A stretch of DNA of 35,904 nt from a virus. Positions within the stretch are counted from its first letter, which is position 1; each line of letters opens with the position of its first letter. Shown here piece after piece: positions 1-35,904 of this stretch. A model generated the notes under the pieces. It was not told where the DNA came from. It was given only the letters and a program-made list of their open reading frames with translations, and ran no database searches. A program made the translations under genes and the position numbers. Where the stretch lies: the IMG/VR virus record IMGVR_UViG_3300017783_000085, positions 1-35,904 of that record. One strand, 5' to 3'.

Positions 1-29
1 CTAATTTGTCCTGATGAGGTAAGTGTCAT
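1..29 (-). CDS. 5' end of a small virion-associated protein, cut by the window edge
   Basis: Read on the minus strand, an ATG at 29-27 follows a good ribosome site (GAGAGGTAGGT) and gives MTLTSSGQI before the window ends. An MxLxSSGQI start is common in small phage structural proteins. The reading frame continues exactly into the open frame that enters at the right edge (35904 down to 35709) and would give a complete 74-residue protein. I see this as one gene split by linearisation of a circular map. Function is unknown; its place after the fibre genes suggests a virion or tail-tip component. Confidence 0.65.
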
Positions 30-75
30 TACCTACCTCTCATGATATTAATTAGCTTAATTAAATACCCAATCA

Positions 76-318
76 TTATGCGTCTTTAATTTTTTTGTAT
101 TCAACAATGTCTGCTTTTAATTCAGTTACACTTGCTTCAGCTTTTGCTAGTTCTGCTTCTGCTTGTGAAATTGCTTCATCTACATCTTTCGATTCAACAT
201 AATCTACTACAGATACATCTTTACCTGCTGCATCTTTCATTGAACGAAGATGTTTGATTTCGACTCTTTTAACTGACATTCCAGACTCTACTGATTCTTC
301 TGCTATCTTTTTAGCCAT
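76..318 (-). CDS. Small acidic coiled-coil protein downstream of the tail fibre
   Basis: An 80-residue protein starting MAKKIAEESV, with a C-terminal half (about residues 45-78) that is rich in Ala, Glu and Lys and has heptad spacing typical of a coiled coil. It starts one base after the fibre gene stop, with an AGGAGAA ribosome site inside the end of the fibre gene, so the two are probably translated together. I do not recognise a family. By position it could be a fibre chaperone, a fibre-bound oligomerisation factor or a small virion protein. No cysteine, signal peptide or membrane segment is present. Confidence 0.7.
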   Translation of the reverse strand: MAKKIAEESVESGMSVKRVEIKHLRSMKDAAGKDVSVVDYVESKDVDEAISQAEAELAKAEASVTELKADIVEYKKIKDA

Positions 319-319
319 T

Positions 320-3300
320 TTATTCTCCTAGTTTAGTTTTAAGTTCATCTATCTGAACTTGTTGTTCTTGTATTGCTGTTATTAATACTGAAGTAAGTTT
401 AGCATAGTCTACAGTTTTGTGAGTATTCTCACTATTTAATGTATCTACTTCTACAACTACTTCTGGTATAATTTTTTCTATCTCTTGTGCTATAACACCA
501 ATATCATGTTGTCCGTTTCTTTTATCTATCCAGTCAAATGATACTGCTCTCATATCTAGCACATCTTTTAATCCATAATTTAAATCTTCTACATTTTCTT
601 TAAGCCTTTCGTCTGATGCAATAGTAGATGAATATGCTACTACATCTCCGTCAAATAATGCATTACCACTAGCGTCGACTCTCATACAAACATCTGTCAT
701 AGGTGCTGTTGCTGAATTATCTACAGCTCCAGTAGTTAAATTATCTCTACCCCAAAATAAATAATTATCACTATTTAATAACATGCCGTGAGTATTAGCA
801 CTATTACCAGCACTTTTTAAATAAGTATAATCTCCTAAAGTAGTAACATATCCATTTAATATAATATCGTGAGTAGTACCATTAGTCCAACCACTATTAA
901 CCAGTCTTAATAAAGTACCAGTAGTACCTGTCTTTGTTACTTGTGTATAACCAGCTGTTTCTAATTTACTTGCAGCATATACATTGTTTGCCAAAGTATT
1001 TGCGTATGCATTACCTGTAGTTAAAAAGCTAAAATCATCAACTCCATCAGTTTGAATACGAATTTTATTTGCTATGTTACCCATAGTAAATGCAGAACTA
1101 CTTGTATGTGTTATTCCAGTAGAGTTTATAGTTGCATAATTACTACCACTTGCACTTCTAAATATGTGCGAACCATTATTGTAGTAATTATTTCCATCTC
1201 CACTATCTCCCATATGAATACAGACAGAACCATCATTATTAAGTAGTGTTGTGTAGGTACTAGTTTTTCCTAATACTTGTTTAAATCCGTGAGTTGAATC
1301 CCAAATTTCTATACCATTACCACCAGCTTGAACTTTATTAGAAACATATAAATCTCCACCACTATTCATTGTAAATCTTGTTACGCCGTTAGTAGCAAAC
1401 CCTATTGTATCTGCTGCATTTTCGTGTATAAAAGTATTACTACCACCATCTAAATAAAGTTTGTTAGTAGCTGTAGCTAATTTAATATCTCCATACACTT
1501 TTAATCCTCTTGCACCAGCTTGTCCTATTTCTACTGTTTCTCCAACATCGCATTTAATAAATGGAGAACCAGTTCCTGAATCCCATATTTGAAAATATCC
1601 AGTACCAGATACATCAAAACTTGATTCTCCAGCTACTCCAATATTCATACCATTGTTCCAAGTAATATGTCCGTTCCAAGTTTGAGTACCTAATGTTAAT
1701 GCTCCTGTAGCTGTATCTGCAGCATCACTTCTTAAAAATTGAGATGCTTGTATTCCGTCTAATTTATCAGCATCTAAATTGCTTCCACCGCCTTGACTTT
1801 GCCAACTATATGTTCCGTCTCCATCTGCTTTTAATAATTGACCACTAGATCCTTTACCAGCAACTGAATAGTTATATGGAGATTCAGTAACATCGTATTG
1901 AGTCATACTTGCTATATACCAGTTAAATGCAGCATCACTACCACCACCTACCGATATATGTCCACCACTACTAAATGAACCACTATCTCCACAATGAGAT
2001 ACTCTTGCATACCACTCCCATTTACCAGTACCTCTGTGGTCTGTTAAAAAGTAAGAAGTGTTGCGTGTTCCTTGTGCATTTTCATTAATTACAAAATATC
2101 TACCATCAGGTAGTTTGGCTTGAAATAGTTGTACAAAAGTATGATTTTCTTCTGAAGATATAGTTTGATATATACCACCAAAGTTAGGAGATACAGTTCC
2201 ATTTCCATTGTAAGCAATCTTCATTACTTTACCAGTTTTATTAGGTGGTACTATACTATCTGCTGATGCTGTAATTCTTGATAATACAAGATTACTACCT
2301 CCAGAATTATTATATAAATTTACTCCATTAGTACCTTCTTCAAATTCTTCATCGAAGTGTCTTTGTATACCACTATTTCTTATAGATGATGCAATAGGAT
2401 TCCATACTCCTCTATCGTTTGAATTTGACTGCAGATCAAAAAATCTTCTATAGTCCATATATAAACCAGTATTGTTTATAAAGTTAGGACCAGAGGAGTT
2501 TAATAGCAGTCTTGCACTACCACCAGTAGTAAACCCTATCATATCTGAAGTTGGTCTGTAAAAACCAGTATTAGTGTCTTGCAGAAAGCCGAGTGTAGGA
2601 GCAGAAGCTGAACCATCAGGAACATAAAGCTTGTTAGAAGCATAAACATAATTTTGATTAACTCTAAGTCTATATGTACCTTGAGTGTAAAGATAGTGGT
2701 CTGTTATATTACTATTTGTACCAATTAACACAGAACCACCTGCAAAATTATCTATTGGTCCTATATAAAAATTATTACTTGAGTTTATTCCCAAAACTCT
2801 TGTCATTGTATTACTTGCATCTCTTGCATATAAAAAGTTATTATTTACATCTAATACCATATCATCAGAAGCTCTTAAATCTCCAGTAGCTCTTATATCT
2901 CCTGCAACATCTAAGGTGTAACTTGGTGATGTATTATTAATACCGACTCTTGATGAAGCAGCATTCAAGGTTAATATGTTAGATGTGCTACCACCATCAT
3001 TTACACTAAATCTTATATCTTGGTCTTGTGCAGTATTTCTAATAGTAAACATACCAGTTCCATTAGATATATAAGAAGCATTTGAAACATGATATATTTG
3101 TAAATCTGAACTATCTCCAAAAATACCCTTAACATCATCAAGAAACTTAATGTGTTTGTTTGCTTTTGTATAACCTGCACTACCATCTAATGTTAGGTAA
3201 GCAGTTGTTCCTCCTGAGCCATTATCACATTGTAAAACTAAATCTTTGTCTGCTTGATTTTGTTGTATATAAAAATCTCCAGTTACATTGTGTGAAATAT

Positions 3301-4726
3301 AACTATTACTACCATCGTGTTTTATTATTAAATCTCCACCAGTTCCAAAGAAAGCTTGAACATTATCTAAATATAATATGTGTTTGTTAGCTTTTGTATA
3401 ACCTGCACTACCATCTAATGTTAGGTAAGGTGTAGAACCACCACTACCATCGTCACTTCTAAGTGAAATATCTTTATCATCAGCAAAATTCTGAATAATA
3501 AAATCTCCAGTATGATTATTTAGATAAGTGTCTGTTCCGTTGTGAACAATTCTAAAGTCATTAGCTGCTCCAAGATAAAGGTTTTGATTGTCAAGTGGTA
3601 AAACAAGACTACCATAATTACTTGCATCTATTTGTAATGCAGTAGCTTGACTTCCACCATCATTTACGGAAAAAGTTATATCTTGGTCAGAAGACAAGTT
3701 TCTTATTTGTAAAGTTCCAGTATTGTTGTTAAGGAATGAGTTAGTGCCATTGTGTCCAAGAGCAATATCATTACCAGCACCAATAAATAAATACTGATTG
3801 TCGTTTTTCAAAAAGACACTACCATTATCACTTGCATCTATTTGAATAGCGTTAATAGTAGAGCCACCATCATTTACTTCAAAATATATATCTCCATCTT
3901 GCATTTGTTGCCTTATGAATAAATGTCCACTTGTATTACTTATGTATCCGTGTGTAGAGTGTAGTACATTTAATAATCCACCTGCCCACAAAGCTCTTTC
4001 TCCAAAATATGTATCTTTATATATGTTTACAAGGTCTGAACTACCCTCAGTAAATCTCATATACTCAACACCACCAGTAAAGAATCTTAGTCTGTCATCA
4101 ATATCTTCTCTTATATAAGTATGTTCACTTGCTCCAAAGAATACACTCTTACCTACTGGTATTTTAAGACTATCTCTTAGTGTAATTTTACCATTACTAT
4201 CCATTACTAAACTATTAGCAGTTGCATTTACATCATAAATACTTAATTGATTTGATGCTCCACTTGCACTAAAAATAAAATCTGAATTGTCTGTTGAAAG
4301 TCTTAAATGTGAACCAGTACTTGAACCAGCTTCGTGAACAACAAGATAGTTATTGCTTGGAGTAAAAGTAAGGTTAGCTTCTGCGTTCATAGCATCTGTG
4401 CCAGTAGCAGTAAGTATTCTGTCGTTACTACCATTAGACATAAAGTCAGATACATCTACTGAAATAGCATCTGCTGCTACATCAATACCAGTACCTGCTC
4501 CAATGTTTAGAGTTGCTGCACCTGAAGTAGCACCGCCAGTTAATCCTGAACCAGCTACAACAGATGTTATATCTCCTGAATTTGCATCTGGATTAAGTTC
4601 TACAATTGAACCAGCATCGTTTATATAGAGTTTATTCGCACTTCTATCAAATGCGAGTTCTCTATCAGCGATATTGCTAGTAGTGGGTGTACCACTACCA
4701 GCTTTAATCTTGATAGTATTAGCCAT
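320..4726 (-). CDS. Large tail fibre or spike with C-terminal S74 intramolecular chaperone
   Basis: A 1468-residue, Gly/Ser/Asn/Thr-rich protein. Residues 1-45 form a short N-terminal module (MANTIKIK... NKLYIND) shared with the neighbouring 290-residue protein. The centre (about 220-640) contains repeated units of roughly 60-76 residues with recurring phrases such as NDGGS..ALQIDAS and YLTLDGSAGYTKANKHI, typical of beta-rich trimeric fibres. The last 98 residues form a peptidase-S74/ICA chaperone domain: SDERLKENV places the expected catalytic Ser at 1371 and Lys at 1376, followed by the conserved IGVIAQEIEKIIPEVV helix and a coiled-coil end. In this family the domain trimerises the fibre and then cuts itself off. 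It is probably the receptor-binding protein. The receptor cannot be inferred. Confidence 0.92.
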   Translation of the reverse strand: MANTIKIKAGSGTPTTSNIADRELAFDRSANKLYINDAGSIVELNPDANSGDITSVVAGSGLTGGATSGAATLNIGAGTGIDVAADAISVDVSDFMSNGSNDRILTATGTDAMNAEANLTFTPSNNYLVVHEAGSSTGSHLRLSTDNSDFIFSASGASNQLSIYDVNATANSLVMDSNGKITLRDSLKIPVGKSVFFGASEHTYIREDIDDRLRFFTGGVEYMRFTEGSSDLVNIYKDTYFGERALWAGGLLNVLHSTHGYISNTSGHLFIRQQMQDGDIYFEVNDGGSTINAIQIDASDNGSVFLKNDNQYLFIGAGNDIALGHNGTNSFLNNNTGTLQIRNLSSDQDITFSVNDGGSQATALQIDASNYGSLVLPLDNQNLYLGAANDFRIVHNGTDTYLNNHTGDFIIQNFADDKDISLRSDDGSGGSTPYLTLDGSAGYTKANKHILYLDNVQAFFGTGGDLIIKHDGSNSYISHNVTGDFYIQQNQADKDLVLQCDNGSGGTTAYLTLDGSAGYTKANKHIKFLDDVKGIFGDSSDLQIYHVSNASYISNGTGMFTIRNTAQDQDIRFSVNDGGSTSNILTLNAASSRVGINNTSPSYTLDVAGDIRATGDLRASDDMVLDVNNNFLYARDASNTMTRVLGINSSNNFYIGPIDNFAGGSVLIGTNSNITDHYLYTQGTYRLRVNQNYVYASNKLYVPDGSASAPTLGFLQDTNTGFYRPTSDMIGFTTGGSARLLLNSSGPNFINNTGLYMDYRRFFDLQSNSNDRGVWNPIASSIRNSGIQRHFDEEFEEGTNGVNLYNNSGGSNLVLSRITASADSIVPPNKTGKVMKIAYNGNGTVSPNFGGIYQTISSEENHTFVQLFQAKLPDGRYFVINENAQGTRNTSYFLTDHRGTGKWEWYARVSHCGDSGSFSSGGHISVGGGSDAAFNWYIASMTQYDVTESPYNYSVAGKGSSGQLLKADGDGTYSWQSQGGGSNLDADKLDGIQASQFLRSDAADTATGALTLGTQTWNGHITWNNGMNIGVAGESSFDVSGTGYFQIWDSGTGSPFIKCDVGETVEIGQAGARGLKVYGDIKLATATNKLYLDGGSNTFIHENAADTIGFATNGVTRFTMNSGGDLYVSNKVQAGGNGIEIWDSTHGFKQVLGKTSTYTTLLNNDGSVCIHMGDSGDGNNYYNNGSHIFRSASGSNYATINSTGITHTSSSAFTMGNIANKIRIQTDGVDDFSFLTTGNAYANTLANNVYAASKLETAGYTQVTKTGTTGTLLRLVNSGWTNGTTHDIILNGYVTTLGDYTYLKSAGNSANTHGMLLNSDNYLFWGRDNLTTGAVDNSATAPMTDVCMRVDASGNALFDGDVVAYSSTIASDERLKENVEDLNYGLKDVLDMRAVSFDWIDKRNGQHDIGVIAQEIEKIIPEVVVEVDTLNSENTHKTVDYAKLTSVLITAIQEQQVQIDELKTKLGE
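3162..3429. repeat. Two identical 40-bp direct repeats inside the fibre gene
   Basis: The 40 bases at 3162-3201 recur exactly at 3390-3429, 228 bp apart, a multiple of three. They encode the same peptide, around YLTLDGSAGYTK. This is DNA-level evidence that the repeated fibre units arose by recent in-frame duplication or are kept alike by gene conversion. Unequal recombination between them would add or remove 76 residues without breaking the frame. Confidence 0.85.
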
Positions 4727-4743
4727 CTAATTCCTCTTTCTAA

Positions 4744-5616
4744 TTAATAAGTTCCACCATCTATAGTAGCTCCATCAACTGAACTTGCAGTTAATACTCC
4801 TATTTGTAATGGTGCTAGTGTTCCTGAAAAAACCTCACTTGAGTTTGATGCGTCTGTAAGCATAGTAAATTTTTGCGTACTATCATCCCAACCCATATAA
4901 CCGATTTTAGCAGAACCACTATAATATCTAAACTCAACACCTCTATCTTTGTTATCATCACTACTAGGAGCTGTATCGCCACCTAATGTAAGAATAGGAT
5001 CATCAAGAGTAGTTGTAGTTGAATTAACAGTAGTTGTAGTTCCATTTACAGTAAGATTTCCAGTTACAGTAAGATTATTTCCTACGGTAACGTTATTTGG
5101 TAATCCGTATGTAACAGTTCCTGAACTTTCAGCTACTTCTATTTCGTTTGAAGTTCCAGCGAAAGTAATTGTTCCGCCTAATGAAGTTGCAGTAGTATTA
5201 GAACCATCTGATACTGTTATTTGTGAATTAGCTAATTTGCTATTTGCAATACTTCCGGCTAACTGCGTATTTGATACACCACCGGATTTAATTGCAACCG
5301 CTCCACTAGATACTGAGAAATCAGCAGTCGCAAAGCTTGCTACACCTTTATTACTTACTGTAGCGTCTTCAGCGCTTATAGTTAGCGCGTTATCCGCGTT
5401 TCCTGAGCCAAGTGATACGTCTAGTCCTTCTCCGGCTGTTATATCCGCTAAGGTACTAATATGGAACGGCTCTACTGTTCCGCCGTTATTAGTTTGCTTT
5501 CCAACAAAAAGTTTGTTTCCGCCATTATTCCAAGCCATCTCCCCATAGGTCAAACTGCTCGGATTACCGGTATCGCTAAATGTTGCACTTCTTTTTACTT
5601 TTAATGTATTCGCCAT
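4744..5616 (-). CDS. Structural or tail-fibre-like protein
   Basis: A 290-residue protein starting MANTLKVKRSATFSDTG. The first 40 residues match the N-terminal plan of the S74 fibre (MANT, then K.K, then E.A, then NKL), suggesting a common virion-docking module. The middle is Thr/Val/Asn-rich (LTVTGNLTVNGTTTTVNS), followed by a segment around residues 215-250 (DRGVEFRYYSGSAKIGYMGWDD) of a kind I know from cyanophage and marine-phage fibre-like structural proteins. It ends ASSVDGATIDGGTY, similar to the end of the next small protein. It lies between capsid and fibre genes in the late block. Likely a fibre or a decoration/baseplate-associated protein; the exact location is unknown. Confidence 0.75.
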   Translation of the reverse strand: MANTLKVKRSATFSDTGNPSSLTYGEMAWNNGGNKLFVGKQTNNGGTVEPFHISTLADITAGEGLDVSLGSGNADNALTISAEDATVSNKGVASFATADFSVSSGAVAIKSGGVSNTQLAGSIANSKLANSQITVSDGSNTTATSLGGTITFAGTSNEIEVAESSGTVTYGLPNNVTVGNNLTVTGNLTVNGTTTTVNSTTTTLDDPILTLGGDTAPSSDDNKDRGVEFRYYSGSAKIGYMGWDDSTQKFTMLTDASNSSEVFSGTLAPLQIGVLTASSVDGATIDGGTY

Positions 5617-5626
5617 AATTTATCCT

Positions 5627-5905
5627 TTAAATAAATGTTCCACCATCTAAGGTTTTATTGTTTAATGCTTGACTTGATGCGACATCTACAATGTCGTCAT
5701 TATTTGTTCCTCCTACTACCTTATCGTCTAATTGATTTAACTCTGCTGTTGTAGCTGTTAATCCATCTGTTACATTTATTTCCGCAGTCGTAGCAGTAAC
5801 GCCATCTAAGACGTTAAGCTCCGAAGAGGAAGCAGTTGTTGCAGATAGTTTAGTTACCGCAGAATCAATCGTTCCACCACTATGTGATGATATATAGTTA
5901 GCCAT
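5627..5905 (-). CDS. Short repeat protein, probably fibre-related
   Basis: A 92-residue protein (MANYISSHSGGTIDSAV) whose middle consists of imperfect repeats of 13-14 residues built on LDGVTATTAEIN (residues about 32-60). This repeat is common in phage fibre and structural proteins. The end KTLDGGTFI resembles the end of the adjacent 290-residue protein. It directly follows the capsid gene and has a good ribosome site (AGGAGAA). It may be a capsid decoration protein or a detached fibre segment. Confidence 0.7.
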   Translation of the reverse strand: MANYISSHSGGTIDSAVTKLSATTASSSELNVLDGVTATTAEINVTDGLTATTAELNQLDDKVVGGTNNDDIVDVASSQALNNKTLDGGTFI

Positions 5906-5958
5906 ATTTTCTCCTAATTAAGTGGGGAGTATATTTCAACTCCCCAAATTAACTATCC

Positions 5959-6819
5959 TTATGAAGGGTTCTTAAAGTTCACAATAGCTGCTGCTGTTGA
6001 GTTTGTTGCGTGCGATAAAGCACTTCCAAACATAACATCTGCTACTACTGAGGTTGCTAAGTAATCTAGATCATAAGATGACTGCACTCTGGGATTGATT
6101 TGTTGAGCATAGTAAACCGCTTCTTTCTTAAAGATTGAAGCTGTATCGTTTGTTCCGCCTTCTGACCAATCTGTGCTAGGGTATACATTTAAGCCATAAG
6201 CTTGCATTACCATACCTTTAACATTAGGGTTTTCAGCATCGCCTCTTTTTTGAGCCTCTGTGAAGTCGCCTAAGCTAAGTAAAGACATATACGCTTTAGG
6301 AGAACAATATAAGTTTGCTCCGCCATCTGCATAGTCGTGTCCAGCATCTAAGAATTTTTCCAGTCCATCTCTTAATAGAGCTGTAGTGAAAACATCATCG
6401 TTTGCTAGAGTTACGTCGTTACCTGCTGCTGTTTGAATTAATGCAGCTAAGTGAGCTTCAACTTTTTTAGCTAATGCGTAGCCCATTGACTGAGCGTACA
6501 TATTAAATAAATCTGCTGATTCTTGTACTTTTACTACATCATCAATACGTTTAGCTTCATACCAATGCTGATCTACTGTCAGAGTAATCTCTGTGTCAGT
6601 TTGCGCTGTATATGATACTATACCACCAGCTGTTTTTTCTGCTGCTTCTTCTTCTTTTACTTTTGGAATATGTAGAATATCCCCGCCGCCGGCAAGCATA
6701 GCAGAGAAATCTGTTACTTGATTTCTAAGCTGAAATCTTCTTTCAGCGTAGTCAAGAATTGCATCTCTCCACATTTCCGGGATAAAAACTGCGGCTGTTG
6801 TTTTTGTTACATTTGCCAT
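5959..6819 (-). CDS. Major capsid protein (HK97-like fold expected)
   Basis: A 286-residue protein starting MANVTKTTAAVFIPEMWRD. The pattern is that of marine-phage major capsid proteins: an N-terminal arm, a segment like FIPEMWRDAILDYAERRFQL, then IPKVKEEEAAEK, DQHWYEAKRIDDV and a mid-domain LYCSPKAYMSLL...G. It follows a gene with the profile of a scaffolding protein, the usual order. The gene has an AAGGAG ribosome site just upstream. The protein is fairly short and has no visible protease domain nearby, so a separate scaffold rather than a fused delta domain fits. Assignment is by composition, motifs and context. Confidence 0.85.
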   Translation of the reverse strand: MANVTKTTAAVFIPEMWRDAILDYAERRFQLRNQVTDFSAMLAGGGDILHIPKVKEEEAAEKTAGGIVSYTAQTDTEITLTVDQHWYEAKRIDDVVKVQESADLFNMYAQSMGYALAKKVEAHLAALIQTAAGNDVTLANDDVFTTALLRDGLEKFLDAGHDYADGGANLYCSPKAYMSLLSLGDFTEAQKRGDAENPNVKGMVMQAYGLNVYPSTDWSEGGTNDTASIFKKEAVYYAQQINPRVQSSYDLDYLATSVVADVMFGSALSHATNSTAAAIVNFKNPS

Positions 6820-6853
6820 GATTTTTTAATCTCCTTAAAAAATTTTAAATTGG

Positions 6854-7390
6854 TTATTTTTTATAAGAGCTTAAGATGTCGTTCCAATTTTTCCTTTGTT
6901 CTCCGCGTTCCATTTCTTTAAATGGGTTCTCAGGAAGATTCTTTCTTTGTAGCCCAGCGTTCTCTTGTTTAAGATTCGCTTTTGACGACTCAGTTAAATC
7001 TTCAGCTAAGTTACGAAGTGTGGTCAAATCAACATCAACATACTTATCTCTCTTCTCTTCAGGCAACTTTTCTAACAAACGAGATTTCTCATCTGTTACA
7101 TAGCTGTTAAGTTGCTCACTAGTAGAATTATATTGCTCTTCTAGCTTAGCACTCTTATTTCGTTCCTCAGAAAGCAAAGTTTGATATTCTCCTTCTTTTT
7201 CAAGCTTCTTTGCTCTTGCCTGCTCTTCAGATTGTTTGCTTACAGCTACTGATTCGCGAAGTTCGTTTCGCTCTTTAATAACTTCATTCAATCTTGAAAT
7301 CGGAACTAGGTTCTCTTTTTCTACGACTTTAGTGTCTTGAGCCTCTTTTACGCCTTGCTCTTGGGCTTCTATTTTAACATTTTCTTCCAT
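6854..7390 (-). CDS. Capsid scaffolding protein
   Basis: A 178-residue, highly charged protein rich in Glu, Lys, Leu and Gln. Residues about 28-105 are predicted by eye to be a long coiled coil, followed by a short segment (EKLPEEKRDKYVDVDLTTL) often seen in scaffolding proteins and a basic C-terminal tail ending WNDILSSYKK. A basic tail that binds the capsid subunit is usual in this class. It is the first gene of the leftward late block and precedes the capsid gene. The ribosome site is AAGGAG. Confidence 0.82.
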   Translation of the reverse strand: MEENVKIEAQEQGVKEAQDTKVVEKENLVPISRLNEVIKERNELRESVAVSKQSEEQARAKKLEKEGEYQTLLSEERNKSAKLEEQYNSTSEQLNSYVTDEKSRLLEKLPEEKRDKYVDVDLTTLRNLAEDLTESSKANLKQENAGLQRKNLPENPFKEMERGEQRKNWNDILSSYKK

Positions 7391-7458
7391 TTTAACTCCT
7401 TTTGTGGATATTTTTTATGTATATAATGTAAATTATACTATGTAATTTTACAACTTAT
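7391..7458. promoter_or_regulatory. Divergent promoter region between scaffold and terminase operons
   Basis: Only 68 bp separate the leftward late block from the rightward terminase block. The stretch is almost pure A/T and contains a perfect TATAAT on the plus strand (7422-7427). A weak minus-strand pair (TTGTAA, 17 bp, TACATT) can also be drawn. Good -35 boxes are missing, so an activator or phage-modified polymerase may be needed. The terminase start at 7459 has no obvious Shine-Dalgarno sequence. Confidence 0.4.
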
Positions 7459-8778
7459 ATGGATAAAGTTCCAAAAGAATATCAATTTAAAAAGAAATGG
7501 TTTGAATATATGGGGTACGAACCTCATCCCGGTCAGGAAAAGATGCACTACCCGACTAATCCAAACGCATCCTTCTTTGTAAATATCTGCGGTCGTAGAT
7601 ATGGAAAGACAACTGCGGCTTATCGTGAGGCGGAGTATTATGCCGCACAACCTAATAAAAAAATATGGCTAGTAGGGTTATCTTATAAGAAATCGCGTTT
7701 AATGTTTCGTGAGGTTTATAAAAATATGGTCAAGGGTCATAAAAAAGATATTGTAGCTGCTTCTGAAAAAGAACAATACATAAGATTCTCTTGGGGGAGT
7801 ACAGTAGAAGGAATGTCAGCAGATAATCCATCTTCACTATTGGGGGAAGGTTTAGATTTAGTTATTATTGACGAAGCTAGTAGAATGCCAAGAAAGATAT
7901 GGGATATGTATTTATCTCCAACGTTATCAGATAAAAAAGGGAAGGCAATTTTTATAACAACACCCAATGGTTATAATTGGATATACGATTTGTACTTGTT
8001 AGGTAAATCTGATCCTAAGTGGTTTTCCACTTCATCTCCTAGTTGGGAAAATTATCACGCTTTTCCAGAAGGAATGGAAGATGAGTTTTTACAAGAAAGA
8101 AAAAGAAATTTATCTAAAGAAATATTTGAACAAGAATACGGAGCTAAGTTTGCTTCCTTTCAAGGCAAGGTATATCCATTTGATAGAGATATAGATGTTA
8201 AGAAAGTTAAATATCAACCCAACCTACCTACGTATTGTACTATTGACTTCGGATATCGTATGCCCGCAGTATTATTTTTACAAACATATAGAAATAATGG
8301 TGTTTGGCATATTAATATAATAGATGAGATTTTACATAAAAAAAATATACCAACTGAGCAGTTAATTGATATGATTAAAGAGAAAGGTTATCCAATTTTG
8401 CGCTATTATGGCGACCCTGCTGGATATAACGTACAAGGACAAACTGGGGTTGGAGATATAGAAATCTTTAAAAAGTCAGGAATTAATGTTAGATTTAGGA
8501 CTGATAAAGCTAGTAGAAGTATAGCTTCTTCGGTTAGTTATGTAAGAGGATTCTTTGAATCTGCGTCAGGCGATAGAAAGATAACTGTGTCTGATAAATG
8601 TACAGAAATAATTGAAGATTTTGAAAATTATAGGTATCCGGAAGAAGTTGAGGGTAAGATGTTATCAAACGACCCCGTTAAAGATGGATACTATGAACAT
8701 GGTTGCGATGCGTTTAGATATTTCATAACAAACCGCTTTCCATTAAACAATAATAAATTAATAAGGATAGCAAGATGA
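7459..8778 (+). CDS. terL: Terminase large subunit (packaging ATPase-nuclease)
   Basis: A 439-residue protein with the full motor plan. Walker A is G45-R-R-Y-G-K50-T51, Walker B is LVIIDEA with D138 and E139, and the coupling motif is ITTPNG at 166-171. The C-terminal RNase-H-type nuclease shows D263 in TIDFGYRMPA, then YYGDPAG and HGCDAFRYF near the end. It cuts and translocates phage DNA into the procapsid through the portal, which is encoded next with a 4-base overlap. Length is normal for the family. The small subunit lies 2 kb away on the other strand. Confidence 0.97.
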   Translation: MDKVPKEYQFKKKWFEYMGYEPHPGQEKMHYPTNPNASFFVNICGRRYGKTTAAYREAEYYAAQPNKKIWLVGLSYKKSRLMFREVYKNMVKGHKKDIVAASEKEQYIRFSWGSTVEGMSADNPSSLLGEGLDLVIIDEASRMPRKIWDMYLSPTLSDKKGKAIFITTPNGYNWIYDLYLLGKSDPKWFSTSSPSWENYHAFPEGMEDEFLQERKRNLSKEIFEQEYGAKFASFQGKVYPFDRDIDVKKVKYQPNLPTYCTIDFGYRMPAVLFLQTYRNNGVWHINIIDEILHKKNIPTEQLIDMIKEKGYPILRYYGDPAGYNVQGQTGVGDIEIFKKSGINVRFRTDKASRSIASSVSYVRGFFESASGDRKITVSDKCTEIIEDFENYRYPEEVEGKMLSNDPVKDGYYEHGCDAFRYFITNRFPLNNNKLIRIAR

Positions 8779-10166
8779 TGTTGACACCTAACGAGATTAT
8801 AAAAAAATCTCTAAAAGAATTTAAATTACAAATAGTTTCAAATAAAAGGGAAGAGGTCATCAAATATTTAGACTACTACACCGGAACAGAAACACAAAAG
8901 TATATTAAACAATACTTTGATACGGACGCATTTAGAGAAATACCTCAATACCAAGCAAATATTACTAAAAAGTTTGTTAATAAGATGTCAAAACTCTATA
9001 CAGTAGGCGCAAAAAGAAATATAGAGGGCGCTTATGAAGATTTAACAGAAAAAAAGAATTATAAAATGAAACATATTGAAAAAATGACAAAATTGCTAGG
9101 AACTATAGCGGTTGGTGTATTTTTTGAAGAACACGGGGGTAAAAAACACTTTAATTACGTACCCGTCTACTATTTTATGCCTTTTTTTGATGAAGATGCT
9201 TTTAGTCCTTATGCAATTACCTATCCCAACTTTATGCCAGTAGACGATGCTTATAATACGTCAAAAATGACATATTCTTACTACGATTCTGAAAGATATA
9301 TAAAATATGACCAAGATGGCATTATTTTAGAAGAAGTTCCTAATGAATCCGGTGTTTTTCCTTTTACATTTTTTCATAGAGAAGAACAAATTGATTCATT
9401 CTTTGTAGAGGGTGCTAATGATATTATTTCTGCTAACGAACACATTAATATTACAATGACTGAGATGCAATTAGGTCTAAGATACCAAATGTTTGGACAA
9501 CCGGTAGCTTCAGGTATTGTAGCAGACCAAAATCTCGCTAGAGCAGGATCAAATGAGATTTTAATGCTAGGAGAGAATGGAAGTTTTGATATTGTTTCTC
9601 CAAAAGGTAACATTAATGAAGTAATTGAGAATATCAAGCTGCAATTAGAACTTGTAGCGCTAAATAACCACCTATATATTACTTTTTCCGATACTGGTGG
9701 CGAAGTTCCTTCAGGAATTGCTTTAAAAATTAAAGATGTTGAAAGAATGGAAGACTACCAAGACGATAAGGAGATGTTTAGAACTTTTGAGCATCAATTA
9801 TATCACGTAGAACACGAATTAGCATCTTATAATGGTATAAAGTTGCCTGATCCTAGTCAATTTAAGATTGATTTTCACGATGTTGAATATCCAATGTCTA
9901 CACAAGACTCAATATTGCAACACAACTTTGATTTAGACCACAATCTTACCACAGAGGCTCACATTTTAATGAAAAACAATAAAGATTTGTCTTTGGAGGA
10001 TGCTATCGAGAGAATTGCTGAAAATAAAGAGATTAATTCTTTGTTAATGGGGAATTTTGACGACATTGAAGAACCTGAAGAGGAAAAAGAACTTGATATA
10101 CCTGAAGGCAGTCATATGCACCCAGATGGAAGCATTATGTCTAATGATGAAGAAATGAACAAGTAA
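8775..10166 (+). CDS. Portal protein
   Basis: A 463-residue protein directly after the terminase, overlapping it as ATGA. There are two adjacent ATG codons (8775 and 8778) and an AGGA site upstream, so either may be used. The N-terminus (EEVIKYLDYYTGTETQKYI...YQANITKKFVNKMSKLYTVG) and the middle (IISANEHINITMTEMQLGLRYQMFGQPVASGI, then SGIALKIKDVERME) are typical of SPP1/gp6-type portals, which form the dodecameric vertex ring for DNA entry. The C-terminal 40 residues are very acidic (EEPEEEKELD). Length is in the normal range. Confidence 0.9.
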   Translation: MMLTPNEIIKKSLKEFKLQIVSNKREEVIKYLDYYTGTETQKYIKQYFDTDAFREIPQYQANITKKFVNKMSKLYTVGAKRNIEGAYEDLTEKKNYKMKHIEKMTKLLGTIAVGVFFEEHGGKKHFNYVPVYYFMPFFDEDAFSPYAITYPNFMPVDDAYNTSKMTYSYYDSERYIKYDQDGIILEEVPNESGVFPFTFFHREEQIDSFFVEGANDIISANEHINITMTEMQLGLRYQMFGQPVASGIVADQNLARAGSNEILMLGENGSFDIVSPKGNINEVIENIKLQLELVALNNHLYITFSDTGGEVPSGIALKIKDVERMEDYQDDKEMFRTFEHQLYHVEHELASYNGIKLPDPSQFKIDFHDVEYPMSTQDSILQHNFDLDHNLTTEAHILMKNNKDLSLEDAIERIAENKEINSLLMGNFDDIEEPEEEKELDIPEGSHMHPDGSIMSNDEEMNK

Positions 10167-10747
10167 TGAAACTAAGCCTTACTGTAGATTTTGATTTTAA
10201 GCCTTTGCAAAAAGCATTACCAAAGATGATAGCAACTAGGATGAATGCGGATATGGATTTAGTTAAAGGTTATATTGACAAAGGTATTAAAACAAGTATA
10301 AGTCCGGTAAACGACAGACCTTATAAACCTATATCTGAGGTTACTAAAATAGTAAGAAAGAAAAGGCGAAAAAATAAATCTAAAGATACTCCTTTGGTAG
10401 CTAGCGGTAGAATGTCAAAACTTAAAAAAAAGAAAGCTTTATCTAGGGGGGATTTAAAGTTCTATGGTTATATAATGATGGGAGCGCCTTATGGAGTTCA
10501 TCACTTACAGGATAGAATAACAGCTACAAATTTTTCAATAAAAGCTAGAAAAGGTGCTAAACGAAAACCTAAAGGAACTTTTTTTAGTGTTAAAGGTACT
10601 AAAGTTCCAGCTCGTGTATGGTTTGGAGTTCCTAGTAAATTTACGCAAAAGAGAAACTTTAATAAGTTTATGAACGGAATGAAACGTAAATTAAAAGAAG
10701 GAGATAAAATGATTAGAAAACCTATAGGACAAATTAAACTTGGATGA
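10166..10747 (+). CDS. Virion morphogenesis or tail-completion protein (Mu gpG/phage_tail_S-like)
   Basis: A 193-residue, very basic protein. It has the signature order of the phage virion-morphogenesis family: RPYKPIS near residue 50, LVASGRMSKLK near 75, YGVHHLQDR near 112 and VPARVWFGVPSKF near 150, corresponding to the family's SGrL, Y..hH..G and PaR.flG landmarks. Such proteins help complete the head or tail joint. It starts on the last base of the portal stop codon, so translation is coupled. The family match is from memory and by eye. Confidence 0.72.
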   Translation: MKLSLTVDFDFKPLQKALPKMIATRMNADMDLVKGYIDKGIKTSISPVNDRPYKPISEVTKIVRKKRRKNKSKDTPLVASGRMSKLKKKKALSRGDLKFYGYIMMGAPYGVHHLQDRITATNFSIKARKGAKRKPKGTFFSVKGTKVPARVWFGVPSKFTQKRNFNKFMNGMKRKLKEGDKMIRKPIGQIKLG

Positions 10748-10961
10748 ACTAATAAAAAAAATTGAAAAGCTTTTTGAGAAAGTTGTAGAAGTGGAAGAAA
10801 TTGCTAGAAACAATAATCACTTGATTGGGTTTATGCTTAGTGGTAGTCCGAAATCTATTTCTCTAGATGGGCATAGGGTAAAGTCTATGTTTTTAAGCTC
10901 TGAAATGCTAGAGTATTTACAAGAAAATGATATTTCTATAGATTTTCTTGGAGATGCTTAG
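10740..10961 (+). CDS. Small protein of unknown function
   Basis: A 73-residue protein starting MDELIKKIEKLFEKV, with an N-terminal amphipathic or coiled-coil helix (1-30) and a C-terminal part GHRVKSMFLSSEMLEYLQ. I do not recognise a family. It overlaps the preceding gene by 8 bases and its last 26 bases overlap the end of the convergent terminase small-subunit gene. It is the last gene of the short terminase-portal operon. Confidence 0.65.
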   Translation: MDELIKKIEKLFEKVVEVEEIARNNNHLIGFMLSGSPKSISLDGHRVKSMFLSSEMLEYLQENDISIDFLGDA

Positions 10962-11505
10962 ACTCTAATGCTTCAAGCTCTTGTAGCCAAGCTGTTCTTT
11001 TTGTTTTGGTGTGTCTACCTCTTCCTAATGGCTTTAATCCAACCTTTTTCGCGCGATAGATTAATTTTTTGGAGTCTAATTTTTTCTTATTCAATGATTC
11101 CAGTCGCGATTCTGTATTGGATACTAATTCTTTTTTCTCGTCTTCTGAATCTATAATAATAGCTTCGTTTATTTTTTTATTACCTTCCAAGAATCTTTCA
11201 AACGGACTTTCTACCTTAACTTCTACGTTCTTGATCAATTTACCAGAGTGTTCTAATATTAATCTTCCGGCTTGTACGTTACCTTGTATAGCTTCTGTAT
11301 ACATAGCCTGTAATACAGATGGAAGCTTAGCACCAAATGATTTCATATAAGTTGAGTATAAATCTTCTACAAACTCTTTATCGGACAACCAATTTGTAAT
11401 GGTGTTTCTGTGTACACCTATTTCTTTACTTATATCTACTAGACTAAGTTCCGGATTATTTACGTATATGGTAGCAAATTCAATTTGTTTTTTATTTAAA
11501 TTCAT
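10936..11505 (-). CDS. terS: Terminase small subunit
   Basis: A 189-residue protein. Residues 5-50 form a helix-turn-helix of the kind in phBC6A51-type small terminases (KQIEFATIYVNNPELSLVDISKEIGVHRNTITNWLSD). The centre GNVQAGRLILEHSGKLIKNVEVKVESPFERFL is the usual oligomerisation region followed by the linker that contacts the large subunit. The C-terminal third is basic. It recognises packaging sites and loads the large subunit. It is unusual in lying on the opposite strand from terL, beyond portal, and converging with that operon. It overlaps the next upstream gene as ATGA. Confidence 0.82.
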   Translation of the reverse strand: MNLNKKQIEFATIYVNNPELSLVDISKEIGVHRNTITNWLSDKEFVEDLYSTYMKSFGAKLPSVLQAMYTEAIQGNVQAGRLILEHSGKLIKNVEVKVESPFERFLEGNKKINEAIIIDSEDEKKELVSNTESRLESLNKKKLDSKKLIYRAKKVGLKPLGRGRHTKTKRTAWLQELEALESKHLQENL

Positions 11506-11717
11506 CCTTCTCCCAATTCCTTCCTAACTGCTTTGTCGCTAAAGTCTGAAAAGCCGTATGCAATCTTAACTAAGGGTTTAGATAAAACTCTTTGTGCTGG
11601 AACATCTTTTTTACATTTACTGCAATACACTTTCTTTACATTCCTATCTTCAATAGAAGCTACTACATCTATAATTTCGTCGTGGTCGCATTTTTTTTTG
11701 AACTCGTATATAGGCAC
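11502..11717 (-). CDS. FmdB-like zinc-ribbon protein
   Basis: A 71-residue protein starting MPIYEF, the hallmark start of the FmdB family of small zinc-ribbon proteins. It has C10 and a CSKC pair near 32-35 followed by the basic VPAQRVLSKP segment; one of the usual four ligands appears to be missing or replaced by a His or Asp near residue 11-13. The family is of unknown function, sometimes called a regulator. It sits between holin and terminase small subunit in a tightly overlapping leftward operon. Confidence 0.75.
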   Translation of the reverse strand: MPIYEFKKKCDHDEIIDVVASIEDRNVKKVYCSKCKKDVPAQRVLSKPLVKIAYGFSDFSDKAVRKELGEG

Positions 11718-12088
11718 TATGCGGACCTTTGAACTTTTTCAAATGAGCGCATTCCCCCTAAACCTAATAATCCCATTAAAACAGTCATTAGTGTTGACAT
11801 ATCAAATTCGGGTAATACAATATCGTATCCCAATGCTATTAAAATAAAGGCTATCATAGGTTGTAATACAAAGTGGTATCCTAACGCAAAAGAACAAATC
11901 CAACCTACGCTTGGTCGCCATCCACTCTTAAAGAAGCTATCAGATCCGGCTTCTACTTTATTTACTTCTATCTGTGCTTTGTTAATTTCTTGGATTAACT
12001 GCGCTTTTTCTTCTTTATCTAAGGTAAACTTATCTACGTGTCCTGCTACCTTGTCAATTATATTGGTAATCATATTTAATTTTGGCAT
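11717..12088 (-). CDS. Holin, GTA_holin_3TM-like
   Basis: A 123-residue protein. Residues 1-50 are a charged helix (DKVAGHVDKFTLDKEEKAQL). Then comes the family signature FFKSGWRPSVGWICSFALGYHFV (about 47-69) and hydrophobic segments at about 55-72, 74-90 and 98-115. In this family the protein opens the inner membrane for the endolysin, encoded here at 34169-34657 in another operon. Translation is coupled to both neighbours by one-base stop/start overlaps. Confidence 0.8.
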   Translation of the reverse strand: MPKLNMITNIIDKVAGHVDKFTLDKEEKAQLIQEINKAQIEVNKVEAGSDSFFKSGWRPSVGWICSFALGYHFVLQPMIAFILIALGYDIVLPEFDMSTLMTVLMGLLGLGGMRSFEKVQRSA

Positions 12089-12261
12089 TACTTCTTCCTT
12101 TTTTTCGCAGTCTTAGCTGCTGATTTAAATTGTGATGCGGTTGGAGCATTCTTACTTTTCTTGCTACGCATTCTTTCTACTTTCTTTGCTCCGCTAGCCT
12201 TTTGTTTTTTAATTCTTTTACGCTTCGCGTGTATGTTTGCATATAGTCCTTTTTTAGCCAT
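12088..12261 (-). CDS. Small, very basic protein (MAKKGLYANIHAKRKRI type)
   Basis: A 57-residue ORF whose start MAKKGLYANIHAKRKRIKK and internal APTASQF..AAKTAKK I know as a small conserved protein of many marine and cyanobacterial phages. Function is not established. Its charge (more than 20 Lys/Arg) suggests nucleic-acid binding, perhaps packaging or virion-internal. Stop and start codons overlap by one base on both sides, which supports real expression. Confidence 0.75.
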   Translation of the reverse strand: MAKKGLYANIHAKRKRIKKQKASGAKKVERMRSKKSKNAPTASQFKSAAKTAKKRKK

Positions 12262-12389
12262 TACTTTTTCCTTTTTTTATAATAGTTCTTACTAAGCTTA
12301 TTTCCATACTTGGTATTATTGCTATTACCTTGCCTAGTCTTCTTTTTTCCATTAGAACGTTTGGTGTTATTAATATTGTTTTTTCTCAT
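12261..12389 (-). CDS. Tiny basic Asn/Lys-rich protein
   Basis: A 42-residue ORF (MRKNNINNTKRSNGKKK, ending NYYKKRKK), almost wholly Lys, Arg, Asn, Tyr and Ser. Its stop overlaps the start of the next gene by one base, and its own start lies inside the end of the upstream gene. I do not recognise it. Probably disordered and nucleic-acid binding. Confidence 0.55.
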   Translation of the reverse strand: MRKNNINNTKRSNGKKKTRQGNSNNTKYGNKLSKNYYKKRKK

Positions 12390-12546
12390 CTCTCCACTTC
12401 TTTTCGCCCTCTTCTATTCTATCTAAGGCTTTCTTTGTTTTCTTTTTCCCAAAAATCTTTTCCCATTTATCAGCATACTCTTTACGCGTAATACTCATTG
12501 GTCTAGGCATATCCCCTTTTCCTACTCCGTTTGGACCATCAAACAT
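12370..12546 (-). CDS. Small basic protein of unknown function
   Basis: A 58-residue ORF, MFDGPNGVGKGDMPRPMSITRKEYADKWEKIFG, ending in a charged helix. An internal Met in MPRPMSITR is an alternative start. The stop of this gene and the start of the 42-residue gene overlap by 20 bases. Function unknown; the Lys-rich helix again suggests binding of nucleic acid or an acidic partner. Confidence 0.6.
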   Translation of the reverse strand: MFDGPNGVGKGDMPRPMSITRKEYADKWEKIFGKKKTKKALDRIEEGEKKWRDEKKQY

Positions 12547-12869
12547 TATCCTTTTCTCCTTTGTCCTTTAGCTGGCTGTCTTGTCTTTCCACCCTTACCT
12601 GCCCACAAGAACTTATCTGCCCAATAAGCTGCTGACATTCTACCTCTTCTTATATTGGCTGCGTGTCTAGCTTTAAAACTCTTTCTAGCTTCTGGACTAT
12701 AATTATGTCCATACCCTTTTGCTCCAAATCTTATCAGCTTTAATTTGTGTCCTTGTTCAGCTAACACAACTGCTTTTTTCTTTGGATGATTAGGCGTCAT
12801 TTTAGGCTTATTAGTCCTTTGTAAGCGGTTACGCTTAAGTATGTTCTTCTTTCGCTCTGAGTGTGCCAT
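12546..12869 (-). CDS. Basic DUF6321-like phage protein
   Basis: A 107-residue, strongly basic protein. The central part IRFGAKGYGHNYSPEARKSFKARHAANI and the following GRMSAAYWADKFLWAG are close to a small protein family found in many marine phages (DUF6321, from memory). In such genomes it often sits near structural genes. It is the first gene of this leftward operon, and the TTGCAC/TAAATT promoter upstream is well placed. Function is not known. Confidence 0.75.
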   Translation of the reverse strand: MAHSERKKNILKRNRLQRTNKPKMTPNHPKKKAVVLAEQGHKLKLIRFGAKGYGHNYSPEARKSFKARHAANIRRGRMSAAYWADKFLWAGKGGKTRQPAKGQRRKG

Positions 12870-12878
12870 ATAAGGCTT

Positions 12879-12907
12879 AATTTAGGTAGGCGAATTGTTT
12901 TGTGCAA
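12879..12907 (-). promoter_or_regulatory. Sigma70-like promoter for the holin and terminase-small operon
   Basis: On the minus strand TTGCAC (12907-12902) and TAAATT (12884-12879) are separated by exactly 17 bp and lie just upstream of the first gene of the leftward block (start 12869). Four of six bases match each consensus hexamer. The very short leader implied (about a few bases) leaves little room for a ribosome site, so the real start point may differ. Confidence 0.45.
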
Positions 12908-13363
12908 CCTTACGAATTTTATTTTACCTTTTGAGCGGAATCTGATACGTCTATGTATGCCAATGATCCATACGCCCTATGCCCTTTCATTGATCATGCG
13001 CGCGCCCATGTTTTTACTAGTGGCGCACGTTGCCAATTGCGGTTAGTTTGGTAATAGTAGAAATTAAGAAGGGTACGAATTGTGTAAAATAAAGCGGAGC
13101 GGTGCGCAAGCCAAAAAAGCATAGAAAAGCACAATTGAAAATAATTCAAAACCAATTCAAATACTGGTGATCCCTTCCGTCTTCTTCCTTTAGGTATTAT
13201 TGATGGTTACTTCGTAACAATGGAAGCCAATCAAAGCCGTTTTCAGGCTAGATATACATATTTGCGCGCGTTCGTGACACGTCGAAGAATTACTTGCACT
13301 TACGCACTAAGTATATTAACATTGTATATGAATTCAATTAACAATAAAACAAAGGGGTTTACA
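12908..13363. other. Intergenic region between divergent blocks, left flank of the cassette
   Basis: No convincing gene is seen here. Base composition changes near 12950 from AT-rich to a mixture with GCGC-rich words (GCGCGCGCC near 13000, TTGCGCGCG near 13262) like those of the following cassette, so the acquired segment probably begins in this stretch. A small perfect hairpin, GTTAC-ttc-GTAAC, lies at 13206-13218. Short ATTGAAA/ATTCAAA words repeat at about 13133-13160. Neither a tRNA nor an attachment site was found. Confidence 0.5.
13030..13057 (+). promoter_or_regulatory. Possible promoter for the amidoligase cassette
   Basis: TTGCCA (13030-13035) and TAATAG (13052-13057) are spaced 16 bp apart on the plus strand. 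This would give a leader of about 300 bases before the first cassette gene at 13364. Other weaker pairs can be drawn closer to the gene, so this is a tentative choice. Confidence 0.25.
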
Positions 13364-13612
13364 ATGGATGCTTTAAGAGTATTATTAGTGAATGTATTTA
13401 AAATGGTTACTTTAATGGGTTTCGCTTTCGCACTTCTAGGCTTTTACTTTCAATTAGAAGCAATCAGGGAAGCAAACGCACTTTACATAATGGATAATGA
13501 ATACGCGGTTGAATTGTTCGGGCTTTCTTGGTTGTACTTAGGCTTGGGTGCTTGGGCAATGATCATAGGGGTATTAGTTACAATCAATCTTGAAAATAAA
13601 GGGGTTAAATAA
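13364..13612 (+). CDS. Small membrane protein, first gene of the cassette
   Basis: An 82-residue protein starting MDALRVLLVNVFKM, with two predicted membrane helices, about residues 6-28 and 52-76, joined by a charged loop EAIREANALYIMDNEY. The start at 13364 was chosen because it has a clear AAAGGGG site nine bases upstream and the frame upstream of it looks non-coding. Its stop overlaps the amidoligase start by one base (TAATG). I do not recognise a family. By position it may anchor the amidoligase or its product at the membrane, but this is inference. Confidence 0.75.
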   Translation: MDALRVLLVNVFKMVTLMGFAFALLGFYFQLEAIREANALYIMDNEYAVELFGLSWLYLGLGAWAMIIGVLVTINLENKGVK

Positions 13613-15234
13613 TGGAAACTAAAACAATAAAAACAAGTACTTCAGGAATGGATATTGTAGGGGTTACACAATTAGTAGAGAAACATTATTCATATGATAG
13701 TGACGAAAAAACAATTGCGCTACTTTATGGGGATTACACGTACCACAAGGACGGCGAAGCCTTCGCGGGTATGTTTGAAAATGTACATATTTTCAAAGGG
13801 TATGCAAAAAACAACGCGTATAATTACATTGTTGAATATCACAAAGGCGATGCGCAAAAATTCTTGTCAATGGATAAAGATTTAAATCTAAGCAATTTTC
13901 AAGAAGGTACAATTATTGATAATTCTTTTGATAATTTAGCGGATAGCTTGTACAACGTTGATTACTTCGCGATTTTGAAAAAGGACGGAATGTATATAGA
14001 AGATAAGAATCTTTTTTTGCCGTTTCATTTAAAGGGTTTAAGAAGGTTTCAAAATTGCCCCAATTGCAAGCAATACTATAGAACATATTGTAAATGTACC
14101 GATAAGGCACAAATTAGAAGTCATAATATGTCTTCCGTATACTTCAATGATGTAATTAACGGAAAATTAATTACTAGCAATCGATCATTAAATAAGACGT
14201 TAAGCCAAAGACGCGCTTTTATTGGTTTCGAATGGGAATTGGGATTCGAAAAAGCAAGAAGAAGCCAAGCCGAACAAACGTTGGGATTTTATAGGATGTT
14301 AAAAAGCAAAGATATTGCGCTTTTAAACCTATTCGGCGAAGCAATGAGCGATTCAACAATCGGCGAACATTACGGGAAGGGCGCGGAAATTGGAAGCAAT
14401 GTTTTTAGTTTAGATTATTACTTAAAATATCAATCCGAAATTGAGCGCGTTACGGAATGGGCGAACGAAAACGAAATGTACGGAAGCAAACTTGGCTTCC
14501 ATATTCATATTAGTAGGGATGCTTTTGATCAAAAAAGTTTGGTGAAATGGTTGTCGTTTATGACTACTTCTAATCAGGTACTATTGAAGCTAAGCGGGCG
14601 CGGTATGTCATCGGGTATTCAAAAAGCATATGCAAAATTAGTTTTGCCGTATGAATACCAAGACGAAAATATTAGCAATCTTCACGGCGCGGGGATCACT
14701 ACACATAGTAAGTTAAAAAAACTTGCTACGGCGGTACTTGGCGGGCATAGCTTAGGCGATAAGTTTAACTATTTAAACTTCGTACGTACAAGCACGATTG
14801 AATATAGATTACCGGCTTCTTCAACGGATGATGGCAAAGGCGCTTTTAATCGCGTTTGTAGGCATCTTGAATTAATGTTTGCAACGTTTGAATTTGCAAC
14901 GTACGAAGATTTGGAGGATATGCGCTTTGACAAATTCTTAGAATGGCTAAGCAAAACCGAATATATTAATCTTTACAACGCGATAACGTCGGACGATGAA
15001 ACAATGAAGTTAATTGAGCCATCCGCGAAGCTATCAAAGGCGCAAACGTTAATTCCGCCTAAAACGGAAATTGACGTTACCAACGCGGAAGAAGTTGCGA
15101 AAATGAGCGAAGCCTTCAAAGACTTTGAAAAAAGCGCGCTATCATTACAAGAAGAAGACGAATTCACTAAAGAAGTAATAACTAAACACGCGGGCAAATT
15201 AAAACCGCGTATAACAAAGAAAGAAGGGGTTTAG
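13612..15234 (+). CDS. Amidoligase family protein (COOH-NH2 ligase) with internal zinc knuckle
   Basis: A 540-residue protein. Residues about 200-430 carry the landmarks of the glutamine-synthetase-like amidoligase fold (Amidoligase_2): FIGFEWELGFE (E207, E209), SDSTIGEHYGKGAEIGS (D247, E259), LGFHIHISRDAF (H297, H299) and STIEYRLPASS (E397, R399). These are the expected metal and ATP ligands. A CPNC...CKC zinc knuckle (C149, C152, C160, C162) precedes the catalytic part; residues 1-145 are an unassigned N-terminal domain. Members join a carboxylate to an amine using ATP and, in phages, often sit beside a class-II glutamine amidotransferase, as here. The substrate is unknown. Codons with GCG and CGC are much more common than in flanking phage genes. 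Confidence 0.85.
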   Translation: METKTIKTSTSGMDIVGVTQLVEKHYSYDSDEKTIALLYGDYTYHKDGEAFAGMFENVHIFKGYAKNNAYNYIVEYHKGDAQKFLSMDKDLNLSNFQEGTIIDNSFDNLADSLYNVDYFAILKKDGMYIEDKNLFLPFHLKGLRRFQNCPNCKQYYRTYCKCTDKAQIRSHNMSSVYFNDVINGKLITSNRSLNKTLSQRRAFIGFEWELGFEKARRSQAEQTLGFYRMLKSKDIALLNLFGEAMSDSTIGEHYGKGAEIGSNVFSLDYYLKYQSEIERVTEWANENEMYGSKLGFHIHISRDAFDQKSLVKWLSFMTTSNQVLLKLSGRGMSSGIQKAYAKLVLPYEYQDENISNLHGAGITTHSKLKKLATAVLGGHSLGDKFNYLNFVRTSTIEYRLPASSTDDGKGAFNRVCRHLELMFATFEFATYEDLEDMRFDKFLEWLSKTEYINLYNAITSDDETMKLIEPSAKLSKAQTLIPPKTEIDVTNAEEVAKMSEAFKDFEKSALSLQEEDEFTKEVITKHAGKLKPRITKKEGV

Positions 15235-15235
15235 A

Positions 15236-15862
15236 ATGTGTGTTGCAATAGTAAAACCAAAGGGAAAAAAGATAACTAAAAAAAGCCTGAATTTGGCTTG
15301 GGAAACTAATCCGGACGGCGGGGGGTTTGCCTTTGTCAATAAAGGAAAAATAGTTGTTTTTAAATCCTTAGAACAAGAAGAGTTTGTTAACAAATTATGG
15401 GAAACCTTAAAAATTGTTGATGAAACTTTTTTAATCCATTTTAGAATACGTACAAGCGGGCAAACCGATTTAAATAATTGTCATCCGTTCGCCATAAATA
15501 AAGATTGCGTATTTATTCATAATGGTATGATCAATAATGTTCAATCCAATAATATGATGTCCGATACGCGATTTTTTAATCGTGACATACTTCAACAATC
15601 CGGCTTTCAATTTGGCAACAAGGCACAATTGAAATTAATTGAAACCTTTATTGGGCGCGGAAATAAGCTTGCTTTCTTAAATAGCAAGGGAAGCTTCCAA
15701 ATAGCCAATGAAGGCGCGGGAACGTGGCAAAACGGCACTTGGTTTAGTAATCTTAACCATCAATGTACGATTAGTGAATCCCAATTCACGTTACGTGATA
15801 CGTACTTAGATGATGCGGACGAATGGTACGGGTTGCCATATAATAAAAAAATGAAACTATAA
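15236..15862 (+). CDS. Class-II glutamine amidotransferase (Ntn-type glutaminase)
   Basis: A 208-residue protein starting MCVAIV, which puts the nucleophile C2 at the N-terminus after Met removal. Other landmarks are NPDGGGFAF (25-33), FLIHFRIRTSG (R70, R72), CHPF (82-85), VFIHNGMI (N96, G97 for the oxyanion hole) and SDTRFF (D110), the standard order in the GATase class-II domain. The family hydrolyses glutamine and passes ammonia to a partner. It starts one base after the amidoligase stop with the site GAAGGGG upstream, so the two are probably co-expressed. No second synthetase domain is fused, so ammonia must go to another protein, the amidoligase being the obvious candidate. Confidence 0.85.
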   Translation: MCVAIVKPKGKKITKKSLNLAWETNPDGGGFAFVNKGKIVVFKSLEQEEFVNKLWETLKIVDETFLIHFRIRTSGQTDLNNCHPFAINKDCVFIHNGMINNVQSNNMMSDTRFFNRDILQQSGFQFGNKAQLKLIETFIGRGNKLAFLNSKGSFQIANEGAGTWQNGTWFSNLNHQCTISESQFTLRDTYLDDADEWYGLPYNKKMKL

Positions 15863-15874
15863 GGAGGTTAAAAA

Positions 15875-16024
15875 ATGGAAACGTTAATTAATGGTTTAGT
15901 ACAATTGTGGATTGTTACAACGTTCGTAATTTGCGCGGTATGGGTTTTTACTATTCCGTATCAAATGAGCGATCAATATTTAAAGGATATTAAAGAAGCG
16001 CGTAAATGGCGCAAAATTCGCTAA
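15875..16024 (+). CDS. Single-span membrane micro-protein, last gene of the cassette
   Basis: A 49-residue ORF, METLINGLVQLWIVTTFVIC, with one membrane helix (about residues 8-28) followed by a basic amphipathic tail ending EARKWRKIR. It is preceded by AAGGAGG, the best Shine-Dalgarno site of the cassette, and followed 26 bases later by the terminator stem. It belongs by spacing and codon use to the amidoligase operon. A holin-like, anchor or superinfection-exclusion role would all fit; none is shown. Confidence 0.7.
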   Translation: METLINGLVQLWIVTTFVICAVWVFTIPYQMSDQYLKDIKEARKWRKIR

Positions 16025-16050
16025 TTGAATTCATAACCGATGGCGCAATT

Positions 16051-16076
16051 AAAGCCGGCTTTTGCCGGCTTTTTTT
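16051..16076 (+). terminator. Intrinsic terminator closing the amidoligase cassette
   Basis: AGCCGGC (16053-16059), a TTTT loop and GCCGGCT (16064-16070) form a perfect GC-rich stem that can be extended by A-T pairs and is followed by a run of seven T (16070-16076). It is the clearest intrinsic terminator in the window. It insulates the cassette from the downstream early region. Confidence 0.92.
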
Positions 16077-16555
16077 GTGCCTTTATTAATTAAATATAAT
16101 CGCATCTTCCCAAATATCAGGTATGAATAGTTTTAACAAATAGCGCCAAATAGCGCCAAAATCAAGCATACATACATTCAAAAAAAATAATTAAAGCGCC
16201 TTAAAAGCCATTTTAAGAAGCCGTTTTTTTCCGATTTGGGTAAAATTTCCATTGATCCGCAATTAATGCAATAAATTAAAAATCGTGCGGCAACATTAAA
16301 AAAAATAAATTAAAGAAGGTTATCACGGGATGTTACAACGTTGTAAAAAAATCTTGCAGATCATGCGGGGTCATGCAAAAAAAAATTTTCACGTTGCAAA
16401 CAATCATCTATTTTGTACATAAAAAAACACTAAGCAGCCACTTTTTTTAAATTTTTTAAAAAGTTATATTCGATTGTAGACTTTTTTATAAAAAGAATAT
16501 TTCTAATTAATAAAACTATATATATTGATTAAATATTAAAAAACTATCTTTTGTA
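16077..16555. other. AT-rich non-coding region, possible replication origin
   Basis: No gene is visible. The stretch contains a tandem 10-bp repeat TAGCGCCAAA (16141-16160), an inverted repeat CTTAAAA-gcca-TTTTAAG (16200-16217), a perfect 14-bp palindrome TTACAACGTTGTAA (16333-16346), a direct repeat of TCATGC about ten bases apart (near 16361-16376) and then about 130 bp of nearly pure A/T including CTTTTTTATAAAAAG. Short repeats beside an easily melted segment at a switch point of transcription units would suit an origin or an operator cluster. This is inference from architecture. Confidence 0.4.
16333..16346. promoter_or_regulatory. Perfect 14-bp palindrome, candidate operator
   Basis: TTACAACGTTGTAA is self-complementary over all 14 bases. 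Such a dyad is the size expected for a dimeric HTH or RHH binding site, and both kinds of regulator are encoded downstream. No second copy was noticed in the window. Confidence 0.4.
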
Positions 16556-16584
16556 TTGACTTTGATCCCCCCCCTTACTATTAT
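16556..16584 (+). promoter_or_regulatory. Strong early promoter with C8 tract in the spacer
   Basis: TTGACT (16556-16561) and TATTAT (16579-16584) are separated by exactly 17 bp. Each hexamer has five of six consensus bases. The spacer includes eight consecutive C (16567-16574), striking in such AT-rich DNA. It is well placed to drive the small-gene early operon. Two more promoters at 19141 and 20170 share the spacing and the C run. Confidence 0.8.
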
Positions 16585-16590
16585 TGTACT

Positions 16591-16796
16591 ATGAACAAAT
16601 ATCTTAATGAAGAATAAAAATACAAATTATATTATTAGTTCGGACTTAAACGTGGAAAGCCGATTAAATAATTCCACTCTTAATAAGATGAACAAAGCTA
16701 ATAATTATTATAGTGTGTGGCAATGATACAAGAAAAAGTGAGAAGGGCGTTATTGTGATCCCTAACCACACATTATTCAAAAAAAAGGGGTGCGAT
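16591..16796 (+). other. Structured 5' leader of the first early operon
   Basis: About 200 bases lie between the promoter and the first well-supported start. A long-range stem pairs TGTGTGG (16714-16720) with CCACACA (16766-16772), enclosing 45 bases that include CAAT/ATTG pairing directly inside it. Two tiny overlapping ORFs, ending ...YYSVWQ and reading MIQEKVRRALL, run through it and could be leader peptides. A further ATG at 16713 is in frame with the first gene but lies inside this structure. Confidence 0.4.
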
Positions 16797-17081
16797 ATGA
16801 TTGAGGTTAAGTTGCAAGAAATTCAAGATGTAATAACAAATACTAATGGTAAAATATTTAGCGCTAGGTTTATTAAGAAGGACGGGCAAGAGAGAGATAT
16901 TTTATGTAGGCTTGGTGTTAAGTCTTATATTAAGGGAACGGGTAAACCTTCGTTCGCATTAAACAAAGACAATCCATACCAATTAGTGTTTGATCTACAG
17001 AAAAAACAATATAGAGTTATAAATATGGACACTCTAATACAGGTTAAGTTTAATAAAAAAACATATAAGGCGGTGTTATAA
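16797..17081 (+). CDS. DUF2693/SH3 beta-barrel-like early protein
   Basis: A 94-residue protein from the start at 16797, which has an AAAAGGGG site in front; an upstream in-frame ATG at 16713 lacks one. The sequence MIEVKLQEIQDVI..TNGKIFSARFIKKDGQERDILCRLGVKSYIKG, then LVFDLQKKQYRVINMDTLIQVKFNKKTY, is the pattern of a small protein common in phages and mobile elements, especially of Bacteroidota (DUF2693, described as SH3-like). Its role is unknown. It is the first gene of a tightly overlapping early operon. Confidence 0.75.
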   Translation: MIEVKLQEIQDVITNTNGKIFSARFIKKDGQERDILCRLGVKSYIKGTGKPSFALNKDNPYQLVFDLQKKQYRVINMDTLIQVKFNKKTYKAVL

Positions 17082-17278
17082 TGAGTAATAATGAAATAAC
17101 TCTAATAGTAAAAGATTGGGTAGAAAAAACTAAATTTCCCTATGGTTGGGAAAATGGGTTTTTGACTACTTGTAGTGAGTGTGAAAATCACTTGGAGAAT
17201 AAAGAAGAAAATATAAAGCCACTAATAGAAAACTATTTATTATGGGGAAACTGGGAGGACTGGAAAAATGAAAGATAA
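17081..17278 (+). CDS. Small early protein, unknown
   Basis: A 65-residue acidic protein, MSNNEITLIVKDWVEKTKFPYG, with Trp-rich ends (YLLWGNWEDWKNER) and a single CSEC-like Cys pair near residues 32-35. It is coupled to both neighbours: its ATG overlaps the previous stop and its end overlaps the next start by 11 bases. No family recognised. Confidence 0.6.
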   Translation: MSNNEITLIVKDWVEKTKFPYGWENGFLTTCSECENHLENKEENIKPLIENYLLWGNWEDWKNER

Positions 17279-17420
17279 AGAAATGATTTCTATTATTAAA
17301 AACAAAAAAATAGATAAATGCACTAAAGATGAAAAAAGACAAATTATGAACTTTGCATTTGGGGAGGAATTTATGAATCTCCCTTTACATAAAAAAGGTA
17401 AACTAGGAAGGGAGTTATAA
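17268..17420 (+). CDS. Small early protein, unknown
   Basis: A 50-residue ORF, MKDKEMISIIKNKKIDKCTK, ending PLHKKGKLGREL. It starts inside the preceding gene after a GGGAGG-like site and its stop overlaps the next ATG by one base. Basic, helical, no family recognised. The tight packing supports it as real. Confidence 0.55.
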   Translation: MKDKEMISIIKNKKIDKCTKDEKRQIMNFAFGEEFMNLPLHKKGKLGREL

Positions 17421-17788
17421 TGGATAACAAGGATAAGATTAATTCGGCAATAAGATTTTTAAAGGTACAACAACCTCCAATAGCGGAAATTCAATATGTG
17501 CATACACTAAAAGACTCCCCCGATGTAGGTGTGGGGGATTTAGTTTTGTATGATTATATGTCAAGCACGCATCTAACTTTAGTTCAATTATTTGCTAGCG
17601 CTAAAGATAGTGGTTGGGTTTATAATAAAAACATACAAGAGGTTTCAGATGCTTTTACAGATGCAGAATACTCTTTAAAGGCGATAAAGATTCAAAGAGA
17701 GATCAAGAAACTAATGGAAGAGTTAAAGTTGTTGGGTTATAAGTATGACGATAACGAAGAAATATATTCAATAAGGAGGGAAGGGTAA
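17420..17788 (+). CDS. Early protein of unknown function
   Basis: A 122-residue protein, MDNKDKINSAIRFLKVQQPPI, with a beta-rich middle (VGVGDLVLYDYMSSTHL) and a C-terminal coiled helix (QREIKKLMEELKLLGYKYDD). Preceded by GAAGGGAG and coupled to both neighbours. I recognise no family. The segment coding for DSPDVGVGD contains a CCCCC/GGGGG inverted repeat (17516-17538). Confidence 0.6.
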   Translation: MDNKDKINSAIRFLKVQQPPIAEIQYVHTLKDSPDVGVGDLVLYDYMSSTHLTLVQLFASAKDSGWVYNKNIQEVSDAFTDAEYSLKAIKIQREIKKLMEELKLLGYKYDDNEEIYSIRREG

Positions 17789-18015
17789 TGGGTAAAATGA
17801 GTGAGTTAGATAGACAAAGACGTGAATTACTTGAGGTATGTAGAGAAGTAGAAGTGGAGGAGATTGTAAAACAAAGAGAGATAGCTGAATATGTAAGTAC
17901 TTGTTGTAATGCGAGCGCCTTCGGTAATAGCTTTATAGAAGAGGAACTTACCGGTATATGCAATAAATGTTACGACGGAGCAAACTTTGAAGATTTATAT
18001 GAAGAGGAGGGGTAA
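17788..18015 (+). CDS. Small zinc-ribbon-like early protein
   Basis: A 75-residue, acidic protein. Residues 1-35 form a charged helix. A CCNAS pair (C39, C40) and an ICNKCYD knuckle (C58, C61) make a compact zinc site of a kind often found in small phage proteins. It ends in a very acidic tail EDLYEEEG. Possibly a protein-protein adaptor; function unknown. Confidence 0.65.
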   Translation: MGKMSELDRQRRELLEVCREVEVEEIVKQREIAEYVSTCCNASAFGNSFIEEELTGICNKCYDGANFEDLYEEEG

Positions 18016-18017
18016 AA

Positions 18018-18236
18018 ATGCATCCAACAAATTATCATTTATATTATAACTATAAACTAAAAGAAGATGTTAAAATCGATTACAAAATAATAGTTAGTAA
18101 CACAATCAATTATTACGAATTAGATGTTAAAGTTAAAAATAAGAAAGCTTTAAGTAAAATAATAAATACAATGCTACAAGATTTTTTTCAAGAATATGGT
18201 GTTGTAGCTAGAAATGTAAAAGTAAGGGAGATATAA
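18018..18236 (+). CDS. Small early protein, unknown
   Basis: A 72-residue protein, MHPTNYHLYYNYKLKEDVKID, Tyr/Lys/Val-rich and likely beta then helix. Ribosome site GAGGAGGGG lies in front. It is coupled to the next gene by a one-base stop/start overlap. Not recognised. Confidence 0.6.
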   Translation: MHPTNYHLYYNYKLKEDVKIDYKIIVSNTINYYELDVKVKNKKALSKIINTMLQDFFQEYGVVARNVKVREI

Positions 18237-18433
18237 TGAGCGATTTACTAAAACACCAACAAGCATTACACGAAAACAATGCAAAGTGGAATAAAGTAAT
18301 AAATAAAATAAAAGAACGAGTTATTGGGGAGAATTTTGAACTTTTAGACGAAGTTGATTATATAATAAAAAAAGAATTTGTGCTAAAATCTACATTAGCG
18401 AGGATAAAAAAAGCAGAGAAAAGAGATGACTAA
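18236..18433 (+). CDS. Small helical early protein, unknown
   Basis: A 65-residue, mostly helical protein, MSDLLKHQQALHENNAKW, with a basic C-terminus (LARIKKAEKRDD). Start overlaps the previous stop; its end overlaps the next gene by 8 bases. Not recognised. Confidence 0.6.
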   Translation: MSDLLKHQQALHENNAKWNKVINKIKERVIGENFELLDEVDYIIKKEFVLKSTLARIKKAEKRDD

Positions 18434-18629
18434 AGAAGAAAACATTGAACTACAAAACAAACCATACAACGATATAGTAAAAGAGTTTGATACGAGTTGG
18501 AACGTAAATGTGGAGGGTAAACTTAATCGTAATAATATTATCTTTCATACTAATAAATATCAACGACTTGTGTCAAAACTTAAAAAATATAATGATTTGA
18601 TAACAAAAAAAAGGGGTAAGAATGTATAA
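18426..18629 (+). CDS. Small early protein, unknown
   Basis: A 67-residue protein, MTKEENIELQNKPYNDIVKEF, Asn- and Lys-rich, with a helical basic C-terminal half. It overlaps both neighbours by 8 bases. No family recognised. Confidence 0.6.
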   Translation: MTKEENIELQNKPYNDIVKEFDTSWNVNVEGKLNRNNIIFHTNKYQRLVSKLKKYNDLITKKRGKNV

Positions 18630-18864
18630 AGAGCGAAGTGTTTATCGCGAACTAGCAGACAAAATAGAATCTATTTGCGATCAACACACTAAAGATAAAG
18701 GCAAAATGTTTGCAGAATTAGTTTGCAGCATCAATGTTGAAAATTGGAATCAAAAACAATTTATAACAATAGTCAAAGAGTTTGAAAGGCAGATTTATGG
18801 CGTAGATGGACATACGCTTGAAGAAATTACCTTCCAGATTCACGACGAAACTAGAGAGGGTTAG
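18622..18864 (+). CDS. Early protein, unknown
   Basis: An 80-residue protein, MYKERSVYRELADKIESICDQ, predicted all-helical, acidic C-terminus. It begins after an AAAAGGGG site within the preceding gene. Not recognised. Confidence 0.6.
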   Translation: MYKERSVYRELADKIESICDQHTKDKGKMFAELVCSINVENWNQKQFITIVKEFERQIYGVDGHTLEEITFQIHDETREG

Positions 18865-18866
18865 CA

Positions 18867-18923
18867 ATGGACGTAGATACAATGATCATAGGTGTAATAA
18901 TTTTAATAGCGTATTTTAACTAA
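18867..18923 (+). CDS. Possible 18-residue membrane micro-peptide
   Basis: MDVDTMIIGVIILIAYFN is an 18-codon ORF, mostly hydrophobic, fitting a single membrane span. It fills the gap between two genes, follows GAGAGGG, and its stop codon is the start of the next gene's AAGGAGG site. Size makes it doubtful. Confidence 0.3.
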   Translation: MDVDTMIIGVIILIAYFN

Positions 18924-18932
18924 GGAGGAATA

Positions 18933-19151
18933 ATGTCAAGACACAAACCGAACACAAAAGCAGGTAAAATATTAAACCATTTAGATAGGGTGGGTAGTAT
19001 TACTACTTGGGAAGCAATTAAACTTTATAGAGCTACGAGGCTAAGCGATGTTATATTTAGGCTTAAACAAGATGGTTATATAATAGAGTCAAAAAAAATG
19101 AAAAGTAAGGACGGCGGAACATTTGCTAAGTATATTTTAATTGGTAAATAA
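18933..19151 (+). CDS. Helix-turn-helix protein (HTH_39-like)
   Basis: A 72-residue protein. The whole chain fits a winged helix-turn-helix of the phage HTH_39 type: KAGKILNHLDRVGSITTWEAI, then LYRATRLSDVIFRLKQDGY (recognition helix), then a wing IIESKKM..GGTFAKYIL. It probably regulates early transcription. An AAGGAGG site lies in front. The promoter at 19141 overlaps its last codons. Confidence 0.8.
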   Translation: MSRHKPNTKAGKILNHLDRVGSITTWEAIKLYRATRLSDVIFRLKQDGYIIESKKMKSKDGGTFAKYILIGK

Positions 19152-19169
19152 CCCCCCCTCTGATATAAA
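19141..19169 (+). promoter_or_regulatory. Early promoter with C7 tract in the spacer
   Basis: TTGGTA (19141-19146) and TATAAA (19164-19169), 17 bp apart, with seven consecutive C (19152-19158) in the spacer. Both hexamers are identical to those of the promoter at 20170. The -35 box lies in the end of the HTH gene. It would drive the small gene at 19214, the RHH gene and the ERF gene. Confidence 0.75.
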
Positions 19170-19213
19170 TAATAGTATTTTTATATTTTTTATATTAACT
19201 TTGGTAAGAAACT

Positions 19214-19381
19214 ATGGTAAAAGACAAGATAATCGTTCTAAAGTTTTCTGATGTTGAAGAGTGTAATATGGTAATTCACTCATTAAGAAACTTGCCTAAA
19301 ATATCAAACAACGTCAACACAGAAAAGCTTAATAGTTTAATAGGAACGATTGAGGTAATCAGACATAGCTTAAGTAAATAA
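19214..19381 (+). CDS. Small early protein, unknown
   Basis: A 55-residue ORF, MVKDKIIVLKFSDVEECNMV, then a helix RNLPKI and IGTIEVIRHSLSK. The ribosome site is weak (GGTAAGAA). It lies 45 bases after the promoter at 19141. Composition is protein-like and amphipathic. Not recognised. Confidence 0.5.
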   Translation: MVKDKIIVLKFSDVEECNMVIHSLRNLPKISNNVNTEKLNSLIGTIEVIRHSLSK

Positions 19382-19384
19382 TTA

Positions 19385-19444
19385 TCCCTTGCGCAGACAT
19401 ACCCTTATATACCTCTTGTTTGTTTCATACGTTTGCGCGAGGGA
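19385..19444 (+). repeat. Inverted repeat before the RHH gene
   Basis: TCCCTTGCGCA (19385-19395) pairs with TGCGCGAGGGA (19434-19444) over 11 bp with one G-U pair, enclosing a 38-base loop. No T run follows, so it is not a plain terminator. It may be an operator for the RHH protein encoded at 19467 or an RNA element in its leader. Confidence 0.6.
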
Positions 19445-19466
19445 ATCTTTAACATAAAAAGGAGAA

Positions 19467-19610
19467 ATGATGGAAGATAAAAAGAAAGTAGGAGTGCAGA
19501 TAGAAAAGGCATTGTGGGTAGAATTAAACGCAATAGCTAAAACACAATTTAGAAGCACAACCGCATTAGTAAGAATGATTATTAGTAAATATGTAAAGGA
19601 GAATGGTTAA
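19467..19610 (+). CDS. Ribbon-helix-helix DNA-binding protein
   Basis: A 47-residue protein with the Arc/CopG plan: a beta strand KKVGVQIEKAL, a helix WVELNAIAKTQF and a second helix STTALVRMIISKYVKE. It likely binds DNA as a dimer and may control its own operon through the inverted repeat upstream. Ribosome site AAGGAG; two adjacent ATG codons (19467 and 19470). The stop overlaps the ERF start by one base. Confidence 0.7.
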   Translation: MMEDKKKVGVQIEKALWVELNAIAKTQFRSTTALVRMIISKYVKENG

Positions 19611-20080
19611 TGACAAATCATTATAATTTCAATAGCGAAGAAACTAAACAGATCATAAAGGCATTAATTAAAACTCAATCAGAACTTTCAAACCTAACGA
19701 AAGATACTCAAGCATTTAAATACAAGTATGTGAAGTTAGATAAGTTGGTTGATGCAATTAAAAAACCTTTAAATAAGAATGGTATATTTTTTACACAGAT
19801 GCCAATAGGTGCAGATAATGAAATAGGTGTAAGAACTACTCTTTACCATATAAGTGGAGAATGGATCGCAACGGAGGTGTTATCTCCAATCGCAGAACTA
19901 CAAGGGCAAAACACATATCAAGCAATAGGTAGTGCTATTACTTATTTTAGAAGATATTCTTTGGCTTCTATGCTAGGGTTATGCGACGTAGATGACAACG
20001 ATGCAGCAGGTACACAAACATCGGTTAAAAGTAGGAAGTTTAAAGCCGGACATCAAGGAGATGACGGATTAGACTTTTAG
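19610..20080 (+). CDS. erf: ERF-family single-strand annealing protein
   Basis: A 156-residue protein. Residues 15-130 match the ERF core: ELSNLTKDTQAFKYKYVKLDKLVDAIKKPL, then GIFFTQMP, then GVRTTLYHISGEW, then NTYQAIGSAITYFRRYSLASMLGL ending CDVDDNDA. These recombinases anneal complementary single strands during replication and end joining, and help circularise phage DNA. A short basic C-terminus follows. It belongs with the resolvase-like, SSB-like and metallophosphoesterase genes downstream. Confidence 0.9.
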   Translation: MTNHYNFNSEETKQIIKALIKTQSELSNLTKDTQAFKYKYVKLDKLVDAIKKPLNKNGIFFTQMPIGADNEIGVRTTLYHISGEWIATEVLSPIAELQGQNTYQAIGSAITYFRRYSLASMLGLCDVDDNDAAGTQTSVKSRKFKAGHQGDDGLDF

Positions 20081-20169
20081 CCTTTTATAAATTAGGGGTG
20101 GGGATATTATATAAACAAATTAAAAAGAAGAAAGGAATACTTTTACCTTTAATATTTGTTTGTAAATAC

Positions 20170-20198
20170 TTGGTATGGCTACGCCTCCCCCCTATAAA
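20170..20198 (+). promoter_or_regulatory. Early promoter with C6 tract in the spacer
   Basis: TTGGTA (20170-20175) and TATAAA (20193-20198), 17 bp apart, with six consecutive C (20187-20192) abutting the -10 box. Transcription would begin at about 20205, within or just beside the first arm of the leader stem. It heads the replication block 20324-24793. Confidence 0.75.
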
Positions 20199-20200
20199 CA

Positions 20201-20305
20201 TTAGGCTAGGTGGTTATTTTCCGTATGATATATTAACATAAACAATAACACTAATGCTTAGCCTAAAATTTAATAATGGATATAGCTTACCACGAGAGTA
20301 AGCTA
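20201..20305 (+). other. Structured leader with two hairpins upstream of the replication genes
   Basis: The first stem pairs 20201-20211 (TTAGGCTAGGT) with 20256-20266 (GCTTAGCCTAA) over 11 bp including two wobble pairs. The second is perfect: TAGCTTAC (20283-20290), a seven-base loop and GTAAGCTA (20298-20305), ending a few bases before the AAAGGAG site of the gene at 20324. No T run follows either stem. A role in RNA stability, translational control or as a protein-binding site is possible. Confidence 0.6.
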
Positions 20306-20323
20306 CAAAGAAAGGAGTGAACA

Positions 20324-20605
20324 ATGAAGTTCAAGGTAATAGAATCTAATGATTACGACTATGATGCAAAAGATAAAAATTTTTATTATAGTTGGGATTT
20401 TTACAATCTTATGAGAAAGGTTGGGGAAGATCCAAAAAGAATAACATTTAATCCACTACAGGCTAAAATGCAGTATTGGTATTTACGTTGGCAGCAAGAC
20501 AGGAGGGATAGAATAATACAGAAAGTATTGTCTATTATTATATTTACGCTTGTTCTTATTGCAATTGCTATATTAATACTAGAGGTAATGGGGGTGCAGG
20601 TATGA
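20324..20605 (+). CDS. Membrane-anchored early protein, unknown
   Basis: A 93-residue protein with a soluble, Tyr/Asp-rich N-terminal part (FKVIESNDYDYDAKDKNFYY), a basic region WQQDRRDRIIQK and a C-terminal membrane helix (about 66-88). The tail-anchored layout suggests it acts on the cytoplasmic face of the inner membrane. It overlaps the next gene by 4 bases. Not recognised. Host take-over or exclusion is conceivable. Confidence 0.6.
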   Translation: MKFKVIESNDYDYDAKDKNFYYSWDFYNLMRKVGEDPKRITFNPLQAKMQYWYLRWQQDRRDRIIQKVLSIIIFTLVLIAIAILILEVMGVQV

Positions 20606-20925
20606 GTTTCTTAAAACAATTAGACGTAGACTATGAAAGTAGTGCAAAGTTTTGGGAAAAGTCTGAAGATGAAAGGTATGAGTATTTTAAAAACACTTGT
20701 TTTCAGTATCTTATGTTTATAAAAACAGTTGAATCTTCGTCAGCTGATCCTGATATGAAACAAAACGCATCTATGATATTTGCTAATATTAGTATGCTTA
20801 TAATATATCTAATGACAACAGATGAAGAAAGAGAGAATGAAGTTGATATAAAGTGGATGAACAAGCTACAAGAAGAGTCTGACAATTTTGTATTTGTCAA
20901 TAGCCATCAAACGGCGGACGCATAA
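20602..20925 (+). CDS. Early protein of unknown function
   Basis: A 107-residue acidic, mostly helical protein, MSFLKQLDVDYESSAKFWEK, with a hydrophobic helix (MIFANISMLIIYLM, about 58-72). It is coupled to both neighbours. I see no known motif. Confidence 0.6.
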   Translation: MSFLKQLDVDYESSAKFWEKSEDERYEYFKNTCFQYLMFIKTVESSSADPDMKQNASMIFANISMLIIYLMTTDEERENEVDIKWMNKLQEESDNFVFVNSHQTADA

Positions 20926-21668
20926 TGAGTGGTTGGATTAAGTTACATAGAGATATAAAGCACCATTGGGTTTTCCAGAGAGATGATTATTTTAGGGCTT
21001 GGATATTTCTTATATTGAGAGCAAACCATAAGAACAATAAGGCTCTTTTCTCTGATATTCTTCCTGAGATTGTAGAAATAAAAAGAGGGGAAGTCGTTTC
21101 AAGCCTAAGAAATTTAAGTATTGATCTAAGGTGGACTCCGTCGAAAGTAAGAAGGTTTTTACTAAAGTTACAAAAAGATAATATGATTGTGATTCATAAT
21201 GAAAAAAGATGGACACACCTAACTATCTTAAACTACGACACTTACCAAGATGTGCGAAACACTTTTGAAACAGATGTGAAACAGGTGCGAAACACCGGCG
21301 AAAACAATATAAGAATGAAGAAGAAAGTAAAGAATGAAAAGAAAAGTATTTCACAAAAAGATCAATTAATTTTAATTAGAAAAGATTTTAACAAAATACA
21401 AAAAGACTTTCCAAACGTTCCTATTGAATTAGAATATGCAAGAATGAAGGATTGGTTGTTAGCTACGGGTAAGAAATATAAGAACTATAGAGCCTTTTTT
21501 AATAACTGGTTGCGCAAGTCTAATGAATCAAGAACTAACGACAATGAAGATAAAATATTATACACCTATACGTGCGGTGCTTGTAATAAGTCTAAAGACA
21601 AAAGCGAGTACAAGGACTTATATATAGTGTGTTGTGATGAACCAATGATACCAACAATAATAAAATAG
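20925..21668 (+). CDS. Replication initiator-like protein with winged HTH and zinc ribbon
   Basis: A 247-residue protein. Residues 1-110 have the layout of phage replisome organisers: SGWIKLHRDIKHHWVFQRDDYFRAWIFLILRANH, then VEIKRGEVVSSLRNLSIDLRWTPSKVRRFLLKLQKDNMI and the wing. The middle (about 140-200) resembles a DnaD-like or primosome-linking segment (ARMKDWLLATGKKYKNYRAFFNNWLRK). The end has a zinc ribbon, CGACNKSK...CCDEP. It would melt or mark the origin and load the host helicase. No phage helicase or polymerase is present, so the host replisome is probably used. Confidence 0.75.
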   Translation: MSGWIKLHRDIKHHWVFQRDDYFRAWIFLILRANHKNNKALFSDILPEIVEIKRGEVVSSLRNLSIDLRWTPSKVRRFLLKLQKDNMIVIHNEKRWTHLTILNYDTYQDVRNTFETDVKQVRNTGENNIRMKKKVKNEKKSISQKDQLILIRKDFNKIQKDFPNVPIELEYARMKDWLLATGKKYKNYRAFFNNWLRKSNESRTNDNEDKILYTYTCGACNKSKDKSEYKDLYIVCCDEPMIPTIIK

Positions 21669-21681
21669 AAAGGATAAGAAT

Positions 21682-22122
21682 ATGCCGTTAAATGCAAGAG
21701 ATAAAGGAAATAGAGGAGAGCGAGAAGTCGCTAAAACTATCAATAGATACTTGGGAACTAATTGCCGGCGCACTCCCTTGTCGGGAGGACTTTCTATTAA
21801 AGGGGATATAATAGATATTAATCCCGATTCTATTGCATCTCAATATCATTTTGAGATAAAAAACACTAAAAAGCTAAGTATTCCTATGTGGTGGAAACAA
21901 ATTTACTCTGATTGTGGAAAAAAAATACCCGTGAATATATTTAAAATGAATGCTAAGTTCTATACAACCTTAGAACTTAAAGACTGGCTAAGCGGTTTGG
22001 CTGAAACACAAGAACTACAAGAGAGTAATGCTGGTTTGGAGGCTTTATTGGAAGAAGAAAAAAAATCTAACAAAATTCTATCTGATAGGATCGAAGAGTT
22101 AGAAAGGGAGCTTTATAAATGA
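21682..22122 (+). CDS. Holliday-junction-resolvase-like PD-(D/E)xK nuclease
   Basis: A 146-residue protein. Residues 8-65 contain the resolvase layout: GNRGEREVAKTINRYLG (E13 or E15), RRTPLSGGLSIKGDII (D42) and YHFEIKN (E58, K60). This is the metal-binding core of phage-type Hjc/RecU-like nucleases that resolve branched DNA before packaging. The C-terminal 35 residues form a coiled coil (LEEEKKSNKILSDRIEELEREL) not usual in the minimal family. Overlaps the next gene by 4 bases. Confidence 0.72.
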   Translation: MPLNARDKGNRGEREVAKTINRYLGTNCRRTPLSGGLSIKGDIIDINPDSIASQYHFEIKNTKKLSIPMWWKQIYSDCGKKIPVNIFKMNAKFYTTLELKDWLSGLAETQELQESNAGLEALLEEEKKSNKILSDRIEELERELYK

Positions 22123-23351
22123 AAGAGTATGAAAATCAAGTTATAGTTTGTCCGGTTTGCAATTCATCTAATATTAAAAAAAATGGTTTCCATCACAATA
22201 AAACAACCGGCAGCAAGCAAAGATACAAATGTAATACGTGTGGTTATAAATCAATAGATATGATGATGCTAGACAAGGAAGTTATTACGGAAAATGTAAG
22301 GCTTGCAAAGAGGGTACAAAAAGCAAACGATAGAAATAGGATAGGAAATAAATCTTTTAGAGAGTTTGCTAGGCTAGATAACGCAATAGGGGAATATTCC
22401 AAGCATTTAATACGAATATTTCAAGAAGTACCTATACCGAAGTTTAAAAAAATAAGCGTAAAAGGATCAAAGGGAACTGCGGTTATACAAATATCAGACA
22501 CACATTTTAATGAATTTGTAAATATGGAAAGCAATCAATACGATATGGATATAGCGTCTAAAAGAATGAGGACGTTTATTCGTAAAGCTAAAATATATTT
22601 AAAAGCCAACGGCATTAAAAAGGTCTTTATAGCTATTACCGGAGATTTAATGAACTCTGACAGAAGATTAGATGAATTATTATCTATGACATCTAACAGA
22701 GCAAACGCAACGTTCGTGGGTGTTGAAATTTTAAAACAAACTATAGAAGACATAAGGCAAGACTTTAAAATTAGTATAGGGTGTGTTAGCGGCAACGAAA
22801 GTAGAGCAAACCAAGAGATGGGTTATAGTGAGCCGGTTGCATCAGACAATTACGACAATACAATATTTAACATTCTTTATTATATATTTAAAGACAGAAC
22901 AGATATAGAGTTTATACCTATGAAAAATTCTTTAGAATTAGTTGTTGACGTAGAAGGGCATAAAATACTACTCATACACGGACATTCCGTTAAAGGTAAG
23001 GTAGAGTCATCGGTAACTCAGATCAAAGGTAGGTATGCTTCGCAAGGTATAAATTTAAATTATATATTATTTGGACATATACACTCTGCAAGAATAGGAG
23101 ATACTTATGGTAGAAGTTCATCGCTAGTAGGAGCAAATGCTTATTCAGAGAAAGCATTAAACTTGGAAAGTAGGGCATCTCAAAACGTTTATATTTTTTA
23201 TAAGGACGGGAATAGAGATGGCTTGAAGATAGATTTGCAAAATTATGACGAAAAAGGATATGATATTACAAAAGAGTTAGAAAGTTATAACTCTAAGTCC
23301 GTTGGAAAGCTATCCGAAGGAAAGGTTATATTTCAAGTTGTTAAGATATAA
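22119..23351 (+). CDS. Metallophosphoesterase with N-terminal zinc ribbon
   Basis: A 410-residue protein. Residues 1-46 are a transposase/InsA-like zinc ribbon (C11, C14, C38, C41; CPVCNSSNIKKNG, then YKCNTCGY). The calcineurin-type phosphoesterase core follows: D127 and H129 in ISDTH, G175-D176 in ITGDLMN, G225-N226-E227, H287 and H289 in LLIHGHS, and FGHIHS at 318-323. All metal ligands are present. The domain pair suggests a DNA-directed phosphodiesterase, comparable to SbcD/Mre11, with the ribbon binding nucleic acid. It lies between the resolvase-like gene and the methyltransferase. Substrate is inferred. Confidence 0.85.
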   Translation: MKEYENQVIVCPVCNSSNIKKNGFHHNKTTGSKQRYKCNTCGYKSIDMMMLDKEVITENVRLAKRVQKANDRNRIGNKSFREFARLDNAIGEYSKHLIRIFQEVPIPKFKKISVKGSKGTAVIQISDTHFNEFVNMESNQYDMDIASKRMRTFIRKAKIYLKANGIKKVFIAITGDLMNSDRRLDELLSMTSNRANATFVGVEILKQTIEDIRQDFKISIGCVSGNESRANQEMGYSEPVASDNYDNTIFNILYYIFKDRTDIEFIPMKNSLELVVDVEGHKILLIHGHSVKGKVESSVTQIKGRYASQGINLNYILFGHIHSARIGDTYGRSSSLVGANAYSEKALNLESRASQNVYIFYKDGNRDGLKIDLQNYDEKGYDITKELESYNSKSVGKLSEGKVIFQVVKI

Positions 23352-23539
23352 TGTTTGATTATTGTGAAAAAATAAAAAAAAATTGCCCTTTTTCTACTAA
23401 AACAAACGAAAACCGAGAAAGATGGAAAGAAGGTAAAGAAGAAGTTTACTATTGCGGTATGGCATCATCAATAAACAGAATAGACTGGATGAAAGAATGT
23501 CCTTTAGATAAGAAAAAGAAAAAGTATAAAAGAAGGTAG
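23351..23539 (+). CDS. Small Cys-rich protein, unknown
   Basis: A 62-residue basic protein. It has four cysteines (CEKIKKNCPF near 5-12, YYCGMA near 35, ECPLDKKKKK near 49) that could bind zinc. Ends KKKKKYKRR. It starts on the last base of the previous stop. Not recognised. Confidence 0.6.
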   Translation: MFDYCEKIKKNCPFSTKTNENRERWKEGKEEVYYCGMASSINRIDWMKECPLDKKKKKYKRR

Positions 23540-23541
23540 AG

Positions 23542-24537
23542 TTGAAACACGGAAGTTTATTTAGCGGTATAGGTGGTATTGATCTAGGCTTTGAAATGGC
23601 GGGAATAAAAACTACTTGGACTTGCGAAATTGATGATTGGGCAAACGGGTTATTAAAAAAAAGGTTTCCGAATGCACATCACTATAGAGATATAAAAGAA
23701 ATAGGTAAAAATAATTTAGAAGATGTTGATATTATAAGTGGGGGATTTCCTTGTCAAGATATTAGCACAGCTAAAAGAGGAGGAGAAGGATTAGATGGAG
23801 AACGGAGTGGTCTTTGGTTTGAAATGTGGAGAATTATTGGCGAGTTACAGCCAAGATGGGTTCTTATTGAGAACGTCGCAAATCTCACTTCTAAAGGAGG
23901 AGAAAGAGTTCTTTACGACCTTGCCAAAATCGGGTATGATGCAGAATGGCAAGTTATATCAGCAAAAGACGTTGGAGCAAAACACCTTAGAAAAAGAATC
24001 TGGATCGTCGCATACCCGAAAAAAATATCCAACACCTTGCGCGGGAAACTGGAAAGATTCGATAGGGAGTCTAAAGGGGAGAGTGGGAACAAAACACGAA
24101 GAGGGAACGATAGCGAGAGTTATATTCAAAGATCAAGTCTTAAGCTATCCAACACCGAGAGCAGCAGACATAGAGGGGGGAGTGGCGAGCAACGTAAAAT
24201 TAAAAAAGGGAAGGTTCAGCAGGACAAACAAGAAAGGACAAAGGTGGGGAGTAAAACTAAGAGATGCTCTACTAAATTATCCGAACCTAAACAAGAAAGA
24301 ACAAAGCAAGATATTGAGGGAAAAGATAGAGCAAATGGAGAATTTAGAATCGAAACCTTTGAAAGGCTTAAAAATGAACCCAAGTTGGATAGAGTGGCTT
24401 ATGGGTTATCCCAAAAATTGGACAGATATAACGATAGAGTCAAAGGACTTGGAAATGCAGTCGTACCACAAATCCCATATCAAATAGGAAAACGAATAAT
24501 GTTAATAAATAATATAATAGGAGAGCAAAATGAGTGA
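23542..24537 (+). CDS. C5 cytosine DNA methyltransferase
   Basis: A 331-residue protein starting with TTG after an AGAAGG site. Motif I is LFSGIGGIDLGFE (7-19), the catalytic PC pair is in GGFPCQDIS (C71), motif VI is IENV (109-112), motif VIII is HLRKRIWIVAYP (148-159) and motif X is GLGNAVVPQ (302-310). It transfers a methyl group from SAM to cytosine, probably protecting phage DNA from host restriction. Residues about 160-270, where the target-recognition region should lie, are low-complexity and rich in Lys, Arg, Glu, Ser and Gln, with no visible fold. That stretch is the one overlapped by another well-formed ORF (23795-24487). Target sequence cannot be told. Confidence 0.9.
   Translation: MKHGSLFSGIGGIDLGFEMAGIKTTWTCEIDDWANGLLKKRFPNAHHYRDIKEIGKNNLEDVDIISGGFPCQDISTAKRGGEGLDGERSGLWFEMWRIIGELQPRWVLIENVANLTSKGGERVLYDLAKIGYDAEWQVISAKDVGAKHLRKRIWIVAYPKKISNTLRGKLERFDRESKGESGNKTRRGNDSESYIQRSSLKLSNTESSRHRGGSGEQRKIKKGKVQQDKQERTKVGSKTKRCSTKLSEPKQERTKQDIEGKDRANGEFRIETFERLKNEPKLDRVAYGLSQKLDRYNDRVKGLGNAVVPQIPYQIGKRIMLINNIIGEQNE
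23795..24487 (+). CDS. ORF nested out of frame in the methyltransferase gene
   Basis: A 230-codon ORF in the +1 frame relative to the methyltransferase, beginning at its codon 85. It starts directly after an in-frame TAG and a very strong AGAGGAGGAGAAGGA ribosome region. The product is protein-like: FLLRTSQISLL (23-33), LPKSGMMQNGKLYQ (43-56), two YPTPxA units (78-83 and 118-123, the second followed by AD) and MNPSWIEWLMGYPKNWTDI (194-212). From memory, the phrases SGMMRNGKLY, PTPxAxD and NPxWVEWLMGxP occur together in phage and prophage proteins annotated near or as C5 methyltransferases. The other frame still encodes essential methyltransferase motifs VI, VIII and X over the same bases. Function unknown; could be a separate protein or joined by recoding. 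Confidence 0.7.
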   Translation: MENGVVFGLKCGELLASYSQDGFLLRTSQISLLKEEKEFFTTLPKSGMMQNGKLYQQKTLEQNTLEKESGSSHTRKKYPTPCAGNWKDSIGSLKGRVGTKHEEGTIARVIFKDQVLSYPTPRAADIEGGVASNVKLKKGRFSRTNKKGQRWGVKLRDALLNYPNLNKKEQSKILREKIEQMENLESKPLKGLKMNPSWIEWLMGYPKNWTDITIESKDLEMQSYHKSHIK

Positions 24538-24793
24538 AAAAAAGAAATTTGAACTAGCAGAAAACGTAGGTTATTTGTTTAAAAATAGCTTTAAAGATCA
24601 CGAGAATCCAAACGACACTAAAAAACCAGATTTTCAAGGAGATTTTAATGTAAATGGCAATGTTGTCAAAGTTAACTTGTGGAAAAATAGAACACAAAAA
24701 GGCGACATAATGTTAAAGCTTAGTGTGTTTACACCAAAAGGAGAAGCCAAACCTACAAACGAGGCTTTATCTGCCGATGATTTACCTTTTTAA
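24530..24793 (+). CDS. Single-stranded DNA-binding-like protein
   Basis: An 87-residue protein. The core PDFQGDFNVNGNVVKVNLWKN...KGDIMLKLSVFTPKG fits a small OB-like beta barrel, and the end LSADDLPF matches the acidic, Phe-terminated tail by which SSB proteins recruit partners. It overlaps the methyltransferase end by 8 bases and is the last gene of the rightward replication block. Likely coats single strands during replication and ERF-mediated annealing. Confidence 0.65.
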   Translation: MSEKKKFELAENVGYLFKNSFKDHENPNDTKKPDFQGDFNVNGNVVKVNLWKNRTQKGDIMLKLSVFTPKGEAKPTNEALSADDLPF

Positions 24794-24847
24794 GGTAGTA
24801 AGTTGAAATAAAAAAGATAATTGATTTTAAGCCTATTCTCGTGCGTT

Positions 24848-25237
24848 TTAAGCTACTTCTTGTAGTATAGTAAAGGATGTAGAATAGATTCCATAAGCGG
24901 TTTGTTCAAAAGACAGACTATCTTCTTCAAATCTTACGTTATAATAGGTTGTTCCATTATTAGGGCTAAACTCAAATATAGTTTTTCTTCCTTTTACTGC
25001 ATTAATTAAAGCTTCTAGTTTTAATCTATCCGCGTCAATAAGATTAGTGTAGTTCAATTCCCATTGTAGTTGCTTACCATAGCGTTCGTTTGTGTATATT
25101 TTACCGCCATAAGACTGCGTAACGGTAACACCTTTATAATTAGTGCTATGTCCAACATTCATATCAGGATTTCTTGATGGAGAATAGTTAGCAGTATTGC
25201 TACTAAATCTAAATTTAACTGTTGTTATTAGCGCCAT
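24848..25237 (-). CDS. Minor tail protein
   Basis: A 129-residue, beta-rich protein, MALITTVKFRFSSNTANYSPS, with an aromatic-rich centre (YGKQLQWELNYTNLIDADRLKLEALINAVKGRKTIFEF). It is the last gene of the leftward late block, downstream of tape measure and a large tail protein. That suggests a distal-tail component. The 54-bp gap to the convergent SSB-like gene shows no clear terminator hairpin. Confidence 0.65.
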   Translation of the reverse strand: MALITTVKFRFSSNTANYSPSRNPDMNVGHSTNYKGVTVTQSYGGKIYTNERYGKQLQWELNYTNLIDADRLKLEALINAVKGRKTIFEFSPNNGTTYYNVRFEEDSLSFEQTAYGIYSTSFTILQEVA

Positions 25238-25246
25238 AATATATCC

Positions 25247-27799
25247 TTAATACAATTCTTGTGCTGATAGGCTTATCTTGCCTAAAGTTCTTGATGTTGA
25301 AGTTACAATAAAATAGACACTTCTCCAATTTTTACCAAAAGGAGCTTTACTCGTTGTATATATTCTAAGAATATCCCCTACCTCTAAACCATAAAAACTT
25401 GGATTAACCACGTCCAAAGAAACTCTTAGTCTAGGCTCTCCTATTAAGTGGTTATAATAATTGTAATAATTAGTTGTTAAACTTCCAACTTGATCTATAT
25501 CGTTACTAATTTCTTTTACATTTTCATCTTCTATATTATAATTGCTTCTTGTTGCTGTGTTTGTAAATGTACCTGTTGCTCCATATTGTTGATTATCCTC
25601 AGGTCTTCTTTTAAATTTAATTTGCCACTTAGTTATTAGTTCGTTAACAGGTGTGTGTGATATTTGCAAGTTGGAAAAATCGTTTTCATCTAATACTGAG
25701 TTAGGAAAAATTACTTTATAAATAGTATCTCCTGAAGACGTGCTTGGAGCGTTAAAGGTAGTTATAGGAGCTACGGCTCTTTGTACTGTTAATGTTTGTG
25801 TTGTAGAGTTGGCTTGCATTGGTCCGCTATTTGTAACCTTAATAAACTCATATTGTTGATAATCTACACCACCTACTGTAGTTGTAAAAGGTATGCAAAG
25901 CAAATCGCCATTCGTGTATCCTTGCCCGGTTTGTGCAAGAGTTATTTTCATACTTGTGTCTGTTGTGCTTGTTAAAAGATTAGAAGAGTGAGCAGTTCCA
26001 GCTGTTGCAAAGTAAGGTTCAGTCGTAGAAGTGGTTGTGCTTGTTGTTAGGTGCATAGGACTAATATAATGATATGATCCGCTAGCTCTCATTCTACCTA
26101 TAAAAAATCCAAATTGTTGTAATTTTTTTAAAACACTTTCTAATTTTGTACTTTTATTTAACCAGTAATTTATATCTCCAATTCTACCTAACAATTTATG
26201 ATTAGCTAATATATTAGCATAATTATTGGTTGTGCCTACGTTCGCTGGAAAGACATTAGAGTCTACAAAAGTTTCGCATAAATATCTGTGTGCCTCTATA
26301 GGCTTCTTAATTAAGTTACTATCTAAAGACAATCCGTCTTGAGCTGAATATAATTCTTTTATATCATTTTTTAGTTCTGTGTCTACTTGCACAGAAGAGT
26401 TATCTCTTTCAAAGGATGTGGTAGCTGTTATAAAAGAGCTTCCAATAGATGAACTGCCGCTTAATACATTAGATGCACCACTTCCTACTTCTCCCGGCTC
26501 TAGCCCATCATAAGTTACTTTAAACTCTAAATGTATTTTTTGAGGTAAGTTACCAGTATACTCAGAGTTTGAAGAAGAATGTAAGTTTATAGTTCTTGCT
26601 GCGCTACTACTTGCAGTAACGGCGTTTGGCGAATCATTAATAAGATTTATAGTTTCATCTACAGTACTATCGTCATTATGTGAAATCTTTGCATCAAGCC
26701 TAACATTTGTTATAACACCCGCAGAACTACCGCCATTTCTTGCTAGTGATAAACTGTATCCAAAATTACAAGTAAAAACCATTGATGATGGTGTGTGTTG
26801 TATTGTACCAAAATTAACAAAATCAAATTCGTCGGTTACTACTATAACATCTCCAGTTGTGTTTGTTGAGCTAACTGATGCCGTAGCAACGGGCGTATGT
26901 TTATTTGATATTGTATAATCTGTACTTGTTAATAGCATCTGAGATTTAAATGTTCTTGCTAAACTAAGGTCTGTTCCAACTGCAAATAAATCATCTGAAC
27001 CAATTTGTTTAGTTATAATTGGATTAGAGTCAGCAGAAGAAATAGCTGTTTCTGTTGCGGTAGTGTTAGCCATTAATTGAGAGTTTGGTCCTGCTCCTTC
27101 GCGATTTAAGCCTTGTTCGTGTACGTGTAAAGTTTTATTGCTTTGGTTACCAGCGTTAGGAGTTAAACAAAATATGTTACCAGTATCTATTTTTTCTACT
27201 TGTACTGGGTATGTTAATTTATAAGCTCCAAGAGCGTCTTGTAATGGATTGCTTATACTGCTCGCAGAATAATCTCCAAAAACTATAGGTTTATATAGTC
27301 CGGCTTCTGATATAGTTTGAGGAATTTGTATGTCCTTAAAAGGGTTTTGTGCGGATATTTGTAGTGTAACCTTATTTTCTGATAATTGAACCGCTCTTAA
27401 TCTACCTTTAAATATTAGCAATAGATTAGAAGCGTTTGTGTCGCCGTTTAGTTGTGAGTAAACTTCTACATTCCTGTTTATATAATAGTTTGTTCCAAAA
27501 AAAAGCTCTTCTTCTATAGGCGTAGAAGAACCTAATGATACTGTTCCGTTAGAAGAAAAAGAAAAGTTTGCTAAAGATATAGATATGTTTGATAGTTGCG
27601 CGCTTGCGTCAATAATGTTTATGCTTTCTCTAATGGTTGGAGCGTTGGTAATTGCTCCTACGTAATTTACACTTCCTATTGTTTGATCTGAAGTTGCTAA
27701 AGCAAGGTAGTTTCCGTCTTCGTTAAAAACCTTAACTAAATAATCTTCTTGAATATGTTGCCCTAAATTAGAGCTATATGTACTTGGAAGGCTTAACAT
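25247..27799 (-). CDS. Large distal tail protein (tail tip or baseplate)
   Basis: An 850-residue protein. The N-terminal part (MLSLPSTYSSNLGQHIQEDYLVKVF...IRESINIIDASAQLSNISISLANFSF) and the section YKPIVFGDYSAS resemble tail-hub proteins known from marine phage genomes. The middle is Ser/Thr-rich and beta-like. The C-terminal part GLEVGDILRIYTTSKAPFGKNWRSVYFIVTSTSRT looks like the end of tail-tip proteins. It starts on the last base of the tape-measure stop. Position right after tape measure fits the tail tip. Confidence 0.7.
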   Translation of the reverse strand: MLSLPSTYSSNLGQHIQEDYLVKVFNEDGNYLALATSDQTIGSVNYVGAITNAPTIRESINIIDASAQLSNISISLANFSFSSNGTVSLGSSTPIEEELFFGTNYYINRNVEVYSQLNGDTNASNLLLIFKGRLRAVQLSENKVTLQISAQNPFKDIQIPQTISEAGLYKPIVFGDYSASSISNPLQDALGAYKLTYPVQVEKIDTGNIFCLTPNAGNQSNKTLHVHEQGLNREGAGPNSQLMANTTATETAISSADSNPIITKQIGSDDLFAVGTDLSLARTFKSQMLLTSTDYTISNKHTPVATASVSSTNTTGDVIVVTDEFDFVNFGTIQHTPSSMVFTCNFGYSLSLARNGGSSAGVITNVRLDAKISHNDDSTVDETINLINDSPNAVTASSSAARTINLHSSSNSEYTGNLPQKIHLEFKVTYDGLEPGEVGSGASNVLSGSSSIGSSFITATTSFERDNSSVQVDTELKNDIKELYSAQDGLSLDSNLIKKPIEAHRYLCETFVDSNVFPANVGTTNNYANILANHKLLGRIGDINYWLNKSTKLESVLKKLQQFGFFIGRMRASGSYHYISPMHLTTSTTTSTTEPYFATAGTAHSSNLLTSTTDTSMKITLAQTGQGYTNGDLLCIPFTTTVGGVDYQQYEFIKVTNSGPMQANSTTQTLTVQRAVAPITTFNAPSTSSGDTIYKVIFPNSVLDENDFSNLQISHTPVNELITKWQIKFKRRPEDNQQYGATGTFTNTATRSNYNIEDENVKEISNDIDQVGSLTTNYYNYYNHLIGEPRLRVSLDVVNPSFYGLEVGDILRIYTTSKAPFGKNWRSVYFIVTSTSRTLGKISLSAQELY

Positions 27800-30273
27800 T
27801 ATGCTAGGTTTAGTTTCCCTGCTTCTTCAATTTTTGGAATTATTACATCCAATATTGTTTCATCGACTAAAGGAGCAGATACGTTTATATTTATTACTTG
27901 GCTTCCATTTGATCCTTGTTGTGCGCGTCTACCGCCTAAAGGTTGTATAGTTACCCTTTCTGCGCCTTGTTCTCCAACAACTAAGTTTTGTGTTCCAGTT
28001 GTTATAAAACTACCGCCCGTTGCAAAACGCGGTGCAGGTTGTGCAGCTATAGCAGAAACTTGAGCAAAACCCAGAGCAGCAACAAACGCAGCAAATGCCG
28101 GACTTCTATCTAAGGCAGCAACATACGCAGCCCTTACATCCATTATTGCTTGAGCTATATTAGATGCTTTTTCTATTTGAAATGCTCTTTTTCTTTGATT
28201 TTTATATCTTTGCTCTATTTTGTTTTCCATAACTTCTCTTTGTTCTTGAGAAGCTTCTTCAAAATCTCTGGTAGCTTGTAATGCTTCTATTTCCCTACTC
28301 ATTCTTTCATTAACTAAATTAGTATATGATTGTGAAAACCCTTGTACAGCACCTATTGCAAGTTGCGCATCTTCCGTAAATTGTTCAAAAGGAGTTTTTT
28401 GTTCTGATATTTTTTTAAAAGTATCTTTTATTGATTTCATTGATACGTCAAGTTCTTTACCCGTTAAAATAGATTCAATCATCAATCTTATCATTTTATC
28501 TAATTCACTATTTGATTGAAACATAATATCGGACATATCTTGTAATCCCATACCGCTATTAATAAATAGTTGTAAATCTTGACTTGTTCCCGTTACTGCC
28601 ATTAGTTTTTGATTAAACTTATCTAAGTTGTCTATTCTTTCAAGCTCCGAAGTATCTTTTTTCGAAGCAGCAACAATCTTGGCTGTATTAATAATAGATT
28701 GATTTTCGTTTTCTATTATCGCTTTCTGTATCTTGTCTTTAAGCGTGTCTTGTTTATTTTGTTCTTTTGCTAGTTTTACATAGTCTTCTATATTTTTAAT
28801 ATATCTATCATAACCAAGCTTTAAATCTACCAACCTTTCAACTTCGGCTCGCATACCCGCTCTTTTGGTTTTGTCTATTTTGTTTAATTCTTGTGTTATT
28901 AAAATATCTCTTTTTTTATTTTCAAAGTGAGCGATTTCAGATTCAGTTAATTCTAGTATTCCTGCATTTTCTAAATTTATATTAGATATGCGCAATTCTT
29001 GTTGCATCTTCAAAGATAACGTACTACTTGTTATTTTATTTTGAGCTTCAGATAAATCTATTCCAGCTTTTTCTACTTTGTTGCCATACCCAGACCAAAG
29101 GTCTGTTCCTTCATCTAGCTCTTGATTTAATATTTGTTGTCGCATATGAGCCATAGCAGCAGTTGCAGCAAAAATACTTAATCCCATAGTAACTGCAGCT
29201 TGCCTTATAATAGCTGTGGTTAGTCCGGCGGTCCAAATAGCATTTAAAGTTATAGCTGTTTTTATTGCAACTCTATACGCTACATAGGCAACAGCTGTAT
29301 CTCTAATAGTCAATGCTAAAATTACCATTTTGTCAATATTGTCTTGTAGGGAAATAACTAGTTCTCTCATATCAACAGCAAATTCTTTTGCAGATGGAGC
29401 TAATTCTTCGCCAATATCTTCTGCCAAATCTCCTATAGCTAAATTAAGCCTAGCAAATGCACCTTCCGCTGTTGCAGCTACTGTTTCGCCAAGTTTTCCA
29501 TATTGTGTATCGGCGGCATCCAATATAATTGATTGCGCCTCTAAAAGTTTATTTTGTTTAACTAGCTCTTTTATCATTTCTTTTTGTGATCCGGTAAAAG
29601 TAAATCCTGAACGACTTAATGCACCTAATTGTCCAGCAGGGTCTTGTAGAGCTTTACCTAATTGCAATGCTGTACTTTTCAATTCTTCAAAAGATGGAAT
29701 ACCACCGGAAATAGATATAGCCATATTGTTAGCAGCTACCATCGTTCTTTCAAATGCCTGCCCTCTTATATTTGTAAAAGTTAATAACAGCGCAGCTACT
29801 TTATTATTTACTTCATCTCCAACAACACCAACTTCTTGAATGTTAGCAGTCATTTTTTTTATTTGTCTAGCCGTTAGTCCTGATATATTTCCAGTAGATG
29901 CAAGAGCAGCATCAATTCTTTTTTCAGATGATTCTTGTTCTGCAAAAGCTTTAACCAATCTTCCTACTGTCATTGCAAATAATCCGGTAGCAAATGAAGC
30001 TAATAGCAATTTAGAACGAAACACGGAAAATGTCATACTTCCCTGTGCAACTGATGCGTTCATATTACGTTGGTTACGTAATGCAAGATTACCTGTTGCA
30101 ATAGCTTTTTTTCTTTCAGCGTCAGTCATTCCAATGCTTTTTGCTAGTTGGACTTGAGAGTTTTTTAGTTGCTTAGTCGCAGCAGATAGAGTTTTAATAG
30201 CATTGGTTAATTCTTGTTCGCCTTCTGCTCTAAAATGAATCTTTATATTATTGCTTGTTGTGTCTTTCGCCAT
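27799..30273 (-). CDS. Tail tape-measure protein
   Basis: An 824-residue, Ala- and Lys-rich, mainly helical protein. N-terminal helices (ELTNAIKTLSAATKQLKNSQVQ), a pre-segment with TYGKLGE- and GALSRSGFTFTGSQKEM-like phrases common in tape measures, and hydrophobic segments at about 80-100 and 315-375. The C-terminal half is coiled coil, ending in the ATGGSFITTG...LVVGEQGAERVTI motif typical of tape-measure tails. Using about 0.15 nm per residue, the tail would be near 120 nm, a siphovirus length. It overlaps the tail-chaperone extension by 26 bases. Confidence 0.92.
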   Translation of the reverse strand: MAKDTTSNNIKIHFRAEGEQELTNAIKTLSAATKQLKNSQVQLAKSIGMTDAERKKAIATGNLALRNQRNMNASVAQGSMTFSVFRSKLLLASFATGLFAMTVGRLVKAFAEQESSEKRIDAALASTGNISGLTARQIKKMTANIQEVGVVGDEVNNKVAALLLTFTNIRGQAFERTMVAANNMAISISGGIPSFEELKSTALQLGKALQDPAGQLGALSRSGFTFTGSQKEMIKELVKQNKLLEAQSIILDAADTQYGKLGETVAATAEGAFARLNLAIGDLAEDIGEELAPSAKEFAVDMRELVISLQDNIDKMVILALTIRDTAVAYVAYRVAIKTAITLNAIWTAGLTTAIIRQAAVTMGLSIFAATAAMAHMRQQILNQELDEGTDLWSGYGNKVEKAGIDLSEAQNKITSSTLSLKMQQELRISNINLENAGILELTESEIAHFENKKRDILITQELNKIDKTKRAGMRAEVERLVDLKLGYDRYIKNIEDYVKLAKEQNKQDTLKDKIQKAIIENENQSIINTAKIVAASKKDTSELERIDNLDKFNQKLMAVTGTSQDLQLFINSGMGLQDMSDIMFQSNSELDKMIRLMIESILTGKELDVSMKSIKDTFKKISEQKTPFEQFTEDAQLAIGAVQGFSQSYTNLVNERMSREIEALQATRDFEEASQEQREVMENKIEQRYKNQRKRAFQIEKASNIAQAIMDVRAAYVAALDRSPAFAAFVAALGFAQVSAIAAQPAPRFATGGSFITTGTQNLVVGEQGAERVTIQPLGGRRAQQGSNGSQVININVSAPLVDETILDVIIPKIEEAGKLNLA

Positions 30274-30748
30274 CTTTTGCTTGTTCTTTCTCTATCATAT
30301 TTTTAATAAAAAAACTTTTATCTATCCACTTCTTAGGATGGAGTCCATAATGACCACCAAAAGCAGGAACATTAAAAGTGCTACAATACGAATATCTATG
30401 AATATCGTCTTGAAACTCCTTAGAATATAAGAATCTTTTACAAGCAAAAAAAGGTAGTTGTCCAAAAACACCTTCCCCTATCTTAAAATCTTTCTTAAAA
30501 GCTTTATTTGTGTCTTTAATTTCTTGAATAAGTAGATCAATTACTTTCTGTACGTCTTGATCTGAATTAAACGTAATGGTGGGATATTTTTTACCATTTA
30601 AGGTAAGAGGTACTTGAGCCGTGTAGGGGTATTTATCGTATTGACAACCTTTACAACCGCCTACACACTCAGGATTTCTAAACGCTAACAATACATTGTA
30701 TTCAAGCGTATAGGCTTCTACTCCCCCAGTTCTTGACTCTCTCGGACT
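30248..30748 (-). CDS. Tail-chaperone extension (T-like), probably made by -1 frameshift
   Basis: The frame is open from 30748 to 30248. It has no ATG near its beginning; the first possible start is a TTG at 30691 without a Shine-Dalgarno site. Reading through the end of the upstream gene in the -1 frame gives TGGVEAYTLEYNVLLAFRNP, then a Cys cluster PECVGGCKGCQYD, and about 130 further residues. The lack of a start codon, the position between a G-like gene and tape measure, and the slippery run at 30721-30728 all point to a lambda G/GT-type fusion of 246 residues. Separate translation from the TTG remains possible. Confidence 0.65.
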   Translation of the reverse strand, partial: SPRESRTGGVEAYTLEYNVLLAFRNPECVGGCKGCQYDKYPYTAQVPLTLNGKKYPTITFNSDQDVQKVIDLLIQEIKDTNKAFKKDFKIGEGVFGQLPFFACKRFLYSKEFQDDIHRYSYCSTFNVPAFGGHYGLHPKKWIDKSFFIKNMIEKEQAKDGERHNKQ

Positions 30749-30987
30749 TTAGTAGATAATTCATTTTTATCTTCTTCGGATAGTTTTTTAATGAATGAAT
30801 CGTCTGCGTTTTTAACGCCCTTCCTGATCCAAGCTGTACGAGCTGCTGAGATATTTCTAAGAATTTGATTGCCGTCTTTGTCAAAGACGATATTAGTTAC
30901 ATCATTACAGAAATCAATATCGTCTACAGACATTTCAATTAAAGTTACTTCTTTTCCAGAAGCAAGCTTGAGCTTTTTATTAGCCAT
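30718..30987 (-). CDS. Tail assembly chaperone (G-like)
   Basis: An 89-residue protein, MANKKLKLASGKEVTLIEMSV, ending RESQELGE. Size, charge and place between tail tube and tape measure match the short chaperone that coats the tape measure before tail assembly. The last codons CTG GGG GAG TAG contain five consecutive G immediately before the stop, where a -1 shift would add the next frame. Ribosome site AAGGAGAG. Confidence 0.7.
   Translation of the reverse strand: MANKKLKLASGKEVTLIEMSVDDIDFCNDVTNIVFDKDGNQILRNISAARTAWIRKGVKNADDSFIKKLSEEDKNELSTKVRESQELGE
30721..30728 (-). other. Candidate -1 frameshift site
   Basis: On the coding strand the run is TGGGGGAG, directly followed by the TAG stop of the G-like gene. 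A peptidyl-tRNA on GGG can slip back one base and re-pair perfectly with GGG; the A-site codon re-pairs less well. The shifted frame is open for 160 codons. The classic heptamer (GGGAAAG in lambda) is not present, so efficiency is uncertain. Confidence 0.5.
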
Positions 30988-31010
30988 TATTCTCTCCTTT
31001 ATTTAAATAA

Positions 31011-32063
31011 TTAAGCTGGTTTTCTAATCATAATTAAATTACCTGAACCGCCATCTACCATTTTTAAAGTAGTGCTAAGTTTCAAGTAATCTGATTCGTC
31101 GTAAGAAACTTCTTCAATAATTGCTTTTGGAATATTAATACCAAATGCTGTGCCACTAGCAAACGTTGCGTTGTTTGATAAGAACAATCCGTTTGATGAA
31201 GCTACTGTTAGCGCTCTTGATAGATTAAAGAAATCCGCTGTGTTTGAATCAAACTTAACTACACAATTTGCAGTTACGTTTAAGTTAGGAACACCTCTTA
31301 AAAACTTTTCAGGTAATCCTTCAACAGAACCCACTTTTTTATTTCCTAAGAATGCTACAGGGTTTTCTACTGTGAGTGAAAAAGCATCTAGTATTACATC
31401 TTCGTCCATAACAACCTTATCTTCTGTAAAGTCGCCCATAAATATAAAGTTTGAAGTATATGCAGTTACAGAACTTTCTCTTGATGCCGGAGCAGAAGAT
31501 ACAGTATCTCTTGTCTGTGCAGTCATTTCAAAGTTAAATCTACCGCCATTCTCTTGTGAGTTAGCGCTTAGTGTTAAGCTTGTTATAACACAGCCCTTCA
31601 TTCTATATGAAGAGTTTACAGAACTATGTCCTTGTATAAGAATAGATATTGTGTTGTGTCCGCCACTAGAGCCTGCTGCATAAGCAAATGCTTCGTGTTC
31701 GTATCCGCTTGCCATAGTAATAAAGTTTTCTGTTTCCCCGCCACCAGTACTTGCTGACACTTCTTTACCAAAAGCATTTTCAAGTAATATTGATGCGTTT
31801 TCTATAGTTAATACTCCTGAGATAGAGATTTCGTGAACTGCACCAGCTTCTAGCTGCAACAAATCAGTTACGCCACTAACGACTCTTCCTGTACTCCCGC
31901 TTCTTTGTTCCATCACTCTCAAGTCATTGAATGTAGGCATACTTATTGATTCTACTTCAACACCTTTAAATGCTGAACCCGTAGCAACAGTTCCTACTGC
32001 TGTTTCTTCTGCAATAAAGATTCCAAATTCTTTTGGGTTTATCGCTGCGTTTTGAATAGCCAT
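31011..32063 (-). CDS. Major tail (tube) protein
   Basis: A 350-residue protein, MAIQNAAINPKEFGIFIAEE, with beta-rich composition and a pattern AVGTVATGSAFKGVEVESISMP, then LLQLEAGAVHEISISGVLTIENA...LLENAFG, seen in long-tail tube proteins. The C-terminal part LKLSTTLKMVDGGSGNLIMIRKPA is also typical. It stands between tail-completion and tail-chaperone genes, the usual place. Expected to be the most abundant tail protein. Confidence 0.78.
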   Translation of the reverse strand: MAIQNAAINPKEFGIFIAEETAVGTVATGSAFKGVEVESISMPTFNDLRVMEQRSGSTGRVVSGVTDLLQLEAGAVHEISISGVLTIENASILLENAFGKEVSASTGGGETENFITMASGYEHEAFAYAAGSSGGHNTISILIQGHSSVNSSYRMKGCVITSLTLSANSQENGGRFNFEMTAQTRDTVSSAPASRESSVTAYTSNFIFMGDFTEDKVVMDEDVILDAFSLTVENPVAFLGNKKVGSVEGLPEKFLRGVPNLNVTANCVVKFDSNTADFFNLSRALTVASSNGLFLSNNATFASGTAFGINIPKAIIEEVSYDESDYLKLSTTLKMVDGGSGNLIMIRKPA

Positions 32064-32064
32064 C

Positions 32065-32244
32065 TTAGTCTATCTCCTTTTTAATTTTTTTTGGTTTGCT
32101 TTGTACTTCTTCTACCTTTCCAATAAGATTTCTAGGTAGAACGTCTGCCTTAAATGGCTTTCCGCTTTCTAGGGCTTTCATAATTTCTTTTGAAACGCCG
32201 GAAACTTTACTAGCTGGTATATTTTCTTTTAAAATGTATTTCAT
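32065..32244 (-). CDS. Small protein between tail completion and tube genes
   Basis: A 59-residue ORF, MKYILKENIPASKVSGVSKE, basic at its end (PKKIKKEID). It is preceded by AGGACAT and ends just before the tube gene, with AGGAGAT serving the next start. Composition is protein-like. I do not recognise it. Confidence 0.6.
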   Translation of the reverse strand: MKYILKENIPASKVSGVSKEIMKALESGKPFKADVLPRNLIGKVEEVQSKPKKIKKEID

Positions 32245-32253
32245 AATATGTCC

Positions 32254-32775
32254 TTAATTTAATACTAAAAAATTATCATTACTATTAGTTAAAAACCTAC
32301 CGCCATTACTTTCAATGAAAAATCCATATACTTGATAGGTCAATGGTATTTTAACGCTATAATTTATCCTTGAAACACGCAAATTATCAACAAATACTTC
32401 AGTATCTAGCTTTATATCTGAACTTACGTCTTCTATAACACCATCATAATAAGCATTATCTGCATCTCTTTTATTGTTAAATAACACTTGCTCTAGTCGG
32501 TTAGTCATGTCAAATAAATGTTTTTTTACTTGCACATCACTACCTTTCACATTTAAATACAGAGTAAAATCTACATTAGCAAGCATAACAATACTTTTTT
32601 CTTTTGAGTCAAAATTCTGCAATACTCTAGGGAAAATTCTTATATGTGAGTTTCTTTGTTTTTTATAGTCTTCGCCTATATAAACTGGAATTGATCCAGC
32701 ATATTCTGTTCGTAACAAACTTTGAAACTTAGTCAAAAGATTGTCGTATAGGTAATTGTTTGGTGTGATCGCCAT
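32254..32775 (-). CDS. Tail-completion or neck protein, copy 2
   Basis: A 173-residue protein, MAITPNNYLYDNLLTKFQSLL. It shares its whole plan with the next upstream gene: an N-terminal helix, a (V/F)(Y/F)(I/F)G(E/D) turn, a central beta region and the phrase FDM..R.EQVLF (about 93-103). In position and size it fits the tail-terminator or neck family. The C-terminus has an extra 30 residues compared with its paralogue. Confidence 0.6.
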   Translation of the reverse strand: MAITPNNYLYDNLLTKFQSLLRTEYAGSIPVYIGEDYKKQRNSHIRIFPRVLQNFDSKEKSIVMLANVDFTLYLNVKGSDVQVKKHLFDMTNRLEQVLFNNKRDADNAYYDGVIEDVSSDIKLDTEVFVDNLRVSRINYSVKIPLTYQVYGFFIESNGGRFLTNSNDNFLVLN

Positions 32776-32776
32776 A

Positions 32777-33211
32777 TTATCCTTTAAGTAAACTAAAAGA
32801 AATTAAAAAATTTGCTAAATATAATCCCGGTATATTTTCTTCGTCTTCTTCGTAGTCGTTAATACTAATACTATTTATTTTAAAATTTAAAAATTCTGTT
32901 GTTGGAGTTAAAGCTAGTAACACTTGCTCAACTCTGTGCATATCGTAAAAAAACGTTTTGTATGCTATTTGACTAGTGTTGTTAAGAATAACATAGTATT
33001 TAATTTCTACGTTATAATTATTTAAAAACATATCGTCATTAACTTCTTCGTGCGATTGATTTACTATGGATAGCTTAATAGACTTATTAGAGTTCTTTTT
33101 AAATGTATCCCCAAAAAATACTACAGCACCGCCACCAAATTCTGAACGTAGGTTATTAGTGAGTGTATCCATAACCTCTTCTGTATAAATCTTGTTAAAA
33201 GTAGTAGGCAT
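32777..33211 (-). CDS. Tail-completion or neck protein, copy 1
   Basis: A 144-residue protein, MPTTFNKIYTEEVMDTLTNNL, with RSEFGGGAVVFFGDTFKK near residues 22-39 and YDMHRVEQVLLAL near 88-100. These align with RTEYAGSIPVYIGEDYKK and FDMTNRLEQVLF of the following gene, so the two are tandem paralogues. They would cap the tail or join head and tail. Start overlaps the previous stop by one base. Confidence 0.6.
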   Translation of the reverse strand: MPTTFNKIYTEEVMDTLTNNLRSEFGGGAVVFFGDTFKKNSNKSIKLSIVNQSHEEVNDDMFLNNYNVEIKYYVILNNTSQIAYKTFFYDMHRVEQVLLALTPTTEFLNFKINSISINDYEEDEENIPGLYLANFLISFSLLKG

Positions 33212-34176
33212 TAATCTCTAAATATTGAATGTCTGCTTTTTGAATTTCTTGTTAGCTTAACAGTTCTAATGCTAGCATTATCTGTGTGTTCGCTCTTACC
33301 AGCAACCTCAATCTCCCATTCATCGTTTTGAACAGCAGCAGAGTTATCGGCAGAACCTGCAAACCTAATTTGTAAACCACCGGCTAATGTTTGATAATCG
33401 CCATTTACAAGCTCGCTAGAAATGACTTCGTTTGTTTTTAATCCATTTGCATCTTTAGTAAATACGGAGTACTTAGCAGTTCCTATTGCTCCAGCTGTTC
33501 CGGTTATAACTTTAATTCTATCATACGTACCACTATAATCGCCTCTTGTATCAACAATGTTTAATGCACCGCTAACAGATTTTTTAATAACTACCCCCTT
33601 AGACATATCCCCCGATGTTTGAAAGCCTAGCTTTACTATGCCTTGATTTAAATCGGAAATATTATCTTCGGCTTCTTCTGTTAAAGCTAAAGCTATATCA
33701 CTATCAGGTTCATATGCTTTGATCATAAATGAAGCAGTAAGTAAAGCTACAGTTCTTTTAATGAAGTAGTCATACGAGCCATCGGGATTAACAAATAGCT
33801 CTTTTGGTAATGTCATATCTATCTTAGAATTAAAATATGCGGTAGCATTAGAAATCATTCTAGTCTTGAAGGTGTTATTGTCTTCTCCAGCTTCCATAAG
33901 AATGTTTTGCGGGTTTGTTGCGCTGTTGTAATAATAAACAACGTCTAAAGAAGAGTCGTAAAACCACTCTCCGTTTGCATCTACTGCGCTTTGATTAGCT
34001 TGAGCCGAACCTAATTTAGCGCCATCCGCAAATAATGCAGTTACTAGCCCTGAGTTTTCTGCCTTATATCTGCTACCTGAATCTTGTACCCATCCATATA
34101 TAACCGACTTTGAGTCGTATTCATCAATGTTTGGGTAAACGTCGTATAAATCTCTTTCTGTAATATAGTTAGCCAT
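33211..34176 (-). CDS. Head-tail connector protein with C-terminal beta domain
   Basis: A 321-residue protein, MANYITERDLYDVYPNIDEY. The N-terminal 180 residues contain helices (TRMISNATAYFNSKID and IKRTVALLTASFMIKAY) as in gp6-type connector adaptors that dock under the portal. Residues about 195-320 are beta-rich (DYSGTYDRIKVITGTAG...WEIEVAG) and may be a decoration or Ig-like domain. It overlaps the endolysin gene by 8 bases. Assignment is by fold impression and gene order. Confidence 0.6.
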   Translation of the reverse strand: MANYITERDLYDVYPNIDEYDSKSVIYGWVQDSGSRYKAENSGLVTALFADGAKLGSAQANQSAVDANGEWFYDSSLDVVYYYNSATNPQNILMEAGEDNNTFKTRMISNATAYFNSKIDMTLPKELFVNPDGSYDYFIKRTVALLTASFMIKAYEPDSDIALALTEEAEDNISDLNQGIVKLGFQTSGDMSKGVVIKKSVSGALNIVDTRGDYSGTYDRIKVITGTAGAIGTAKYSVFTKDANGLKTNEVISSELVNGDYQTLAGGLQIRFAGSADNSAAVQNDEWEIEVAGKSEHTDNASIRTVKLTRNSKSRHSIFRD

Positions 34177-34657
34177 CTAGTGTTTCCAATGCTCTTTGAA
34201 ACCATCCGTAATAGAACTTCTCTTGAGCGGGTTTTAATTCCACTAATTTACAATAAAATTTTATTCTATACGCGACAAATCTTTTGCCCGATAAACTTTG
34301 TGCAGCTTTTATTGTTTTTGATCCTATAATTCCATCTACTTCTAACGGAATAACAGCGCCCATATTAATAGCTTCCTGCAATATCTTAACCGCTCTCTTT
34401 TGACCGGTGTTAATAACACAATCAAAGAAAGGGTATCTTAGCTTGTATGGTAGTTTGTGAACTTTAGCAGGCTTATAATAGTCGTCATAGTAAATTTCTT
34501 TAGCCTTAGCTAGGGTTAAGAAAGGAATATTTAAGTGGGGATAAAATCTTTTAGTGATTCCATACTTAGTTTCCCCACCCAAATCTTCGTGGTCATTATT
34601 ATAACCACCCTCGTTTGTGATTACATCATCTATAATCTTATCGGCTTGTTTATCCAT
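34169..34657 (-). CDS. Endolysin, glycosyl hydrolase 108 with peptidoglycan-binding domain
   Basis: A 162-residue protein. The GH108 signature is at residues 13-35: ITNEGGYNNDHEDLGGETKYGITKRF, with the catalytic Glu in NEGGY (about E16). The middle PYKLRYPFFDCVINTGQKRAVKILQEAI and VDGIIGSKTIKAAQSL match the peptidoglycan-binding_3 domain. It cleaves the glycan strands of the cell wall. No signal peptide is visible, so it should need the holin at 11717. Unusually it lies upstream of head-tail genes. Confidence 0.9.
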   Translation of the reverse strand: MDKQADKIIDDVITNEGGYNNDHEDLGGETKYGITKRFYPHLNIPFLTLAKAKEIYYDDYYKPAKVHKLPYKLRYPFFDCVINTGQKRAVKILQEAINMGAVIPLEVDGIIGSKTIKAAQSLSGKRFVAYRIKFYCKLVELKPAQEKFYYGWFQRALETLDG

Positions 34658-34697
34658 AGCCTTTCTTTTTCTTTTTCTTTTTCTTGTACGAAAGCAT
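34650..34697 (-). CDS. Possible 15-residue poly-lysine micro-peptide
   Basis: An ORF of 16 codons, MLSYKKKKKKKKGYG, joined by a TAATG overlap to the gene before and overlapping the endolysin start. The AAGAAAAAG repeat may instead simply carry the endolysin ribosome site (GAAAGG). Reported with low confidence. Confidence 0.25.
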   Translation of the reverse strand: MLSYKKKKKKKKGYG

Positions 34698-34864
34698 TAT
34701 TTGCCCTTTTTTTCTTTGCTGTCTAAGCCTTCAACGAATCCTTGTTGCTTTGCAATTTCAAGCCTTAACTCGCTTAATTTTTGACTTGCCTGTTGCAGGT
34801 AACTATTAGTTTCGTTGTATTCTTCTACTAGTTTTTCTAGTTTATCTTGAGCTTCTTTTAACAT
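34697..34864 (-). CDS. Small coiled-coil protein
   Basis: A 55-residue ORF, MLKEAQDKLEKLVEEYNETN, predicted as a continuous coiled coil to about residue 42 and then EGLDSKEKKGK. AAAGGAGAA lies in front. It is of the type often found beside lysis genes in marine phages. Function unknown. Confidence 0.65.
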   Translation of the reverse strand: MLKEAQDKLEKLVEEYNETNSYLQQASQKLSELRLEIAKQQGFVEGLDSKEKKGK

Positions 34865-34879
34865 TATTTCTCCTTTATT

Positions 34880-34996
34880 TTATTTTCTTATAAACCATTT
34901 AATGCTACATTGAGGACATTTGTTTATGTCCGAATATTTACACATAGCGTATTTTAACCCAAATCCAAATATAAATCCAATAATAAATCCTTGCAT
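34880..34996 (-). CDS. Membrane micro-protein with CPxC
   Basis: A 38-residue ORF, MQGFIIGFIFGFGLKYAMCK, with a Gly/Phe-rich membrane helix (2-18) followed by a small possible metal site (C19 and CPQC at 27-30) and a basic end. Ribosome site AGGAGAT. A lysis accessory or virion membrane protein is possible; not recognised. Confidence 0.5.
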   Translation of the reverse strand: MQGFIIGFIFGFGLKYAMCKYSDINKCPQCSIKWFIRK

Positions 34997-34998
34997 AA

Positions 34999-35385
34999 TT
35001 ATCTCCTAATTTCTGATTTAATTTTTCTTAGTATTTCATCTTCGCCGAACTTCATACTTAAATCCGCTTCAAAGCGTTTCACTTCTTTTCCATATTCAAA
35101 AATTATAATAGTAGGTACTACTCTTATGTTCCATTCTTTTTTTATTACACCACCTATTTCTTTATTTGAAATATCTACATAGCCAGTATAGCAATTTTCT
35201 ATTTTTTCTAATCCTATTTTATTTTTCCAGTTCCAACTTGCATTAACTTCTATAACAGCACAGAACTCATTCTTCATTAGCTGTATATCTTGAAAGCTAT
35301 CTAAATTAACTGTTTGCGATTGCAATGGCGAGAAGGACAAGCATAGCCCAAGCCATAGCAAAAACGATGTATAATATTGTTTCAT
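34999..35385 (-). CDS. Secreted thioredoxin-fold protein lacking the CxxC site
   Basis: A 128-residue protein with a signal peptide (MKQYYTSFLLWLGLCLSFSP, likely cut after about residue 23-24 near LQSQ). The mature part follows the thioredoxin plan: CAVIEVNASWNWKNK (strand and site), CYTGYVDISN (strand), IKKEWNIRVVPTIIIFEYGKEVKRFEA (the cis-Pro strand). In place of WCxxC it has SWNWKNK, so redox activity by the normal mechanism is not expected. Cys at about 42 and 64 remain. It lies beside lysis genes. A periplasmic binding or decoy role is conceivable. Confidence 0.7.
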   Translation of the reverse strand: MKQYYTSFLLWLGLCLSFSPLQSQTVNLDSFQDIQLMKNEFCAVIEVNASWNWKNKIGLEKIENCYTGYVDISNKEIGGVIKKEWNIRVVPTIIIFEYGKEVKRFEADLSMKFGEDEILRKIKSEIRR

Positions 35386-35394
35386 CTATATTCC

Positions 35395-35691
35395 TCATTG
35401 ATTGTTCATATTAAGAAGAGTTTCGTTAATCATTCGTGTATCTTCTTTGATGTCATCTACTTTATCTTCTAGTTTATCTACTTGTTCTTCCGTATTTAAT
35501 ATAGAATCACGAATCATTTGATCTTTTAATTCATATTCCATTCGAGATACTTCCGGCTCAGGTAATTCTTTAGCAAGCTCAATTTCTGCTTGTAGGGAAT
35601 ACCACATTCCAACCACTAGAGCAATAGTAACAGCTATGCTTACTGCTGTTTCTAAGCTTAATGTAAATTTGCTGTCTTTTCCAATTTCCAT
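35395..35691 (-). CDS. Membrane-anchored coiled-coil protein, possible spanin or lysis accessory
   Basis: A 98-residue protein with a membrane helix at about residues 13-33 (TAVSIAVTIALVVGMWYSL) and a long C-terminal coiled coil (EEQVDKLEDKVDDIKEDTRM, about 66-95). A short N-terminus and one span followed by a coiled coil is the plan of inner-membrane spanins, though the partner lipoprotein is not seen. It is upstream of the thioredoxin-fold gene, before the endolysin. It might also be a second holin-like protein. Confidence 0.6.
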   Translation of the reverse strand: MEIGKDSKFTLSLETAVSIAVTIALVVGMWYSLQAEIELAKELPEPEVSRMEYELKDQMIRDSILNTEEQVDKLEDKVDDIKEDTRMINETLLNMNNQ

Positions 35692-35708
35692 TTTAATTCT
35701 CCAATTTA

Positions 35709-35904
35709 TTATAATCCACTTAGTCTACAATTAATTTGTAAATCTGTGTTACTAACACTATTATTAGTAAATGTTATCGTTCTGTTTTCTGCATTCAAAT
35801 TCCCGGAGTCAGCTTTAACTTCTGCAAGTTTAAATCTTAAATAAAGAGTTCCGGATGTATAAGAAATACCGCTAACAGTATTTCCATACCCACTACCACT
35901 ATTA
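35709..35904 (-). CDS. 3' part of a small virion-associated protein, cut by the window edge
   Basis: On the minus strand the open frame entering at 35904 reads NSGSGYGNTVSGISYTSGTL and ends CRLSGL, stop at 35711-35709. It contains a beta-rich segment LYLRFKLAEVKAD and a Ser/Asn/Thr-rich end. It lacks a start codon here; joined to the nine codons at 29-1 it becomes a 74-residue protein with a total of 225 bases, a multiple of three. The junction codon would be AGT. Confidence 0.65.
   Translation of the reverse strand, partial: NSGSGYGNTVSGISYTSGTLYLRFKLAEVKADSGNLNAENRTITFTNNSVSNTDLQINCRLSGL

Follow-up and report, generated by a model that had tools for sequence, protein, structure and literature searches.

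Nested genes of a phage locus predicted to encode the two subunits of a C5 cytosine methyltransferase

The methyltransferase locus described here most probably (about 0.88) encodes an M.EcoHK31I-like C5 methyltransferase made of two subunits, in which an outer gene would supply the catalytic chain and a gene nested within it the small domain of a proposed heterodimer. Lee, Kam and Shaw reportedly found in 1995 that the coding sequence of the M.EcoHK31I small chain lies within that of the large chain, in a different frame. The outer (alpha) gene, for a C5 cytosine methyltransferase, occupies 23542–24537 (+ strand), has a TTG start and encodes 331 residues. The inner (beta) gene, for the predicted small-domain subunit, occupies 23795–24487 (+ strand) in the +1 frame, starts with ATG and encodes 230 residues, with PTP cassettes and motif IX. 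The window, the whole stretch of DNA analysed, is a 35,904-base virus record that also contains phage genes for a terminase large subunit, a DnaD-like helicase loader, a RusA-like resolvase, an exonuclease and a single-strand-binding-like protein. The methyltransferase gene sits between the last two. A 62-residue ORF with several cysteines (23351–23539) overlaps the exonuclease stop codon and precedes the methyltransferase; a PHROG search with this ORF returned no match.

The outer protein matches the Pfam DNA_methylase family (1.4e-47) and phrog_363 (PHROG 363; 9e-74), which carries the label DNA methyltransferase. It contains motifs I–VIII and X. Motif IV (PCQ), with the catalytic cysteine, was located at 23749–23757 (+ strand) by translation and alignment to M.HhaI, and motif X (GLGNAVVPQ) at 24445–24471 (+ strand) by translation. 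Motifs I–VIII correspond to the span of the profile match to single-chain enzymes; the M.HhaI alignment covers outer residues 5–160 only. Motif IX is absent from the outer frame at this locus, which sets the gene apart from single-chain C5 methyltransferases.

The inner ORF exists as the sequence-only reading had described it, in the +1 frame relative to the methyltransferase ORF, and it does begin directly after an in-frame TAG (23792–23794). The resulting TAGATG (23792–23797, + strand) is kept in nearly all close relatives and is not general. A Shine–Dalgarno-like AGGAGG lies upstream of the ATG, at 23778–23783 (+ strand), and this purine-rich site and the ATG are kept in the close group of inner genes. 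A conserved GAT codon creating the inner ATG was considered as a general feature and rejected, as the loci have 18 GAT against 17 GAC there; beyond the close group, the exact start based on GAT is not kept. All of the inner motifs quoted earlier are present, namely SGMMQNGKLY, YPTPCA, YPTPRA and NPSWIEWLMGYPKNWTD. The inner protein matches phrog_1008 (PHROG 1008; 5e-19), which is also labelled DNA methyltransferase, and despite this label it has no catalytic motif. PHROG 1008 and PHROG 363 are thus the direct family matches of the inner and outer proteins, respectively, and the label of the former is silent on a complementary subunit.

The C-terminal part of the inner family has an invariant core, NPxW(I/V)EWLMG(Y/F)P, which in the window reads NPSWIEWLMGYP. 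In a profile–profile comparison of the inner family with single-chain C5 enzymes, the sole alignment placed KMNPSWIEWLMGYPKNW on RLTPKECQKLQGFPDWF, which is motif IX. The match was weak (E 0.089, against 0.76 for a column-shuffled control), so its placement counts as evidence more than its score. By its sequence and place, we identify the inner core as motif IX of C5 methyltransferases, carried here by the small chain.

C5 methyltransferases comprise a large catalytic domain and a small domain, consisting of a variable region and motif IX, that makes specific DNA contacts (PMC3404938). The gene is divided at the boundary between these domains, which is why a heterodimer is proposed; we also count PMC5944983 in support of the two-subunit reading. 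In the two-polypeptide enzyme M.EcoHK31I (YGGCCR), the large chain carries motifs I–VIII and X and the small chain motif IX (PMC3404938). The division of motifs in the window pair is identical: the large chain has motifs I–VIII and X and lacks IX, and the small-chain gene lies inside it in another frame. The window pair differs in that it belongs to a phage, as an orphan enzyme within a replication module, and the two are likened by motif layout, not by kinship. In the second two-polypeptide enzyme, M.AquI (CYCGRG), the split falls in the C-terminal part, and the smaller chain contains part of the variable region and motif IX (PMC3404938). There the small chain carries motif X; here the outer chain does, and one gene lies inside the other. 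Two mycobacteriophage loci (L030 and L032) and locus L143 do resemble M.AquI. In the mycobacteriophages, a second gene encodes the inner family; it overlaps the first only in part and also has motif X, and both genes are annotated as DNA methyltransferase/methylase. The ShiLan domain, an HNH endonuclease encoded out of frame inside a phage methylase as a mobile, homing-type insertion (PMC11855218), likewise places a gene out of frame in a phage methylase. An HNH insertion does not apply to the window locus: the inner product overlaps core methylase motifs and matched no endonuclease family in the searches run. We found no survey of the nested arrangement in the open-access literature.

To evaluate the open inner frame, we simulated sequences encoding the fixed outer protein with codons drawn from local usage. 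In these, 16.7 inner-frame stops were expected and not one of 2000 simulations lacked stops. When the gene's own codons were permuted, 7.5 stops were expected and again no draw was stop-free. In the reverse test, with the inner protein fixed, 16.4 outer-frame stops were expected and 0 of 2000 simulations were open. The inner frame is open far beyond chance. An ORF this long could be selected by eye among many, but not at the simulated probability, and the relatives decide. The idea that outer codon or amino-acid bias alone opened the frame draws on two facts: the outer motif GYDAEW accounts for part of the conservation of the inner frame (SGMMQNGK), and the +1 frames of other C5 methyltransferases reach about 150 codons in this place and, in one GC-rich case, 260. 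Set against the simulations, the inverted codon-position pattern described below and conservation across phyla, this idea deserves almost no credence. SGMMQNGK, one of the motifs first taken to mark the inner product, is therefore partly a by-product of the outer frame, but the inner frame is itself selected there, since synonymous change is suppressed.

Codon-position change was measured in frame-blind DNA alignments of ten loci (24 pairwise comparisons, which are not independent); outer codon position 1 is inner position 3. In the outer-only region, change at outer positions 1, 2 and 3 was 0.162, 0.078 and 0.369, respectively. The overlap was divided into segments, of which segment A (23795–24016, + strand) encodes outer motifs V–VIII and inner residues 1–74. 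Here, both frames are constrained: change was 0.125, 0.059 and 0.179, such that change at the outer wobble position fell from 0.369 outside the overlap to 0.179. Segment B (24017–24364, + strand; ∼115 codons) encodes the inner PTP cassettes and an unconserved outer linker. In this segment the pattern was inverted, at 0.455, 0.257 and 0.217, the highest value being that of the inner wobble position, and this inversion occurred in nearly all of the 24 comparisons. As outer position 1 is inner position 3, this is the signature of coding in the inner frame only, the outer chain being a free linker. Segment C (24365–24430, + strand), in which the same bases encode inner motif IX (NPSWIEWLMGYPKNW) and outer EPKLDRVAYGLSQKLDR, had the lowest change of all segments and was low at every position (0.144, 0.078 and 0.066). 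The sequence-only reading had noticed this double-reading stretch at about 24373–24420; the stretch is real and lies at 24376–24427. The end of the gene after segment C changed by 0.160, 0.114 and 0.242.

Synonymous change in outer codons was compared between the overlap and the upstream part of the gene in four locus pairs without a common member. Synonymous change was lower in segment A than before the overlap (stratified OR 2.6, p=4.7e-5), and likewise in segments C and D (OR 3.8, p 6e-6). Together, the position pattern and the suppression of synonymous change indicate that both frames are selected in segments A and C, and mainly the inner frame in segment B. Selection on one frame only had been named in advance as the sign of a chance ORF; the locus has two selected coding frames.

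These data also bear on whether ribosomes reach the inner frame solely through programmed frameshifting after motif VIII, to yield a fused single-chain enzyme. The window does have an A7 run at the outer/inner junction, where a +1 shift would join motif VIII to the YPTP cassettes. This run is absent from the nine relatives compared, selection also acts on the inner N-terminal part, which would precede the shift, and the close group retains a separate ATG and ribosome site for the inner gene. We rejected programmed frameshifting as the A7 run is not conserved, and consider it very improbable.

The inner protein, used as the query against viral contigs, yielded 27 loci. In a separate viral scan with the outer protein, all 54 of the 54 phage loci keep the inner +1 ORF open (120–343 residues), most with a clear NPxWVEWLMGFP motif. 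This result meets the objection that a search with the inner protein would bias the selection of loci, and it is the opposite of the free inner-frame stops that would be expected of a chance ORF. Scanning one genome per species revealed at least 345 relatives of the inner protein, a lower bound obtained with two short peptide patterns. The 80 relatives that were fetched came from Pseudomonadota, Bacillota, Bacteroidota, Actinomycetota, Verrucomicrobiota, Gemmatimonadota, archaeal MAGs and others, and in essentially all of them the partner was a +1 ORF over the methyltransferase. Among 155 non-redundant phage and prokaryotic loci, the partner was in the +1 frame in 154; 132 were fully nested, 14 had an inner end just past the outer end, eight extended well beyond it, and the one single-frame locus (L163) is probably a frameshift. 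A search of plasmids gave three matches only. The earlier suggestion of an old, conserved overlap is borne out.

Inner and outer genes are linked. In 299 Pseudomonadota genomes sampled evenly over the phylum, the inner family occurred in 15, and all 23 of its 23 places were in the +1 frame over the outer gene. Among the loci examined, the inner family was never found away from the outer gene. Conversely, single-chain C5 methyltransferases obtained by a Pfam family search of 30 genomes with a nested locus contained no match to the inner family; their +1 ORFs were short as a rule, and nested genes from the same search did match. In a quick tree of the motif I–VIII region, 56 nested rows formed one group (SH-aLRT 96), and the nested label required two changes against 15.4 with shuffled labels. 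The tree is compatible with a single origin of the nested arrangement and does not prove one. A more divergent nested locus, L190 (G021), adjoins the 56-row group. Its +1 frame encodes RWLSGSERLKMMGFASDW, which is near the canonical motif IX, and did not match the inner-family profile; judging from this sequence, the nested arrangement may reach beyond the inner family. At two loci (L023:2727-3575 and L115:2622-3587), the outer linker is interrupted by a stop codon, which leaves motif X in a downstream ORF of the same frame, and the inner ORF is open; these are either pseudogenes or a tolerated split.

The strongest argument for the identity of the inner core is how motif IX is distributed between the frames. 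By pattern, the motif was in the inner frame only at 140 loci, in the outer frame only at five (L025-L027, L038 and L074) and in both at none. Nine loci had no pattern match: five have a degenerate inner-frame motif by eye (L024, L066, L079, L088 and L120), L021, L022 and L076 are cut by contig ends, and L077 has the motif in the third frame. The outer, inner and motif IX pieces of L077 thus lie in three different frames, possibly in a frameshifted or sequencing-damaged copy. Where motif IX is outer, a shortened inner ORF (129–177 residues) is still open (L025:2622-3407, L026-L028:2622-3494, L074 and L038:664-1689). In L025-L028 and L074, this ORF keeps the SGMMxNGKxY and PTP motifs. The loci with an outer motif IX look like transitional or three-part arrangements.

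Of the three roles first offered for the inner product, a specificity partner, a regulator or an unrelated gene, a specificity or small-domain partner is best supported. It is favoured because the inner protein has the motif IX that the outer one lacks, fills the place of the missing target-recognition region and, in the loci examined, always accompanies the outer gene. A separate role, for example as a regulator or anti-restriction factor merely sharing the DNA of the methyltransferase, would agree with the N-terminal part (SWKT..SGMMQNGKLY..LPTP) staying open where motif IX is outer (L025-L028 and L074), and the inner protein has no solved relative. The unbroken linkage to the outer gene at the loci examined and the possession of the single core motif missing from the outer chain argue against it, and we consider such a role improbable.

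The inner N-terminal part is separated from motif IX by one to four cassettes of the form [YFLW]PTPxAxD. Among close relatives these are inserted, lost or exchanged, as is expected of target-recognition units. In two close relatives (L006:578-1390 and L013:2-871), the inner protein has tandem duplicated PTP cassettes in two to four copies, which suggests a recombination-driven change of specificity. In M.EcoHK31I, the predicted target-recognition domain is in the large subunit (PMC3404938); here, the candidates are the variable cassettes of the small chain. The precedent lends some weight to a variant that overlaps with the two-subunit reading in probability, namely that the inner protein supplies motif IX only and target recognition resides in the outer linker. 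We consider this variant unlikely, as the outer linker is unconserved in the clade while the inner PTP cassettes are selected, and the cassettes remain in the inner ORF even where motif IX is outer (L025-L028 and L074). For the present clade, the sequences thus favour the inner chain as the one that recognises the target.

Sequence and profile searches identified no solved relative of the inner protein. AlphaFold2 models had a pLDDT of 43 with a 12-row alignment and, with a 97-row alignment, a pLDDT of 65.5 and a pTM of 0.38, which is low confidence. A fold search of the latter model against the PDB gave no match, and its BFVD matches look like annotated relatives, not an independent fold assignment. 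The poor model may mean that the protein folds only with its partner, or it may be meaningless.

In the two-subunit enzyme that we propose, the outer frame would encode the large catalytic domain, with AdoMet binding, the PCQ nucleophile, ENV, motif VIII, an unconserved linker and motif X. The inner +1 frame, from its own ATG, would encode the small domain, in which an N-terminal segment is followed by one to four swappable PTP cassettes and then by motif IX. The cassettes probably contact the target sequence, and the two chains would assemble into one DNA-binding cleft. The pair would methylate DNA; being an orphan enzyme of a phage, it probably shields the phage genome from host restriction.

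The M.EcoHK31I-like division is already known; here it is apparently the rule for a large, old clade. The odds seem about even that two subunits are obligatory throughout a Dcm-like methyltransferase clade found in phages and prophages of many phyla, and that its entire specificity domain is encoded, as exchangeable cassettes, out of frame. Many genes annotated as orphan cytosine methyltransferases would then, as annotated, be half-enzymes, and the pair would rank among the larger, older overlapping gene pairs of prokaryotes and their viruses. If the inner subunit is needed, a clone with recoded codons would make an inactive enzyme, and the outer protein could not be used to assign specificity. 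For the study of overlapping-gene evolution, too, the locus is well suited, as segments selected in both frames, in one or in the other stand side by side, and it would be a natural source of split, cassette-based C5 methyltransferases. In the annotated nested examples examined, from an Acinetobacter phage, an E. coli phage, a Microcystis phage and E. coli prophages, only the outer gene is listed. Three E. coli prophage-like loci (L204:1420-2322, L205:1381-2409 and L207:1378-2364) are each annotated as a single DNA cytosine methyltransferase and contain unannotated +1 ORFs of 244–311 residues with LNPAHxRWLMGxP.
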